NCBI GenBank assembly: GCA_029861845.1
Contig: JAOTYM010000004.1
Location: 1 to 64,000, forward strand
Origin: Gammaproteobacteria bacterium
Lineage (GTDB): Bacteria > Pseudomonadota > Gammaproteobacteria > Acidiferrobacterales > SPGG2
Length of the DNA: 64,000 nucleotides
Reading direction: 5' to 3'
Of this stretch, positions 1-64,000 are shown in pieces. The notes under the pieces were generated by a model. That model was not told where the DNA came from and ran no database searches. It saw only the letters and a program-made list of their open reading frames with translations. The position numbers and the translations under genes are program-made. Positions within the stretch are counted from its first letter, which is position 1. Every line of letters starts with the position of its first letter.

Positions 1-1387
1 CATAACCGTCGGTAATGGTACGAACGACGGTCGTGAATTCATCAACGGTGAGTTCGCGATACGGGTAGGCACGGTGCAGCCGATTGTATAGTTCGGTTTC
101 AGACCATTCCTCACAAGCGACAGCGGCGACGATTTGTTGCGCCAGCACGTCGAGCGGTTTCTGTGGAATCTTCAAATGGTCGAGTTCGCCACGACGAACT
201 GCATCGAGCAGCGCCGCGCTCTCAACCAGTTCATCACGACTAAGCGGAAATAGTCTGCCTTTGGGCACGCGCGTCAACGAGTGCCCCGAACGCCCGACCC
301 GCTGTATCAAAGTTGCGATAGATCTCGTCGACCCAAGCTGGCAAACAAGATCGACATCACCAATATCGATACCAAGCTCAAGCGAGGCCGTAGCCACCAG
401 CGCCTGTAGCTCACCCAACCTCAAGCGCTGTTCAGCTGTAAATCGTTGTTCGCGAGCAAGGCTACCGTGATGCGACGTGATGTTCTGTTCGCCGATTCGC
501 TCGCTTAAGTGCCGTGTGACACGCTCGGCCATTCGGCGTGTGTTAACGAATATAAGCGTCGTGCGATGTTCGGCGATCAGGCCTGCGAGGCGATCATAGA
601 CTTCTCCCCATACTTCCTGCGACATGACCGCCTCGAGCGGCGAGTGGGGGATTTCTATCGCCAGATCTCGCTCGCGCACATGGCCGATATCGATAATGTT
701 GCACAATGGGTTGCCATCGTCGGTGGTTGCGTAGTTACCAACTAAGAAACGTGCGACCTCGTCGATCGGCCGCTGCGTCGCCGACAAACCTATTCGCACG
801 AGTTCCGGGCCGGCCAGCGCCTCAAGCCGTTCTAGTGACAGCGCCAGGTGAGAACCGCGTTTGCTGCCCGCAATCGCATGGATTTCGTCGACAATGACGC
901 TGCGGGTTGAGCGCAGAATGTTGCGTCCGCCCTCACTCGTTAACAGGATGTACAAGGACTCGGGGGTAGTAACAGTGATATGTGGCGGCCGTCGGCGCAT
1001 TGCCGCGCGTACCGATGCCGGCGTATCGCCGGTGCGTACTAGGGTACGGATGTCGATGTCAGTGCCAGAAAGCGCCTTTAATTCTTCCCTGATAGCCGCC
1101 AACGGCTGTTCCAGGTTGCGCTGAATGTCATTACTCAATGCCTTGAGCGGTGACACATAGAGCACCTGAGTTTCATCGGGTAGCGGGCCGACTTCTGCCT
1201 GGCGTACAAGATCATCGATGGCGGACAGAAAGGCCGCCAAGGTCTTGCCAGAACCTGTCGGCGCCGCGACGAGCGTATGCTGCCGAGCTCGAATTGCTGG
1301 CCACGCACGGATTTGACAGTCGGTGGGTGCTGCGAATGTGTTGTTAAACCAACGCTCGACGGCGGGATGGAAATGTTCTAGCGGCAT
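1..1387 (-). CDS. lhr: Lhr-type DEAD/DEAH ATP-dependent helicase, N-terminal part (cut by window edge)
   Basis: This gene is absent from the ORF track because its stop lies outside the window. I translated the minus strand by hand and found about 462 codons with no stop. Visible are Walker A APTGSGKT near residue 42, [59 protein letters not shown] and QRVGRSGH, the ordered helicase motifs of the Lhr family. Lhr proteins are 3'-5' translocating helicases linked to nucleic-acid repair. Only the first RecA pair and the start of the winged-helix region are inside, so full length is unknown. The frame stays open upstream, and a GTG at 1432 is an alternative start. The gene diverges from the GNAT gene at 1493. 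Confidence 0.93.
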
Positions 1388-1492
1388 TTGGGCATAGTAA
1401 GCTACCGACCCGGACGCATGCAAAGCCCTCACCCACGGAGCGAATAGCCACTGGTGATATACTGGAAATCCCCACTGTAATCCGGGTTATCG

Positions 1493-1978
1493 ATGTCTGA
1501 AAAAACTGAAGCGGTGACGCTGCGGGAGGTAGTTAGCGATCAAGATGTAGCAACCGCGCGACGACTATTTAGCGAGTACGCCGAGTGGCTGGGTATTGAT
1601 TTAGGCTTTCAGTCGTTTGATGAAGAGCTCGCAAGTCTGCCCGCGCCCTATTGTCGACCTCTGGGTTTTATCCTGCTAGCCGAACATCGGAACGTTGTGG
1701 CAGGATGTATCGGCTTGCGACCCGTCGATCGGGACATTGGTGAGATTAAGCGATTATATGTTGTTCAGGCGCATCGCGGCCATGGAATCGGCAGGCGCAT
1801 GATCGAAGCCACGATTACAGAGTCAAAGAAGATAGGCTATGCACGCCTGCGTTTGGATACCCTTCCGGCCATGAAAACGGCGCAGCGCCTGTATGAGGAC
1901 TTGGGTTTTAAGTCGATAGCACCTTACTACCACAATCCTATCGAAGGTACTGAGTACTTAGAATTAACTTTAGATTGA
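1493..1978 (+). CDS. GNAT family N-acetyltransferase
   Basis: The 161-residue product matches the GNAT fold (acyl-CoA-dependent N-acyl transfer). The acetyl-CoA binding signature is visible as VVQAHRGHGIGRRMIEA around residues 88-105, preceded by the beta-strand EIKRLYV and followed by LYEDLGFKSI near the C-terminus, which is the usual motif B ending. Length is typical for a single-domain GNAT. The substrate cannot be read from sequence. It is transcribed away from lhr and lies 39 bases before the NTF2-like gene, so the two may be cotranscribed. No strong ribosome binding site precedes the ATG. Confidence 0.85.
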   Translation: MSEKTEAVTLREVVSDQDVATARRLFSEYAEWLGIDLGFQSFDEELASLPAPYCRPLGFILLAEHRNVVAGCIGLRPVDRDIGEIKRLYVVQAHRGHGIGRRMIEATITESKKIGYARLRLDTLPAMKTAQRLYEDLGFKSIAPYYHNPIEGTEYLELTLD

Positions 1979-2017
1979 CCCACGATCAACCTCGCAGTCA
2001 CGTAATGGAGGAATCTT

Positions 2018-2377
2018 TTGGAGGCACGCTTCCGCTCTACCGAGGACGTGTTTAACGATCACCTCGAGCTTGCCTATAGCGGTGATGTGGATACTGACGT
2101 CAGCCGTAATTTCGCTCATGATTGTGTATTGCTCACCAGTATTGGCGTATTTCGTGGCCACAAGGGTGTGCGTGAAGCGGCCGGTTTGTTGTTCGCAGAG
2201 TTACCGAATGCACGCTATGCGTATCGTACACGACTAGTGCATGACGAAATGGCGTTTTTGCAGTGGACCGCCATCGCCGATGGGGTTCGGGTCGACGATG
2301 GTGCGGATTCATTTCTCATTAGGGATGGGCTGATTCAAGTAATGACGTTTCACTACACCGTCATTCCAAATCCGTAA
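2018..2377 (+). CDS. SnoaL/NTF2-like small protein
   Basis: A 119-residue protein with the layout of the SnoaL-like (nuclear transport factor 2-like) cone fold: an N-terminal helix (VFNDHLELAYSGDVDTD), a strand pair (DCVLLTSIGVFRGHKGVREA) and C-terminal strands (MAFLQWTAIADG, VDDGADSFLIRDGLIQVMTFHYTV). Such proteins are enzymes or ligand-binding modules, and the sequence does not say which. The start is TTG: GGAGGA at 2007-2012 sits 5-6 bases upstream, while the ATG at 2005 is out of frame. It lies 30 bases before the PLP-enzyme gene and is probably in the same transcript. Confidence 0.75.
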   Translation: MEARFRSTEDVFNDHLELAYSGDVDTDVSRNFAHDCVLLTSIGVFRGHKGVREAAGLLFAELPNARYAYRTRLVHDEMAFLQWTAIADGVRVDDGADSFLIRDGLIQVMTFHYTVIPNP

Positions 2378-2407
2378 ACGGCCTTGAGTTTGTGGAGAGT
2401 AAATTTT

Positions 2408-3553
2408 ATGAATAAGCGTATCGAAACGAAGTTGGTCCACGGTGGCGAACCGAGGCCAAGAATAGCTGGATCGGTAAGTATACCAATATTTCAATCTTCT
2501 ACATTTGAGTACGCCGGCGAGGAAGGTTATCACGACATCAGGTACATACGACTTAATAACACCCCTAACCACCTTGCGCTCCATGAAAAACTGGCGGGGT
2601 TAGAAAACGGCGAGGCCGCCCTGGTCACTGCTAGTGGTATGGCGGCGATCTCGACCGCGCTTTTGTCGCTTCTTTCGTGCGGCGATCATTTGCTGGTACA
2701 GGACTGTCTCTATGGGGGTACACACGACCTGATAACAAAAGACTTTCCCGCTTTCGGAATAGAAGTGGATTTCGTCGACGGTAATGACCCCGGCAGTTGG
2801 CGAAAAAGACTAAAGCCGAATACCAAAGCATTCTATGTTGAGACAATATCTAATCCCCTGCTGCAGGTTACGGACTTGAAAGCAGTTGTTGGTTTCGCAA
2901 AGGAGCACAACCTCGTTTCACTGGTAGACAATACTTTCGCTAGCCCTATGAACTTCCGGCCGCCTGAGTGGGGTTTCGATCTCTCCTTGCACAGTTGTAC
3001 GAAATACCTGAATGGGCACAATGATATTGTCGCTGGAGGCGTCATCGGCCGAGCCCATTTGATCGAAAAAATTAAACATAGGCTTGATCATATGGGCGGT
3101 ACCCTCGATCCGCATACCTGTTACCTGCTTCATCGCGGTATCAAGACCTTGGCGGTAAGAATGAAGCATCAAAATGAGAGTGCGCTTGCTATCGCGAATT
3201 TTCTGCAGGCAAGTTCAACCGTTAAGAGGGTCAACTATCCGGGTCTTGCCAGCCATCCTCAGCACGGACGTGCGCAAGAATTATTTGATGGTTTCAGTGG
3301 TATGTTGAGTTTCGAGCTAGAGGGTGATGTGACGGATGCGGATCGTTTTATGCGGCGCACAACACTACCCATTGTCGCCCCGAGCTTGGGCGGGGTAGAG
3401 ACTCTGATTACGCGCCCGGCTACCACCTCACACGCCGGCCTATCGGCCGACGAACGACGACAGCTGGGGATCTCCGATAACCTGATTCGAGTGTCCGTAG
3501 GTATAGAAAATACCGAAGACCTTATTGAAGATCTTGAACGCGCCATGCGCTAG
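2408..3553 (+). CDS. Cystathionine gamma-synthase/lyase family PLP enzyme
   Basis: A 381-residue member of the Cys/Met metabolism PLP enzyme family, which performs gamma- or beta-elimination or replacement on cysteine, cystathionine or homoserine esters. The PLP lysine is K199 in SCTKYLNGHND, SGMAAIST binds the PLP phosphate, and LVDNTF carries the aspartate that contacts the ring nitrogen. The usual YSR-NPT segment from the neighbouring subunit is replaced by YIRLNNTPNH, which marks a distinct subgroup, so synthase versus lyase is left open. I chose ATG 2408, preceded by GGAGAG, over the TTG at 2384 used in the track. It may feed the methionine pathway encoded further on (metF, metH). Confidence 0.88.
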   Translation: MNKRIETKLVHGGEPRPRIAGSVSIPIFQSSTFEYAGEEGYHDIRYIRLNNTPNHLALHEKLAGLENGEAALVTASGMAAISTALLSLLSCGDHLLVQDCLYGGTHDLITKDFPAFGIEVDFVDGNDPGSWRKRLKPNTKAFYVETISNPLLQVTDLKAVVGFAKEHNLVSLVDNTFASPMNFRPPEWGFDLSLHSCTKYLNGHNDIVAGGVIGRAHLIEKIKHRLDHMGGTLDPHTCYLLHRGIKTLAVRMKHQNESALAIANFLQASSTVKRVNYPGLASHPQHGRAQELFDGFSGMLSFELEGDVTDADRFMRRTTLPIVAPSLGGVETLITRPATTSHAGLSADERRQLGISDNLIRVSVGIENTEDLIEDLERAMR

Positions 3554-3581
3554 CCGGCGTTTAGTGGCCAAGGAATGCGGG

Positions 3582-3788
3582 CTATGCGTCCATGTCAGGG
3601 ATAAGTTTGCTTCTCAACCTCTCGATGTGATCCTTCAACTGCAGTTTGCGCTTCTTTAGGCGTCTCAGTTGTAGTTGATCCACGTATACATCTTGTGACA
3701 GTCGTGTGATCACATCGTGAAGGTCGCGATGCTCGATCTGTAGTTCCTTGATCGTTGCTTCCAGTGCTTTGGTGTCGTCGTACACCAT
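3582..3788 (-). CDS. YdcH family (DUF465) small coiled-coil protein
   Basis: A 68-residue, highly charged helical protein. HRDLHDVITRLSQD followed by DQLQLRRLKKRKLQLKD is the signature of the YdcH/DUF465 family (PF04325), short antiparallel coiled-coil proteins of unknown function found across Proteobacteria. Length is typical. It is convergent with the upstream PLP-enzyme gene, with stops about 28 bases apart, and appears monocistronic. Confidence 0.87.
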   Translation of the reverse strand: MVYDDTKALEATIKELQIEHRDLHDVITRLSQDVYVDQLQLRRLKKRKLQLKDHIERLRSKLIPDMDA

Positions 3789-4027
3789 AACTGAGGCCTG
3801 AGCTACGCAGCTTACAGTATCATAGTCCCATCATTGGCTAGCGTCGAACCGAGCGGTCTGACCACCGATCAGTACTACGCCAGCGGGTTGAAGCCAAAAG
3901 AATCGCAGAATACGAGCCGGGCCGATAGAGCAAGCGGTGCACATCGTGTGAACGAAATGAGTCGGCCGCAAGGCCTTGCCCGTGTGCCGGACCTTGCCTA
4001 ATGCCGTACGCATAACAAACACGATTG

Positions 4028-4036
4028 TGGTATAAT
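4028..4036 (+). promoter_or_regulatory. Extended -10 promoter (TGGTATAAT)
   Basis: TGGTATAAT is a perfect -10 hexamer with the TGn extension, followed by the GC-rich stretch CCGCGCC. No good -35 hexamer sits 16-18 bases upstream, which is tolerated with an extended -10. It lies about 105 bases before the ATG at 4141, and nothing else could be its target. Confidence 0.6.
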
Positions 4037-4060
4037 CCGCGCCTTTTACGGCTCTTGCCG

Positions 4061-4087
4061 TGATCAGGGGTTGTGTCCGACTGATCA
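4061..4087 (+). promoter_or_regulatory. Inverted repeat in the 5' leader (TGATCAG / CTGATCA)
   Basis: A perfect 7-bp inverted repeat with a 13-base loop, between the likely transcription start near 4043 and the start codon at 4141. It could be an RNA hairpin in the leader or a DNA operator. The sequence does not decide. Confidence 0.4.
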
Positions 4088-4140
4088 TAGGGAATATCCG
4101 CTACTGATGGCCCGTTTCGTAGTTGCAAAGGAGACATCTA

Positions 4141-4379
4141 TGAGTAGAGTATTAGAGGGTACGCCGCCCTATGTCCGCGGGACCTTCCAGCAGACGTGCG
4201 GGTTTTGCGGGTGCGTGTTTAGCGTCAGAGTGCCTGGACGCATCGGTTACGAAGGCCCAGAAAACTATTATTGCCCGGAGTGTCATAAGAAGTTCCCGGT
4301 GAAGGCATCGGGCTCGCCGGGGGTTACGCTTATTTCCAAGCGGTGTGATGGCCGAAAGGCGAATTGTCCGAATCTCTAA
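4141..4379 (+). CDS. Small zinc-ribbon-like protein, unknown function
   Basis: A 78-residue protein with two CxxC knuckles, CGFC near residue 20 and CPEC near residue 45, spaced as in a zinc ribbon. Two further cysteines lie near the C-terminus (KRCDGRKANCPN). I do not recognise a named family. ATG 4141 is chosen because AAGGAG lies 7 bases upstream; the track's start at 4071 would read through the leader. The gene stands alone, with an extended -10 promoter and a strong rho-independent terminator, so it is probably a well-expressed monocistronic unit. Confidence 0.75.
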
Positions 4380-4408
4380 AGGTTCGAAATCTGCTACCGA
4401 TTTGTACT

Positions 4409-4436
4409 AAAGCCCGGCATCTGCCGGGCTTTCTGA
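4409..4436 (+). terminator. Rho-independent terminator
   Basis: AAAGCCCGGCA and TGCCGGGCTTT form an 11-bp perfect stem closed by a two-base TC (in practice a four-base) loop, followed by TCT. It sits about 30 bases after the zinc-ribbon stop and before arfB. Confidence 0.85.
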
Positions 4437-4455
4437 TTCAGCCAGTAAGAACGCC

Positions 4456-4881
4456 ATGATTCAAGTTACACGCAGCTTAGCGATCGATGAGAGTGAAATT
4501 CGGTTGCGATTTGTCCGTGCTTCGGGTCCAGGTGGACAGAAAGTAAACAAAGTGGCGACAGCAGTTCAACTACGTTTTGACGTCGCCAAATCGCCCGCGC
4601 TGCCCGATGGTGTTCGTCAGCGACTAATAAAATTGGCGGGCAGGCGGATCACCGGCGCCGGTATCCTCGTCATAGATGCTCGACGATTTCGGACGCAGGA
4701 ACGAAATCGCCAAGACGCGATCGATCGTCTAGTTGCCCTAATACGTCGGGCTATGCATCGGCCCAAAGCTCGCCGCAAGACGAGACCGTCAAAGGCCGCC
4801 AAGGCGCGGCGACTCACTGACAAACGTCAACGAGGCGAGGCCAAACAGTTGCGGCGAGCTGTTTCTGACGCAGACGCGTGA
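4456..4881 (+). CDS. arfB: Alternative ribosome-rescue factor ArfB (YaeJ)
   Basis: A 141-residue peptidyl-tRNA hydrolase that rescues ribosomes stalled on truncated mRNA. The catalytic GGQ loop is seen in ASGPGGQKVNKVATAVQLRF near residues 23-42. The C-terminal third is a basic tail (KARRKTRPSKAAKARRL, then QRGEAKQLRRA), which in ArfB/YaeJ occupies the empty mRNA channel. Length and order match the family; class I release factors are far longer and have codon-recognition domains. It begins 20 bases after a terminator, so it needs its own promoter, which I did not identify. Confidence 0.94.
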   Translation: MIQVTRSLAIDESEIRLRFVRASGPGGQKVNKVATAVQLRFDVAKSPALPDGVRQRLIKLAGRRITGAGILVIDARRFRTQERNRQDAIDRLVALIRRAMHRPKARRKTRPSKAAKARRLTDKRQRGEAKQLRRAVSDADA

Positions 4882-4979
4882 AACCTGGCACTATCAAGGG
4901 GATAGAAGGCGACCGGTGGGCCATTTTCATACTAAAATAGCTGTAGGCACCGCCCTGACGAGATCAAGGAGCCTATACG

Positions 4980-5387
4980 GTGGAGAAAAAATCAGCTCCA
5001 CGGAAGAAAGCGGGTAGCAAGCCCGATCGCGCCAAGCTCGACCGGCTGGTAGCTGAAGTAACGAAAGAGCGTACGGCGCGCGAACAGCGTTATCGCGAGC
5101 AAGCGCTGAAGATCTACCCTTGGGTGTGCACCCGATGTGGCCGGCAGTTCGATCGCGCTAACCTATTCGAGCTTACGGTGCACCACAAAGACCACGACCA
5201 CGACAACAACCCTGCCGATGGCAGTAATTGGGAACTGCTATGCCGTTACTGCCACGATAACGAGCACTCTCGCTATATTGATGAGCTTGCTGCTGATGGC
5301 CGTGTGATCACGCAAGACGGAGACGGGACGGCTACCCATAAGCCTTTTGCTGATCTTAAGAAGATGTTAAAGGCAGATGAGAAGTGA
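4980..5387 (+). CDS. yajD: YajD family HNH nuclease
   Basis: A 135-residue HNH-type protein. The zinc cysteines form two pairs, CTRC and CRYC; TVHHKDHDHDNNP carries the catalytic histidines, and NWELLCRYCHDNEHSR closes the beta-beta-alpha metal fold. The N-terminus is lysine-rich and helical, as in E. coli YajD. The start is GTG 4980, with AAGGAG 9 bases upstream. The biological substrate is unknown. It converges on the yqgE-like gene. Confidence 0.9.
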   Translation: MEKKSAPRKKAGSKPDRAKLDRLVAEVTKERTAREQRYREQALKIYPWVCTRCGRQFDRANLFELTVHHKDHDHDNNPADGSNWELLCRYCHDNEHSRYIDELAADGRVITQDGDGTATHKPFADLKKMLKADEK

Positions 5388-5413
5388 TCGATGAACTGAT
5401 AGGTTTTGTGTCA

Positions 5414-6076
5414 TCAGTACATAGCGTTGACGATCAGTTCACGGGTGGGCCCGCGGTCTATTAGTTCTTGCCACAACGCATCGAGCTTCTTTTCAAACAC
5501 GCTGTGAGAATCGGCCCGCACCAGCAGCCAGTCACCGCGCAACAGTTCCCCTGCGAGCTGGCCTGGGGCCCAGCCGGCGTGACCGAAAAACATACGCAAC
5601 TCGTTTGTCTTCTTGCGTTGATTGAGCGCGCTCTCGAGGGCGTTTCGATCGGCGCTGTAATAGACATCCGCCATCACGTGCGACGATGCCTGCGGCGGCT
5701 CGCTGCTGCGAAGCAAGAAAACCAGCGTATTCAACCCCACGGGACCGCCAAAGAATACAGTATGTGTTCCATTCTTGGCGCCCTTCAGGTCGGGCAGCGC
5801 GTGCGACAACAGCATCTCGGTGGGACGGTTGATAATAACGCCCAACGTCCCTTTGTCGTTGTGTTCCAGTAGCAATACCACCGTACGCTGGAAACGCGGA
5901 TCACGCATCGTCGGATTGGCCACTAGAAATACACCCTTGTCTGGGGCAACGATTTGATCGGGTCCCGTATCTCGGTCCTTAGTGATCGCCAACAGGTTCG
6001 TGTCGGCATTAAGACTAGTCCAAGGCACCAGCACCACGAGCAACGCCACAACAATATTCAAGTCACGCCAAGCCAT
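5414..6076 (-). CDS. yqgE: YqgE/AlgH family protein with N-terminal signal-like segment
   Basis: The core (FLVANPTMRDPRFQRTVVLL, GTLGVIINRPTE, VFFGGPV, FFGHAGWAPGQL) is the DUF179/AlgH fold, a conserved bacterial protein of unclear function. It is unusual in having a hydrophobic stretch (LNIVVALLVVLVPWTSLNA) before about 20 linker residues, giving 220 aa instead of the usual 185-190. That suggests export or membrane anchoring, whereas the family is normally cytoplasmic. GGGGGCGG lies just upstream of the ATG. The next gene upstream, divergent, is an envelope thioredoxin-like gene. Confidence 0.9.
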   Translation of the reverse strand: MAWRDLNIVVALLVVLVPWTSLNADTNLLAITKDRDTGPDQIVAPDKGVFLVANPTMRDPRFQRTVVLLLEHNDKGTLGVIINRPTEMLLSHALPDLKGAKNGTHTVFFGGPVGLNTLVFLLRSSEPPQASSHVMADVYYSADRNALESALNQRKKTNELRMFFGHAGWAPGQLAGELLRGDWLLVRADSHSVFEKKLDALWQELIDRGPTRELIVNAMY

Positions 6077-6207
6077 CTACCGCCCCCAGCATGTTCCGCT
6101 AGCATAATCCCGTGTTATCACATTATCTGCAACCGCGGTAGGCTGCGGAACCTGTAAGTGCTTGATCGGTCAGACCAATAATGCCACCTAGGGGGAGGAC
6201 TTGAGTA

Positions 6208-6780
6208 TTGCCATATAAACAGAAATTACTGATGGGCTTGTTGGTGGTGGCGGTCTTCGGGTTGGCGCTGACCATGGTATTTGTACCCCGGGTCAAGGCC
6301 TTTGACATCAGTGGTGCCCCGGCGGCACCCAATTTTACCCATCACAAGCCCAACGAGTGGATTAATTCAGCCCCACTGACCCTCACAGATCTCCGAGGTC
6401 AGGTCGTACTCTTGGACTTTTGGACCTTCGATTGCTGGAACTGTTACCGCTCCTTTCCGTGGCTAAAGTCTGTGGAAAAGCGGTTTGCGGATCAAGCGTT
6501 CACGGTCATCGGGGTACATACCCCCGAATTCGAACATGAGCGCGTGCGCGCAAACATTGTCAAAAAGGTTAAGAAATTCGAGCTCGATCACCCAGTTATG
6601 ATTGACAACGATTTTTCCTATTGGCGGGCCATGAATAATCGCTACTGGCCGACGTTTTATTTGATCGACAAACAGGGGCGAGTACGCGCCGCCTATATCG
6701 GCGAAACTCACAAAGACGATAAGCGGGCCAAAGCGATCGAGAATCGTATTATCGATCTGTTGGCGGAAGAATTTTCATGA
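6208..6780 (+). CDS. Membrane-anchored thioredoxin-like (TlpA/redoxin) protein
   Basis: A 190-residue protein with a single N-terminal membrane anchor or signal (LLMGLLVVAVFGLALTMVFV) and then a thioredoxin fold. The redox motif is C76-WN-C79 in WTFDCWNCYRSFPWL, VIGVHTPEFEHERV is the central strand/helix, and the cis-proline region is WPTFYLIDKQGRVRA. It resembles periplasmic TlpA/redoxin proteins that reduce or oxidise envelope disulfides. The start is TTG 6208, supported by GGGGGAGGA about 9 bases upstream; no in-frame ATG precedes the anchor. Confidence 0.88.
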   Translation: MPYKQKLLMGLLVVAVFGLALTMVFVPRVKAFDISGAPAAPNFTHHKPNEWINSAPLTLTDLRGQVVLLDFWTFDCWNCYRSFPWLKSVEKRFADQAFTVIGVHTPEFEHERVRANIVKKVKKFELDHPVMIDNDFSYWRAMNNRYWPTFYLIDKQGRVRAAYIGETHKDDKRAKAIENRIIDLLAEEFS

Positions 6781-7233
6781 TGTCTGGGTGCTCAATTGCT
6801 CCCGGCATAATGAGGCTCAGTTAGATTGTCAGTGTGGCGGCGCTGTTTTTTCTTGCCTGACGGTTGTATCCAATTGTTACTGACTGTTTCGAATCTTCAC
6901 GGGGGGTTTCTGAATTACCCAGAACCTACGCGGCATGGTCGATGAATGTTGTGTATCGACGAGAACGGCCCCGTGTGCAAGCAAACCAAGCAATCCCGCG
7001 GTATTTGTTCTTGAATATTGAACCTATTAAATTCAATAGCTTGTAACGATACCCGGCCAGAATAAACGGCTATGGCGCGGCTACGCGTTACGGTGCGACG
7101 ATTTGCCAACGCACGGGACGATTGGCATGGCGCTTGCTGAGCATGGCGCGTGCCTCGCTATCGGCTGGGGCAACACTTTAAGGTCGGGTGGTAGTTAACC
7201 CACACTGCATAATCTTTCTAGGAGGACACAACT
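6781..7233. other. Intergenic region (about 450 bases) without a recognised gene
   Basis: The two track ORFs (6864-7046 +, 6915-7109 -) have no family features and no ribosome binding site. The only structure I see is an AT-rich inverted repeat, TATTGAA (7016-7022) and TTCAATA (7032-7038), in an otherwise GC-rich stretch. It may mark a promoter or operator for the small membrane-protein gene at 7234. The last part holds that gene's strong ribosome binding site. Confidence 0.55.
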
Positions 7234-7341
7234 ATGTCTGATTCCAATCAGGAAGCATCGGCGGTCAAGGGCAGCAAAGCTTGGATGTTTCTCGTCGCTG
7301 CTTTCGCAATCCTGCTGGTGGCCGGATTCTTGACCGCCTAA
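7234..7341 (+). CDS. 35-residue single-pass membrane peptide
   Basis: Not in the ORF track because of its length. The reading frame gives a polar N-terminus (MSDSNQEASAVKGSK) followed by a hydrophobic helix (AWMFLVAAFAILLVAGFLTA) running to the stop. AGGAGG lies 7 bases before the ATG, one of the better ribosome binding sites in the window, and two hairpins follow the stop, so a real and possibly abundant small protein is likely. I cannot assign a function. Small proteins of this build often bind or tune larger membrane complexes, but no partner is evident nearby. Confidence 0.72.
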   Translation: MSDSNQEASAVKGSKAWMFLVAAFAILLVAGFLTA

Positions 7342-7349
7342 TTTTTGGT

Positions 7350-7413
7350 CTCGGCTGCGCGGGCCGAGGCATGATCAACAGAAAGGCGTGGCCTTTGGCC
7401 GCGCCTTTCTGTT
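7350..7413 (+). terminator. Tandem hairpins, probable terminator of the small membrane-protein gene
   Basis: The first hairpin pairs CTCGGC with GCCGAG (7350-7369). The second pairs AACAGAAAGGCG (7377-7388) with CGCCTTTCTGTT (7402-7413), with an inner GGCC-TTT-GGCC helix. There is no long U-run afterwards, so it may stabilise the 3' end rather than act as a classical intrinsic terminator. Confidence 0.6.
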
Positions 7414-7474
7414 GTAATCCACGACAAACGGACGTAGGTTGAAGGTTATTTAACACGCCCCTTGAGTAAATGTT

Positions 7475-8320
7475 GTGCGCTGGTCGCGTTATTTGCACGT
7501 GTTTTTCGACTGTGACTCGACGCTGACGACCGTCGAGGGAATCGATGTTTTGGCAACGAACGCCGGTCTAGGTGAGCGCGTTAAGGAGCTCACGCAGGCG
7601 GCGATGGATGGGCTTATCGATCTCGATGAGATCTATGGCGAGCGTCTGCAAGCGATCAACGCAACCCGTGGCGAGATAAGGGCACTTCGAGAGGTGTACA
7701 AGCGCCATGCGGTGGAGGATGCGGCTGCCGTGGTCAGTATGCTCATGAAACTTGGGCATCAGGTCTATATCATTAGCGGCGGCCTTTATGAACCGGTAAG
7801 GGAATTTGGCGTGTCTCTCGGTGTGCCGGTGGCACACATTCGGGCAGTGGGCGTCGACTATGATAAGTTGGCCGGCGAGTGGTGGCGTAGACGAGAAACC
7901 GGTATCGACCACAAAGACGACCGTTACCTTGATTATCGCAAAGGATCTCTGGCCGTCAGCGATGGTAAGGCCGATATAATAGGACAACTGCTTAGTGGCT
8001 GTTCTGGCCGTAGCCTGCTCGTTGGCGATGGCACCAGCGATTTGCGAGCCGCTCGTGCCGTCGACCTGTTTCTCGGGTATGGCGGGGTTGTGGTTCGCGC
8101 TGCTGTCGAGCGCGACGCGCCGGTTTTTATGCGTTGCCCCAGCCTGGCACCGGTGCTGGTATTGGCGGCGGGACCGGCGATGCTTTGCAAGCACGATCAC
8201 GCCAACCCTGAATTGGTGCGCAAGGCGGTCGAGCTCGTGACGTCTGGAGCGCTTGAATTTCGGGATGAACCGTTGCGAACCAAGTTTGAACGCGCATGGG
8301 CGGCTAACCATGGTCCCTAG
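7475..8320 (+). CDS. HAD-IB family phosphatase, phosphoserine phosphatase-like (SerB-type)
   Basis: A 281-residue HAD phosphatase. Motif I is FDCDSTLT, with the two aspartates for phosphoryl transfer, motif II is IISGG and motif III is LLVGDGTSDLRAA. An alpha-helical cap (GLGERVKELTQAAMDG) resembles SerB. Context supports serine synthesis, because serA follows 43 bases downstream on the same strand. It is longer at the C-terminus than many SerB proteins. No ATG precedes motif I in frame, so the start is GTG 7475 or TTG 7493; the ribosome binding site is weak for both. Confidence 0.85.
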   Translation: MRWSRYLHVFFDCDSTLTTVEGIDVLATNAGLGERVKELTQAAMDGLIDLDEIYGERLQAINATRGEIRALREVYKRHAVEDAAAVVSMLMKLGHQVYIISGGLYEPVREFGVSLGVPVAHIRAVGVDYDKLAGEWWRRRETGIDHKDDRYLDYRKGSLAVSDGKADIIGQLLSGCSGRSLLVGDGTSDLRAARAVDLFLGYGGVVVRAAVERDAPVFMRCPSLAPVLVLAAGPAMLCKHDHANPELVRKAVELVTSGALEFRDEPLRTKFERAWAANHGP

Positions 8321-8363
8321 ATGAATGATCCGGTAACATAAACTTTAGGTTGACCGAACATCA

Positions 8364-9950
8364 ATGTTTCGAGTTCTGATAGCAGACAAGTTGGGAAAGG
8401 CAGGGTTGGATAGGATTCAATCCGCGCAAGATGTACGGGCTGATGTCAGGACCGGGCAGAGTAAGGCCGAGCTGCTTAAGATTATCGGCGATTACGATGC
8501 CATCATCGTTCGTAGTGCCACCAAACTGGACGCCGATTTGCTAGCAGCGGCTAAGCAGTTAAAAGTGGTCGGTCGGGCCGGTGTCGGTGTCGACAATGTC
8601 GACGTTAGAGCGGCCACCGCTCGCGGTGTGATAGTGATGAACACCCCAGAGGCCAACGCTATTGCGGCGGCAGAACAGGCTATGGCGCTAATGCTCGCCG
8701 CCAGTCGCTATACGGTTCAGTCACATTCACTGGTGAAAGAAGGCAAGTGGGATCGATCAGCGTTTACAGGGATTCAACTCTATCGGAAGAAGCTCGGACT
8801 TATTGGGTTCGGCCGCATAGCGCGGTTGGTGGCCACACGGGCGCAAGCGTTCGGCATGGAAGTGGTTGCCTTCGATCCTTATGTGTCGGAAGAGGTAGGT
8901 CAAGAAGTCGGGGTTACGCTTGTCGATCTCAACGAACTGTTCGAGCAGGCCGATTATATTTCACTGCACGCCAGTCAATCCCCGGAAACGGAACGGATTA
9001 TCAACGCCGACACCCTCAGTCGAGCAAAGGACGGGGTGATACTCGTTAACTCAGCCCGGGGTGCGCTGGTCGATGAGGCGGCATTGGCCGGGGCTCTCAA
9101 AAGCGGCAAGGTGCGCGCCGTCGGTACCGATGTCTACTCGAAGGAGCCGCCGACGCCTGACAATCCGCTCATCGGGCTGCCCAATGTTGTGCACACGCCG
9201 CATATTGGTGCGAGCACGGTAGAGGCACAACGCGACGTGTCGATAAAAATCGTCGATCAAGTGCTAGATGCGTTGCGCGGCGATGACTTTCGTAACAGCA
9301 TCAACGTGCCGTTTCAGGTAGGCCCGGATTACGCCACGGTGCTGCCGTATATGACGCTGGCAGAGAAGATTGGTGCGTTGCATTTTCACATGGCACCGGC
9401 ACCGATTCGCCGAGTCGAGGTGGAGCTGCGTGGCGAGGCGATCGAGGACATGACACGACCGGTGGCAGCCGCGCTGCTGAAAGGGCTGCTCGAAAGTTTC
9501 CTCGCCGATGTAGTCAACTACGTCAATGCACCGGTGCTGGCTGAGGAACACGGTATTGCCATCTCGCAGTCCAAGGGGCTTAGTGCGGCGGATTATGCTA
9601 ACGTCATTTCTTGCCGGGCGCACTGGAACGACGGCAATCGTGTCATAGCCGGCGTGTTGTTTGGTGGTCGACAGCCGCGCATCGTGCAGGTCAGTCACCA
9701 CCATCTGGATGCCGATCCTACGGGACCGCTGCTCATTATGTTAAATAAGGATGTGCCCGGTGTGATCGGGCAGGTGGGTACGATTCTTGGTGCCTACGAA
9801 GTAAACATCGGTGAGTGGCGCATGGGTCGTAACAGACCCGGTGAAGAGGCGTTATCTTTTATCAATCTCGACAGCGAGCCGCCGGCGGCGGCGCTGGATG
9901 CGCTTAACAAAGTTCCGGCCATCACCAAGCTTAAGTTCTTGCATCTTTAG
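8364..9950 (+). CDS. serA: D-3-phosphoglycerate dehydrogenase
   Basis: A 528-residue enzyme of the first step of serine synthesis, oxidising 3-phosphoglycerate with NAD. Substrate motifs VGRAGVGVDNVDV and MNTPEANAIAAAEQAM come first, then the nucleotide-binding GLIGFGRIARLVA, the arginine/glutamate/histidine catalytic set (VNSARGALVDE; HTPHIGAST), an intervening domain, and a C-terminal ACT domain (LLIMLNKDVPGVIGQVGTIL). This long form with the allosteric substrate-binding domain is the type seen in many bacteria. It converges with metH; serine made here supplies the one-carbon units used by MetF and MetH. Confidence 0.96.
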   Translation: MFRVLIADKLGKAGLDRIQSAQDVRADVRTGQSKAELLKIIGDYDAIIVRSATKLDADLLAAAKQLKVVGRAGVGVDNVDVRAATARGVIVMNTPEANAIAAAEQAMALMLAASRYTVQSHSLVKEGKWDRSAFTGIQLYRKKLGLIGFGRIARLVATRAQAFGMEVVAFDPYVSEEVGQEVGVTLVDLNELFEQADYISLHASQSPETERIINADTLSRAKDGVILVNSARGALVDEAALAGALKSGKVRAVGTDVYSKEPPTPDNPLIGLPNVVHTPHIGASTVEAQRDVSIKIVDQVLDALRGDDFRNSINVPFQVGPDYATVLPYMTLAEKIGALHFHMAPAPIRRVEVELRGEAIEDMTRPVAAALLKGLLESFLADVVNYVNAPVLAEEHGIAISQSKGLSAADYANVISCRAHWNDGNRVIAGVLFGGRQPRIVQVSHHHLDADPTGPLLIMLNKDVPGVIGQVGTILGAYEVNIGEWRMGRNRPGEEALSFINLDSEPPAAALDALNKVPAITKLKFLHL

Positions 9951-9974
9951 ATTATCGGCCCTGCTGGGTCTGGG

Positions 9975-12900
9975 TCACGCCGCCGCACCAGCGACGCTGG
10001 CACCATAGGCGAGTACCGGTGCGAGCCAGCGTTCGACGTCCGCGACCGGCATTGCCTTGCGTCTGGCGTAGTCTTCGACCTGGTCGCGGCCGATCTTGCT
10101 GACGCCGAAGTAGCGACTCTCGGGATGGGAGAAATAGAGTCCACTCACCGATGATGCCGGGGTCATGGCGAAGCTTTCGGTTAGCTGGATGCCCGCGGTT
10201 TCCTCGGCGTCGAGCAAATCAAACAACGTACGTTTTTCGGTGTGGTCGGGGCAGGCGGGATAACCGGGTGCGGGGCGAATGCCGGTGTACTGTTCGCGGA
10301 TCAACGCATCGTTATCAAGATCCTCGCCCGCCGCGTAGCCCCAGAACTCCTTGCGCACGCGTTCATGCAGTCGCTCGGCAAACGCCTCCGCCAGGCGATC
10401 CGCAAGCGCCTTGACCATGATGGCACTATAGTCGTCATGATTCGATTCAAACTCGGTGACCAGCGCCTCGAGTCCAGCGCCGGTGGTGACCGCAAAGCCA
10501 CCAAGGTAATCGCCAACAACGGCATCGCGCGGCGCGATAAAGTCCGCCAGTGCTAGATTCGCGCGACCGCGATCGCGCACCATCTGTTGGCGTAGGGTAT
10601 GAAAGGTAGTTAGCACCTTAGATCTTTCGTTATCGGCGTAGACTTCGATGTCGTCGTCGCCGACGCGATTGGCTGGCCAGAAACCGATCACTGCGTGCGC
10701 CTTCAGCCGTTGCTCGTCGATGATCCTCGACAGCAACTGCTTGGCGTCCGCCAGTAAGCCACGCGCGGCCTCGCCGACGACCTCGTCATCGAGGATACGC
10801 GGATAAACACCCGCCAAGTCCCAGGTACGGAAGAATGGCGTCCAATCGATGTAACGCGAAAGTTCCGCCAGATCGTAGTTATCGAAGGTCTTTAGGCCGA
10901 GAAACGTGGGTTCCTGAGGTCTGTAGTCTCGCCAGTCGATAGGGCACTTATTGGCGCGTGCCCTCGCCAGGGTCTCACGACGAGCTTGCCGCTGCTCGGC
11001 CGCACGTCGCGTGCGAATGGCTTCGTACTCCGCCCGAGTTGTGGTGGTGAATTCCTGTCGTTTCGAGCCAACGAGATTGCTGACAACCCCCACCGCACGC
11101 GACGCATCGGCGACGTAGATCGTGGAACCGCGATAGTTGGGCGAAATCTTGACGGCGGTATGCACGCGACTCGTCGTCGCACCGCCGATCAGTAACGGCA
11201 GCTCGAATCCCTCGCGCTCCATCTCGCTAGCCACATGGCACATTTCATCGAGACTGGGTGTGATGAGCCCGGAAACACCAATGATATCCGCACCTTCGGT
11301 GCGTGCCGTTTCCAGGATCCTAGCGCTCGGCACCATGACGCCCAAGTCGATAACCTCGTAGTTGTTACAACGAAGCACGACCCCAACGATGTTTTTGCCG
11401 ATATCGTGCACATCTCCTTTGGCTGTCGCCAGCACCACCTTGCCGGCGGACCGCCTGCGCAGCGCATCGGTTTCCTCAGCTTCCATGAAGGGCTGAAGAT
11501 GCGCCACTGCCTTTTTCATGACGCGCGCGCTCTTTACGACCTGGGGTAGAAACATCTTGCCAGAACCAAATAGATCGCCCACCATGTTCATGCCGTCCAT
11601 GAGCGGTCCTTCGATGACCTCCAGCGGACGGCTGGCGGCCAGACGTGCCTCCTCGGTATCGTCGATGATGTAACCGTCGATACCGTGTACCAGCGCGTAC
11701 ACCAGACGGGCGTGTACGTCAGCTTCACGCCAGCTCAAATCTTCTGTTTTCTTCTTGGTCTCACCCCTAACAGTTCGCGCGACTTCGAGCAGACGATCGG
11801 TGGCATCAGGGCGCCGGTTAAAGAGTACATCCTCGATGCGATCGCGCACATCGTGCGGGATATCTTCGTACACTGGCAGCTGACCCGCATTGACGATTGC
11901 CATGTCCAGGCCGGCCTTAATGGCATGGTACAAGAAGGCTGCGTGCATGGCCTCGCGCACCGGATTGTTGCCCCGGAAGGAGAATGAAATATTCGACACA
12001 CCCCCCGACACCTTTACGTGCGGCAAGTTTCGTTTAATAAGCCGGGTGGCCTCGATAAAGGCACGCGCATAGTCGTTGTGTTCCTCGATACCGGTGGCGA
12101 CGGCGAAGATGTTTGGATCAAATACGATGTCCTCAGCCGCAAAGCCTACCTGCTCGGTCAGAATCTGGTAGCAGCGTTTACAAATCTCATACTTGCGCTC
12201 GACGGTATCCGCCTGCCCTTGTTCGTCAAAGGCCATCACCACTACGCCAGCACCGTAACGCTTAATAAGTGTCGCCTGCTCGATAAAGGCGTGCTCACCT
12301 TGCTTGAGGCTGATGGAGTTGACAAAAGCCTTGCCCTGAACACACTTGAGCCCGGCCTCGATCACCGACCATTTCGACGAGTCGATCATTACCGGCACCC
12401 GGCTGATATCAGGTTCGGCCGCAATAAGGTTTAGGAAACGGCGCATGGCCGCTTCGGAATCGAGCATCCCTTCGTCCATATTGATGTCGATAATCTGGGC
12501 CCCGTTTTCCACCTGTCCGCGGGCGACACCGACGGCGGTCTCATAATCGTCGTCCAGGATCAGCTTGGCGAACTTAGCCGAGCCGGTGACATTGGTACGC
12601 TCGCCCACGTTTACGAACCCACTGTCGGGCCCGATAGTAACTGCTTCGAGCCCTGACAGGCGGCAACGTGCCGGCAACTCGGGAAGTTTGCGGGCTGGGT
12701 GTGCCGACACAGCGTCGGCAAGGGCGTGGATGTGTGCCGGCGTCGTGCCACAACAGCCCCCGACGACGTTGAGCAGGCCAGACTGGGCGAATTCGCCAAG
12801 CAACGTTGCCATATATTCCGGGGTGTCGTCGTAACCGCCGAACTCGTTAGGCAGGCCGGCATTCGGATGACAGCTGACGTGGGTGTCGGCTACCCGAGAT

Positions 12901-13691
12901 AGTTCGTCGATGTACGGCCTAAGTTCTTTGGCACCCAGCGCACAGTTAAGACCAACCACAAGCGGCTTCGCATGTCGCACCGAATTCCAAAATGCCTCCG
13001 GCGTTTGGCCCGACAGTGTGCGCCCGCTCAAGTCGGTGATGGTGGCAGAGATCATGACCGGCAAGCGCTTGTTCTGCGCCGCAAAGTATTCGTCGATCGC
13101 AAATAACGCGGCCTTGGCGTTCAGCGTGTCGAATACCGTCTCCACCAGAATGATGTCCGCCCCACCATCTACTAACCCGCGCAGCGCCTCGCTATAGACC
13201 TGGCGAAGTTCGTCAAAGGTGACGTTGCGAAAACCGGGATCATTGACGTCCGGTGACAACGAGGCGGTGCGATTGGTGGGGCCAAGCACCCCGGCAACCC
13301 AACGCGGTTTGTCTGGGGTAAGGGCGGTGGCTGCATCAGTCGCCTCGCGCGCAATCCGTGCGCCCTCACGGTTGAGTTCGTACACCAGTGATTCCAGGCC
13401 GTAATCAGTCTGTGAGATCGAGGTTGAGTTGAAGGTGTTGGTCTCGACGATATCGGCGCCGGCCTCTAGAAACCTATCATGAATCGTGCGGATGACATCG
13501 GGTCGTGTAATCGACAACAGGTCGTTATTGCCTCTAAGGTCGCGCGAGTGGTTGGCGAAGCGCTCACCTCGGAAGCCGGATTCTGTGAGCGCGAACCCTT
13601 GGATCATAGTACCCATGGCGCCGTCGAATAACAGGATACGGTCGCCAAGTGCATCCTCAAGCCTGCGTATTCGTTGCGCTGCCTGGTTCAT
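9975..13691 (-). CDS. metH: Cobalamin-dependent methionine synthase
   Basis: A complete 1238-residue MetH, transferring methyl from methyltetrahydrofolate via cobalamin to homocysteine. The homocysteine domain (about 1-330) has zinc ligands C250 (GLNCALG) and C313-C314 ([10 protein letters not shown]). The pterin domain runs about 350-620 (INVNMDEG-like segment [11 protein letters not shown]). The cobalamin cap and binding domain has H762 in [10 protein letters not shown] as lower axial ligand. The C-terminal reactivation domain binds AdoMet ([12 protein letters not shown]). The start lies 2 bases after the metF stop, so the two are translationally close. Control is expected through the SahR operator upstream of sahR. 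Confidence 0.98.
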
Positions 13692-13693
13692 GA

Positions 13694-14653
13694 TTATTCT
13701 TTAGTGGCGAGGTGGTAGTCGTTTGGCGTCGGCAGTGCCGGTCTTATGCCTAGGATGTGGCAGATGGCTTGCGTCAGCGCCGCCCGATTCAACGTATAGA
13801 AATGAAATTCGTTCACGCCTTGCTCTTTGAGTCGCATGCATTGTTCGGCCGCCACCGTAGCCGCCACCAATTGACGAGTCTCAGGATCGCCGTCTAGGCC
13901 TTCAAACAGACGGGCAAGCCAATTGGGGACGCTGGCACCACAGACTCTTGCGAACTGTTTGAGCCTGGCAAAGTTCGTGACCGGCAAGATCCCGGGTACG
14001 ATGGGCACACCAATACCGGCGGCACGTGCCCGCTCGACGAATCGCAAGTAGATCTCTACATCGAAAAAAAACTGCGTGATGGCGCGACTAGCGCCGGCGT
14101 CGATCTTGCGCTTGAGATTATCCAAATCGGCCTCGGCGGAATGCGCATCTGGGTGCACCTCAGGGAAGGCCGCAACACTGATCTCGAAGTCACCAATTTG
14201 GCGTACGCCCGCCACCAACGCCGCGGCATTAGCGTAGCCATCGGGATGTGGCTGAAAACGTTGCTGCTGTTCAGGTGGATCGCCGCGCAATGCAACGATA
14301 TGGCGTACACCGATCGCTTGGTAATTGCGCACGACCGCATCGACTTCCGTCCGCGAGGCAGCAACGCATGTCAGGTGTGCAGCCGGCGTAAGGTTCGTCT
14401 CATTCAGGATCCTCTTCACCGTTATATGGGTGCGCTCGCGCGTGCTGCCACCCGCTCCGTAGGTCACTGAGACGAAACGCGGCAACAACGGCGCCAGGCG
14501 CTCGATTGATTGCCACAGCACTTGTTCCATCTTTGTGGTGTGTGGCGGGAAGAATTCGAAGGAGATCGCGATCGCAGGCCTGATGGGAGTGACCGCACTG
14601 CTGGCGTCACCATTACCGGGCTTTGCGCCCTCATTCGCAGTAGCAATACGCAT
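13694..14653 (-). CDS. metF: 5,10-methylenetetrahydrofolate reductase
   Basis: A 319-residue flavoenzyme making 5-methyltetrahydrofolate for MetH. Visible are SFEFFPPHT, with the catalytic glutamate, [28 protein letters not shown] and a TQFFFD segment, in the order of the TIM-barrel MTHFR family. I chose ATG 14653, preceded by GGAGGTG and one base after the sahR stop, over the track's start at 14689, which overlaps sahR by 35 bases. The N-terminus before SFEFF is longer than in E. coli. It is the middle gene of sahR-metF-metH. Confidence 0.97.
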
Positions 14654-14654
14654 G

Positions 14655-15635
14655 CTAGGCCACCTCCAAACTGCGGTGGGTCGGGGCATGCTGGTGTTGT
14701 GTGCTTGTCCAAAGAGAAACCGTTAGCTTCTCTTTGTCGCGCTTGCCAGCGACCTTCAGATGCCGAACGTCGGTATTGACGAGACCGGCGCTGTCACACC
14801 AGCCGATCACTTCCGTGTCTGCGAATCCAAGTCGTCGATGAGAGTAGTCCGTTCTCAGGAACTCCAATGCATGGGGCGCAAAGTCGGCGATAAAAAGACG
14901 TCCGCCTGGGCGCAGGGTGCGGGCCGCCTCCGCCACCGCTGCGCCAGGATCGTCAAGAAAATGCAGTACATGGTGAATGGTGACCACGTCCATCGACCCC
15001 GTGGCCACGGAAAGATTGTAGATATCACCGTGACGCACCTGGCAATGCTGGAGGTGGGCACCTTCCAGATTGGCACGAGCCACGGCGAGCATCTCGCGGC
15101 TGAGATCAATGCCGAGCCCACGATTAGTTTTGGTAGCAAATACCTGGAGAATGCGCCCTGTTCCCGTGCCGAGATCGAGCAGATCTTCTACCGTATCATC
15201 GCCCAGTGCTTTTAACATGGCTCGTTCGACCTCGGATTCCGCGACGTATAGCGAACGAATGCGATCCCATTTGGCGGCATTCTCGCGAAAATACGTGGCT
15301 GCCGCCTCGGCGCGAATTGCTCTCACCGTTTCGAGCCGCCGAAGGTCTCGCTCGATCTCCAGATCGGCTCCAGGGATGAGTTCGACCAGCGCCCGGGCGA
15401 GGGGCGCACCCGCCCCCCGCTGCGTGAGCCGATAGAAGACCCAAGTGCCTTCAGGAATGCGCTCTAGCAGTCTCGCTTCGCACAACAGTTTCAAGTGCCG
15501 ACTGACCCGTGGTTGACTTTGACCCAGGATCTGCGTGAGCTCGGAGACGGTGAGCTCGTTTCGAGCCAGAATCGCCAGCAGTCGTAGACGTGTGCGTTCG
15601 CCGGCGGCACGGAGACCAGTTAGCAATGTGTCCAT
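14655..15635 (-). CDS. sahR: ArsR-type regulator fused to a SAM-binding methyltransferase domain (SahR)
   Basis: A 326-residue protein with an N-terminal winged helix of the ArsR type (helix-turn-helix SELTQILGQSQPRVSRHLKL, residues 31-50) and a C-terminal class I methyltransferase fold (LLDLGTGTGRIL near 155, LHFLDDPGAAV). This arrangement and the metF-metH neighbours match SahR, a regulator known in Proteobacteria to sense S-adenosylhomocysteine and control the methionine cycle. ATG 15635 is chosen, with AAGGGG upstream; the track start at 15779 would run through the operator. It probably represses its own operon and is released by high SAH. Confidence 0.9.
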   Translation of the reverse strand: MDTLLTGLRAAGERTRLRLLAILARNELTVSELTQILGQSQPRVSRHLKLLCEARLLERIPEGTWVFYRLTQRGAGAPLARALVELIPGADLEIERDLRRLETVRAIRAEAAATYFRENAAKWDRIRSLYVAESEVERAMLKALGDDTVEDLLDLGTGTGRILQVFATKTNRGLGIDLSREMLAVARANLEGAHLQHCQVRHGDIYNLSVATGSMDVVTIHHVLHFLDDPGAAVAEAARTLRPGGRLFIADFAPHALEFLRTDYSHRRLGFADTEVIGWCDSAGLVNTDVRHLKVAGKRDKEKLTVSLWTSTQHQHAPTHRSLEVA

Positions 15636-15672
15636 GCATTTTCCCCTTGAAGCCTGCTGCCGTAGTTGATAA

Positions 15673-15696
15673 ATATATAAAGATATCTTTATATAT
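15673..15696. promoter_or_regulatory. Perfect 24-bp palindrome, probable SahR operator
   Basis: Twelve bases on each side pair exactly around the centre AAAGATATCTTT, with ATATAT flanks. It lies 38 bases upstream of the sahR ATG, where the AT-rich core could also hold the -10 element. ArsR-family dimers bind such palindromes, and the position fits autoregulation of sahR-metF-metH. It is 82 bases from the divergent pirin gene, which might share control. Confidence 0.85.
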
Positions 15697-15777
15697 GAAC
15701 GATGGGCCGATGTCAAGCCAACGCCAGTGCCGCACCGGTAAAATCGCGTCCTGGTCCCCAAAAAAGCGACGACAAAC

Positions 15778-16476
15778 ATGATTACAATTAGGCGTGCTGG
15801 CGAACGTGGTCGCAGTCAGCTTGATTGGCTGCATAGCCGCCACACGTTCTCATTTTCGAACTACTACGACCCCGATCACATGGGCTATTCGGTGCTCAGA
15901 GTTATTAATGAAGACCGCATAGCGCCGGCGGCTGGGTTTGGCAGTCATTCTCATCGCGACATGGAGATTATCAGCTATGTGCTCGACGGTGGGCTGGAGC
16001 ACAAGGATAGCCTAGGCAATGGTTCGGTCATCCGACCGGGCGAGGTCCAGCGCATGAGCGCCGGGACCGGTATCACCCATAGCGAGTACAATGCGTCCAA
16101 GCTAGAACCAGCGCATTTTCTACAGATATGGATACTGCCAGCCGTAACGGGGATTGCACCGAGTTACGAACAGCGGCGATTCGACGACAGCAACGACAGC
16201 GGCCGATGGCGACTATTAGTTTCCCCCGATGGCCGTGAGGGATCGCTGACGTTGAACCAGAACGCGCTTATGTATATGGCGAGGTTGAAACGGGGAGAAG
16301 CGAGGCATCACGCGCTTGCGGCAGATCGACAGACCTTGCTACACGTCGCCCGCGGGGAAGCCGTTCTCAGTGGACACAGGATTGTGGCCGGTGATAGCGC
16401 AATGATTAACGACGAACAAGCAATTAACTTGTCTACTGACGAATCAACAGAAGTACTGATGTTTGACCTTCCCTAG
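15778..16476 (+). CDS. Pirin family protein (YhhW-like cupin)
   Basis: A 232-residue bicupin. The metal site of the N-terminal cupin is seen as FGSHSHRDMEIISYVLDGG, with a further histidine in GTGITHSEYN, and RPGEVQRMSAG is the pirin signature. E. coli YhhW, of this family, has quercetinase activity in vitro; the native role is unclear. Length matches YhhW (231). It is divergent from sahR and shares its 140-base upstream region. Confidence 0.9.
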   Translation: MITIRRAGERGRSQLDWLHSRHTFSFSNYYDPDHMGYSVLRVINEDRIAPAAGFGSHSHRDMEIISYVLDGGLEHKDSLGNGSVIRPGEVQRMSAGTGITHSEYNASKLEPAHFLQIWILPAVTGIAPSYEQRRFDDSNDSGRWRLLVSPDGREGSLTLNQNALMYMARLKRGEARHHALAADRQTLLHVARGEAVLSGHRIVAGDSAMINDEQAINLSTDESTEVLMFDLP

Positions 16477-16522
16477 ATAAACAAGAATAGTGAAAGCGCT
16501 AACTTCGTCACACGGATAACGG

Positions 16523-17680
16523 GTGCATTTACCGGACTACAAAAACGGAAGTATTGTTAATCTAGTAAGCTCGATTCAGGTCGCGTTGGGCGGCGGCCAG
16601 CCAAGTTATGGCACCTTGTCGCAGCTGACGTTATCGAAGCCCAATACTGCCGGTAGCGTCGTGCTTATTGTCATCGACGGCCTTGGTCATGCTTACTTAA
16701 GACAGCGTGGTCGAGGTATCCTTCATGGATACCTGGTAGATCGTATAACGTCGGTATTTCCATCGACCACGGCGTCCGCTATTACCAGTTTTTTTACTGG
16801 CACGGCGCCACAACAACACGCCCTTACTGGTTGGTTCACCTATTTTAAGGAACTCGGTGCGGTTGCGGCGCCACTACCGTTTAGGCGCCGCTCGAGCAAG
16901 ATATCGCTAACGGACGCCGGTGTCGATGCCCGTAAGTTATTCGATCAGCCGTCTATGTTCGAACGTATCGACACGCCTTCTCATATCGTATTACCTGCTG
17001 ATATCGTCGAATCTGAATACACAACCGCCCATAGTGGATCGGCCGAAAGATGGGCTTATACCTCGCTAGAGTGGTGTTTTCGGGTCATTGAGAAGATTAT
17101 CCGTTGCGGTAGTTCACGCCAATATATCTACGCCTACTGGCCAGAATTTGACACCTTGGCACACAAGTACGGAACGCAGAGCAAGGAGGTAACAGAACAT
17201 TTCGACCAACTGGATACGGCATTTGCCTGTTTCCTTGATCGTATTGAGGGTAGTGGTACAACTGTAGTTGTGACCGCTGACCACGGCTTCATCGACACTG
17301 GGCCAGACAGACTAGTTGAACTAGAGTCACATCCAGAGCTGGCGAGCACGCTCGCATTGCCGTTATGTGGCGAACCGCGTGTTGCGTTCTGCTATGTGCA
17401 TCCTGAACGACACCAGCGGTTCAAAGAATACGTCGAAGACCGACTTGGTTATTGTGCTGAGATCTATCGAAGTGAGCAATTGGTGGAACAGGGTTTCTTC
17501 GGGCTTGGCAAGCCTAATCCACGACTACTGGATAGGATTGGACACTATGCGTTAGTAATGAAGGACCGCTATGTCATCAAGGATTGGATTGTCGGCGAAC
17601 GCCGTTACGAGCACATCGGTGTCCATGGCGGTGTCAGCGAAGAGGAGATGTATGTTCCTCTTATCGTTGTCCAGACCTAG
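16523..17680 (+). CDS. Alkaline phosphatase superfamily phosphodiesterase/nucleotide pyrophosphatase-like
   Basis: A 385-residue protein of the type I phosphodiesterase/nucleotide pyrophosphatase group. The first metal aspartate is in VLIVIDGLGHAYL, the nucleophile segment is VFPSTTASAITSFFTG, then come YWPEFDTLAHKYG and TADHGFID with later metal ligands, and HIGVHGGVSEEEM near the C-terminus. No signal peptide is visible, so it is probably cytoplasmic. The substrate is unknown. The start is GTG 16523; the ribosome binding site is weak. Confidence 0.85.
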   Translation: MHLPDYKNGSIVNLVSSIQVALGGGQPSYGTLSQLTLSKPNTAGSVVLIVIDGLGHAYLRQRGRGILHGYLVDRITSVFPSTTASAITSFFTGTAPQQHALTGWFTYFKELGAVAAPLPFRRRSSKISLTDAGVDARKLFDQPSMFERIDTPSHIVLPADIVESEYTTAHSGSAERWAYTSLEWCFRVIEKIIRCGSSRQYIYAYWPEFDTLAHKYGTQSKEVTEHFDQLDTAFACFLDRIEGSGTTVVVTADHGFIDTGPDRLVELESHPELASTLALPLCGEPRVAFCYVHPERHQRFKEYVEDRLGYCAEIYRSEQLVEQGFFGLGKPNPRLLDRIGHYALVMKDRYVIKDWIVGERRYEHIGVHGGVSEEEMYVPLIVVQT

Positions 17681-17707
17681 TGTCGATCGCATGCGAGACT
17701 AGTCAGC

Positions 17708-18307
17708 GTGAGTGACGACAAAAACTTAAGTAAAGAATGGTGGGATAACCATTACACCGATGGTCACATACCCTGGGATAGGCAAGGTGTAAGTCCGGCG
17801 CTGTATCACTGGCTCGAGGCAGGTACGCTGACTCCTGGACGCATTCTGTTACCTGGCTGTGGGCGTGGCCACGAAGTAGTAGTGTTAACACGTTATGGTT
17901 TCGATGTCACCGCCGTGGATGTCGCGCCGACGGCGATTGCCTTTCTGCGGCAGCGTCTACGCGAGCAGCGATTGCACGCGGACGTTCGACAGGTCGACTT
18001 GTTGGCGTGGGAAGCTGATGGCACCTACGATGCGATCTATGATCAAACCAGTTTGTGTGCGATGGTACCGTCGCAGTGGCGGGACTACGAGCGGCGCTTG
18101 CACCGCTGGCTTCACTCGGATGGCCGGCTATTCATACTCTTTATGCAAACGGAGCGACCGGGCGGTCCGCCATTTCACTGCGATTTGTCGGAAATGCGAC
18201 GGTTGTTTTCGCAAGTTCGTTGGCGCTGGTCAGACGAACCGCCTTTGGAAGTTCCTCATTCAGTGGGATTCGTAGAGCAGGGTTGTGTGTTAGGTCGAAA
18301 GAATTGA
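17708..18307 (+). CDS. TPMT-like SAM-dependent methyltransferase
   Basis: A 199-residue class I methyltransferase of the thiopurine methyltransferase group. EWWDNHYTDGHIPWDRQG and PALYHWLEAG form the family's N-terminal signature, ILLPGCGRGHEV is the SAM-binding motif I, and FDVTAVDVAPTAI follows. Bacterial members detoxify metalloids such as tellurite or methylate small thiols. The substrate here is not determined. The start is GTG 17708. It converges with the propeller gene, with 2 bases between stops. Confidence 0.87.
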   Translation: MSDDKNLSKEWWDNHYTDGHIPWDRQGVSPALYHWLEAGTLTPGRILLPGCGRGHEVVVLTRYGFDVTAVDVAPTAIAFLRQRLREQRLHADVRQVDLLAWEADGTYDAIYDQTSLCAMVPSQWRDYERRLHRWLHSDGRLFILFMQTERPGGPPFHCDLSEMRRLFSQVRWRWSDEPPLEVPHSVGFVEQGCVLGRKN

Positions 18308-18309
18308 AA

Positions 18310-19314
18310 TCAGGGGCTCGAGCCGTCCAAGAACGATGCGGGCCAAGACAGCACATCTTTTCGTTCGGTGAAACTGACTACCTTATTGTCTATCACTACT
18401 GGCCCGGCAACGAGCTCATTTATTTCTTTGTGATGCCATAATCGTTTTCCGGTTGTAGCATTATAAGCGGCAAGTTCTGCTTGGTTGGTACCAACCAAAA
18501 CGACGTCATTTGTGATATGCGGCAAGTAATGTAGTCGACCGTTAAGCTGTTGCTCCCATATGAGGTGACCGTCGCTCAGGGCTCTTGCTTGAACGCGGCC
18601 GTCGAAGGTCCCAAAATAGAGCCGTCCGTCAGATATTGCGGGTGGGAAACTGGGTGTTTCACCCTTAACACGCCAACGAATCTCGCCGTTACGCGCATTA
18701 ACCATCAGCACTTCGCCGCTGAATAATGTGGCGACAACCCCGCCACCAGGCACGGCTACCGGTCGATACACCAACTCCTGCACTAGCACCTTTTTCCACA
18801 GCTGATCACCCGTTTTTGCGTCAATCGCTCTAAGCACGCCCTCCTTGCCACCCACCACCAGCCGACCTTGGAAAATCGCCGGTGTGTAGATCCAACCGCC
18901 ATAGTCGCGACGCCAGACCACGTGACCGGTGTCGATAGAAACCGCCCGCACCGAGCCATCAATCCCACCTATGTAGGCAATGTTGTTGGCAGTCGCTGGT
19001 GGAAACAACGTACTCTTGGACATAATGCGCCATAGACTGCGACCCGTGGCGGGATCAAGCGCGTGCAGACCGGTTGTACTACCAACTAGTATTGCCGTGG
19101 GGGTGGCTACCGGTTCTAAAGTGTTTAATCCAGCGAGCACATGCCAAACCGGCTTTAGAGTGAACCGCTGAAACCGGCTGACACCGTGGCCCGATAGGTA
19201 CACTGCATCGTCGACGATCGCGGGATTAGTAGGGTAAATGAACGACCCGGTGTCAGCCCTGGCCGTACACCATGCCAAGAAGAAACAACATGCGATCTGG
19301 ACGCTTGCTTTCAT
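18310..19314 (-). CDS. Secreted PQQ-like beta-propeller protein
   Basis: Several blades of the PQQ/BamB-like repeat are visible (GLHALDPATGRSLWRI, VSIDTGHVVWRRDYG, RAIDAKTGDQLWK, MVNARNGEIRWRV, AYNATTGKRLWHH). The N-terminus is a signal peptide (VQIACCFFLAWCTARA). About 334 residues is shorter than BamB (392), there is no lipobox, and no BAM partner gene is near, so I do not call it BamB. ATG 19314 is preferred over the GTG at 19326. Confidence 0.8.
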   Translation of the reverse strand: MKASVQIACCFFLAWCTARADTGSFIYPTNPAIVDDAVYLSGHGVSRFQRFTLKPVWHVLAGLNTLEPVATPTAILVGSTTGLHALDPATGRSLWRIMSKSTLFPPATANNIAYIGGIDGSVRAVSIDTGHVVWRRDYGGWIYTPAIFQGRLVVGGKEGVLRAIDAKTGDQLWKKVLVQELVYRPVAVPGGGVVATLFSGEVLMVNARNGEIRWRVKGETPSFPPAISDGRLYFGTFDGRVQARALSDGHLIWEQQLNGRLHYLPHITNDVVLVGTNQAELAAYNATTGKRLWHHKEINELVAGPVVIDNKVVSFTERKDVLSWPASFLDGSSP

Positions 19315-19440
19315 TTTCCTGCCCACTCTGGTTTAGAGCGTCATCGTCACATTGTAGTTTCTCACGGTGTCCCGCGGCGAATTCTCAACCGATGTATCGT
19401 AATGACAATTCCGGGATTAAGATATCCAACCATCCACGCT

Positions 19441-20892
19441 ATGAAGATCACCGCACAAGATCTATATAACTACACGAAATGCGCCCATCGTGTCTACCTG
19501 GACGCACATGGCGACCGCACCGAAAGGAGCGAGGCTAGTGCCTTTGTCGAGCTCCTTTGGGAGATGGGCCTGCAGAATGAACGCGCGTATATGGAAGCCA
19601 TGCCCAACCGCGCCTATGTCGATCTTCAGTCTATGGACATAGATGCGGCGTGCAGGCATTCGGTCGAGTTGATGGCGGCTGGCACCGACATAATCTTCCA
19701 GGGTGGAATCAAGGCAAATAATTGGGTTGGTCGGCCCGACCTTCTAGTTAAGCACGCGGACCACAGTTCGCAACTCGGCGAGTTCTATTACGAGCCCATT
19801 GATATTAAGGCAGGCAAGGGTTGGGAGGAACATAGCCGCGACCGTCGCCGATTCAAATCGCACTATGCGTTTCAGGTCATGTTCTATCGCGAAATTCTGA
19901 AGCGAATACAGGGTTATGTGCCACTGACCGCACGCATAATTAATATCAACAAAGAGATAGAGGAATTCGATCCTCAGGAGTTCTCGCTATCGTTCCAAAC
20001 CGCCCTGCGAGAGGTAGAAGAGTTAATCTCGGGCCGTGAAACTTCAGAGCCGGTTCTTGGCAGCGGGTGCCACCAATGCCATTGGTATGCCAAGTGTCGG
20101 CGTTGGGTTGAAGGTACGCGCGACCCAAGCGGTCTGTATTTTGTCGGTAAGGTGAAGTTTGACCTTAAGAAGGTCGGACTGGCCAATATCTACGATATCG
20201 CGGAGATGGATGTTGACGACTATGTCCGCGGGCCAAAGAAGATCGCAGGTATGGGTCAGGCTAGTCTTGTGCGCATGAAAGAACGCGCACGTGTCATGTT
20301 GCGGGGCACACCCCGTATTCGCCCGGGCTACACGTTTCCCGATTCCGATCGCGAGATCTATTTTGATATTGAAGATGACCCCACGCGTAACCTTACCTAT
20401 CTATTCGGCCTAGTTGTACGCGAGCGCTCAGGCGCTGAGCGATTTCAATGCTATGTTTCAACCACCCCACAAGCGGAAGAAGACACGGTACGTCGTTTTT
20501 GGAGATTCGTTGAGGGCACGTCAAACGCCACATTTTATGTTTATTCTTCAAAGGAACGCGTGACCTTGAGACGATTGATGGAGCGCTACGAGTTGGATGC
20601 GGAAGTCTTCGAACGCTACCTCCAGCAAGAGTACGATCTCTACACGGATCTTGTGGTTAAATATTCGGATTGGCCGACTTATTCCTATGGCATTAAGCAA
20701 ATTGCTAATCGGGTTGGATTCAGTTGGCGCGATCGCGATCCCAGTGGTGCGAATTCGATCGCATGGTACAACGAGTACCTCAAACAGCCAGACCGTCGAG
20801 ACTTGCTAGAGCGTATCCTGCAATACAATGAGGATGATTGCCGAGCAATGATTGCGGTAAAGGACTATTTCCAGGGACATAATACCAACTAG
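19441..20892 (+). CDS. TM0106-family RecB-like nuclease with iron-sulfur cysteines and RNase H-like domain
   Basis: A 483-residue protein. The N-terminal PD-(D/E)XK part has DLLVKHAD and EPIDIKAGKG. Cysteines are placed as in AddB/Cas4: C14 (YTKCAHRVYL), then C210-x2-C213-x5-C219 (GCHQCHWYAKC), likely holding a 4Fe-4S cluster. The C-terminal half (EIYFDIEDDPTRNLTYLFGL ... YNEDDCRAM) is an RNase H-like exonuclease domain of the YprB/DnaQ type. The substrate is unknown. I choose ATG 19441 because the family begins directly at the ITAQDLYNYTKC motif; no clear ribosome binding site is seen. The 3' end overlaps the convergent MOSC gene by 4 bases. Confidence 0.87.
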   Translation: MKITAQDLYNYTKCAHRVYLDAHGDRTERSEASAFVELLWEMGLQNERAYMEAMPNRAYVDLQSMDIDAACRHSVELMAAGTDIIFQGGIKANNWVGRPDLLVKHADHSSQLGEFYYEPIDIKAGKGWEEHSRDRRRFKSHYAFQVMFYREILKRIQGYVPLTARIININKEIEEFDPQEFSLSFQTALREVEELISGRETSEPVLGSGCHQCHWYAKCRRWVEGTRDPSGLYFVGKVKFDLKKVGLANIYDIAEMDVDDYVRGPKKIAGMGQASLVRMKERARVMLRGTPRIRPGYTFPDSDREIYFDIEDDPTRNLTYLFGLVVRERSGAERFQCYVSTTPQAEEDTVRRFWRFVEGTSNATFYVYSSKERVTLRRLMERYELDAEVFERYLQQEYDLYTDLVVKYSDWPTYSYGIKQIANRVGFSWRDRDPSGANSIAWYNEYLKQPDRRDLLERILQYNEDDCRAMIAVKDYFQGHNTN

Positions 20893-21389
20893 CGAATCAG
20901 TCGAACCTCATCACCTATCCGAAGGGCACCTCCTTCGATGATTCGAGCCGTTATGCCGCCGTGTCCACGTACGGCGTTGTAACCGCCTGGGCCTAGTGCC
21001 TCCTCCATCCGCGAACACGGATGACAAAGACCAGTGCCTTCTAGGGTGACCGCCCCGATCAGAAAATATTTGTCTTTCAAAGCTAATAAGTTGATGCCGG
21101 ATACGATGAGGTTGCGACGCAAAAGCGACGGGTCACATCGATGCTCGATACCACAGAGTGCAGCTATTACGGGTAAATGCTCAGCCTGGATCAGGGTTAC
21201 CTGGCGCTTGCCACCTACGCGCAACGCACTACGGTCACCGTCAAGTCCACGATCGGTCTGTGCCAGCACTTCCTCTAGCAATGTCATTGGCGATCGATGG
21301 GCTGGGCGTAGGCCTATCCACTCCAAGCGTCCAACTTGCGGTATGGTAGATAGGAGCTGCGACAGGCTATATTGGCGACTAGCGGTCAT
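20889..21389 (-). CDS. MOSC domain protein
   Basis: A 166-residue MOSC (molybdenum cofactor sulfurase C-terminal) domain protein. Family features are GLDGDRSALRVGGKRQVTLIQAEHL, RRNLIVSGINLLALK and the cysteine segment GTGLCHPCSRMEE. MOSC proteins carry sulfur or bind molybdenum cofactor, as in YiiM-type reductases. The substrate is not shown. ATG 21389 is preferred to the track start at 21458, which overlaps the ParA-like gene's promoter. The window also has MsrP and a putative molybdenum carrier, both linked to molybdenum cofactor. Confidence 0.87.
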   Translation of the reverse strand: MTASRQYSLSQLLSTIPQVGRLEWIGLRPAHRSPMTLLEEVLAQTDRGLDGDRSALRVGGKRQVTLIQAEHLPVIAALCGIEHRCDPSLLRRNLIVSGINLLALKDKYFLIGAVTLEGTGLCHPCSRMEEALGPGGYNAVRGHGGITARIIEGGALRIGDEVRLIR

Positions 21390-21504
21390 GGAAGACTGAT
21401 ATCTGAGCTTGTCGCAAATGAAAGTGTCATAGCACGCGGTTTGCGGCGAGCGTTGCAATCTTACCGTATAATGAAGGGGTCGGCCCTAATTCTGGGGAGT
21501 GTCT

Positions 21505-22215
21505 ATGCGTACTATTATGTTGCTCAATGCGAAAGGCGGCTCGGGCAAAAGCACGCTGGCAACAAACATCGCGGCGCATTATGCGACACAGGGCAAGGCG
21601 GTAGTGTTGGCGGATTTCGATCCCCAGGGTTCTAGCTTGCAATGGCTGAAAGTGCGACCCGACGATCGTCCGTCAATTCAAGGTACGGCGGTGTGGCGTG
21701 ATACACCACGTATAGCAAATGGTACTGATTACGTCATCATGGATGTTGCGTCGGGCCACCACGGTAAGCAGCTCCATACCCTGATGCGTTACGCTCAAAC
21801 CATTGTCGTACCCGTGCTACCTTCCCCGATAGACATCCGGGCTGCCACTATTTTCATTCAAGAGTTGCGTCAAGCAGGCGAAGTGAGTCAAAGGGATATT
21901 CAAGACGCGCCGCTTGCAGCTTTCTTTAAGCGAATGCTCGGTGGTAGCAGGCGGTTGAAACCAAAGTTGGGTGTAATAGCAAATCGTGTACGGGAGAATA
22001 CGGTAGCGTATGATGCCCTGTACGATTTTCTGGATCGACTGAAAGTACCATTTCTTACCACATTACGTGATACGCAGAATTACATTCAGGCGGCGGAACG
22101 TGGGCTGGGATTATGCGAGCTTGCTCCGGCACAAGTAGCCTACGACATGGAGTTGTGGGAGCCCTTAATAAGATGGCTCAGCAGCAAACGCAGTTTACCA
22201 GCATCACCTCGGTAG
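21505..22215 (+). CDS. ParA/MinD-type P-loop ATPase (orphan)
   Basis: A 236-residue deviant Walker A ATPase: LLNAKGGSGKSTLATNIA near the N-terminus, VVLADFDPQGSSLQWL as switch I, and YVIMDVASGHHG as Walker B. Such proteins dimerise with ATP on DNA or membrane and position cargo. There is no ParB-like partner nearby, so the cargo is unknown. ATG 21505 has GGGGAG 5 bases upstream; the track's GTG 21499 lies inside that site. A TATAAT at 21467-21472 is a possible -10. The SirB1-like gene follows at once. Confidence 0.88.
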   Translation: MRTIMLLNAKGGSGKSTLATNIAAHYATQGKAVVLADFDPQGSSLQWLKVRPDDRPSIQGTAVWRDTPRIANGTDYVIMDVASGHHGKQLHTLMRYAQTIVVPVLPSPIDIRAATIFIQELRQAGEVSQRDIQDAPLAAFFKRMLGGSRRLKPKLGVIANRVRENTVAYDALYDFLDRLKVPFLTTLRDTQNYIQAAERGLGLCELAPAQVAYDMELWEPLIRWLSSKRSLPASPR

Positions 22216-22263
22216 GTGGCTAGCCTTGAGCGCGCACCACTGGGGCCGAGACAAGGCAGCAGT

Positions 22264-23100
22264 ATGATGAATGCGGGAGAACGTTGGCAACAACTCGTCG
22301 GTATGTCAGACGAAGCCTTGGATCTTGCCGAAGCGGCGTTAACCATCGCCCAACAGGAATACCCACACCTAAATATCGCTAGTTATATGAAACGGCTTGA
22401 TGAGCTAGCAGATGCCGTTCGTGCGCGGGTGATGCCGGATGCCACGCCGGAGCATATTGTTGCTACCATGAATCATTATTTCTTCAAGGAGCAGGGGTTC
22501 ACCGGTAATAATGAGGATTACTACGACCCTCGAAACAGTTTTCTGAACGAGGTTCTGGACCGCAAATTAGGTATCCCGATCACCTTGTCTATCGTCTATA
22601 TGGAAGTTGGCCGCCGCCTAGATCTGCCATTAGAGGGCATCGCATTTCCCGGACATTTTTTGGTTAAGCTGCCGCTAAAACAGGGTAACGTCATCTTGGA
22701 TCCGTACCTAGATGGAATATCACTTAGCGAGGAAGATCTACACGAGCGTCTTAGGCAAGTTTACGGTGAGGCGCACATGGAGATGTCGTTGGATCGGCTG
22801 CTCGACAGTGCCAATAAGAAAGAAATTCTTGCGCGTATATTGCGAAATCTCAAGACCATCTATCTTCGCACTGATGAATTCGACAAGGCACTGTCGGTGG
22901 TCGAACGGATTCTCTCGATTGCGCCGCACAGCGCCGAGGATTTACGAGACCGGGGGCTGATATATCAACGGTTGGAATGTGTTCACGCCGCGCTGGAAGA
23001 TCTGCGCAATTATTTCGACCTCGCACCGGACGCGAGCGACGCCGTGGATATTCGAGCGCGCATTATTGAGCTGCAAGGTCAAGCCTCCACCCTACATTAA
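22264..23100 (+). CDS. SirB1-like transglutaminase/TPR protein
   Basis: A 278-residue protein with the SirB1 (PF13369) domain: FFKEQGFTGNNEDYYDPRNS, LDRKLGIPITLSIVYMEVGRR, and FPGHFLVKL, with the histidine and aspartate of the transglutaminase-like triad. The usual cysteine position appears to be serine in TLSIVY, as in many family members. C-terminal TPR-like helices follow (KALSVVERILSIAP, DRGLIYQRLE). ATG 22264 with AAGG upstream is favoured; GTG 22216, directly after the ParA stop, is the alternative. Its function is unknown. Confidence 0.85.
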   Translation: MMNAGERWQQLVGMSDEALDLAEAALTIAQQEYPHLNIASYMKRLDELADAVRARVMPDATPEHIVATMNHYFFKEQGFTGNNEDYYDPRNSFLNEVLDRKLGIPITLSIVYMEVGRRLDLPLEGIAFPGHFLVKLPLKQGNVILDPYLDGISLSEEDLHERLRQVYGEAHMEMSLDRLLDSANKKEILARILRNLKTIYLRTDEFDKALSVVERILSIAPHSAEDLRDRGLIYQRLECVHAALEDLRNYFDLAPDASDAVDIRARIIELQGQASTLH

Positions 23101-23479
23101 TGCCCGGGGCGGGTGTGCCCCAAATGGGCAAACCATGGCCGATTCTGGCGCTAAGCCAGCGTGACTGCATGCGCCACTGCCGTTTTTGGGCGGTTGGCGC
23201 TGCTTCAAGCCCTTAAAGGATAAGTGTTTTTTTGATTTAGGAGTATCAGTTTAACTGCCAGCGGCAACCGCGGACAGTTAGTACCGCTCGCTCGCGCCAA
23301 TATTTGCCGGCGGTGGTCCCTGCCCTTGAAAACAGGCCCATAATAGCGGTCTAGACGACCAAATGATGGCTGGCATGAGATATGCAAGATCGCCTGTGTA
23401 TGCAGTCTACTGCGATACCGATGGGCCAACGGGCAACAACTCAACTATCGTCCCGCGGCCACTAGCGAAGGAGTAACCC
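23101..23479. other. Intergenic region (about 380 bases), possible leader
   Basis: I see no convincing gene; the 79-codon minus-strand ORF (23205-23444) has no family look and no ribosome binding site. Structures present are an imperfect hairpin GCGCCA (23171-23176) with TGGCGC (23195-23200) plus inner GCC/GGC pairs, then a T-run near 23227, and a short near-palindrome around 23397-23417. The end carries the AAGGAG of the next gene. A small RNA cannot be excluded. Confidence 0.5.
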
Positions 23480-23704
23480 ATGAGTATGCAACAAGTACAG
23501 ATGGTCATTATTGATCTTGAGGATGGCAGCCGCGGAGTGTTTATCGGTACGCCGATAACCTCGGATCAGTTTATGGACGAGGACTGCACGGTAGAGCAGG
23601 TTTGGTTCACCAACATCCAGTCGATTCCCAAGAAGGCGACGCTGGAGCAAGTTGTACAAATGGCGCTGGCCCAGATCGAAGCGCCGACGGGAATGCTTCA
23701 ATAA
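23480..23704 (+). CDS. Small acidic protein, unknown function
   Basis: A 74-residue protein that I do not recognise. It is acidic, with a strand-rich first half (QMVIIDLEDGSRGVFIGTPI) and an amphipathic C-terminal helix (TLEQVVQMALAQI). GAAGGAG stands 8 bases before the ATG, so translation is likely. It overlaps the next gene by one base in TAATG, pointing to coupled expression of the pair. Confidence 0.7.
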   Translation: MSMQQVQMVIIDLEDGSRGVFIGTPITSDQFMDEDCTVEQVWFTNIQSIPKKATLEQVVQMALAQIEAPTGMLQ

Positions 23705-24195
23705 TGAGCCAACGTGACGATACGCTCGCTCTACGGTGCAAGGTAGAACTGGCGGATTGGAATGAAACTGCGGGCAGTGGTTGTACGCTTACCCTGCGCG
23801 TACCCGATGCCGAAAGCGTGGGTATACTGAAGGCGGCTTTCGCGCGACACGCGAACGACCCTGACCCCCGTTACTTACTGCATCTACTCAAGATGGAAAA
23901 TGAGCACTGCAGACGCGTAAATCCAGTTAGACGCGAGCGGCTTGAGAGCGCGCTTAAGGCTCAGCCGCTTTCCCGCAGCGCCTCAACGTTGTCCCGCGAT
24001 CCTGACTTTTGGCGGTATCTAGAGAACATCGACTTTGCGACTGTCGAGGGTGAAGTTGATGCATTTCGTGCGCAACAATATATAAACAAGGTATGCAATG
24101 TCCGTTGCCGTCTGGAGCTCGACCGGAATAGTGAAGCGGCCGAACAATACCAGAACGTTGTCATCAACGCCTTTCTTTCTTGGTTACGTTCTTAG
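23704..24195 (+). CDS. Unknown 163-residue protein, translationally coupled
   Basis: I do not recognise this protein. It has a strand-rich N-terminal part (LALRCKVELADW, GCTLTLRVPDAESV) and a helical C-terminal half with several charged pairs and no membrane segment or signal. The track begins it at 23602 inside the previous gene; ATG 23704, sharing a base with the upstream stop, is the better start. It converges with the hydrolase gene, leaving 31 bases. Confidence 0.65.
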   Translation: MSQRDDTLALRCKVELADWNETAGSGCTLTLRVPDAESVGILKAAFARHANDPDPRYLLHLLKMENEHCRRVNPVRRERLESALKAQPLSRSASTLSRDPDFWRYLENIDFATVEGEVDAFRAQQYINKVCNVRCRLELDRNSEAAEQYQNVVINAFLSWLRS

Positions 24196-24226
24196 GCGTA
24201 ACGCCCTATCCATTTTTCGTTTCTTA

Positions 24227-25381
24227 TCAGTTCGAATGTGGCCACTGGCGGTCACGTTCGATAAGCAGCGCATGGACGGCACGCCACAAACGCCAATAAT
24301 CAATGATATTCTGATCCAGCTCCACGTGAACAAGGCCATTGATTAGAAATAGCTTTGTTTGTGCTGCCGGTAACGCCCGCGCTAAGGCGACACTTTCTGT
24401 GTAGGGAATAATAGAATCGTCGAAGCCATGAACGAGAATCACGCGCGCTGATAAATGGGCCAATTCGTAACTGTTCAAGCTTAGGGCCTGTATCTCAGCC
24501 CTCACCTCAGAGGGCAGCTGCGCAAACAAGGCGTTAGCGTTATCTACATCAGTGTTATTTATGAACTGGTAAACTGCGTGACCTTTAGGAGTGAGTTGCG
24601 ATATAAGTTCCGCTGCGGCAGCACCTTGTTTTTTTAACATACGCTCGGCCACTTTCGACAAGATTTCTCGATCCGTGCGGTTGCCGAGTTTTTCAACATT
24701 ACTCAGAACGAATACCCATTTTGCATAGTCATTGGGTTCGCGGTATTGCCATGCGTGTCCATCGTGATAGTAGCCCGTTGTGGCGAACATGAGCGTTGTT
24801 GACAGATCGTAATAACCACCAACGGCGAGGATAAAGCGTACATCGTGCTGAATCTCCGGTTTTAGGGCGGCCATGAAGGCCGGTGCGCTGGCGACACTAA
24901 GCGCTACAATGCCTATGTTTTGCTCACTCGTGAGTTCGAGCGACGCCTTCATATAGGAAACCGCATCGACAACATAGCGTGTATTGTCGGCTCGTAGCTG
25001 TAGCTCGCGTAGCCCCAAGATGTCCGGCACTAAGACGATAAAACGCGCACGCGCGAGAGTGGCGGCGAACGCCACCAGGCGTGGGTTGTCCTTGCCCAAT
25101 GGCGCCGCGCCATGGAGCAACACAATGCCGCCTAGGGCACGACCGATAGGATGATATACATCACCGAGGCGGCGTTGTTGCCCTATCTGATAAGCCACCG
25201 TCTTGCGCGTTAACGGTCCCGTCTCGGCCTTAGCAACGGAAGACGTAAGGTTAGCTAGCCCGAGTAACAATCGCGTAGTTTCGTAGGCCCGAAAAGGGGA
25301 ACCAACTAGCAGCAGCAATAAAACTGTGGCCGACAGCACAAGGACAGTGATTACCCGCCTCTTGGTCAGGATCGACGCCAT
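24227..25381 (-). CDS. Membrane-anchored alpha/beta hydrolase
   Basis: A 384-residue protein with an N-terminal membrane anchor or signal (VITVLVLSATVLLLLLVGSPF). The alpha/beta-hydrolase core shows the oxyanion strand GGIVLLHGAAPLGKDNPR, a nucleophile elbow IGIVALSVASAPA that departs from strict GxSxG, the acid strand ARVILVHGFDDSIIPY and a late histidine (GLVHVELD). The substrate is unknown. Its start lies 15 bases after the gamma-glutamyltransferase stop, so they form an operon and may act in one catabolic or envelope process. Confidence 0.75.
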   Translation of the reverse strand: MASILTKRRVITVLVLSATVLLLLLVGSPFRAYETTRLLLGLANLTSSVAKAETGPLTRKTVAYQIGQQRRLGDVYHPIGRALGGIVLLHGAAPLGKDNPRLVAFAATLARARFIVLVPDILGLRELQLRADNTRYVVDAVSYMKASLELTSEQNIGIVALSVASAPAFMAALKPEIQHDVRFILAVGGYYDLSTTLMFATTGYYHDGHAWQYREPNDYAKWVFVLSNVEKLGNRTDREILSKVAERMLKKQGAAAAELISQLTPKGHAVYQFINNTDVDNANALFAQLPSEVRAEIQALSLNSYELAHLSARVILVHGFDDSIIPYTESVALARALPAAQTKLFLINGLVHVELDQNIIDYWRLWRAVHALLIERDRQWPHSN

Positions 25382-25396
25382 GACGGGAAACGGTGC

Positions 25397-26959
25397 TTAG
25401 CCCACCCTTAGCGACGTACCGCCCCGGCGCGGGTCACCAGCACCAGTAAACGATTTATCAGCGGCATTGCGTTGCGCTACGTGAACCCCCCCGAAGAACA
25501 AATTACGATCCCGCCACAGCTTGTAATTAGGAAATTCTGCCGTAAGTTCGGCTAGCCCATCCAATTCGAATCCACCTTCGATGCTAAGCAGACCGTTCTC
25601 GAAGTGTATACGTGGGCTATCAACTGCAGCTTTGACAGGCATGCCGAAATCGATCAGATTCAGAAGGACCTGCAGCATAGCGGTTCGAATGCGATTCGAT
25701 CCGCCTGAACCCATTGCGACGCTAGACCCATCGGCACCGAACATCAGCGTTGGCGACAACATGGATGAGAGCCGGCGACCCGGTGCGCCGCGGTGAAATC
25801 CGCGTGGGTTAATGTCTTCCTCCCCCAGCATGTTATTGAGCATTATGCCGGTATTGGGGATGATGTATCCGGAGCCCTCCCCGTTGGAGGTTGTCATGCT
25901 AGCCATGTTTCCCTTGGCATCGATCACGCTAATATGTGTGGTGCCGCGCGTACTACTGGTATGTTCTAACACCGCGGTGCGATAGGCATGCAACAGTCGG
26001 CTACCCAGCAGGGTGCGAGCTTTCGGGTATCCCTCAACCGCATGGTCATCGACAATGCTTTTTCTTACCTGCTGGGCTGACTCCATCGTACGTGCTAGTA
26101 GTCGCAGGTAAGCGGTTGTGCCAAAACCAAACGTGGACACATTGAGCTGTTCAAGCAGTTTGAGTGTGAAGGCGATTAACACACCGCCGGAGGACGGTGG
26201 TGGATTTGTGAGCACGCGTGAGTTGTGATAGCTAAATGTCAGCGGCTTCCTCCTCACAACACGGTACTTGTGAAGGTCATTTTCGGTGATGCTGCCGCCG
26301 TGCTCACGACAATCCTTGATGATCTGTTTAGCAATATCGCCCCGGTAGAAAAGCGAATCACCTTCGTTGGCAAGGCTCTCAAGCGTATCGGCTAGATCCG
26401 GTTGCTTGAGTAGTTCACCTTCGGTGAGTAGTTGATCACTATTCGGATTGCGGTAGATAGCTAGTGCGGCCGGTGTAGACCTCAGAATCTTTTCAAGCAC
26501 TACGAAAGAATATGCCTGTAGTTGATTCAGCTTCAAACCGTGGCGCGCAAACACAACCGCAGGCTCAATAATCTCCTTTATCGGCAGCGTGCAAAGCTCC
26601 CGATGAATTTTGAATAAACCTTTAACGATCCCGGGCGTAGCGATAGAACTCATGCCGATGTGAAATTCTTGTGTAGTGGTACCAAAATCGGCAGTGATGG
26701 GATAAAAATCCATCATCTCACTATCGCGACGATGAAGAGGTATTTGGGTAAAGAAGTCGTAGAGAAAATCGTAATCAGTGTTGGTGTGTGCCAACAAGAA
26801 ACCACCACCACCGAGTGACGTGAAAACGGGCTCTACCACGAACGCCGAAAACTGTGCGGCAAGAACCGCATCAAATGCGTTGCCGCCCGCCTGTAGGATA
26901 GTCTCGGCCGCTTCGACCGTACTCGGGTGGCCGGCGGAGATAATGCCTTTTGGTGTCAT
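25397..26959 (-). CDS. ggt: Gamma-glutamyltransferase family protein
   Basis: A 520-residue Ntn-hydrolase precursor. The family signatures are GHPSTVEAAETILQAGGNAF at the N-terminus, SLGGGGFLL, the autocleavage site before T340 in RGTTHISVIDAKGN, and GSGGSNRIRTAMLQV for the glutamyl site. It hydrolyses or transfers the gamma-glutamyl group of glutathione-like substrates. No signal peptide is visible, unlike E. coli Ggt, so it may be cytoplasmic or start further upstream. It is followed by a coupled alpha/beta-hydrolase gene. Confidence 0.9.
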   Translation of the reverse strand: MTPKGIISAGHPSTVEAAETILQAGGNAFDAVLAAQFSAFVVEPVFTSLGGGGFLLAHTNTDYDFLYDFFTQIPLHRRDSEMMDFYPITADFGTTTQEFHIGMSSIATPGIVKGLFKIHRELCTLPIKEIIEPAVVFARHGLKLNQLQAYSFVVLEKILRSTPAALAIYRNPNSDQLLTEGELLKQPDLADTLESLANEGDSLFYRGDIAKQIIKDCREHGGSITENDLHKYRVVRRKPLTFSYHNSRVLTNPPPSSGGVLIAFTLKLLEQLNVSTFGFGTTAYLRLLARTMESAQQVRKSIVDDHAVEGYPKARTLLGSRLLHAYRTAVLEHTSSTRGTTHISVIDAKGNMASMTTSNGEGSGYIIPNTGIMLNNMLGEEDINPRGFHRGAPGRRLSSMLSPTLMFGADGSSVAMGSGGSNRIRTAMLQVLLNLIDFGMPVKAAVDSPRIHFENGLLSIEGGFELDGLAELTAEFPNYKLWRDRNLFFGGVHVAQRNAADKSFTGAGDPRRGGTSLRVG

Positions 26960-27124
26960 GATCGCATTTGCAATGTTGCAAGATCTATGGTCCAGAACGC
27001 AAGCGGACCTGCGATCGATTGTGGGCTTCTAGTCACGCGATTACATATCGCTTATGCTTTGAAATACCGACGCTCATAAGGCTTAGACTATGGCCGTTAG
27101 TAGGTAAGGATAGGGACGGGTGGC

Positions 27125-27610
27125 ATGAGATTCATTGTAGCTTCTTTTGTACTCGCTTCGACGCTTATACTAAGTGGCGGTTGTGCGAGTATCGGGACAC
27201 CGGTGGATACGCCACATATAACCTTGGCTGGGGTGTGGCTGGTCGATCTAAATTTGCTGGAGCAGCGTTACCGCATACGTTTACGCATTCAGAATCCTAA
27301 TCCCTTTAGCCTAAATATTGATGGTTTGGACTATAGGGTTGAGATCAACGACAAGGAATTTGCCCGTGGTGTCAGCAACCAAGCGCTTAGCGTACCCCGT
27401 TATGGGGTGAACGTACTGGAGGTCGAGGCGGTCAGTACCTTGGCCAGCATCATGCGTCAGCTGATGGAGTTAGAGAAGGGTGCACCAACCGCGCTCAAAT
27501 ATCGCGTAACCGGCAAGGTGAGTCTGCGCGATCGCGCGTTTCGGGTGCCGTTCGACTATCAGGGTGAATTTACGCTAGCGCCCGGGCCCGTCAGTAAGGT
27601 TGGATCGTGA
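27125..27610 (+). CDS. LEA14/WHy-domain lipoprotein
   Basis: A 161-residue lipoprotein. The signal ends in a lipobox, LSGGC, giving a lipidated cysteine at residue 20. The mature part is a single water-stress/hypersensitive-response (LEA type 2) beta-sandwich: YRIRLRIQNPNPFSLNIDGLDY, FARGVSNQALSVP and YRVTGKVSLRDRAFRVPFDYQG. Such envelope proteins are widespread in Gammaproteobacteria and of unknown function. It stands alone between divergent and convergent neighbours. Confidence 0.85.
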   Translation: MRFIVASFVLASTLILSGGCASIGTPVDTPHITLAGVWLVDLNLLEQRYRIRLRIQNPNPFSLNIDGLDYRVEINDKEFARGVSNQALSVPRYGVNVLEVEAVSTLASIMRQLMELEKGAPTALKYRVTGKVSLRDRAFRVPFDYQGEFTLAPGPVSKVGS

Positions 27611-27684
27611 CAGTGGCAGATCGACATCCAACCCTCGCAGATAGACTTGATTTCATTGATGCGCTTGCCCGAGCACTCGTCGTG

Positions 27685-28146
27685 TTAGGTATTTCTAAAC
27701 AGATTACGTAAGAATTGCCGTGCCTTCTCATGGATCCCTGGATGCCTGCTTTCGCGCGGTCCTGCGATATTAAGAGTTTCGATTTGCTGGTGTCGGAGCC
27801 ACGTGGCTATTGTGTCCACGTCGGGCGTGTCCTGTAGGTCAACAATAAAGCAGGGTTTATTCCAGCGATGCGCCAACTCAACCGTCAACGCCGTGCCCCC
27901 CGTAAGCGGACGCGTGGCGATGATGAGCGTGCCATCGGCGTCAACAACGTTTCGCTCCGTGCGCTCGGCATATTCTGCGGAACGGGTCGGCTGTAGCGCA
28001 TATCTGTCTGGAATTGTTCCGTCTTCGGCGCGCCGCCCGCGCGGACACCAACCCCCACATGGTATCTGCAGCTCAATTGCCACATCGAGGGCAGCCCGGT
28101 CGACACCGGTTTGACCACCTGAGATTATTTTGACTATCGGCAACAT
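27685..28146 (-). CDS. Putative molybdenum carrier (YpsA/DprA-like Rossmann) protein
   Basis: About 153 residues of the putative molybdenum carrier family (PF12694), related to the SLOG/YpsA Rossmann fold. Visible are KIISGGQTGVDRAALDVAIE, GWCPRGRRAEDG, TLIIATRPLTGGTALTVELA and LNIAGPRESRHPGI. These suggest binding of a nucleotide-like or phosphate ligand. ATG 28146, 2 bases after the NnrU stop, is chosen; ATG 28161 and the track start 28239 overlap NnrU. Molybdenum itself is a family-level prediction only. Confidence 0.82.
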   Translation of the reverse strand: MLPIVKIISGGQTGVDRAALDVAIELQIPCGGWCPRGRRAEDGTIPDRYALQPTRSAEYAERTERNVVDADGTLIIATRPLTGGTALTVELAHRWNKPCFIVDLQDTPDVDTIATWLRHQQIETLNIAGPRESRHPGIHEKARQFLRNLFRNT

Positions 28147-28148
28147 CG

Positions 28149-28832
28149 CTAGTCGGGCCATGCCGGCACGCCGGTTAACCACCGGTGCAGGAAGAGTAGG
28201 ACCCCGAGTGCGACGAGTGCTATCAGAAGTCTTGTCCAATCATAATCGCCAAGTGAGAATCGGGCGCGACCCGCGATGATCGCGACGAACGGGGTGTACG
28301 ATGTGACAGCGGCAAAGCGCTGCCACCCGTCGGGTTGGGTTGTGCGTCGACGATGATCGAGGTGGGCCGCGCCCCCTAGTGCCAGTAACGCCATGCCACC
28401 AAATAGGATGAGCGCAGCCACATCACCATTGGCCGGGATATGTGATAAGGCCCAGAGGGCGATGCCCCACATGATCGGGTGGCGGGTGATCTTGAGAATC
28501 CCTGGCGCGGGATCGCGTGCAGCAGCACGTATTTGCTGCCCTACCATTGTCGGATTTGGGGCGGCGTAGCCGTAGGCCATTAAGATCAGTGCCAACGGCA
28601 TAACCAGGGATGGCCACCAGCGTGTCCACCGCGTTTGTGGCCAAAGTTCCATATAAGGCGCGTTCACGTACGCCCAGATCATCCAAATCAGAGACGCAAT
28701 CGCAATGACCGAGTACAGGCCCAGAAAAGGCCAAAGCCCAGTGCGTGCGGTTATGGTGTCACGGATTGCTGTGCTCGACAGTGAGAAATGACTGCCGACA
28801 AAAAGCACTGCCGCGAGAACTAGTTCACCCAT
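28149..28832 (-). CDS. NnrU family membrane protein
   Basis: A membrane protein with about six hydrophobic helices (LAAVLFVGSHF, LGLYSVIAIASLIWMIWAYV, LVMPLALILMAYG, GIALWALSHI, ALILFGGMALLALGG, LLIALVALGVLLFLH) and the conserved KITRHPIMWG, typical of NnrU/Z-ISO proteins (PF07298). Plant relatives are heme-dependent carotene isomerases; bacterial NnrU was linked to denitrification. No denitrification genes are present here. I prefer ATG 28832, where the first helix begins; 28883 adds 17 residues. Confidence 0.85.
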   Translation of the reverse strand: MGELVLAAVLFVGSHFSLSSTAIRDTITARTGLWPFLGLYSVIAIASLIWMIWAYVNAPYMELWPQTRWTRWWPSLVMPLALILMAYGYAAPNPTMVGQQIRAAARDPAPGILKITRHPIMWGIALWALSHIPANGDVAALILFGGMALLALGGAAHLDHRRRTTQPDGWQRFAAVTSYTPFVAIIAGRARFSLGDYDWTRLLIALVALGVLLFLHRWLTGVPAWPD

Positions 28833-28944
28833 AGTTTCAGTCGTGCGAAGATGTTGCTGTTGACTAAATGACCAGGCGTACATAAACCTATCGTCCTATT
28901 GAGCTTGACACAAGCTGGCAAGGCCAGCCATCGGCGGCACATTC

Positions 28945-29289
28945 ATGGAAACAACCGAGGCTAATTCGCTTTACGATCATATTTATGCCGTGATCCGACA
29001 AATTCCGCACGGTCAGGTAGCCACCTACGGCCAAATCGCGGCGATTGTTGGCAAATGCACAGCACGTAGTGTTGGCTTTGCGATGGCGGCGGTGCCGGCT
29101 GGCACTGACATACCGTGGCATCGGGTAATAAACAGTCAAGGTAAGGTCAGCGACCGTCGGGGCGGGGATGGTAGTATCCGCCAGCGTCATCGACTAGAGG
29201 ATGAGGGGGTGCATTTTGATTCCCAGGGTCGCGTAGATTTTTATAGCGTTGGCTGGGACGGCACAATGGAACAAGATCCTAGCACCTAG
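28945..29289 (+). CDS. Alkyltransferase-like protein (ATL)
   Basis: A 114-residue protein matching the DNA-binding half of O6-alkylguanine-DNA alkyltransferases: IPHGQVATYGQIAAIVGKC, ARSVGFAMAAVP and IPWHRVINSQGKVS. The catalytic cysteine of the PCHRV motif is tryptophan here (W58), so it cannot accept an alkyl group. ATL proteins bind alkylated guanine and hand it to nucleotide excision repair. The csaA gene follows 29 bases later. Confidence 0.92.
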   Translation: METTEANSLYDHIYAVIRQIPHGQVATYGQIAAIVGKCTARSVGFAMAAVPAGTDIPWHRVINSQGKVSDRRGGDGSIRQRHRLEDEGVHFDSQGRVDFYSVGWDGTMEQDPST

Positions 29290-29318
29290 CAACTATTTTC
29301 CGGTATTAGCTTAAGAAA

Positions 29319-29654
29319 GTGACGATAATCGAATTCGATGATTTTCTAAGGGTGGAGATGTGTACTGGTACGATTACCGACGTAGAGATAAACCGTCGGG
29401 CGAGGGTACCGGCCTACATTTTGACGATCGATTTTGGTGAAAAGGGGCGTCGTATAAGCTCGGCGCAGCTTACCGACAACTACACCGAGAAAGATCTCGT
29501 TGGTAAGCAAATCGTCGCAGTGATGAATTTCCCAGTGAAGCGGATTGCGGGTATAGAATCTGAAGTCTTGGTGTTGGGCGCGCTCTGTCCGAAGAATGGC
29601 ACGGTGTTGCTTGAGCCTACGTTCCCGGTGGCCAATGGGGTAGCCATCGCCTAA
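29319..29654 (+). CDS. csaA: CsaA-like tRNA-binding domain protein
   Basis: A 111-residue OB-fold protein of the EMAP/Arc1p tRNA-binding type. FDDFLRVEMCTGTITDVEIN, YILTIDFGEKGRRISSAQLT, VGKQIVAVMNFPVKRIAGIESEVLVLGA are the family segments. CsaA was described as an export-related chaperone with tRNA-binding capacity. The start is GTG 29319. It is likely cotranscribed with the ATL gene and the dioxygenase gene. Confidence 0.92.
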   Translation: MTIIEFDDFLRVEMCTGTITDVEINRRARVPAYILTIDFGEKGRRISSAQLTDNYTEKDLVGKQIVAVMNFPVKRIAGIESEVLVLGALCPKNGTVLLEPTFPVANGVAIA

Positions 29655-29668
29655 ACGTTACGACTCGC

Positions 29669-30451
29669 GTGGATAGCCTGCCTGCCGTCTTTGTTTCCCA
29701 CGGTGCCCCGACGCTGTTGATCGACGAGGGGCCAACCCGCACGTTCCTTGCCGCCCTCGCCCAGCTATTCGCACCCCCCAGGGCGGTCCTTTGTATCTCT
29801 GCCCATTGGGAAACCACGACGCCGACAGTTAGCGCTGCCGAAAAGCCGGGCACCATTCATGATTTCTATGGATTTCCAGACCTATTGTACCGAGCCACTT
29901 ACCCGGCGCCTGGGGATCCTGCGTTGGCCGACCGCGTAGTCGGCATGCTGCGCAACGCGAGGTTAGACGCTGATACCGATCCAGACCGTGGTCTTGATCA
30001 TGGCGCATGGGTGCCTTTGAAATTGGCATACCCAGCCGCGGCTATCCCGGTGGTGCAATTATCGCTACAACCGGCGCTGGGGCCGCGCCATCACATTCGG
30101 CTCGGCCAGGCGTTAAGACTATTGAGGGACGATGGCGTGTTGATCATTGGTAGTGGCGGTGCCACGCATAACCTAAGCGAATTTCGCGGGCAATCGATCG
30201 ATGCGGCCGCGCCTGCCTACGTGCAGGCATTCGATGCCTGGCTGGAGGAGGCCTTGACCAGCGGCAACACCGAGGCATTGGTCAACTACGAGCAGCAGGC
30301 GCCCAGCGCCAGACGCAACCACCCTACGGTAGAGCACTTCATGCCCCTGTTTGTGGCGCTGGGTGCTGCCGGTATCGACGCCAAGGCAAGCAAGATCCAC
30401 AGCGCATTTACCTATGGTGTGTTATCGATGGCCGCCTATGCCTGGGAGTAG
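29669..30451 (+). CDS. ygiD: DODA-type extradiol ring-opening dioxygenase (YgiD-like)
   Basis: A 260-residue class III extradiol dioxygenase. FVSHGAPTLLID and CISAHWET carry metal and active-site histidines, YPAPGDP and RGLDHGAWVPL follow, and IIGSGGATHNL holds a further histidine. The fold matches E. coli YgiD, which cleaves DOPA at the 4,5 position in vitro; the native substrate is unknown. Length equals the family norm. The start is GTG 29669, 14 bases after the csaA stop. dpaL follows 2 bases after its stop. Confidence 0.9.
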   Translation: MDSLPAVFVSHGAPTLLIDEGPTRTFLAALAQLFAPPRAVLCISAHWETTTPTVSAAEKPGTIHDFYGFPDLLYRATYPAPGDPALADRVVGMLRNARLDADTDPDRGLDHGAWVPLKLAYPAAAIPVVQLSLQPALGPRHHIRLGQALRLLRDDGVLIIGSGGATHNLSEFRGQSIDAAAPAYVQAFDAWLEEALTSGNTEALVNYEQQAPSARRNHPTVEHFMPLFVALGAAGIDAKASKIHSAFTYGVLSMAAYAWE

Positions 30452-30453
30452 CC

Positions 30454-31659
30454 TTGAACCAAGCCACAACAATTGATTATATCGTTAACCCCCGGGCCCG
30501 CGACGGGCGCCCGGGTAAGGCCGATACTGCCAACTTCGGTGCTGATATTGCCGCATCGGTGCAGAACTTCCATCGAAGCTTTGAGGATTACAAGCCGAGC
30601 CCGCTCGTGTCTCTGACAGACTTGGCCCACTCTTTAGGTGCGGCGGCGATATCGGTCAAAGACGAATCGAACCGTCTTGGCCTCGACGCGTTTAAAGTCC
30701 TGGGTGCATCCCATGCGATGGCAAAGTTCCTAGCGCATAAGCTCGATACCAGCTTGGATCAACTTTCGTTTGATGCCGTTAGCCTAGCGACGCTGAAGAC
30801 AAAGCTCGGCGAGTGTACATTCGTTACCGCCACCGACGGTAACCATGGGCGCGCCGTGGCGTGGGCGGCGCGGCAGCTCGGTCAACGGGCAGTGGTTTAT
30901 CTGCCCAGTGGCTCTGCCGCCGCCCGGGTAACTGCCATCCGGTCGTTGGGTGCCGAGGCGTGTGTGACCGACGTCAATTATGATGACAGTGTTCGCCATG
31001 CGGCGGCCATGGCAGAACAACATGATTGGATCTTGCTACAGGACACCGCATGGCCAGGTTACGAGCAAATACCCTTGTGGATCATGCAAGGGTATCTGAC
31101 TATGTATGCCGAGGCGCTCGAGCAACTTGGCGCAGACCAACCGACCCATGTTTTCATTCAGGCTGGTGTGGGATCGTTGGCGTCGGCGTTACAGGCTTAC
31201 TTGCGCGAGTGCTATGGCGATGACTGTCCGCTTGTGGTTGTGGTGGAGCCGACAAACGCCGCTTGTTTCTACCATTCAGTGAAAGCGGCGAGTGGGACGC
31301 CCGAAACGGTACCGGGTGAACTGAAAACAATTATGGCGGGGCTTGCGGCGGGTAGGCCAAGCGATCTCGCTTGGCCCATTATTCGAGACTACAGTGATTA
31401 TTTTTTCTCCTGTTCCGATTCGGTTGCCATAAGGGGCATGCGGATCTTGGCCCACCCTGTCGGCAACGATCGTGCAGTTGTCTCTGGAGAGGCCGGGGCG
31501 GTAACCACGGGTCTAGTCGTGTGCCTGTGTGAGGATACTCAATATCGAGATATCGCCAACGGCATCGGCATTAGCCCGAAGTCTAAGATACTCTTGTTTT
31601 CCACTGAAGGCGCAACCGATCCTGACTCCTATCAGCGACTGGTTACGCGGGCGAGCTAG
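30454..31659 (+). CDS. dpaL: Diaminopropionate ammonia-lyase
   Basis: A 401-residue fold-type II PLP enzyme. The PLP lysine is K81 in GLDAFKVLGASHAM, TATDGNHGRAVAWAA binds the substrate carboxylate, and QAGVGSLASALQAYL binds phosphate. This pattern is that of DpaL/YgeX, which splits 2,3-diaminopropionate to pyruvate and ammonia. The start is TTG 30454, two bases after the dioxygenase stop, so translation is coupled. A trailing same-frame ORF after its stop contains a DUF99-like remnant. Confidence 0.92.
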   Translation: MNQATTIDYIVNPRARDGRPGKADTANFGADIAASVQNFHRSFEDYKPSPLVSLTDLAHSLGAAAISVKDESNRLGLDAFKVLGASHAMAKFLAHKLDTSLDQLSFDAVSLATLKTKLGECTFVTATDGNHGRAVAWAARQLGQRAVVYLPSGSAAARVTAIRSLGAEACVTDVNYDDSVRHAAAMAEQHDWILLQDTAWPGYEQIPLWIMQGYLTMYAEALEQLGADQPTHVFIQAGVGSLASALQAYLRECYGDDCPLVVVVEPTNAACFYHSVKAASGTPETVPGELKTIMAGLAAGRPSDLAWPIIRDYSDYFFSCSDSVAIRGMRILAHPVGNDRAVVSGEAGAVTTGLVVCLCEDTQYRDIANGIGISPKSKILLFSTEGATDPDSYQRLVTRAS

Positions 31660-32018
31660 CAAAGCCGGTTACAGGAGGCCAGAGGGTTACCCCTGGAGAA
31701 GCGGGGGCAGTCGCCACGGGACTTAGTCGCCGGTTTATCCAATGGGCCTGAGCCGCGCACGATGGCGGACAAGATCCATATCGATGGACTCAAAGATGCT
31801 CCTATATATGGACAGCAGGTCGGACTTTGTGCGAAACAAGCGCGTGAGCTCGTCAAACGTTATGCGATCAATGGCGCCCTTCCTGAACCCTTACGCACAG
31901 CGCCTCTCATCGCCGGCGGCATTGTTGCGGGTGCGAGTCGGCACCGGCCCGAGAGGTCCAGGGCGCGCGCCCCGCAGGATTTCCATTAGTCAGTTTGGTT
32001 GGCCGCGCCGCCGTCGTG
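31660..32018. other. Gap of about 360 bases after dpaL holding a degraded reading frame
   Basis: The frame of dpaL stays open beyond its TAG for about 110 codons. An AGGAGG at 31673 is followed by no start codon at usable distance. The later part contains a DUF99-like fragment, listed separately. The first 100 bases show nothing recognisable. This looks like a decayed gene or the edge of an old rearrangement. Confidence 0.55.
31762..31989 (+). pseudogene. Fragment resembling the C-terminus of a DUF99/endonuclease-dU-like protein
   Basis: The 75-codon ORF encodes DAPIYGQQVGLCAKQARELV and then GALPEPLRTAPLIAGGIVAG. The LPEPLR-A-LIA pattern at the end of an RNase H-like endonuclease is typical of the DUF99 family and, more loosely, of endonuclease V. 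Everything N-terminal, including the catalytic aspartates, is missing, and the usual His after the R-x-A of this motif is proline. No ribosome binding site precedes the ATG. I judge it a remnant; a real short gene is less likely. Confidence 0.42.
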
Positions 32019-32771
32019 CTACTCGCCTTTGGTATGTGCCCGTGCTGCCGCGTCTGCGCGCGCAGCCGCGACGGCAGGATCCAAATAGAAATGCCTGATG
32101 ACTTCGAGGTCGTCGTCGAGCTCGTACACCAGCGGGATCCCGGTGGGGATGTTGAGGTTGGGAATGTCATCATCGGATATCTGGTTTAAATGCTTCACCA
32201 ACGCACGTAGTGAGTTGCCATGGGCAGAGATGATTGCGCGCTTGCCGGCACGTACGCTCGGCACGATGGTCTCGTGCCAGTACGGCAAAACGCGTTCCAG
32301 CGTGTCCTTTAACGATTCGCAAGCGGGCAATTGCGAAGCCTCCAGGTCTGAATAATTCGGGTCGAAACGCGGGTGTCGTGGATCGTCGTCGCCGACGGCG
32401 GGCGGACGCACCGTATAACTGCGCCGCCAGACGTGGACCTGATCGGCGCCGTACTTGGCCGCCGTTTCTGCTTTGTTCAATCCTTGCAGGGCACCGTAGT
32501 GGCGCTCGTTTAGCTGCCAGCTCTTGACCACAGGTATGGATGCCTGACTCATGGTTTGCAGAACGATCGACAGCGTGTCGATGGCACGCTTGAGTACGGA
32601 GGTATAAGCGAGATCGAAGACGTAACCGCCTGCCTTCAGCAACTCACCAGCCTGCCCGGCTTCGTGTTGGCCCGCCTCTGACAGGCCCACGTCGGTCCAT
32701 CCCGTGAAGCGGTTTTCCTGGTTCCATTGGCTTTCGCCGTGACGCAATAGCACCAGTTTCTTCACGTGCAT
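32019..32771 (-). CDS. gpmA: 2,3-bisphosphoglycerate-dependent phosphoglycerate mutase
   Basis: A 250-residue histidine phosphatase superfamily enzyme interconverting 3- and 2-phosphoglycerate. [20 protein letters not shown] carries the phosphorylated histidine, [16 protein letters not shown] and DDPRHP are typical of dPGM, and [15 protein letters not shown] carries the second histidine. ATG 32771 gives the normal [12 protein letters not shown] start; the track's start at 32798 adds nine residues. The last 20 residues form an alanine-rich tail. The gene is monocistronic. Confidence 0.95.
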
Positions 32772-32886
32772 CCGCCGTGCCCACCACCAGCATTCCACGC
32801 TAGCGGCTGCGGCAATAACTGCAGGGTTGCATTCATTGTCACATTAGACATGATGTGCATATGACCCGTCTAGAGAGCGCGCCTTA

Positions 32887-35730
32887 ATGGCGGTAGACGT
32901 ACAGGAAGCCCCGCGCCCGCTAAAGGACGCCGACGACAAAACGCGACAACTGCTGCAGATCGTAACGGCACTGGCCCGTGAGTTGCGTCGGCAAGAACGG
33001 CAGCCGACCCGGGTGACGTTGGACAGTGCCCTCGAACGCGACCTGGGGTTCGACAGCCTAAGCCGAGTGGAGCTGCTTACCCGCATTGAACGTGCGTTTG
33101 GAATCAGTGTATCGGAGCAGGCGTTCACCGCGGCGGAGACACCGCGCGATCTGCTTAGACTGGTGACTGGCGCGACGGCGATGCCGGCTGCCGCCGCTAT
33201 GCCCGAGAGCAAGCTGATTTCGCTGGAGGAAGCGCCGCCAGCCCCCGCGCAAGCGCAGACATTGCCGGATATGCTCGAATGGCACGTCCAAACCCACCCG
33301 GATCGCCCGCACGTCTATTTGGTGAGCGACCAGTCTCGCGAGGAGGAGATCACATATGGTGCACTTCTCCGTGGGGCGGAGGCTGTCGCTGTCGGCCTGC
33401 AGCAGGCAGGACTTGAGCCGGGTAACAGCGTGGCCATTATGTTGCCTACGAGCCGCGAGTATCTGTTTACGTTTTTTGGCATCTTGCTTGCGGGCGGTAT
33501 CCCGGTTCCGATCTATCCGCCCGTGCGGCTGGCACAGATCGAGGAGCATCTGCGACGCCATGTCGGGATTCTAACCAACGCCCAGGTTCCTATTCTGGTC
33601 ACGGTGTCCGAGGCCAAGCCTTTGGCGCGTTTGCTGAAGACCCATGTTGAGTGCTTACGGCACGTCACGACCGTCGATGAGCTTGTCTCAACGGTCGGCG
33701 CATTGACGCGACCGGTACTCAAGAGTGACGACACCGCTTTTCTGCAATACACCTCGGGGAGCACCGCTGCGCCCAAGGGTGTGGTGCTGACCCATCGTAA
33801 CCTGTTGGCCAATATCCGCATTATGGGCGCCGAATTAGAGGTGGATTCCACCGACGTATTTGTGAGCTGGTTGCCGATGTACCACGATATGGGTCTCATC
33901 GGTGCCTGGCTAGGCTCCATGTACTTTGCCGTGCCGCTTGTTTTGATGTCGCCGCTTAGCTTTCTCACACGACCAGCGCGATGGTTGTGGGCCATACACC
34001 GGTACCGCGCTACCCTGTCGGCAGCACCAAACTTCGCATACGAGCTCTGTCGGGGCAAGATCGATGACCAGGACATCCAGGGTTTGGATTTGCAATCGTG
34101 GCGCATGGCTTTTAATGCTGCCGAGCCAGTCAGTCCGGAAACTGTAAGGGGTTTTACTGAACGCTTCGCGCGCTATGGCTTCAGGCCAGAGGCCATGTTT
34201 GTCGGCTATGGTCTGGCTGAGTGTTCGGTAGGATTGGCCTTTCCACCACTAGAGCGCGGCCCCTTGATCGATAGGGTCAAGCGCCAGCGTTTCATGCGCG
34301 ATGGCCAAGCAATTCCGGCCGCCGAAGACGAAACCCATGCGCTGCGATTCGTATCGTGCGGATACCCGCTAGCCGAGCATGAGATCCGTATCGTCGATGC
34401 CACTGGCAGCGAAGTTGGGGATCGGCAAGAGGGGCGGTTACAGTTTCGAGGGCCTTCAGCTACGAGCGGTTATTTCCGAAATCCGGAAGCGACCCGGCGG
34501 CTGTTCAACGGTGACTGGCTCGATTCCGGCGATCTGGCGTACACGGTCGATGGTGAAATTTATATTACCGGGCGTGCCAAGGATATGATTATCCGAGCGG
34601 GGCGAAACATCTATCCGCCAGAGCTGGAAGAGGCTGTCGGCAGTATCCCGGGGATACGGCGAGGGTGCGTCGCGGCGTTCCCCGTCACCGACCCCGGCAC
34701 GGGTACCGAGCGCCTGTTAATCCTAGCGGAAACCCGCGAGACCGAAGCCGGCGTCTTGGATACGCTGCGTAAGCAGATCAATAGTGTGATAGTAGATCTG
34801 ATCGGTATGCCGCCCGACGATGTGGTACTGGCGCCACCGCGTACGGTGCTGAAGACCTCGAGTGGCAAGTTACGCCGGGCGGCCAGCCGCGAGCTGTACG
34901 AAAGCGGCCGGTTGGATGCGCGCAAGCATGGCGCATGGTGGCAACTCGCGCATTTCGCCTGGACCGGCCTGCTGCCGCAGCTGCACCGACTAAAGCGCCT
35001 CGTCGGTGAACTCATTTATGCCGGTTACGTCTGGATTCTATTTATACTTGTTGCGCCGTTGACATGGCTATCGATTACACTGTTACCACGTGCATCCTGG
35101 TCTTGGGCTGTCTTGCGTGCGGCCGGCCGGCTACTATTGTGGTTGTCGGCGACGCGACTTAGGGTCGAAGGATTGTCTAACATTCCACGAGCCGAGCCAT
35201 TTGTGTTGGTGGCGAACCATTCGAGCTACTTGGACGGGTTGGTATTGAGCGTTGTGCTACCGCGCCCAGTCAGTTATGTGGCCAAGCGCGAGCTTGAAGA
35301 TCGGTTTATTTCGCGCGTGTTCCTTCGGCGTATCGGTGTCGAGTACGTTGAACGTTTTGATAAGCAGCGTGGTGTGGACGATGCTCGCCGTACAGCACGT
35401 GCCCTCGACCAGGGCCGCGCGCTCGCTTTTTTCGCTGAGGGCACATTCTTGCGTATGCCAGGGGTGTTGCCGTTTCGTATGGGCGCCTTTGTCGCCGCGG
35501 CAGAAGCTAGTGTTCCGATCGTGCCAGTAACGATTCGCGGTACCCGGGCGAAACTCCGCTCGAATCAGTGGTTACCCCGTCGTGGTGCCGTGAGCGTTAC
35601 CATCAGTGCACCGATCAGGCCCCAGGGGCGCGACTGGTCGGCTGCCGTCGCCTTGCGAGATACGGCCCGGGCGGAAATCTTGCGTCGCAGCGGTGAACCT
35701 GACCTGGGCCAGGTCACGTCGTCCACATGA
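32887..35730 (+). CDS. ACP / acyl-AMP ligase / PlsC acyltransferase fusion protein
   Basis: A 947-residue three-domain protein. An N-terminal acyl carrier domain (about 1-100) has the phosphopantetheine serine S57 in DLGFDSLSR. An adenylating domain (about 120-690) has YTSGSTAAPKGVV near 287, GYGLAECSVGLAF and GDLAYTVDGEIYITGRAKDM, of the fatty acyl-AMP ligase type. A membrane segment near 706-735 leads to a PlsC-like acyltransferase with NHSSYLDG (H778, D783) and FAEGTFLRMPGVLPF. This implies activation of a free fatty acid, loading onto its own ACP, and transfer to a lipid acceptor at the membrane. It resembles E. coli Aas but carries an ACP. The acceptor is unknown. Confidence 0.88.
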   Translation: MAVDVQEAPRPLKDADDKTRQLLQIVTALARELRRQERQPTRVTLDSALERDLGFDSLSRVELLTRIERAFGISVSEQAFTAAETPRDLLRLVTGATAMPAAAAMPESKLISLEEAPPAPAQAQTLPDMLEWHVQTHPDRPHVYLVSDQSREEEITYGALLRGAEAVAVGLQQAGLEPGNSVAIMLPTSREYLFTFFGILLAGGIPVPIYPPVRLAQIEEHLRRHVGILTNAQVPILVTVSEAKPLARLLKTHVECLRHVTTVDELVSTVGALTRPVLKSDDTAFLQYTSGSTAAPKGVVLTHRNLLANIRIMGAELEVDSTDVFVSWLPMYHDMGLIGAWLGSMYFAVPLVLMSPLSFLTRPARWLWAIHRYRATLSAAPNFAYELCRGKIDDQDIQGLDLQSWRMAFNAAEPVSPETVRGFTERFARYGFRPEAMFVGYGLAECSVGLAFPPLERGPLIDRVKRQRFMRDGQAIPAAEDETHALRFVSCGYPLAEHEIRIVDATGSEVGDRQEGRLQFRGPSATSGYFRNPEATRRLFNGDWLDSGDLAYTVDGEIYITGRAKDMIIRAGRNIYPPELEEAVGSIPGIRRGCVAAFPVTDPGTGTERLLILAETRETEAGVLDTLRKQINSVIVDLIGMPPDDVVLAPPRTVLKTSSGKLRRAASRELYESGRLDARKHGAWWQLAHFAWTGLLPQLHRLKRLVGELIYAGYVWILFILVAPLTWLSITLLPRASWSWAVLRAAGRLLLWLSATRLRVEGLSNIPRAEPFVLVANHSSYLDGLVLSVVLPRPVSYVAKRELEDRFISRVFLRRIGVEYVERFDKQRGVDDARRTARALDQGRALAFFAEGTFLRMPGVLPFRMGAFVAAAEASVPIVPVTIRGTRAKLRSNQWLPRRGAVSVTISAPIRPQGRDWSAAVALRDTARAEILRRSGEPDLGQVTSST

Positions 35731-35748
35731 CGGACCTGTTAAGGCGCG

Positions 35749-36156
35749 ATGCTTAAACAACTCACAATAGCGGTGAGTGGTCAGGGTCTGCACGAGTTCA
35801 CATCTGAGGTGCAGGCAGCGGTACGCGACTCAGGCGTGACCGACGGACTGTGCACGTTGTTCATCCAACATACATCTGCCAGTCTGATGATTCAGGAAAA
35901 TGCCGATGCTTCTGCTAAACGAGACCTCGAGCGCTGGCTCAATCGATTAGTGCCGGAGAATGACTCACTGTACACGCACAATGCGGAAGGGCCAGACGAT
36001 ATGCCAGCGCACGTCAAATCCGCGTTGACCGCAACCAGCTTATCGGTGCCGATTAGCGACGGGCGCTTGGGGCTAGGCACGTGGCAGGGCGTCTATCTTT
36101 GGGAACACCGCCATGGTGCGACTAGGCGTCGCGTTTTGTTGCACATCGGTGAATAG
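35749..36156 (+). CDS. yjbQ: YjbQ family (UPF0047) protein
   Basis: A 135-residue UPF0047 protein. CTLFIQHTSASLMIQENAD, DLERWLNRLVPE, HNAEGPDDMPAHVKSAL and LGTWQGVYLWEHR are the family segments; the three histidines and the glutamate suggest a metal site. E. coli YjbQ has weak thiamine-phosphate synthase activity, and its role is not settled. It begins 18 bases after the fusion protein's stop and may be cotranscribed. Confidence 0.92.
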   Translation: MLKQLTIAVSGQGLHEFTSEVQAAVRDSGVTDGLCTLFIQHTSASLMIQENADASAKRDLERWLNRLVPENDSLYTHNAEGPDDMPAHVKSALTATSLSVPISDGRLGLGTWQGVYLWEHRHGATRRRVLLHIGE

Positions 36157-36215
36157 CTGCGACATATGGCGTATATTTTGCATTGGTTTTCAGTCGCTTG
36201 GCCGCGAGACGAACT

Positions 36216-37541
36216 ATGCACGCTAGCCACCTAGAACGAGACCTGTCGACCTACAGAATCATTGTGCCGTTGGTTTGCGTCCTGCTCATGACCAACGCCT
36301 ACGCTGGCCCGGATGAGCAGGCGTTTGAGCGGGCCAGGCAATACACGGCCAAGGTTGTCACGCGGGTCGAGCTGCCTTTCTACGGCGACAAGAAAGGCAC
36401 CACCATCGGCGCCGGTTTTGTTGTCGATGCCGATCGTGGCTGGGTCATGACCAATGCCCATGTGGTAGCGCGCTCGCCTTCACAGGTGAAAGTCACGCTG
36501 CTCGATGGTAACTACTATGTAGCACGCAAGCTCTATGTCGATCCCTACGTAGACATTGCAATTGTGGAAATGGTGGATAGGCCGGCGAAGCAAGACATGG
36601 TAGCCGCGACATTAGATTGCGAGGACACACCCGCAGTTGGCCATACGGTGGGCGCCTTCGGCCATCCCTGGGATTTATCGTTCACCGGTACGCGCGGGAT
36701 TATCTCCGGGATCACATCCAAGTTCACTGGCATGGCAGAGATGTTGCAAACCGATGCACCGATTAATCCTGGCAATTCCGGTGGTCCGCTCATCAGCCTA
36801 AGGACCGGCAAAGTCGTCGGCGTAAACACCGCTTCGCGACGAAGTAGTCAAAACACCAACTTCGCGGTGCCTATGGGTCACGCTTGTCGTATTCTTGCTT
36901 TATTGCGACAAGGCCGCGATCCTTCTCCGCCCGAATTACCATTCCTTTTCTATTTGGATCTTGACGAGAATAACGAACTTGCTATTGCCAAGGTCTTCGG
37001 GAAACACCATGGGCTTGATCTTCAAGAAGGTGATGTCGTGCGCCGGGTCAGCGGTACCGATGGTGAGATCCAAAATCGTGGACAACTCATCCATGCATTG
37101 CGTGGTCGCTTGGACGATATCGAGTTAGAAGTAGCCAGGGGCGATGAAGATATCGTAGTTCGCGGGTGGCTCGCATCAGCCATACCCGTGGCCGAGCGAA
37201 CCGGCGTACTTGTTTCGGGGGTCTTGTTTTCAGGAAACCCATGGCGGGATTCACGTGACTTTGTCGGCGGACGCCCAGCGCTGATGGTGCATTACGTGGA
37301 ACCCGGCTCCATCGGCGATGGCGAAAAACTGCGAGCCATGGATATGTTGTTGGCAGTGGACAATAAACCAGTACAAACGCTGGAAGAACTATTGACCTAT
37401 TTGCGCGCGGCCGAGTCCGAGAATAAGAAGGTGATACTGAAAATGGTCAGAGTAGGCAATTCCGATGACAGTATATTTGCCTACATCGAGCGCCTGTTAG
37501 AGGTGACAGCGTTAAGAGTTGTCGGTGACGCGGCCTTGTGA
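36216..37541 (+). CDS. HtrA/Deg-like serine protease with PDZ domains
   Basis: A 441-residue exported trypsin-like protease. The signal peptide runs to TNAYA-GP near residue 31. The triad is H in VMTNAHVVA, D in YVDIAIVEM and S in INPGNSGGPL, in the order of HtrA proteases. Two PDZ-like modules follow (LDLQEGDVVRRVSGTDGEI and LRAMDMLLAVDNKPVQTL). It probably works in periplasmic protein quality control, but its substrates are unknown. ATG 36216 is chosen over the track TTG 36183, because the hydrophobic core begins about 18 residues later. Confidence 0.87.
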   Translation: MHASHLERDLSTYRIIVPLVCVLLMTNAYAGPDEQAFERARQYTAKVVTRVELPFYGDKKGTTIGAGFVVDADRGWVMTNAHVVARSPSQVKVTLLDGNYYVARKLYVDPYVDIAIVEMVDRPAKQDMVAATLDCEDTPAVGHTVGAFGHPWDLSFTGTRGIISGITSKFTGMAEMLQTDAPINPGNSGGPLISLRTGKVVGVNTASRRSSQNTNFAVPMGHACRILALLRQGRDPSPPELPFLFYLDLDENNELAIAKVFGKHHGLDLQEGDVVRRVSGTDGEIQNRGQLIHALRGRLDDIELEVARGDEDIVVRGWLASAIPVAERTGVLVSGVLFSGNPWRDSRDFVGGRPALMVHYVEPGSIGDGEKLRAMDMLLAVDNKPVQTLEELLTYLRAAESENKKVILKMVRVGNSDDSIFAYIERLLEVTALRVVGDAAL

Positions 37542-37547
37542 GCCGGC

Positions 37548-37835
37548 CTAGAGGCCCTCGACCACCACCATCTTCGATGAAGCGGTTTGCTGGCGCAATG
37601 CCCGGGCCTCGCGATACTCGGGCGATTCGTGCCATTGCTTAGCCCTCTCAACACTTTCGAATTCCAGTATTACGAACCTATTTAGCGGCCAGTCTCCCTC
37701 AAGCACCTCGGTTTGCCCGCCACGTGCCAAGTATTTGCCGCCGTAGGCAGTAATGGCGGGTGGCGCAAGCTTTTTGTATTCCTCGTATCGTTCCGGATCG
37801 TTGACGACGACATCGACTAGGACATAAGCGGTCAT
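37548..37835 (-). CDS. DUF1330 family protein
   Basis: A 95-residue ferredoxin-like dimeric alpha-beta protein. YVLVDVVVNDPERYEEYKKL, YGGKYLARGG and RFVILEFESVERAKQWHESPEY are the DUF1330 signature. Its function is unknown. ATG 37835, with GGAGA upstream, replaces the track start at 37928, which overlaps arsC. It is the last gene of the eight-gene minus-strand run. Confidence 0.9.
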   Translation of the reverse strand: MTAYVLVDVVVNDPERYEEYKKLAPPAITAYGGKYLARGGQTEVLEGDWPLNRFVILEFESVERAKQWHESPEYREARALRQQTASSKMVVVEGL

Positions 37836-37851
37836 AGTATTCTCCAGGTAG

Positions 37852-38202
37852 TTAGATGATTGACAAAACAGTTTCCGGTGGCCTACCGATAGCGGCCCTG
37901 TCGTTGGTGACGACGATGGGACGTTCAATCAGGATGGGGTTATCTAGCATCAGCTCCAACCACTCATCCTCGGTTCGCGCATCACTGGCAGACAGGCCCT
38001 CTTCCTTGGCCACGTTCTCGCCGAACCTAATAATCTCTGGTGGTTTCTTGCCTAAGAGCGCGAGGATGCGCTTTAGCTCTGTCTTGGATGGCGGCGTTTC
38101 AAGGTAGTTGACGATCTCGGGCTCCACATTCTTTTGGTTTAAAAGCTCAAGTGTTGCACGACTCTTGCTGCAGCGAGGGTTGTGGTAGATAACCGCTTTC
38201 AT
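37852..38202 (-). CDS. arsC: ArsC/YfgD family glutaredoxin-type arsenate reductase-like protein
   Basis: A 116-residue protein. YHNPRCSKSRATLELL has the single catalytic cysteine of the glutaredoxin-coupled ArsC family, and NPILIERPIVVTNDRAAIGRP has the conserved arginines. The family includes true arsenate reductases and YfgD-like proteins of unknown role. No other ars genes are nearby, so arsenate resistance is not shown. It lies 12 bases after the NTF2-like stop. Confidence 0.87.
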   Translation of the reverse strand: MKAVIYHNPRCSKSRATLELLNQKNVEPEIVNYLETPPSKTELKRILALLGKKPPEIIRFGENVAKEEGLSASDARTEDEWLELMLDNPILIERPIVVTNDRAAIGRPPETVLSII

Positions 38203-38214
38203 ATTTACTCCTAA

Positions 38215-38550
38215 CTAGGTAAACGACCGGGTATCGAAGATCAGCAGGATCTTGCTTATCTTGCCATTAGAAATCTCAAATATTTGCGCCATGGGTACGC
38301 TAACACCTGGCTTAGAGAACTGATAGACCAAACACGCACACGATTCGGTTTCAAACGATCGTATCATTTCGTATTCGAAGCCCTGGGGCGGATCTGATTG
38401 TAGTGATTGTATATAGCTCTTTGGCGAATCGAACTCATCAAACGGTCCTTTGAAGGTGAACTCATCAGCCAGCAATTGGTTTAATGCGTCCATATTGCTG
38501 CCTGCGAAAACAACATCCATGTATGCTCGCGCTAGTTCAAGAGGTTTCAT
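38215..38550 (-). CDS. SnoaL/NTF2-like small protein
   Basis: A 111-residue single-domain NTF2-like protein (LARAYMDVVFAGSNMDALNQ, FTFKGPFDEFDSPKSY, VPMAQIFEISNGKISKILL). Enzymatic or binding role cannot be inferred. The ATG overlaps the stop of the upstream EEP fragment in ATGA, so translation is coupled. Confidence 0.78.
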   Translation of the reverse strand: MKPLELARAYMDVVFAGSNMDALNQLLADEFTFKGPFDEFDSPKSYIQSLQSDPPQGFEYEMIRSFETESCACLVYQFSKPGVSVPMAQIFEISNGKISKILLIFDTRSFT

Positions 38551-38882
38551 GGAAGCCGTGGTAAGTTAAGCAGCCGCGCTTCGAGAATGGGTGACTTAGA
38601 AAGCAACATATTGCCGAATTGGCGCCGATGATTTTTCGGATTTTTTGCGCCAGCGGTTTGGCTCGCGTCTACATCGAATGCCGGTCGGTATCCCCAATAG
38701 TAATCCGGTAGATGTTCAGCCAGCCGCGCCGCCTGATCCACCAGGCCTGAGCGCCGCCAGTTACATTCGACTTCCTGCAGGGCGATGATATCTGCCCTCG
38801 ACACCTCGTGGGCAATACGTTCTATATTGTATTCATCGTCTTTACCGCGGGAGAATTGGATGTTGTAAGTGACTAACCGCAT
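38547..38882 (-). pseudogene. N-terminal half of an endonuclease/exonuclease/phosphatase (EEP) protein
   Basis: About 111 residues with the start of an EEP nuclease: LVTYNIQFSRGKDD, DIIALQEVECNW (the metal-binding glutamate) and FGNMLLSKSPILEARLLNLP. Complete EEP proteins run to about 250 residues and end with a catalytic SDHxP segment, which is missing; the frame stops directly at the next gene. It therefore looks like a deletion that removed the second half and joined the rest to the NTF2-like gene. The upstream aldo/keto reductase stop and this ATG overlap (TAATG). It may still be translated. Confidence 0.75.
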
Positions 38883-39859
38883 TATTTTCCCGCGTACCAA
38901 AAACTACGCCGCCAAGCGTGTTTTCTCAGCCTGTCGATAAGATCGCTAGATAGATCGGGCGAATCAGACGCAGCGGCGTTGCTCTTGGCCTGTGCGACAC
39001 TGCGAATACCAGGGATGACGCTGCTAACCGCACCTTGAGCAAGGATGAATTTGAGTGCAACCTGCACCATGGTTTGTTCTTCGACATTGATTTGCGACTT
39101 GATCTTTTCCACCCGATCGACCGTACGCGTGAGCCGATCACCGGCGAAGTAGCTGGCGCGAAAATCGCCTTCTGGGAATGTGGTGTCCTCGCTGAACTTG
39201 CCGGTAAGCGCGCCTTCATCAAACGGTACACGCACAATCACACCGATGTTGTGTTCTTCCGCAGTTGGTAGCAGTTCGGCCGCCGGCTCTTGTTCAAAGA
39301 TGTTGTATATCAGTTGTACGACATCGACGTAGCCCTGTCGCATGAGGTCGATCACACAGTTCTGATCGTGCTCCGGGGTAGATACCCCGATGCAGCGGAT
39401 CTTGCCTTGGGCCTGTAGTTCCTTCAGCGTGTCCAAGGCCCGCGGGTGCTTATTCCAGGCCCGTGTCCATGTGTGCAGCTGCAGGATATCAATACATCCG
39501 GTGTCTAAGTTTTCCAGTCGCTCTTCGATCTTCTGCCGCAGATAATCGGCGGGATAACGTTGGTCGATATCACAATAAGGCGATGGTGGCCACGGTCCGG
39601 GGAGGGGGTGGATTTTGGTCGCCACGTAAACCCTTTCGCTGCGTGTCTTAAGCGCCCGCGCTATGACACGCTCGCTTCGACCCTTGCCGTAACCGGCGGC
39701 GGTGTCGATAAAGTTAATGCCAAGATCGATCGCCCTGTCCAACGCCGCTAGTGACTCCCGGTCTTTTTGATTACCCCAGGCACCGCCACCCAGCGCCCAA
39801 CCACCGAAACCAATCTCGGAGACTTCGAACTCAGTACGGCCCAGGCTACGGTATTTCAT
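38882..39859 (-). CDS. Aldo/keto reductase
   Basis: A 325-residue TIM-barrel NAD(P)H oxidoreductase. VSEIGFGGWALGGGAWG, NFIDTAAGYGKGRSERVIA (catalytic D and Y), VATKIHPLP (catalytic K) and QLHTWTRAW are visible, with the C-terminal segment for cofactor binding. The substrate is unknown. The start overlaps the upstream radical SAM stop by 4 bases (ATGA), so it belongs to the coupled run. Confidence 0.92.
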   Translation of the reverse strand: MKYRSLGRTEFEVSEIGFGGWALGGGAWGNQKDRESLAALDRAIDLGINFIDTAAGYGKGRSERVIARALKTRSERVYVATKIHPLPGPWPPSPYCDIDQRYPADYLRQKIEERLENLDTGCIDILQLHTWTRAWNKHPRALDTLKELQAQGKIRCIGVSTPEHDQNCVIDLMRQGYVDVVQLIYNIFEQEPAAELLPTAEEHNIGVIVRVPFDEGALTGKFSEDTTFPEGDFRASYFAGDRLTRTVDRVEKIKSQINVEEQTMVQVALKFILAQGAVSSVIPGIRSVAQAKSNAAASDSPDLSSDLIDRLRKHAWRRSFWYAGK

Positions 39860-40851
39860 AGCGTTGAACAGGAGAAGCAGATGTCCGGCGCAACATAGCG
39901 TTGCAACTCCTGTTCGCAGAATGCAATCATCTCGTCTCTAATCGGCGCTTTGTAAGACACCATACCATTGCTCGGTTCGAGCGTCGTCGCGAACAACCGC
40001 TCATCGGGGTACAATCGGAGAAGGTTGCGGTGGTAGGGCGCCGGCAAACGGAAGGCGCCGAGGGTTACCGAGTGCAGGCGTTCGGCATCGAGGCGTTGGA
40101 ACAAGTCGCTGAACAACCGTCGATAGTGGGCCTGGTAGTCTTGGTGGTAGATCATAGGATCGAAACGCAGACCTAGCCGCCACCCCTGGCGTTGCAATCG
40201 AACCATGGTATCTACTCGTTTCGCCACCGGCGGCACGTTATTTTCGAGCGCGGCCGATATCTCTTGCGGGGTAAAGCTAAAGGCGACGACGCAGTTTGGT
40301 AGCGGTTCTGTTCTGAGCAGCGACCGTACCTGGGTACTCTTGGTGCGTAGTTCGAAAAACGCGTTGCGGTAGCGTGCAAAAAGCGGTAACACGTGCTCGA
40401 CAAAACCGGTGATGGGTTCTAACGCTAGACTATCGCAGTCGTAGCCAGAGAAAAACGATATAGTTTCGCCGTTAGCTTCGCTAATCTTGGATACGATTGC
40501 GGTCTCAAAGTCTTCGTAGTTGACGAAAAGCACGTAGTGTGCAGAGCGATACATGCCTTGCAGAAAGCAATAGCGGCAATCATAGATACAGTTCAGCATG
40601 TGTGAGAAGTAGTAGTTGTGATTGTCACCGATGCCGTAACCCTCGGGTGTCTTGAGGACCATGCCGTTGTGTTTTCGCGCCAGGACGAGGGCCGGACGTC
40701 GCTTTTGTAGCCTGAAATTCTGGGCCTTGGGGTTAAATACCTCGCCGTAGCGCTCGCACTGGATCTTTACGGCATCGGCAAATTTATCGCAAATTTTCCG
40801 CGTGCGTGAGTGGTCGGCGACCTCTCGTTCGATGTATATCGTACGAATCAT
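39856..40851 (-). CDS. Spore photoproduct lyase-like radical SAM protein
   Basis: A 331-residue SPL-family radical SAM protein. The cluster cysteines are C88, C92 and C95 in NCIYDCRYCFLQG. The N-terminus IRTIYIEREVADHSRTR and ISFFSGYDCDSLALEP are SPL-type segments, and DICFSC ends the protein. Bacillus SPL repairs the thymine spore photoproduct. This organism shows no sporulation genes here, so the substrate is probably different. ATG 40851 overlaps the nucleosidase stop in ATGA; the track's TTG 40857 is less likely. Confidence 0.87.
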   Translation of the reverse strand: MIRTIYIEREVADHSRTRKICDKFADAVKIQCERYGEVFNPKAQNFRLQKRRPALVLARKHNGMVLKTPEGYGIGDNHNYYFSHMLNCIYDCRYCFLQGMYRSAHYVLFVNYEDFETAIVSKISEANGETISFFSGYDCDSLALEPITGFVEHVLPLFARYRNAFFELRTKSTQVRSLLRTEPLPNCVVAFSFTPQEISAALENNVPPVAKRVDTMVRLQRQGWRLGLRFDPMIYHQDYQAHYRRLFSDLFQRLDAERLHSVTLGAFRLPAPYHRNLLRLYPDERLFATTLEPSNGMVSYKAPIRDEMIAFCEQELQRYVAPDICFSCSTL

Positions 40852-41663
40852 GTGCAAGAGTATTCAATGGGCAAGGCGTCGAGTTCCCGATTTAAGTGAC
40901 GCAGTGCCTTGTTGGCGCTCGGCAAGGCGGCGAGCTCATCGCTCCACACCGTTTCGGCTGAACGCGCCTGCCAGTGCAACAGCAGGCGCCTGAGCTGGTG
41001 TTGTTCCGAGACCGTAAACCGCCAGTGTTTGAGAAACCGAGCGAGCTCGCGCGGATCCGATTGAAACTCGGCCAACCGGGCGGCAAGCGCTCTGAGCGTT
41101 TGTGTTAATATGTCGATCGCATCCAGTCGTTTTTCGATCAAGGCGCGTACGTTTCTGGCATTGATATCCCCGGTGGAGCTGGCAAGGTTGTCTGAAACGA
41201 CCTTGTAACAATGTACGAGCTCGGCAGTCGTGAATCGACAGGCAGTCGCATAAAAGCCAGCTGCCTCCATGTCGTAGAGCCCGTTCTTGCGGTATTTGGT
41301 CTCGGGTTCATCGACGCTAATGAGATCATCGCTAGCACAAGGGAGTTCGAACGTTAGCGGCGGATACCAGCTGCGTCCTGTGATTTGATCGGTAATCTTA
41401 TGAACAAGCACGCCATCCCCGATCGCACGTCGGCCGTGTCCGGCGATGCCGATGTTGAGCCAAGCCCTGCAGGCACGATTCCCGGTTTGCGCATGCAGGT
41501 AACCGGTCGCCGCCGCCGCCGCGACCTTGCCCATCCCGGAGACGATCAGTGCGACGTGCTCATTTTCAAAGACAGGAAACGCGCCACCGGTGCGCCGCCG
41601 TAGACCGAAGTGGTCCATGAGCGGTTTGGCTTCGGCTTGTAGGGCGACAACGAAGTGCACCAT
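40848..41663 (-). CDS. PNP/MTAN-type nucleosidase or phosphorylase with C-terminal extension
   Basis: A 271-residue protein. The first 170 residues follow the purine nucleoside phosphorylase/MTA-SAH nucleosidase fold: VALIVSGMGKVAAAAATGYL, WLNIGIAGHG, GLYDMEAAGFYATA (the family DMEA motif) and YKVVSDNLAS with the catalytic aspartate. A 70-residue extension of no known family follows. MTAN-type enzymes cleave MTA, SAH and 5'-deoxyadenosine, the last being the by-product of radical SAM enzymes. The overlap with the SPL-like gene suggests they work together. Confidence 0.78.
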   Translation of the reverse strand: MVHFVVALQAEAKPLMDHFGLRRRTGGAFPVFENEHVALIVSGMGKVAAAAATGYLHAQTGNRACRAWLNIGIAGHGRRAIGDGVLVHKITDQITGRSWYPPLTFELPCASDDLISVDEPETKYRKNGLYDMEAAGFYATACRFTTAELVHCYKVVSDNLASSTGDINARNVRALIEKRLDAIDILTQTLRALAARLAEFQSDPRELARFLKHWRFTVSEQHQLRRLLLHWQARSAETVWSDELAALPSANKALRHLNRELDALPIEYSCT

Positions 41664-41664
41664 G

Positions 41665-42525
41665 CTAAATCACTTCTACCGATGCTGCATGACAAGAATC
41701 TTCACGAACGCTTAGGTAATAACGCTGCTTCTCCTGATATTTGGTGATCTCTTCTTGTTTATCACGTTTGATCGCGCCCTGCAGATAGATGTCGATCTTC
41801 GTTATCAGCATGTTCAGTGCCGCCCGGTAATACTGAGGTGGCAGGTTCTGTTGTAAAATATTTTCAAGTGCGATGATGCGAAACCTATCCATAGCCGGGT
41901 ATCGGTGGGACAACTGATCGGCATGACCGCCGTACTTGATGATCAACGGCCGGTCGACATAAAGCACGGGAAAACGGGCACAGATACGTAGCCACAGATC
42001 ATAATCCTCGCCGGCAGGCAGATTTTCGTTGAATAATCCGACTTCGTCGAATACCGAACGGTGAATTAGGGCGGACGATGGTGAGACAACGCACAATGGT
42101 AAACAGCGTTCAAAGATAAAGCCGCCAGCCTTAGCGTGCTTCTTCATCGCGTTGACACGCTTGCCATTTCGGATCCAAATCTCATCCGTGTGGCAGATTT
42201 TGCACTGCGGGTTGGCTGCCAACATTTCCTCCTGGCTGGCCAATTTTCGTGGCAACCACTCGTCGTCAGAGTCCAGAAACGCTAGCCAATCCCCGCTGGC
42301 GGCTTCGATACCCCGGTTTCGAGCATTGGCCACGCCCCGGGTGCGTTGCCAGATACAATGAATCTGCGGAAGCCGCGCCCGCATTATTTCGGCCGTGCCG
42401 TCATCGGAACCGTCATCGACGACAATAATTTCTCGGGCAGGTTTGGCCTGTCCGAGCACCGATTGCAGTGCACGTTCTAGCAATCGGGCGCGATTGTGGG
42501 TTGGAATTATTACAGAGATATTCAT
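41665..42525 (-). CDS. Family 2 glycosyltransferase
   Basis: A 286-residue GT-A fold enzyme: ISVIIPTHNRARLLERALQS, EIIVVDDGSDDGT, ANARNRGIEAASGDWLAFLD SDDEW (the DxD-type metal site) and AGEDYDLWLRI. It transfers a sugar from a nucleotide donor; the acceptor is unknown. No membrane segment is visible. It is the first gene of the minus-strand run, and the nucleosidase ATG follows its stop by one base. Start ATG 42525 replaces the track's 42555. Confidence 0.9.
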   Translation of the reverse strand: MNISVIIPTHNRARLLERALQSVLGQAKPAREIIVVDDGSDDGTAEIMRARLPQIHCIWQRTRGVANARNRGIEAASGDWLAFLDSDDEWLPRKLASQEEMLAANPQCKICHTDEIWIRNGKRVNAMKKHAKAGGFIFERCLPLCVVSPSSALIHRSVFDEVGLFNENLPAGEDYDLWLRICARFPVLYVDRPLIIKYGGHADQLSHRYPAMDRFRIIALENILQQNLPPQYYRAALNMLITKIDIYLQGAIKRDKQEEITKYQEKQRYYLSVREDSCHAASVEVI

Positions 42526-42642
42526 CTTTGCAGAATCTCCCATTATGCCATGCACCGGCCATCAGAATAAGAAAACTTGATGAAGATAGCTAACTCAAGC
42601 TAGTCTCGTCGACAATAATTTCTTGGTCCACCACCGAGGGTC

Positions 42643-43752
42643 ATGGGCGCCGCGAGAATCCCCAGATCTGCGGCCACTCCGGCCCGACTCGCAAGAATGT
42701 CGGCCGTCAGGGGTGCCCGCATTCAGGCTCTGCAACTTGTTGACCGAACAAACAAGGCCGGTCGACTGCTTGCTGATGGAAAAGATGAAGACGCACTACA
42801 CCAGTTTCGCGTCGCACTACGTAGATTGCGCACATTTCTTCGTGGCTACGCATCCCACCTATCAGTAACGAAGAAGATACGGGGCACGCTACGGCGGTTG
42901 GCCAGACGCACCAATGCGGCGCGTGATCTCGAGGTATCGATATCGTGGCTGAAAGAGCAACGCCCAGCCCTTAAGGTCCGCGAGCGGATTGGCTTGGATT
43001 TGCTGTTGCAAGATCTGGAACGTCATCGCGACAAGGCCTATGCAAGTATCCGTGAACGCGTGTTGAAAGAATGGAGGCCCGTAGAAAGGGAACTAAAGAA
43101 GTTCCTTAGCGGTACTGTCAAAGATCAGCCGGTGATCCAAACCTTCGCACAGACAAGTGCGGAGCTCGCAAGCGAATACAGCTACGAGCTAGAGATGGGC
43201 CTCAGCCTGCTAGAGCGGCAGCAAAAGCAACGGGTGGCGCATCGAGCTCGGATCCGTGGTAAACGTCTACGCTACCTACTAGAACCGATGGGTCGTACGG
43301 TGCCAGGTGTCCAAAGTGCATTGACAGCGCTAAAGCGGCTACAGGACGACCTTGGTTTGCTTAATGACTCAGGTGTGTTACTTGAAAAGCTTTCGGAGGC
43401 GGCCGAGGCTTTTTCGGCCAAACGCGTCCAACGATTACTGGACCTGGCTACTAACGACAATCCCAACCGGGCTCGGATAAGCAGTGAGATGCATGATGAC
43501 GCGCTGCCGGGGTTGTTGGCACTAGCACGGCGTGCAAAAATTCGCAGGGAGCAGGCCTTACTTAAGGTCATGGAAAACCATGTACTGGGACGCGCTACGA
43601 TCATAGATCGCGTCCGCCAAGTGGCAACCCGGTTGGGTGACCAGACAAACCGACCGTCGAGACCACAGGCTAAGAAGATTCCGCAGCGCCAAACTCGTAG
43701 AAAGGTAACTACCAGAGCTCGCCGGTCACGCGCTGCCAGACCACGGTCTTGA
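42643..43752 (+). CDS. CHAD domain protein
   Basis: A 369-residue CHAD protein: ALHQFRVALRRLRTFLRGYA, LARRTNAARDLEV, HRARIRGKRLRYLLEPM and LKRLQDDLGLLNDSGVLLE are the conserved histidine- and arginine-rich helices that bind polyphosphate. The last 45 residues are strongly basic (RQTRRKVTTRARRSRAARP). CHAD proteins bind polyphosphate granules. The next gene, overlapping by 4 bases, encodes an exopolyphosphatase, which supports a polyphosphate role. There is no CYTH domain. Confidence 0.93.
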   Translation: MGAARIPRSAATPARLARMSAVRGARIQALQLVDRTNKAGRLLADGKDEDALHQFRVALRRLRTFLRGYASHLSVTKKIRGTLRRLARRTNAARDLEVSISWLKEQRPALKVRERIGLDLLLQDLERHRDKAYASIRERVLKEWRPVERELKKFLSGTVKDQPVIQTFAQTSAELASEYSYELEMGLSLLERQQKQRVAHRARIRGKRLRYLLEPMGRTVPGVQSALTALKRLQDDLGLLNDSGVLLEKLSEAAEAFSAKRVQRLLDLATNDNPNRARISSEMHDDALPGLLALARRAKIRREQALLKVMENHVLGRATIIDRVRQVATRLGDQTNRPSRPQAKKIPQRQTRRKVTTRARRSRAARPRS

Positions 43753-45293
43753 TAGCAGCAAGAGGAATGCGAGCGAAAGCGTCCACTATCTCCCCCACGT
43801 TGGCAGAAGCCGACGATACCATCGCAGCCATAGACCTCGGTTCCAACAGCTTTCATATGAAAGTGGCACGCCTGCGCGATGGCGAGTTGAGCGTGCTCGA
43901 CCGCTTACGCGAGATGGCGCGTTTGGCGGGCGCCCTGGATGAAGACAATCGTTTGGTGCCGGCGGCGACGGCGCCTGCCTTGGCTTGTCTGAAACGTTTC
44001 GGCGAACGCGTGCGTCACATGCCAGCCGGTAATGTTCGCGTAGTCGGAACCAATACCTTGCGGTGTGCACATAACAGCGCTGAGTTCATCGCTGCGGCTG
44101 AAGTAGCCCTTGGACATCCTATCGAGGTGATATCCGGCGTAGAAGAAGCGCGCTTGGTTTATCTCGGTGTTGTTCAAAGCGTCGCCAACGATGGCCAACG
44201 CCGATTGGTCATCGACATTGGTGGTGGTAGCACCGAGTTAATTATCGGTGAGGGCCCACAACCAACCTACATGGAAAGCCTTTACATGGGTTGTGTCAAC
44301 ATGAGTGAGGCATACTTTCTTGACGGAAAAGTGTCACGCAAACGGCTTCGTCGCGCAGGTATTGCGGCACGTAGCGAGCTCGAACCCCACGAGGCTAGAT
44401 TTCGACGGTTGGGTTGGGAAGAGGCGATTGGTACATCCGGCACTATCCGGGCCGTTGAACGTGTCGTGACCGAGGCAGGCTGGAGTAACGAAGGTATCAC
44501 GCCGTCAGTGCTAAAACGTTTACTTGCCGCGTTGGTCAAGGCGGAGCATGTGGAACACCTAAGGTTGCCCGGGCTTAGTGCTGATAGGGCGCCGGTTTTT
44601 GCGGGAGGGGTAGTGGTATTGCATGCTGCGTTCGAAGCGCTTGGCATTGAACGTATGCTGCTCTCTGATGGCGCACTACGCGAAGGGCTGCTCTACGATT
44701 TGATGGGACGTATTCGCCACGAAGATGTGCGTAGCCGCACGGTGAGCGGGCTTGCCAAACGGCACGACGTAGATCTAGATCAGGCCGTGCAGGTGGAGCG
44801 AACGGCACTGCGGTTTTTCGGGCAGGTCATGGAAGATTGGTCATTAGGCGGTGATTTACCACAGCAATTGTTGCGCTGGGCCGCCCAGCTCCACGAGCTT
44901 GGGCTCGACATTGCACATAACCAGTACCATAAACACGGCGCATACATTCTAGAGAATGCAGATCTCCTCGGCTTTTCCCGACAAGAACAGCATCTGCTTG
45001 CCGTGCTCGTGCGTGCCCACCGCCGAAAATATCCCACAAGCGTGGTTCGGGCGTTGCCGGCAAATTGGTTGCCAATCATGCAGCAGTTGATTGTCCTACT
45101 ACGTTTGGCCGTCGTGTTGCACCGAAGTCGCTCGCCCGACCCATTGCCGCCGCTTACGCTAAAAGGAAAGGCACATTCCCTGGTAGTAGAGTTCCCGAAG
45201 CATTGGTTGAGAGAGCATCCGTTGACGCGAGCCGATTTACAAGAGGAAGCAGAGTTCTTAAGGGTTGCTGACATCCAACTAAAGGTACGTTAG
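43749..45293 (+). CDS. ppx: Exopolyphosphatase (Ppx/GppA family)
   Basis: A 514-residue Ppx/GppA phosphatase. AAIDLGSNSFHMKVAR (phosphate 1), VISGVEEARLVYLGV, VIDIGGGSTELIIG (phosphate 2) and GTSGTIRAVER form the ASKHA fold, followed by an HD-like helical domain (WAAQLHELGLDIAHNQYHKHG). It degrades polyphosphate from the end, or pppGpp. Starts are TTG 43749, overlapping the CHAD stop, or ATG 43767. Translation looks coupled to the CHAD gene. Confidence 0.95.
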   Translation: MIAARGMRAKASTISPTLAEADDTIAAIDLGSNSFHMKVARLRDGELSVLDRLREMARLAGALDEDNRLVPAATAPALACLKRFGERVRHMPAGNVRVVGTNTLRCAHNSAEFIAAAEVALGHPIEVISGVEEARLVYLGVVQSVANDGQRRLVIDIGGGSTELIIGEGPQPTYMESLYMGCVNMSEAYFLDGKVSRKRLRRAGIAARSELEPHEARFRRLGWEEAIGTSGTIRAVERVVTEAGWSNEGITPSVLKRLLAALVKAEHVEHLRLPGLSADRAPVFAGGVVVLHAAFEALGIERMLLSDGALREGLLYDLMGRIRHEDVRSRTVSGLAKRHDVDLDQAVQVERTALRFFGQVMEDWSLGGDLPQQLLRWAAQLHELGLDIAHNQYHKHGAYILENADLLGFSRQEQHLLAVLVRAHRRKYPTSVVRALPANWLPIMQQLIVLLRLAVVLHRSRSPDPLPPLTLKGKAHSLVVEFPKHWLREHPLTRADLQEEAEFLRVADIQLKVR

Positions 45294-45305
45294 GCACAGG
45301 CCACA

Positions 45306-45956
45306 GTGCATACCCATCGTTGGCCCAAAACGGTTGCTGCGGCGCGATCCATCCAAGAGAGCCTTCGCCACGAAGTAATCAAGAGAGATGAATTGGCGAA
45401 ACCTCAGCGAGTAGCGGGTGTCGATGTGGGATTTGAGCAGGGTGGGACGGTAACGCGGGCTGCCGTTGCTGTTTTGGATTTCCCAGGTCTGACCCTGCGC
45501 GAACACGCCATCGTGCGTCGCAAGACACGCTTTCCTTATGTGCCAGGATATTTGTCCTTTCGGGAGGCCCCCGCTATCTTAGCGGCACTGAAAAAACTGC
45601 GCGAGAAGCCCGATTTGATCTTATGTGATGGCCAAGGGTTGGCACATCCGCGTAGTTTCGGGTTGGCATGCCATCTCGGTGTGCTGGCGGACATTCCCAG
45701 TATTGGTGTCGCCAAGTCGCGGCTCATCGGTGATCATGACCGTCTGCCCGAAAGGAAGGGCGCCTGGGCGCCACTCTTGGTTGACGGCGAACGCGTCGGT
45801 GCCGTCCTACGCACCCGTACGGGTGTGCGTCCCCTCTATATTTCCGTTGGTCACCGCATAAGTTTGAGGACGGCGATCAAGTATGTATTGTTGTGCACCA
45901 CCAAGTATCGATTGCCGGAGACGACGCGCCACGCCCATAGGCTCGCATCTGGCTAG
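45306..45956 (+). CDS. nfi: Endonuclease V (deoxyinosine 3' endonuclease)
   Basis: A 216-residue repair enzyme that nicks DNA next to deoxyinosine. Catalytic residues line up as D40 ([12 protein letters not shown]), E87 ([14 protein letters not shown]) and D108 ([16 protein letters not shown]), and the C-terminal [17 protein letters not shown] and [12 protein letters not shown] segments are canonical. The start is GTG 45306, 12 bases after ppx, so it is probably in the same transcript. It overlaps the convergent phosphoesterase by 4 bases. Confidence 0.95.
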
Positions 45957-46477
45957 GTATCATATTGCAGTGAACATGTGGTGACTGCGTGCCAATCGGC
46001 CACCGATACGGTCAGGTGCACCAATTGCAATCGGTTTACGACGAAGTCAGGGGGTAAGCACGGCTCGATCTCGCTACGCAGTTCGTCTTTTTCTTTCCGT
46101 GGCAAGTGGCCATAGATGAGACTTAGGTGCGGTAGATAATCGGACACGAAGTCGCAGCCGAAGGTATCGGCGGCAGATTCGTGTGCCTGCGCCAGGTCTG
46201 CCGACGGCTCGAGCTTTACATAGAAACAGCGGAAATAGTACGCCTCCCTGGCAATTCCTTGTGGACGCAGTGTGAGCACACGTAGCTGCTGGGCCAAATG
46301 CTCGGTGCCCTCGGTTAGATCTTCTTCAGCCCCGGTCACCCTGCCTAGCAGCGTAACGTGCGGTGCGAACCGCGGACCTTTGTATCGGTTGCTCAGGTCG
46401 TCGATAAGACTGGCGAAACTATCAGTGCCGACCTGATCGGGCAACAGCCAGAGGGCGTAGCGTTTGAGTTCGGCCAT
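45953..46477 (-). CDS. 2H phosphoesterase (2'-5' RNA ligase/cyclic phosphodiesterase-like)
   Basis: A 174-residue 2H-superfamily protein with two HxT/S motifs, FAPHVTLLG near residue 41 and [10 protein letters not shown] near residue 118, each supplying a catalytic histidine. Members hydrolyse 2',3'-cyclic phosphates or ligate RNA. The closest match by eye is the cyclic phosphodiesterase type; the substrate is unknown. It lies 10 bases after the stop of the upstream M28 peptidase and may be cotranscribed. Confidence 0.85.
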
Positions 46478-46487
46478 AGCCGCCGCT

Positions 46488-47549
46488 TCACTGAGGCTGG
46501 GCCAGTGCCCGTACTACCGCCGTCAAACCTTGAACTACCTGTGCCAGTCGGCGGTAATCGACTTTGTCGGGCTTGTCCTCAGCCGTGTGGTAGTACGGAT
46601 AACGGTAGAGTGCGGTGTCGGTGATCATTACGGCCGGAATGCCTTCTCGCCAGAACGACCAATGATCACTCCAATCCACGCCGGGTATCCATCCGAAGGT
46701 GGCGACACGCTCCGCGGGAAGATCGCTGGCGGCGCGGAAGGCAGCGACGACCTGTCCTAACAGTGCCCGCGACCGAAGGTTGGATACGAAACCGATGAAA
46801 TTGCCGGTGTCGGGGTAAAATAGACCCAGCGGCGGCGGATAATGTTGACTATTAGGTTCATCGCGGTAGTAACCAATGGTTTCGAGACAGAGCATGGCTC
46901 GAATGATGTCACCGCGGGCGCGTGCCATCTTTACGTATTGCCGGCTACCCATGGCTTCGGTCTTGAAGAATGGTGGTTCCTCGTTGACGAATGTGACGAA
47001 GCGAATCGTACGTTGGGATTGCGCCTTGGCCAGGTAGCCGGACAGTTCCAACATAGCGGCGACTCCGCTGCCGTTGTCATTGGCGCCGGGACTGCCGAAA
47101 ACCGAATCATAGTGTGCACCGACGAGGACAATTTCAGGTGACTGGCCTTGTCGCGTGATCTCCAGATTGGCCACTTTTCTGTTTCCTGTTTCGTGTTCAT
47201 GTCGCGTAACCACATAGCCCTGATTACGCCAAATTTGTTCAATGTAATCGGCGGCCTCGGTTAGCGCCGAAAAGTGGACCAGGTTGCGCTCCCCGATCGA
47301 GTCGGCAAGCATTTCTACATGGGCACGAAGCCGCACCGCGAGACGGGCAATCCCTTCTGCTTGTGCCGCACCGCTTGGGTGGTTGATCGCCTGGGTCATT
47401 GTGACAATAATCAACGCCAATACCGCAACGGTAAGCGCCACCAGGTAGCGCGAGCCCTTTCTGGATCGCGGTTGATACTGCCTTTGTTCATGTCTCACCA
47501 GCTGAATGTTGTCGGCATTGTCTAGGTGGTGTGGGGGTCGAGAATACAT
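46488..47549 (-). CDS. Membrane-anchored M28 family peptidase
   Basis: A 353-residue M28 zinc aminopeptidase-like protein. A cytoplasmic N-terminal tail of about 35 residues precedes a membrane helix (YLVALTVAVLALIIVTM). Zinc-site segments are VGAHYDSVFGSPGANDNGSG, FVNEEPPFF and YHTAEDKPDKVDYRRL. It probably faces the periplasm; the substrate is unknown. The ATG 47549 shares the palindrome CATG with the divergent radical SAM start. The track's TTG 47582 would overlap that gene by more. Confidence 0.87.
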   Translation of the reverse strand: MYSRPPHHLDNADNIQLVRHEQRQYQPRSRKGSRYLVALTVAVLALIIVTMTQAINHPSGAAQAEGIARLAVRLRAHVEMLADSIGERNLVHFSALTEAADYIEQIWRNQGYVVTRHEHETGNRKVANLEITRQGQSPEIVLVGAHYDSVFGSPGANDNGSGVAAMLELSGYLAKAQSQRTIRFVTFVNEEPPFFKTEAMGSRQYVKMARARGDIIRAMLCLETIGYYRDEPNSQHYPPPLGLFYPDTGNFIGFVSNLRSRALLGQVVAAFRAASDLPAERVATFGWIPGVDWSDHWSFWREGIPAVMITDTALYRYPYYHTAEDKPDKVDYRRLAQVVQGLTAVVRALAQPQ

Positions 47550-48660
47550 GTCAAACTCGTCCGAGGAAAATAGTATCGTCAATCCCGAACTGCGGGTTCG
47601 TAAGGGTCGGGGGACACTGAGCCGTCGTGACGGGCGCTATCAGGAACTACGCCGTGCGGCTATTGATGATGGTTGGGCGAGCCTCGATGAGGAACCGCCA
47701 CCGCTACGTACTACGGTAACCGAAGACACGTCTCGCACCGTAATTGCGCGTAATGAATCTCCGGATGTCCCGTTTGAGCAATCCATCAATCCCTATCGTG
47801 GCTGTGAACACGGTTGTGTGTATTGTTATGCGCGGCCCACCCATGCCTATCTCGGACTCTCGCCGGGATTAGACTTTGAAAGCCGCCTGTTTGCCAAGCC
47901 CAATGCGGCGCGGTTGCTCGAAGCGGCATTGCGTAAACCGAGCTATCACTGCAAAGTCATCGCGCTCGGGACAAATACCGACCCCTACCAACCGATCGAA
48001 CGAAAATTCAAGATAACCCGGCAGATACTCGGCGTGCTGTCAGCCAATAACCACCCCGTTACCATCGTAACGAAATCGGCCCTGGTTGAGCGCGATATAG
48101 ATATCCTTTCAGATATGGCGGTGCGGGGACTGGCTCATGTGACATTATCGTTGACGACTTTCGATAGAAAACTTTCACGTCGCATGGAACCGCGCGCGAC
48201 GGCGCCCCAACGACGGCTACAAACACTCGCCAAGTTGGCTGAAGCCGACATACCTACCGGAGTCTTAGTTGCCCCGGTAATCCCCGGTCTCAACGATGCA
48301 GAGATCGAAAAGCTCGTCACCGCATCTGCAGAGAATGGTGTGCGCACTGTGCGTTATATTATGTTGCGTCTGCCGCTCGAGATTAGCGAGTTATTCCAGG
48401 AGTGGCTCGATGCCCACTATCCCTTGAAAAAAGACCGAGTAATGGCACTTGTACGAGAAACGCGCGGTGGGCGTGACAACGATTCACGGTTTGGCAAACG
48501 CATGAGCGGGACGGGTAACTATGCGGCCATGATCGAACGGCGCTTTCGGTTAGTTTGTAAGAAACAGGGGTTGAATCGAGATACCAGGATTCTGGATACC
48601 GGTAAATTCCGGGTGCCGGCGCATCGCGGCGACCAACTTGCGCTGTTCGGCGCTCAGTAG
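47548..48660 (+). CDS. PA0069 family radical SAM protein
   Basis: A 370-residue radical SAM protein with cluster cysteines C86, C90 and C93 in YRGCEHGCVYCYARP. KGRGTLSRRDGRY, HAYLGLSPGLDFESRL, YQPIERKFKITRQIL and DNDSRFGKRMSGTG match the PA0069/SplB-related family of unknown function. The N-terminal extension before the core is typical. I chose ATG 47548 over the track's 47506. It is divergent from the peptidase, with start codons that overlap. Confidence 0.9.
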   Translation: MSNSSEENSIVNPELRVRKGRGTLSRRDGRYQELRRAAIDDGWASLDEEPPPLRTTVTEDTSRTVIARNESPDVPFEQSINPYRGCEHGCVYCYARPTHAYLGLSPGLDFESRLFAKPNAARLLEAALRKPSYHCKVIALGTNTDPYQPIERKFKITRQILGVLSANNHPVTIVTKSALVERDIDILSDMAVRGLAHVTLSLTTFDRKLSRRMEPRATAPQRRLQTLAKLAEADIPTGVLVAPVIPGLNDAEIEKLVTASAENGVRTVRYIMLRLPLEISELFQEWLDAHYPLKKDRVMALVRETRGGRDNDSRFGKRMSGTGNYAAMIERRFRLVCKKQGLNRDTRILDTGKFRVPAHRGDQLALFGAQ

Positions 48661-48669
48661 AAATAACAG

Positions 48670-49950
48670 TCAGTTGCGAAGCATCAACGGCATATAGTTG
48701 TCTGGCTTGATGCCATAAGCACCTGGTTCAAGTACACGATCAATCTCGCAAGGCTGACCGTCTGCAGTCGTTTGGTGCGTGAGTTTAATCGTCTTGGGCG
48801 AGTTATACGGCGATTTGTCCGGCATCAACACCGGCGTTATATGTGGTTTCAGACGCCTAACTTGGTTTACGGTTACAACCACGCCGATGTCACCGGTGTT
48901 TAGCTCGACGATGGTACCGATGGGATAAATCCCCATGCAGCGAATGAAGTGTTCTACTAGCAGCGTTTCAAACTCACTATCGCGCCAATCGTAGATATCT
49001 TGCAATGCTGTGTGGGCCGAAATGGGCTCGCGATAGGAACTCTGGCTGATGAGCGAATCGTAGCAATCAACGATACCAATGATCTGGGCATAGGACGGAA
49101 TCTGATCTTTTCTGAGCCCACGCAAATATCCCGAGCCATTCCACCTTTCGTGATGATAGCCGGCGCCATCTATTACTGCGGCCGAAAGACCTTTCGACTC
49201 ACTGAGAATCTCGACGCCCCATCGAACGTGTCGCTGCATCACGTCATATTCTTCCGATGTCAATCGGTCTGGTTTATTCAGTATTTCAGTTGGGACTTTT
49301 GCTTTTCCTACATCATGAAGCAATGTCGCTATGCCAAGCGTTGATAGTTCTGTCGATCCCATTCCCAAGTGACGGCCGAAGGTGAGAGCGAAGATGCAGG
49401 TATGTACACTGTGGCGCACCGTCATGTCCGCAATGTTTTGCAATTGACCAAAGCACATTAGCGCATTGGGGTTGCGGATGATGCTATCAACCATGCACGA
49501 CACTACTTGTGTGACATTGGTTGTGTCTACATGTCTTGCGGACCTTGCGTCTTCCATCAGCAGCTTGGTTGCCGCCACGAGCTCATTGTAAGTGCGTGCG
49601 ACAGCACGAATTTCATCCTCCAATTCCGTAGTGTCGTGGTATCTTGGTGTTGCGTTGTGCAGACTTGGATTGAGCTTGAGAACCTCGAAGTCGAGCCCTT
49701 GTTGTTGTTCTAGATCGGCAGTCTTTGCTGGCGGCCATTTGCCGGCCGGCGGGTGTCGTGTGCTCGGATAGGGGAGGTCGTCGGGTACGTCAATGTAGAC
49801 GTACTGGCACTGACGTTTTAGTTTGTCAATTTGCGCCTTTGAATTGATATGAAGCCCGCGAAACGAAGGCAGAGAGTTGAGCTGAGGACGATCGAAACCC
49901 GAGACATACATCCCCAACTCGAGTTCCTCGACGGCTATCTTCTTCTTCAT
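48670..49950 (-). CDS. DUF3391 / HD-GYP domain protein (c-di-GMP phosphodiesterase-like)
   Basis: A 426-residue protein: an N-terminal DUF3391 domain (KKKIAVEELELGMYVSGFDR) and an HD-GYP domain with the HD pair in TLLHDVGKAKVPTEIL, HHERWNGSGYLRGL and IVDCYDSLIS. HD-GYP proteins hydrolyse cyclic di-GMP. The GYP tripeptide is GYL here, while the metal-binding histidines remain, so activity is uncertain. ATG 49950 matches the DUF3391 start; the track's 50010 adds 20 residues. It converges with the PA0069 gene, 9 bases between stops. Confidence 0.9.
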   Translation of the reverse strand: MKKKIAVEELELGMYVSGFDRPQLNSLPSFRGLHINSKAQIDKLKRQCQYVYIDVPDDLPYPSTRHPPAGKWPPAKTADLEQQQGLDFEVLKLNPSLHNATPRYHDTTELEDEIRAVARTYNELVAATKLLMEDARSARHVDTTNVTQVVSCMVDSIIRNPNALMCFGQLQNIADMTVRHSVHTCIFALTFGRHLGMGSTELSTLGIATLLHDVGKAKVPTEILNKPDRLTSEEYDVMQRHVRWGVEILSESKGLSAAVIDGAGYHHERWNGSGYLRGLRKDQIPSYAQIIGIVDCYDSLISQSSYREPISAHTALQDIYDWRDSEFETLLVEHFIRCMGIYPIGTIVELNTGDIGVVVTVNQVRRLKPHITPVLMPDKSPYNSPKTIKLTHQTTADGQPCEIDRVLEPGAYGIKPDNYMPLMLRN

Positions 49951-50340
49951 TGCTAGCGCGCAAATCCTTCCTAATCGATGCGGCGGGTAAGCGCTTGATT
50001 TAACATGCAATTTTCACGCCAATCGTACGCCGACCCGCGATCGACCATGATCGCGTGCGCAAGAGCCGAACGAATGCATTGATAAACAATGGATTACGCG
50101 CACACAATGGTGCCCGGCCGCGTTCGTGGCTCGCGTTGGCCTGGGCAACCGATAAGGTATGAGTTGCCTGCCAACGTCACCCCGTGGGCGCCTTAGGTGC
50201 CCCCAAGCGTCGCCTGCAAAATCCGTCGACAGCGACGCCCACATCCAGGGGTCGACCCAGGCTAAGGCTGGGTTGGTGTGGCCGCCGGCATGCAAAGGAT
50301 GAAACAATAGCGACGCACCTTTATAGAGGCGCTAGATCTC
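49951..50340. other. Intergenic region (about 390 bases) between divergent genes
   Basis: The overlapping track ORFs (50014-50307 -, 50184-50435 +) have no family look. I see two short inverted repeats: GGGCGCC/GGTGCCC around 50188-50204 and ACCCAG/CTGGGT around 50256-50275. No promoter stands out. AGGAAGG at about 49966-49972 (minus) may belong to the HD-GYP leader. Confidence 0.5.
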
Positions 50341-50655
50341 GTGCACAAGCTTTACACCGCTGCCGACCTTCCGGAAGCTTACATTGTCCTGAATTTGTTA
50401 ACGCAGGCGCGCATCGAGGCGCGCGTGTTCAATGAGAACGCACAAGGTGGTTTGGGGGAGATACCATTCACCCATGCCTATCCAGAGGTTTGGCTTGTGG
50501 ATGAGGCGGACATGGAACGCGCCAATCAGGTGATCGAAAACTACGAATCGTCTGAAGTCGAAGGCAACATCTACTGTGACGGATGTCGCGAGGAAAACCC
50601 GGCTAACTTTCAGTATTGTTGGAACTGTGGCGAACTAATCAACGAGCGGCCGTGA
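50341..50655 (+). CDS. DUF2007 domain protein with C-terminal zinc ribbon
   Basis: A 104-residue protein. LYTAADLPEAYIVLNLLTQARIEARVFN and GEIPFTHAYPEVWLVDEADMERA are the DUF2007 fold; CDGCREENPANFQYCWNCG is a zinc ribbon with four cysteines (C-x2-C, C-x2-C). DUF2007 domains are thought to act in signal transduction, without firm evidence. The start is GTG 50341. The radical SAM gene follows 10 bases later. Confidence 0.86.
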   Translation: MHKLYTAADLPEAYIVLNLLTQARIEARVFNENAQGGLGEIPFTHAYPEVWLVDEADMERANQVIENYESSEVEGNIYCDGCREENPANFQYCWNCGELINERP

Positions 50656-50665
50656 GCGAATAGAC

Positions 50666-51769
50666 ATGACGACACCATCGGTTACAGCACCGACACAGTA
50701 TCGACTCGTACCGACTCGGCTACAGGAGCGCCGAGACAAATCAAGAACAAGTTGCCATCTCTGTCTGTGGCGCTGCACGCTTCGTCACGGTCAGCGTGGT
50801 CTTTGTCAGGCCCATGTTAATCGTCATGGCACGTTGTATAACCTCTCCTACGGAATAATATCTGCGATCGATGTAGGTCCGATTGAAGCTAAACCAGTGC
50901 GTCACTTCCGTCCCGGCAGCCGGATTATGTCTGTAGGTAGTTATGGTTGTAATTTTCGTTGTGGCGGTTGTCACAATCTCGAGATCTCATGGGGTGTGCA
51001 AGCACTCGATGCACTAGCCCGCGGCCAGGCGACGGCCGCCTACGCCCGACCCGAGGAGCTAGTGGAGGCAGCGCAACGCCATCAGGTTGATGGAATTGCC
51101 TTTACCTACTCCGAACCCGCGGTATGGCTTGAGTATGTTATCGACGTTTCTCGGTTAGCGCGAACAGCTGGACTATTCACAGTCTACGTTTCCAACAGCT
51201 TTGTGACGGATGAGGCGTTAACAATGATGGCGCCAGATGTTGATGTGCTGTGTTCGGATATAAAGAGTATGGATGATGCCTTTTACGCAGACATTTGCCG
51301 GGCGGCGTCCGTAGATCAGGTGCTGGCATCCATCGAGAAGGCCAATCGACTAGGTATTCATGTCGAAACTCGGACCAATGTGATACCCAGTCGAAACGAT
51401 GATCTCGAAATGTTAGGCCGCATCGCGGTATGGATCCGTGATCGTTTGGGCGCCGATAGCCCTTGGCATATCACGAAGTTCTTTCCTGCCTATAAGCTCA
51501 GCCATTTGCCGGCCACGCCGAGTGAGATCCTGTGGCGGGCACACGACACCGCACGAACGGCGGGCTTGCGCAATGTTTATGTTTACGACGACAAAGGTTG
51601 TGACTGTGCTGATGAAAATCTGCCGGTGGCGGCATATCTATCACAAGACCCCGCACAAGTGCATGCCGTAAAAAAATGTGCAGCCCCATGTTGCGGTGAT
51701 GACGGGGTGTTATTGAAGAAGTATGAGCAACGACTCGATTCGCGCGACCAATCAGCTGGTGATCGGTAG
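50666..51769 (+). CDS. amrS: AmmeMemoRadiSam system radical SAM enzyme
   Basis: A 367-residue radical SAM protein with C95-x3-C99-x2-C102 in SYGCNFRCGGCHNLEIS and the N-terminal cysteine cluster CHLCLWRC (C30, C33, C37, C47) typical of AmrS. C-terminal cysteine groups (KGCDCAD, KKCAAPCCG) may hold further metal. The system usually also has AMMECR1 and Memo proteins, which are not next to it. The reaction is unknown. It is probably cotranscribed with the DUF2007 gene. Confidence 0.92.
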   Translation: MTTPSVTAPTQYRLVPTRLQERRDKSRTSCHLCLWRCTLRHGQRGLCQAHVNRHGTLYNLSYGIISAIDVGPIEAKPVRHFRPGSRIMSVGSYGCNFRCGGCHNLEISWGVQALDALARGQATAAYARPEELVEAAQRHQVDGIAFTYSEPAVWLEYVIDVSRLARTAGLFTVYVSNSFVTDEALTMMAPDVDVLCSDIKSMDDAFYADICRAASVDQVLASIEKANRLGIHVETRTNVIPSRNDDLEMLGRIAVWIRDRLGADSPWHITKFFPAYKLSHLPATPSEILWRAHDTARTAGLRNVYVYDDKGCDCADENLPVAAYLSQDPAQVHAVKKCAAPCCGDDGVLLKKYEQRLDSRDQSAGDR

Positions 51770-51783
51770 GGTGAGACAGGGTA

Positions 51784-52956
51784 TTACATGCGGGCGCTTA
51801 GCTCGGCCTCAGCCATAACCTTAAACCGCAATAAGTCGCCGCCGATATAAGACCAGGGTGTGTTTTGCTCGGAGATGATCTCCGAGAATTTCTTGGAGAA
51901 TTTGGCGTATTTGTGCGTATCTTTTTCTGGCAGCGCTTCCGCTGTCGTTTCCACGAACGGGATTAGAACCTCGATCTTCTGTAGTTTCTCGCGCTTGGAA
52001 CGAATATCCCGATCTTCTTCCTTGGACCGGAAGTAGATGTCTGCGTTAGACATCATCGGCGCAATTGCCCGATTTAGATTCCCAAAGTCTAGCTTGAACA
52101 TCCCATACGAGCGTTGATATAGCTTAAACAATTCAATCATGTCATGTTTCGTTTTGATCAGGCGCGGGTGTGCTTTGAGACCCGTACGGCATATCGAATA
52201 CACGTCCTCATAGCTAGCTTCCTTCAAGTTGAGACTATCTTGAGTTTTTTCCCGCATGTCTGGGTTCATTACCATTTGGCACATTTCCTTCAAGTCAGCC
52301 AATATCTCGTTTACTTCCTCAGCCATTAGGCGCGACTTGTGTTTGGCGGATTTTAGTTTTTTCTCTGCTTCACCGTAATCGAATGTCTGCACAACATCCT
52401 CCTTGATTCTTGCTTCGATCTGGCTGCGTGCCCGCGCTCCAAGTGCTCCCGATAGTCTATCCTTAAGGCGGTGCCTTGCTTCTTGGGCAATACGGTGCTC
52501 ATTCGCGCACCTGGCCTCGTTCTCTTTCACACCGATGTATCTTTCCATCGTGCCATGGAGGACGCGGATACGGTTTAGAAACTCGCGGGAAAACAACACA
52601 AACGGGCCAACAAAATCACTGTTCTCCTCCGCTGTTATTTTTAGGCGATCGAATTGGCGGGCTAATGCACTAAGCTTTTTTTCGAGCGTCTCTGCACTTC
52701 GCGATATGCCGGCCAGAATCGTGGATACGTCGGTAAACGCTTTGTTGATAGTCTTGGTTGTCTTCAATATCAAGATTAGCTTGCGCAACATGGTTTCTTC
52801 GCCGCTGGTCCGCAGAAATAATGCTTGCAGGCTCTTTTTGGCGTCCTCGAGCTGGCTGTCCGTCAGCAGCTCATGCTCTTCGATGTACGCCAACGTTGTC
52901 ATCGAGATAAGCGCCTCTTTGAGCTGGGCATCTACGATTTTGTTGGCGGTTTGCAT
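51784..52956 (-). CDS. Unknown 390-residue helical/coiled-coil protein
   Basis: I do not recognise a family. The protein is almost wholly helical and charged, with heptad-like stretches (AETLEKKLSALARQFDRLKI, GEAEKKLKSAKHKSRLMAEE). It has no signal, membrane helix or nucleotide-binding motif. It may form a filament or scaffold, or interact with another regulatory protein; this is inference only. It stands alone, convergent with amrS (14 bases) and divergent from htpX. Confidence 0.75.
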   Translation of the reverse strand: MQTANKIVDAQLKEALISMTTLAYIEEHELLTDSQLEDAKKSLQALFLRTSGEETMLRKLILILKTTKTINKAFTDVSTILAGISRSAETLEKKLSALARQFDRLKITAEENSDFVGPFVLFSREFLNRIRVLHGTMERYIGVKENEARCANEHRIAQEARHRLKDRLSGALGARARSQIEARIKEDVVQTFDYGEAEKKLKSAKHKSRLMAEEVNEILADLKEMCQMVMNPDMREKTQDSLNLKEASYEDVYSICRTGLKAHPRLIKTKHDMIELFKLYQRSYGMFKLDFGNLNRAIAPMMSNADIYFRSKEEDRDIRSKREKLQKIEVLIPFVETTAEALPEKDTHKYAKFSKKFSEIISEQNTPWSYIGGDLLRFKVMAEAELSARM

Positions 52957-53133
52957 GGCAGAAGGACGGTATCTCGGCTGAAAGAACGGGGCCTATCTTG
53001 CCTAAAGTGGGGCACGTCCCCCGACCTCTGTCTCGAGGCTACGGCTTACACTTTTTATGATAGCATTTTTCCCTATTTAGGCATGTAGAAAACCCGGAAA
53101 TCACGCGCCGCGCACTATCGGTGGAGGAAGATT

Positions 53134-54021
53134 ATGAAACGCATTGCCCTATATTTGGCGACTAATATAGCCGTACTGGTTGTGCTTAGCGTCTCGATGC
53201 GATTGCTTGGTATCGAGCGTCTGCTCGATAAGCAGGGGGTAGGCCTTGATTACAATGCGCTATTGATCTTTGCCGCCATTATCGGATTCAGCGGGTCGCT
53301 AATCTCGCTGGCGATCTCGAAGTGGACAGCAAAACGCCTGACTGGGGCTCGAATCATCGAGCAACCGACAAATTCTACCGAGACCTGGTTGTTCGAAACG
53401 GTGAAACGCCAGGCGCAACGGGCGGGCATTGGCATGCCTGAGGTCGCGGTCTACGATTCTCCGGACATGAACGCCTTTGCTACCGGGATACGGCGAAATC
53501 ACGCGTTGGTGGCGGTCAGCACAGGGCTCTTGCAGTCCATGGGACAAGACGAAGTGGAGGCGGTGCTCGCGCACGAAGTCACGCATGTCGCCAACGGCGA
53601 CATGATAACTCTGGCGCTGATTCAGGGAGTGGTTAACACGTTCGTTGTCTTTTTGTCGCGCGTCATCGGCCACATTGTGGATCGCGCGGTATTCAAAACT
53701 GAGCGTGGGCATGGCCCTGCGTTTTGGATTACAGCCATCATCGCCGAGTTGGTATTGGCGGTATTGGCGAGCACGATCGTCATGTGGTTTAGTCGGCAGC
53801 GTGAATTTCGCGCCGATGCCGGCGGTGCGAAACTGGCTGGAACCGACAAGATGATAAGGGCCTTGGAGTCACTTAAACGTGGTGTCGGTGAGCGACACTT
53901 GCCCGATCAGATGGCCGCCTTTGGGATTTCTGGCGGTATCGGTCGAGGAATCAAACGGCTTTTCACTACACATCCGCCGCTGGACGAGCGTATCGCCGCG
54001 CTGCAACGTAGATCGGCATAG
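53134..54021 (+). CDS. htpX: Protease HtpX
   Basis: A 295-residue M48 membrane metalloprotease of envelope quality control. Two N-terminal membrane helices ([40 protein letters not shown]), then the zinc site HEVTH (147-151), two more helices and a third ligand region [17 protein letters not shown]. Length matches E. coli HtpX (293). GGAGGAAG precedes the ATG. A weak heat-shock-like element (CCCTATTT at 53071) lies upstream without a convincing -35. Confidence 0.97.
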
Positions 54022-54055
54022 TAGGGGGGAATCAAACGCGTGGTTGACGCGTTGG

Positions 54056-54847
54056 TTATTGGCACACGGGCAATGCTAGCGCTTGCAGTATATCGCCGTT
54101 ACGTCGATCTTGCACGAATGCAACAACGCCCAAATCCTTCGCCTTCCAATCTTTGGCTAGTGTTAAAGTCTCATCAAACTTCATCCCACCTGATTTGAGG
54201 CGAATCGGTCCAACGAATTGGCGCGCAACGAAGTTATGAGTCAACGTACGCCCAGTGTTTTCGCCCGCCTTTACGTTTCGCTTTAGCTTGTTTTCGTAAA
54301 GTACGATGTAGGCATCAACACTGTGCCTATCAGTAGCATCGGGTACGTCGGCGTTTGCCATTATTTGTAACTGCCTGGCATCCTGTTTAAGGTTTATCTG
54401 CAGCTGCGCACGCGCCTTGGACCGATTAATGTCGGCGATCGCTTTATTGACACTCTGCGCGCGCCAAGGTCGAAAATCTTTGCCATTCAAAAGGAATTGT
54501 GGGGTATAGATCGTGGGCAAACGGTTGATGGCTCCCATGCGACGTTGGCGCTCGGTGAATTTGCTTTGTGCAAAAGGGTCGCGCCAGCCGAGGTAATCCC
54601 AATAGTCCACATGTAGGGCAAGTGGGACTACCTGATCTGCGCCTAATTCGCGCGCCGGCAACGAACTCAACAATCGGTCCGCCGGCGGGCAGCTACTGCA
54701 CCCTTCAGAGGTATAAAGCTCAAGCAAAGCCACGGTGTGCTTGCCGCTGCTGGCCGAGCACTCCTGGGTTGCGGCCGGGCTGGTGGCAGATGCCAGTGAG
54801 AATCCCAGCGTAAGGAGAGATGCGACAAGCTTTTTCGATAATCTCAT
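54056..54847 (-). CDS. Secreted DUF1223 thioredoxin-like protein
   Basis: A 263-residue exported protein: signal peptide (LVASLLTLGFSLASATSPA), then LLELYTSEGCSSCPPADRLL with a CxxC motif of thioredoxin position, HVDYWDYLGWRDPFAQSKFTERQ and YTPQFLLNGK, the DUF1223 signature. Function unknown, probably in envelope redox or copper-related processes. It is divergent from the response regulator gene, whose upstream region it shares. Confidence 0.89.
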   Translation of the reverse strand: MRLSKKLVASLLTLGFSLASATSPAATQECSASSGKHTVALLELYTSEGCSSCPPADRLLSSLPARELGADQVVPLALHVDYWDYLGWRDPFAQSKFTERQRRMGAINRLPTIYTPQFLLNGKDFRPWRAQSVNKAIADINRSKARAQLQINLKQDARQLQIMANADVPDATDRHSVDAYIVLYENKLKRNVKAGENTGRTLTHNFVARQFVGPIRLKSGGMKFDETLTLAKDWKAKDLGVVAFVQDRRNGDILQALALPVCQ

Positions 54848-54922
54848 AGCGAAATTATTACCCCGAAATTGAACATTGTACAGGACCGCCGATCTAATTT
54901 TTCCAACAACCCCAAGAAGTGC

Positions 54923-54940
54923 TGTGATAGTTTTGTGATA
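54923..54940 (+). promoter_or_regulatory. Direct repeat TGTGATA, 11-bp spacing, before the response regulator
   Basis: TGTGATA at 54923-54929 and again at 54934-54940, one helical turn apart. This geometry suits binding of an OmpR-type response regulator dimer. It is 51 bases upstream of the GTG start of the regulator, so autoregulation is likely. Related units occur before the spondin gene. Confidence 0.6.
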
Positions 54941-54990
54941 ATCCCATGTTTTCCTATCTAATGTTTTTCTAGTGGCTGAGGAGCTACCGC

Positions 54991-55713
54991 GTGCCCCGCA
55001 AGATTCTCGTCATCGAAGACAGTCGTGATATAGCCCATTTATTGGAGCTCCACCTCCCTGACCTCGGCTGTGAGGTTGACGTGGTTCACGATGGTTGTGT
55101 TGGTTTGGAACGTGCGCTCGGCACGCCTTACGATTTAATTATTCTGGATCTGATGCTCCCTGGTGTGGAAGGCCTGGATATCTGTCGGCGACTTCGGGCG
55201 AGACCGAACTACACGCCGATCTTGATGTTAACTGCCAAGTCGTCGGAATTCGATCGCGTTCTGGGGCTGGAGGTGGGAGCAGATGATTATCTCACAAAGC
55301 CTTTCAGCATTCGTGAGTTGTTAGCACGAGTGAAGGCCCTGTTCCGTCGGTTGGATGCGCTTGCTTCGCAATCGCTACTTGCTCCCGGCGAAACTATTCA
55401 TATCGGCGATCTTGCTATTGACGCAGAGAAGCGCAAAGTCACTCTAGGGAATAGGCAGATTGAGTTGACGGCCAAGGAATTCGATCTACTTGTACAATTT
55501 GCTCACCACCCAGGCCGTGTCTATACACGGTCACAGCTGCTAGATCTTGTCTGGGGATATGGCCACGTTGGCTACGAACATACCGTTAACTCCCATATCA
55601 ACCGACTGCGCGCTAAGATCGAACAAGACCCCGCTCGGCCGCGCTACATTCTTACGGTTTGGGGGGTTGGTTATAAGTTCTTCGAAGCCAGCGAACAACA
55701 ACGGCAGGTCTAA
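54991..55713 (+). CDS. OmpR family response regulator
   Basis: A 240-residue two-domain regulator. The receiver domain (about 3-118) has EDSRDIAHLLELH, the phospho-accepting aspartate in LIILDLMLPGVEG and ADDYLTKPFSIREL. The C-terminal winged helix (about 140-235) has ELTAKEFDLLVQFAHHPGRVYTR and VNSHINRLRAKIEQDPARPR. The start is GTG 54991 with GAGGAG upstream. The stop overlaps the kinase gene's ATG by one base. Target genes are suggested by the 11-bp repeats. Confidence 0.95.
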   Translation: MPRKILVIEDSRDIAHLLELHLPDLGCEVDVVHDGCVGLERALGTPYDLIILDLMLPGVEGLDICRRLRARPNYTPILMLTAKSSEFDRVLGLEVGADDYLTKPFSIRELLARVKALFRRLDALASQSLLAPGETIHIGDLAIDAEKRKVTLGNRQIELTAKEFDLLVQFAHHPGRVYTRSQLLDLVWGYGHVGYEHTVNSHINRLRAKIEQDPARPRYILTVWGVGYKFFEASEQQRQV

Positions 55714-57188
55714 TGTTTAAGACCTTATACGCTAAGCTGGCCATTGCGTTGGTGGTGTTGTTGAGTCTGATCGCCATTTTTTACATCCTATTGACCTTGT
55801 ATTCCACCCGTCTGTATCTGCAAGAGGTCGACCAGAAATTTAATCGTACACTGGCTGCAAACCTGCTTGCTGACAAGGATCTGATGACGGGAGATCGGGT
55901 CAACGACGCAGTGCTTCAGGAGATATTTCATATGTACATGGTGATCAATCCCAACATTGAAATATACCTGTTGGATGAGCGCGGCACGATCTTGGCTTTT
56001 TCGGCGCCGCCGGGAAAGGTAAAGCGTAACAAGGTTTCACTGGAACCAGTTAGAAAGTTCCTAAGCAGCCCCGATCGTCTCCCTATTCTTGGTAGCGATC
56101 CACGTAGCCTTGATCGTAAAAAGGTATTTTCGGTTGCACCAGTAGTATCGGAAGGTAGAACGCAGGGTTACTTGTATGTTGTTTTGGGTGGGGAGGACTA
56201 TCATTCAGTCGCACGGTTGCTGGAGGGCAGCTACGTTCTGCGTTTGAGCACTTGGACGGTGGTGGCCAGCTTGCTGCTTGGACTGGTGGCCGGGCTTGTC
56301 CTTTTCAACTTTCTCACCAGAAGGCTTGCTCGACTTTCCGCCGCGATGAAGGCCTTCCAAGAAAACGACCTCACAGAGCTTGATATAACTCAAGAGCTAG
56401 ATGCGTCATCGGGTGACGAGATAAGCCAACTCGGCGCAACGTTCAAGGAGATGGCCGAACGGCTAGCTCAGCAGATGCACGCGCTCAAGAAAACAGACAG
56501 GTTGAGGCGCGAGCTGGTCGCTAATGTTTCGCACGATCTTCGAACACCTATTGCGTCACTGCAAGGCTACTTAGAGACCTTGTTGCTCAAAGAGGGGAAA
56601 CTATCGGCGGTAGAGCAACGCAAATATCTTAAGATTGCTATGCGGCACAGCGAGCAGTTGGCTAAATTGGTGGCTGAGCTGTTCGAGCTTGCAAAGCTGG
56701 ATTCGCAAGAGATCCAACTTCAGCGTGAGCCTTTCGCGCTGGCCGAGTTGGTGCAAGACATGCTGCTCAATTTTCAGCTCGTATCAGAAAATACAGGTGT
56801 GAAGTTGGAACCGGACATTCCTAAGGACCTCCCACTCGTCTCTGGGGATATCGCGTTGATCGAGCGAGTGCTTGAGAATCTGATGGAGAACGCGTTTCGC
56901 CACACACCACAGGGCGGCGCGGTGAAGATAATCGTTTGCCTGGAAGAGAATGTGGTCGTGGTCTACGTAACCGATAACGGTTGCGGTATCGCGCCAGACG
57001 ACCTGGCCCACATCTTCGATCGCTTCTATCAGGTGCGGAGAAATGCGCGAGAGAGGACGACGGGGGCGGGACTTGGATTAGCGATTGCGAAGCGTATCTT
57101 GGATCTTCATGGAACACCCATCGAAGTGCAAAGCGAGCTCAATGTCGGTACGACTTTTCAATTCTCACTTCCCGTCAGCAGTGCTTGA
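55713..57188 (+). CDS. Sensor histidine kinase with HAMP domain
   Basis: A 491-residue membrane kinase: helix 1 near 8-29 (LAIALVVLLSLIAIFYILLT), a periplasmic sensor of about 150 residues, helix 2 near 180-200, HAMP (NFLTRRLARLSAAMKAF), the phospho-acceptor H in NVSHDLRTPIASLQGYLE, the N box (NLMENAFRHT), and DNGCGIAPDD and TGAGLGLAIAKRI of the ATPase domain. The signal is unknown. It overlaps the regulator gene by one base and is cotranscribed. Confidence 0.95.
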   Translation: MFKTLYAKLAIALVVLLSLIAIFYILLTLYSTRLYLQEVDQKFNRTLAANLLADKDLMTGDRVNDAVLQEIFHMYMVINPNIEIYLLDERGTILAFSAPPGKVKRNKVSLEPVRKFLSSPDRLPILGSDPRSLDRKKVFSVAPVVSEGRTQGYLYVVLGGEDYHSVARLLEGSYVLRLSTWTVVASLLLGLVAGLVLFNFLTRRLARLSAAMKAFQENDLTELDITQELDASSGDEISQLGATFKEMAERLAQQMHALKKTDRLRRELVANVSHDLRTPIASLQGYLETLLLKEGKLSAVEQRKYLKIAMRHSEQLAKLVAELFELAKLDSQEIQLQREPFALAELVQDMLLNFQLVSENTGVKLEPDIPKDLPLVSGDIALIERVLENLMENAFRHTPQGGAVKIIVCLEENVVVVYVTDNGCGIAPDDLAHIFDRFYQVRRNARERTTGAGLGLAIAKRILDLHGTPIEVQSELNVGTTFQFSLPVSSA

Positions 57189-57227
57189 CAAGCTCTTACA
57201 TTGGCCCATCAATTCTTCTAGCTACTG

Positions 57228-57267
57228 TGTTATGGAAATGTGAACTTTCCGTGACGTTGTTGTGATT
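57228..57267 (+). promoter_or_regulatory. Four 11-bp-spaced GTG-type repeats before the spondin gene
   Basis: Units TGTTATG (57228), TGTGAAC (57239), CGTGACG (57250) and TGTGATT (57261) are each exactly 11 bases apart; a fifth weak unit (AGTGGCA, 57272) may continue the row. The same unit and spacing occur before the response regulator. This is the pattern of tandem OmpR-family binding sites and suggests direct control of the spondin gene. Confidence 0.58.
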
Positions 57268-57362
57268 TACCAGTGGCAAGCTTTATGACGCCCTTGGAAA
57301 GGGGTGGCGCGCTAACGCGTGTCTAACTTTGCGTAACAACCCTAGAAAGAAGGAGATCGAAA

Positions 57363-58070
57363 ATGCAGCGATTGTGTTCACTATCAACACTAGTATTGAC
57401 CGCCATGTTTCTGGTTGCCGGCCCCGTGTCGGCAAGCGGAAATGATGGGTCGGTCAAATATGACGTCACGATTACTAACCTAACGCGGGGTCAGACATTT
57501 ACGCCTATCCTTGTAGCGAGTCACAAAAAGGGTGTGAAGCTATTCGAGGTCGGATCGGAGGCCAGCGAGCAATTGGCGCTATTGGCCGAGGACGGTGCTA
57601 CCCAGCCGCTCTCAGATCTGCTTCTTGACTCCGGCCGCGTCTTCGAGGTAACCAACTCTGGCGGTCTGCTTTTGCCAGGTGAGAGCGTAACGATCGCCAT
57701 CAAAACTCGCGGCCAATTCAATCGCATCTCTATGGCGGCGATGTTGATTCCGACCAATGACGGGTTCTTCTCGATTCAAGGGGCTAGGGCATGGCCGGGT
57801 AACAGCGCTCGCGTCCTCTTTTCTCCTGCCTACGATGCCGGTAGCGAGCCCAATGACGAGTTGTGCGAGAACATTCCGGGACCTGTATGTGGCGGTGTTG
57901 GCGCCTCGCCGGGCGCAGGTGGTGAGGGCTACGTGCACATCCATGCTGGTGTTCACGGTATCAGCGGCCTGGCGGAGCCCCTGACCCCAGATGCAACTGG
58001 GGGCCTAAATCCGGCAGAGCGCGACTGGCGTAACCCAGTTGCCAAAATAACGATTCAGCGCAGCAAGTAA
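57363..58070 (+). CDS. Exported spondin-domain protein
   Basis: A 235-residue secreted protein: signal peptide (LVLTAMFLVAGPVSASG) and a spondin-type domain (YDVTITNLTRGQTFTPILVA, LFEVGSEASEQLALLAEDG, DGFFSIQGARAWPGNSARV). Two cysteines (CENIPGPVC) may form a disulfide. Glycine-rich EGYVHIHAGVHG has histidines that could bind metal. Bacterial spondin proteins are poorly known. GAAGGAG precedes the ATG, and the operator repeats lie about 100 bases upstream. Confidence 0.86.
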   Translation: MQRLCSLSTLVLTAMFLVAGPVSASGNDGSVKYDVTITNLTRGQTFTPILVASHKKGVKLFEVGSEASEQLALLAEDGATQPLSDLLLDSGRVFEVTNSGGLLLPGESVTIAIKTRGQFNRISMAAMLIPTNDGFFSIQGARAWPGNSARVLFSPAYDAGSEPNDELCENIPGPVCGGVGASPGAGGEGYVHIHAGVHGISGLAEPLTPDATGGLNPAERDWRNPVAKITIQRSK

Positions 58071-58289
58071 ACGCACTCGCCTTTGTGGGTGCCGCGGTCG
58101 GATTAATTCAGCTGCGGCTCGGCGCTACGCGCACGGCCGCAGCCTTTTCTTTCGCGAGACACTGCCGCGCTGAATGCCAATAGGTAGGACGTTGTACAAT
58201 AAGGGCGATATACTTGTAAGTACTTTACAATCCGGGAACCATGTAGGTGATCGAGGTCGGGATAATCGTGACTGATAGAAGGACGGAAG

Positions 58290-59267
58290 ATGTTGCTCAT
58301 AAAGCAAGCACCGGATATTAAGAATTCCGAAATTACCGACAAGAAGTTTTTTGATCGACGACGGCAGTTCTTGCAGACCGCGGCGACCGCGGTGGCCACC
58401 ACCATGGTTGCCCCGGGCCTGCTAGTTCCGGATACAACTCATGCCGGTGAGAAACTCCAGAACGTAGGCAAGTCTTCCTACCAGCTTGATGAGAAACTCA
58501 CCACGTACGCAGACATCACGAGCTACAATAACTTCTACGAGTTCGGCACCGACAAGCGTTCACCGGCGAAACTCGCCCACAAGATGAAAACCCGGCCCTG
58601 GACTATCACCGTAGAAGGTGAGATCGCCAAACCCGGCAACTATGATATCGACGATTTCATAAAGCCCCATACGCTGGAAGAGCGCGTCTATCGACTGCGT
58701 TGTGTCGAGGCTTGGTCTATGATTATCCCGTGGGTAGGTTTTCCGCTGGCCGATGTCATCAAGCGTTTTGAGCCGAACTCGCGGGCCAAATACGTCCAGT
58801 TCGTCACACTTTATAACCCTGAGCAAATGCCTGGCCAAGTCAAAGGTCTGTTTGGCGGTGGTTTGGACTGGCCCTATGTCGAGGGCTTGCGTATGAACGA
58901 GGCCCTGCACCCACTGACCATATTCGCGGTCGGCCTTTATGGTGAAGTATTACCGAATCAGAATGGCGCACCGATACGCTTGGTGGTGCCATGGAAATAC
59001 GGTTTCAAGAGCATAAAGTCCATCGTTAAAATGCGGTTTGTAGAGGAACAACCGCCAACCACCTGGAACAAGGCGGCGCCGCGGGAGTATGGTTTTTATT
59101 CCAACGTAAATCCCAAGGTTGATCATCCGCGCTGGAGCCAGAGCCACGAACGGCGTATTGGCGAAGACAACCTGTTTTCTCCCAAACGCCCAACCCCGAT
59201 GTTCAATGGTTACGCTGATCAGGTAGCCAGTCTTTATGCTGGCATGGATTTAGAAAAGAACTACTAG
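58290..59267 (+). CDS. msrP: Protein-methionine-sulfoxide reductase catalytic subunit MsrP
   Basis: A 325-residue molybdopterin enzyme repairing oxidised methionine in periplasmic proteins. A Tat-type signal ([19 protein letters not shown]) is followed by [14 protein letters not shown], the molybdenum-ligand cysteine in [20 protein letters not shown], and YTSE-like residues. Length is near E. coli MsrP (334). Upstream, TTGTAA/TTACAA (58214-58230) and TTGTACAA (58192-58199) form inverted repeats that may be regulatory. msrQ follows after 17 bases. Confidence 0.95.
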
Positions 59268-59284
59268 ACTAGCGGCTGAAGTCC

Positions 59285-59908
59285 ATGACCCAGATCCAGT
59301 GGATCCGGTGGATAGCGAAGCCGGTTCTTTTTGTCTTGTGTTTAGCACCATTGGCGTGGCTAGTATGGGATGGTGTGACCAACAACCTCGGTGCCAATCC
59401 GGTGGAGACGGTTCGGCGCTATACCGGTGATTGGACATTGCGGTTTCTGCTTATTGCTCTCACCGTTACGCCGTTGCGTCGGCTAACCGGTTGGCATGTC
59501 GTGATTCGTCTGCGGCGTATGTTGGGTCTTTTCGCATTCCTCTACGCCTGCTTGCATTTCGTAAGCTATATCTGGCTCGATCAGTTCTTCATGTGGGACG
59601 CGATTATCGAAGATATCCTTGACCGACCCTACATCACGGTAGGGGTGGCCAGTTTCTTATTGCTCATCCCGCTTGCGGTAACATCCACTAATGGTATGGT
59701 CCGACGACTAGGGGGGCGACGCTGGCAGCGGCTGCACCAGCTGGTGTACGTGATCGCCGTTTTGGGCGTGATCCATTTTTTATGGCTCGTCAAAAGTGAT
59801 ATCTCTGAGCCGGTCATTTATGGCGCCATACTGGCCTTGTTGCTCGGCTTTCGATTGTTTTGGCACCTGCGTGGCCGGTCTCGGCAGCCGGCCGGCGCTA
59901 GCGGCTAA
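59285..59908 (+). CDS. msrQ: MsrP heme-binding membrane subunit MsrQ
   Basis: A 207-residue membrane protein with about six helices that passes electrons from the quinone pool or flavin reductase to MsrP. Ferric-reductase-like features are visible: WTLRFLLIALTVTPLRRLTGW, MLGLFAFLYACLHFVSYIWL and LHQLVYVIAVLGVIHFLW with heme-liganding histidines. Length is typical. It forms an operon with msrP. Confidence 0.95.
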   Translation: MTQIQWIRWIAKPVLFVLCLAPLAWLVWDGVTNNLGANPVETVRRYTGDWTLRFLLIALTVTPLRRLTGWHVVIRLRRMLGLFAFLYACLHFVSYIWLDQFFMWDAIIEDILDRPYITVGVASFLLLIPLAVTSTNGMVRRLGGRRWQRLHQLVYVIAVLGVIHFLWLVKSDISEPVIYGAILALLLGFRLFWHLRGRSRQPAGASG

Positions 59909-59959
59909 CACCGGCATTTAACCCCTCAAAAGTTATTGGTTACAATGTATTGGGCCGGC

Positions 59960-59988
59960 CTTGAATTTGATCGGGATTGTCACCATCT
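59960..59988 (+). promoter_or_regulatory. Sigma-32-like promoter of hslVU
   Basis: CTTGAA (59960-59965) and CACCATCT (59981-59988) with a 15-base spacer agree with the heat-shock consensus (CTTGAAA, CCCCATNT), 13 of 14 positions. The element lies 33 bases before the hslV start codon. The same -35 and spacer occur before the hsp20 gene. Confidence 0.72.
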
Positions 59989-60021
59989 TAGCTTCTCCCC
60001 GGGTTCGCACGAGAATATAGC

Positions 60022-60561
60022 TTGTTACAGGATTTGAAGGGCACCACCATCGTCTGCGTCCGCAAGGGCGATTCTGTCGTCATTGGCGGTGATGGCCAGG
60101 TGTCTCTGGGTAATACCATTATGAAGGCCAACGCCCGTAAGGTGCGGCGCCTATATAAGGATCAGGTTATCGTTGGTTTCGCGGGTGGTACGGCCGATGC
60201 GCTTACGCTGTTTGAGAAGTTCGAAGGCAAGCTCGAGCAACACCAGGGACAATTGGTGCGGGCAGCGGTGGAGCTGGCCAAGGACTGGCGCACCGATCGA
60301 CTATTGCGCCGTTTAGAAGCGCTACTCGCAGTGGCCGACACCACGGCCTCGTTGATTATCTCCGGCACTGGCGATGTCATTGAGCCGGAGCGCGGGTTAA
60401 TCGCGATCGGCTCGGGCGGACCCTATGCGCAGGCCGCCGCGTCGGCGTTACTCGAGAATACCGACCTTGATGCACGCACCATCGTCGAAAAGAGCTTGGC
60501 AATCGCATCCGACATTTGTGTTTTTACCAATACCCAGGTAACGATCGAGGAGTTGGGCTGA
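60022..60561 (+). CDS. hslV: ATP-dependent protease subunit HslV
   Basis: A 179-residue threonine peptidase of the HslUV complex. The nucleophile is the threonine in [11 protein letters not shown], exposed after removal of about seven residues. [40 protein letters not shown] and [13 protein letters not shown] match the family. The start is TTG 60022. A sigma-32-like promoter is upstream, and hslU follows 3 bases after the stop. Confidence 0.97.
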
Positions 60562-60564
60562 GCT

Positions 60565-61920
60565 ATGTCGTCAACGTCCGAAATGACCCCGCGCGAGATC
60601 GTTCAGGAGCTGGACAAGCATATCGTTGGTCAGAACGCCGCCAAACGTGCGGTGGCGATCGCGCTGCGCAATCGCTGGCGACGCGCGCAGGTCGAAGATG
60701 AAGAGCTGCGCAGCGAAATTATGCCCAAGAATATCTTGATGATCGGGCCGACCGGGGTGGGCAAGACAGAAATCGCACGTCGCCTGGCACGGCTTGCGAA
60801 CGCCCCGTTTATCAAAGTAGAGGCGACAAAGTTTACCGAGATTGGCTACGTTGGCCGCGAGGTAGATTCGATTATACGTGATCTTGTAGACATGGCGGTC
60901 AAGATGACGCGTATGGAAGAGGTGGATAAAGTCCATCAGCGGGCCGAAGACGCGGCGGAAGACCGGATTTTGGACATCCTGCTGCCGCCGGCACGCGAGA
61001 TCGGGTTTGCGGTTGGGGCCGAGAATGAAACCGCTCCCAACGATACGGCGGCGCGGCAACGTTACCGAAAGAAGCTGCGCGAAGGCGACTTGGATGACCA
61101 GGGAATAGAAGTCGAGCTCAGCATGCCGAACGTCGGCGTAGAGATTATCGCGCCACCGGGTATGGAGGAGATGACAAGCCAACTCCAAGGGCTGTTTCAG
61201 AACATGGGCGGGCGTAAAACGCGCGCACGTCAACTAAAGATTAAAGAGGCCAAGAAACTTCTGGTTGAGGAAGAGGCCGCGCGCATGATCAACGAGGATG
61301 ACATCAAGGTGCGGGCGGTAGAGCGCGCCGAGCAGCATGGCATTGTCTTTCTAGATGAGCTCGACAAAATTGTCGGTCGCTCCGAAGTGCGCGGTCCCGA
61401 TGTCTCGCGTGAGGGCGTGCAACGCGATCTGTTGCCGTTGGTCGAAGGTTGCACGGTCTCGACCAAGTACGGCATGGTCAAGACGGATCACATATTGTTT
61501 ATTGCCTCCGGTGCGTTTCACTTGGTTAAGCCATCCGATCTCGTTCCCGAATTGCAGGGTCGCTTACCGATTCGAGTCGAGCTCGATGCGCTTACCACCG
61601 AAGACTTTGTGCGCATACTGACCGAACCTGATGCCTCGCTCACCGAACAATATGCGGCATTAATGGCGGCTGATGGCCTCGAGCTCAGCTTCGCCGAGGA
61701 CGGTGTACGTCGTACGGCTGAAGTGGCGTGGGAGGTCAACGAAAAAACCGAAAATATCGGTGCCCGCCGATTGCATACAGTGATGGAGCGTTTGTTGGAA
61801 ACGATCTCGTTTGAAGCGGCCGACCGATCTGGTCAAAGCGTCACCGTAGATCGCGCGTATGTGGACGACCATTTAGCAGACCTGGTTGGCAACGAGGATC
61901 TCGCCCGCTACATCCTTTAA
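60565..61920 (+). CDS. hslU: ATP-dependent protease ATPase subunit HslU
   Basis: A 451-residue AAA+ unfoldase. Walker [16 protein letters not shown], the pore region [20 protein letters not shown], the family I domain (about 120-240), Walker [14 protein letters not shown] and the C-terminal sensor arginine region ([17 protein letters not shown]) are all present. The final residues DLARYIL dock into HslV. Length matches E. coli (443). It is cotranscribed with hslV. Confidence 0.98.
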
Positions 61921-61945
61921 GGTTTCGATTATTTCGGCCGTAGCA

Positions 61946-61974
61946 CTTGAAACCTGAGGCCGGTATCCCCATAT
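61946..61974 (+). promoter_or_regulatory. Sigma-32-like promoter of the Hsp20 gene
   Basis: CTTGAA(A) at 61946-61952 and CCCCATAT at 61967-61974 with a 15-base spacer match the heat-shock promoter consensus fully. It lies about 80 bases before the start at 62054, right after the hslU stop. It gives the small heat-shock gene its own heat control. Confidence 0.82.
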
Positions 61975-62053
61975 AAAAACATCGGTGCACTTGAGCTGGC
62001 ATGGATCGGCCGTTTGCACGCGGGTGTTATCAATTAATTCAGGAGGTTTTGAG

Positions 62054-63618
<1,565 letters not shown>

Positions 63619-63632
63619 GGTGGCTAGCACCA

Positions 63633-64000
63633 ATGTGGGAATATCGAGGCCAGAAACGACCGCCTTTTGCTGAGCCGGTTGGGGCCGGTCAGGAATCAGT
63701 CTGGGATTTCCCCAGACCGCCAAAAGCGGTGCCGTGTAACCGTACAGTTGAAGTGAGCCACAACGGCATCGTGATCGGGCGCTCCACTAAGACCTATCGA
63801 GTATTGGAAACTGCAAGTCCGCCTACCTTTTACCTACCGGCGAACGATGTCGATTGGCCACAGCTGGTAAAGGCGCCAGGGAGTTCTTTGTGTGAGTGGA
63901 AAGGCTTAGCAGCGTATTGGGCGCTGACTTTAGACCCGAGCGGCGCACCGGTGGCGTGGAGTTATGGCGATCCGCACCAGGAATTTGAGATGCTTCGCGC
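63633..64000 (+). CDS. DUF427 domain protein (cut by window end)
   Basis: Found by hand, since the frame has no stop inside the window. About 122 codons are visible: MWEYRGQKRPPFAEPVGAGQ at the start, ESVWDFPRPPKAVPC, FYLPANDVDWPQLV and YWALTLDPSGAPVAWSYGDP. These are DUF427 segments, a small beta-rich protein of unknown function often near acyl-CoA or cofactor genes. The start is ATG 63633, 14 bases after the argB stop, so the genes may be cotranscribed. Confidence 0.85.
   Translation, partial: MWEYRGQKRPPFAEPVGAGQESVWDFPRPPKAVPCNRTVEVSHNGIVIGRSTKTYRVLETASPPTFYLPANDVDWPQLVKAPGSSLCEWKGLAAYWALTLDPSGAPVAWSYGDPHQEFEMLR

Follow-up and report, generated by a model that had tools for sequence, protein, structure and literature searches.

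Comparative genomics joins a spore photoproduct lyase-like radical SAM enzyme, a nucleosidase, a glycosyltransferase and a carbonyl reductase in one functional module

A GT2-family glycosyltransferase (GT2), a nucleosidase, a radical SAM enzyme resembling spore photoproduct lyase (SPL) together with a domain termed X, and a carbonyl reductase (SDR or AKR) are shown here by comparative genomics to constitute one functional module. This four-part gene set probably makes a molecule or a modification, which goes beyond an enzyme accompanied by a clean-up helper. In the explanation favoured here, to which a probability of about 0.48 is assigned, a single pathway would adenosylate an acceptor, depurinate the product, reduce it and glycosylate it. 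We infer the adenosyl transfer, the depurination of its product, the reduction, the glycosylation and the order of these steps by analogy with known systems. Still more tentative is the fuller proposal that an SPL-fold biosynthetic module with an exchangeable X domain would in this way yield a new glycosyl-pentityl product or modification, with Gammaproteobacteria and Acidobacteriota as hosts; Fusobacteriota and apparently Firmicutes of the gut would have a version devoid of GT2.

The window (the whole 64,000-nt stretch of DNA that was analyzed) encodes the module on the reverse strand (Table 1). The original prediction described an overlapping pair of nucleosidase and radical SAM genes; both reading frames are indeed open over the extents it gave, and the TGA stop of the nucleosidase falls within the ATGA of the radical SAM start, whose ATG begins at 40851. 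Two further contacts had escaped it: the GT2 gene lies upstream, with 1 nt between its stop and the nucleosidase start, and a second ATGA (39856-39859) places the AKR start within the stop of the SPL-like gene. Among the close relatives examined the nucleosidase-SPL gap ranges from -8 to +12 nt. The AKR adjoins the module in all four tested members of the window's family (G000-G003), and in most other lineages its slot is held by an SDR, so that two unrelated carbonyl-reductase folds share one position. Downstream of the AKR, at 38547-38900, is an endonuclease/exonuclease/phosphatase-like reading frame of only 117 aa that is seemingly truncated.

Table 1. Features of the module in the window, and related loci in other genomes
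Feature	Position	Strand	Evidence or remark
GT2-family glycosyltransferase, 296 aa	41665..42555	-	PF00535 6.1e-33; first gene of the module
MTAN/futalosine-hydrolase-like nucleosidase, 271 aa, with C-terminal X domain	40848..41663	-	catalytic residues kept
X domain, putative small helical SPL-partner domain, nucleosidase residues ~200-271	40851..41066	-	hhalign; decay together with SPL gene
SPL-like radical SAM enzyme, 331 aa	39856..40851	-	PF20903 66 bits; PDB 4k9r 5.8e-9
Radical SAM CX3CX2C motif, residues 88-95	40567..40590	-	all three Cys in 113/113 surveyed proteins
Aldo-keto reductase (AKR), 325 aa	38882..39859	-	PF00248 4.1e-58
373-type SPL with ParB_N-like gene	L154-L169, L093, L094		Acidobacteriota and two Gammaproteobacteria
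SelD-like gene beside 420-aa SPL gene	L080:3379-4407, L243:703-1731, L249:888-1916, L250:2954-3982		

Co-occurrence was evaluated in 274 gammaproteobacterial genomes spread across the class, with GT2 (family A3) counted at E<=1e-60. The SPL-like gene is present in 48 of them and the nucleosidase and GT2 in 44 each. Nucleosidase and SPL occur together in 44 genomes, nucleosidase alone in 0, SPL alone in 4 and neither in 226; GT2 and SPL give the same four counts (Fisher p about 1e-46 for either pair, where genomes of the same lineage are not independent and the positives span about 30 families). When an SDR profile is used, the same 274 genomes divide into 31 with both genes, 1 with SDR alone, 17 with SPL alone and 225 with neither. 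Co-occurrence in other genomes had been set beforehand as a test, and it came out clearly in favour of the pairing, as all 44 nucleosidase-bearing genomes also carry an SPL-like gene. The neighbour count that had been proposed gives a similar picture: the nucleosidase adjoins the 331-aa type of SPL in 32 of the 36 genomes that have both, an adjacency that is more than chance. Neighbouring is likewise found for the 331-type SPL and SDR (23/23) and for the nucleosidase and GT2 (32/41), several of the non-neighbour cases being contig ends; two genomes (G303 and G152) keep the module genes although these are unlinked. As no genome of this sample has the nucleosidase without an SPL-like partner, and as the two are fused in Fusobacterium, the dedicated coupling is real.

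The four SPL-bearing genomes without a nucleosidase match comprise two (G131 and G258, with a 373-aa SPL) in which a divergent nucleosidase is fused to GT2 (each half has a Pfam match, that of the nucleosidase half falling slightly under its cut-off), one (G107) with a decayed remnant in the nucleosidase position but with X retained, and one (G115) that is 82% complete. A gut contig (L120) resembles G107 in having a remnant that lacks the catalytic residues and keeps the C-terminal X region; both remnants were recognised by eye and have no Pfam match. The second fusion of the module is the 623-aa nucleosidase-X-SPL protein of Fusobacterium vincentii, whose gene is followed by SDR. Full clusters in the order GT2, nucleosidase with X, SPL and SDR are found in Acidobacteriota (L152, L153; nearly complete in L150 and L151), and another gut contig (L119) has a nucleosidase-SPL-SDR cluster. 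GT2 was not found in Fusobacterium, in a Holophagales genome or in G303, G122, G253 and G115. Outside the window's family an AKR was seen only in G131 and G258, and there distantly; the counts leave out the SDRs near L105, L107 and L116, which are different ones. The two gut contigs (L119, MT835770; L120, MT835514) are human faeces records labelled bacteriophage, yet their gene content, including the nucleosidase-SPL-SDR cluster, is bacterial, and they are probably bacterial contigs under a wrong label; scans of viral_contigs gave no relatives. At two loci (L099:4457-4963 and L105:6258-6740) the GT2 and nucleosidase genes have between them a gene for a small protein that, judged by eye, resembles a phosphatase.

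A C-terminal extension of 70 residues had been noted as a peculiarity of the nucleosidase. The extension is present (about residues 200-271, with no convincing Pfam match), but it tracks the type of radical SAM enzyme rather than the nucleosidase that carries it. X is found on nucleosidases adjoining a 331-aa SPL; in eight genomes of the class sample the SPL is instead ~420 aa long, with an extra N-terminal domain, and the nucleosidases are ~200 aa long and have no X. In seven of these eight the nucleosidase lies beside GT2 and the reductase, and in most the SPL gene is elsewhere. In profile comparison X scores 26.2 against the N-terminal domain of the 420-type SPL (maximum of 100 column shuffles, 14.3), which in turn scores 26.6 against the C-terminal region of a ParB_N-like protein (19.6 in 60 shuffles); X against the ParB_N-like region is weaker (19.6 versus 18.0 in shuffles). 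HHalign probabilities are low (7-40%), so the sequences fall short of proof, and the three regions are likely homologous. The ParB_N-like gene lies directly upstream of a 373-type SPL gene at all 17 loci with a ParB-like reading frame, among 18 examined.

The dependence of X on SPL type was evaluated in a set of 41 genomes from the order of G209, two of which were already in the earlier sample. Where a 331-type SPL is intact the nucleosidase extends into X (27/27), and where only a 420-type SPL is present an intact X is missing (10/10), a split with p about 3e-9, uncorrected for kinship. In one genome (G772) GT2, the nucleosidase core and SDR are intact, a stop codon separates the core from X, frameshifts, stops and a deletion disrupt the 331-type SPL gene, and elsewhere the genome encodes a 420-type SPL; as judged from these lesions G772 is a snapshot of the replacement of a 331-type by a 420-type SPL. 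A fainter relic of X is seen in G768. From the rule and the decay in these two genomes it follows that X serves the radical SAM enzyme, that the two SPL types are mutually replaceable and that the nucleosidase core is retained for the GT2/reductase pathway. At the level of gene sequences X is thereby shown to belong functionally to the SPL-like enzyme and not to the nucleosidase. X would then be a partner domain required by the SPL-type enzyme, which either carries it itself or relies on a copy borne by the nucleosidase or the ParB-like protein.

With a weak match to PF01048, just below the cut-off (E 6.5e-5; 22.9 bits, cut-off 25.1), the nucleosidase is a distant member of the PNP/UDP fold. 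It has the catalytic residues of MTAN (E11, E133 and D158), which are kept in 93 of 93 family members surveyed. Its top NCBIfam match is futalosine hydrolase (TIGR03664), at 33.2 bits well under the cut-off of 124.7; the MTAN equivalog (NF004079) is lower still (18.1 bits, cut-off 169), and the HpnG model (TIGR03468) is not among its NCBIfam matches. AlphaFold models were poor (mean pLDDT 46 for the nucleosidase and 56 for the SPL-like enzyme) as there were just three sequences to align. In the futalosine pathway of menaquinone synthesis a nucleosidase (MqnB, or MTAN in Helicobacter) acts on a compound adenosylated by the radical SAM enzyme MqnE. The module resembles that pathway in the best match of its nucleosidase and differs from it in the score of that match (33 bits vs 124.7), in the absence of an MqnE-type partner and in the additional GT2 and reductase. 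Another likeness is offered by the hopanoid side chain, in which HpnH and then HpnG lead to ribosylhopane, bacteriohopanetetrol and the glycosyltransferase HpnI, so that an adenosylated product loses adenine, the resulting ribosyl aldehyde undergoes reduction and a sugar is added; the enzyme classes are the four of the module, in the order that we propose for it (PMC12583986). The radical SAM enzyme and glycosyltransferase of the module come, however, from other families, and the genome of the window encodes its own HpnG separately, for which reason the hopanoid pathway itself was rejected. Fusobacterium, which carries the module, is not known for hopanoid synthesis.

Both precedents, in which a PNP-fold nucleosidase acts on the product of radical SAM adenosylation, support adenosylation followed by depurination, and in the module a radical SAM gene is likewise genetically coupled to a PNP-fold nucleosidase. 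In the favoured pathway the SPL-like enzyme would make a 5'-deoxyadenosyl radical and couple it to an sp2 carbon of the acceptor; the nucleosidase would take adenine off the adenosylated product, leaving a reducing ribosyl end; the SDR or AKR would convert the ribosyl aldehyde to an alditol; and GT2 would attach a sugar to that alditol. Against this pathway count the lineages that lack GT2, the 17 SPL-positive genomes missed by the SDR profile, the narrow occurrence of the AKR and the low profile scores behind the homology of X, and the decay of the nucleosidase active site in G107 and L120, where SPL and X persist, would be odd if depurination were obligatory.

Such decay would be less surprising in a helper than in a pathway enzyme, and thus bears on the role that the original prediction gave to the nucleosidase, namely dedicated clean-up for its radical SAM partner: the by-product 5'-deoxyadenosine would be hydrolysed by the nucleosidase, and 5-deoxyribose reduced to 5-deoxyribitol by the SDR or AKR. 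5'-Deoxyadenosine inhibits radical SAM enzymes, further disposal routes are expected, and rats are known to carry out the reduction to 5-deoxyribitol (PMC6079011). The known salvage of 5-deoxyribose (drd genes, DHAP shunt) also handles this by-product but employs a kinase, an isomerase and an aldolase, where the module has GT2, a reductase and a dedicated radical SAM enzyme (PMC6079011). The conservation of the MTAN residues throughout the surveyed family is consistent with clean-up, as is the finding of canonical MTAN (TIGR01704) in 0 of 48 gammaproteobacterial module genomes, the search having covered module-positive genomes. Four checked module genomes (G000, G303, G089, G287) have an MTI phosphorylase in place of MTAN, and redundancy of the nucleosidase with a cellular MTAN was on these grounds dropped; the genome of the window has of this kind only MTI phosphorylase and the separate HpnG, and would thus benefit from a private nucleosidase. 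Clean-up leaves unexplained, however, why GT2 shows the same phyletic pattern, why it is fused to the nucleosidase in some genomes, and why, where SPL has moved away, the nucleosidase is still found beside GT2 and SDR. A general remover of 5'-deoxyadenosine would moreover be expected beyond this SPL, and the nucleosidase is in 0 of 226 genomes without SPL; Fusobacterium has an MTAN and retains its nucleosidase-SPL fusion regardless. Dedicated coupling, as predicted, thus stands on the 44/44 co-occurrence and the fusion, and clean-up is one of two readings of it but, given the GT2 pattern, not the better one; it is considered unlikely, though it leads the alternatives.

The radical SAM protein matches the SPL family (PF20903) well above the cut-off of 27 bits and can be aligned to spore photoproduct lyases of known structure, but is far below both NCBIfam SPL equivalogs (TIGR04070, 83 vs 400 bits; TIGR03886, 57 vs 437 bits). 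With SplB (PF20903, TIGR04070) it shares the radical SAM fold, the CX3CX2C motif and the invariant Asp and Lys columns surveyed; it differs in that Cys141 is replaced and in the company of GT2, nucleosidase, reductase and partner domain X. The Cys141 column holds Tyr, Glu, Gln or His in 112 of 113 proteins, Cys being found solely in the B. velezensis SplB control. As the Cys that returns H in true SPL is missing in 112/112, spore photoproduct repair chemistry is not expected, and the enzyme would not be a spore photoproduct lyase. In the 331-type a Cys is usual two residues past this column; the Fusobacterium/gut and 420 types are without it. Adenosyl transfer, as opposed to H abstraction, is proved by no sequence feature, which counts against the favoured pathway.

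The SPL fold invites the alternative that the enzyme acts on a DNA or tRNA pyrimidine in repair or modification, the other genes processing or decorating the base; the pathway logic may even be that of the favoured explanation with a nucleic acid as acceptor. The pairing of the 373-type relatives with the ParB_N-like protein at every locus that has one points the same way, as does the SOS regulation of SplB (COG1533) in several bacteria (PMC8565304). The absence of the catalytic Cys argues against it, and a GT2 with a reductase suits biosynthesis better than repair, so that this alternative is quite improbable. LexA boxes are not enriched upstream of 82 GT2, 92 nucleosidase and 112 SPL genes, and a DNA-repair regulon was rejected on that account; a defence system was rejected for want of a PADLOC match.

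The module nucleosidase has the MTAN (Pfs) catalytic residues noted above but differs from MTAN in its fused X, in its confinement to SPL-bearing genomes and in the region aligned to the MTAN 5' pocket, which is unlike that of MTAN and has a conserved (W/Y)-Y-P motif. These last features would fit an SPL-like enzyme acting on a small nucleoside-type molecule whose non-adenosyl N-glycosidic bond is cut by the nucleosidase, but with all surveyed MTAN catalytic residues kept an adenine leaving group is favoured, and another substrate is without positive evidence, which leaves this reading highly improbable.

No description of the module was found in open-licence PMC papers, and an earlier account elsewhere is possible. 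With the genes read as one module, the SPL-like radical SAM enzymes found in non-spore-formers gain a definite context: a pathway of four components that co-occur strictly, to which two independent fusions and natural swaps between radical SAM types add. Enzyme steps and a product are also predicted by this reading, and X would represent a new type of exchangeable domain that partners radical SAM enzymes of the SPL family. The 420- and 373-type SPL proteins (e.g. L079, L093) have extra conserved Cys residues, one and then a CC ahead of the radical SAM motif and a YLCME near the C-terminus, that are absent from the 331-type and hint at an auxiliary iron-sulfur cluster. A gene resembling SelD (selenide, water dikinase; named by eye) abuts the gene of the 420-aa SPL in four genomes that belong to a single family, possibly as mere local synteny.
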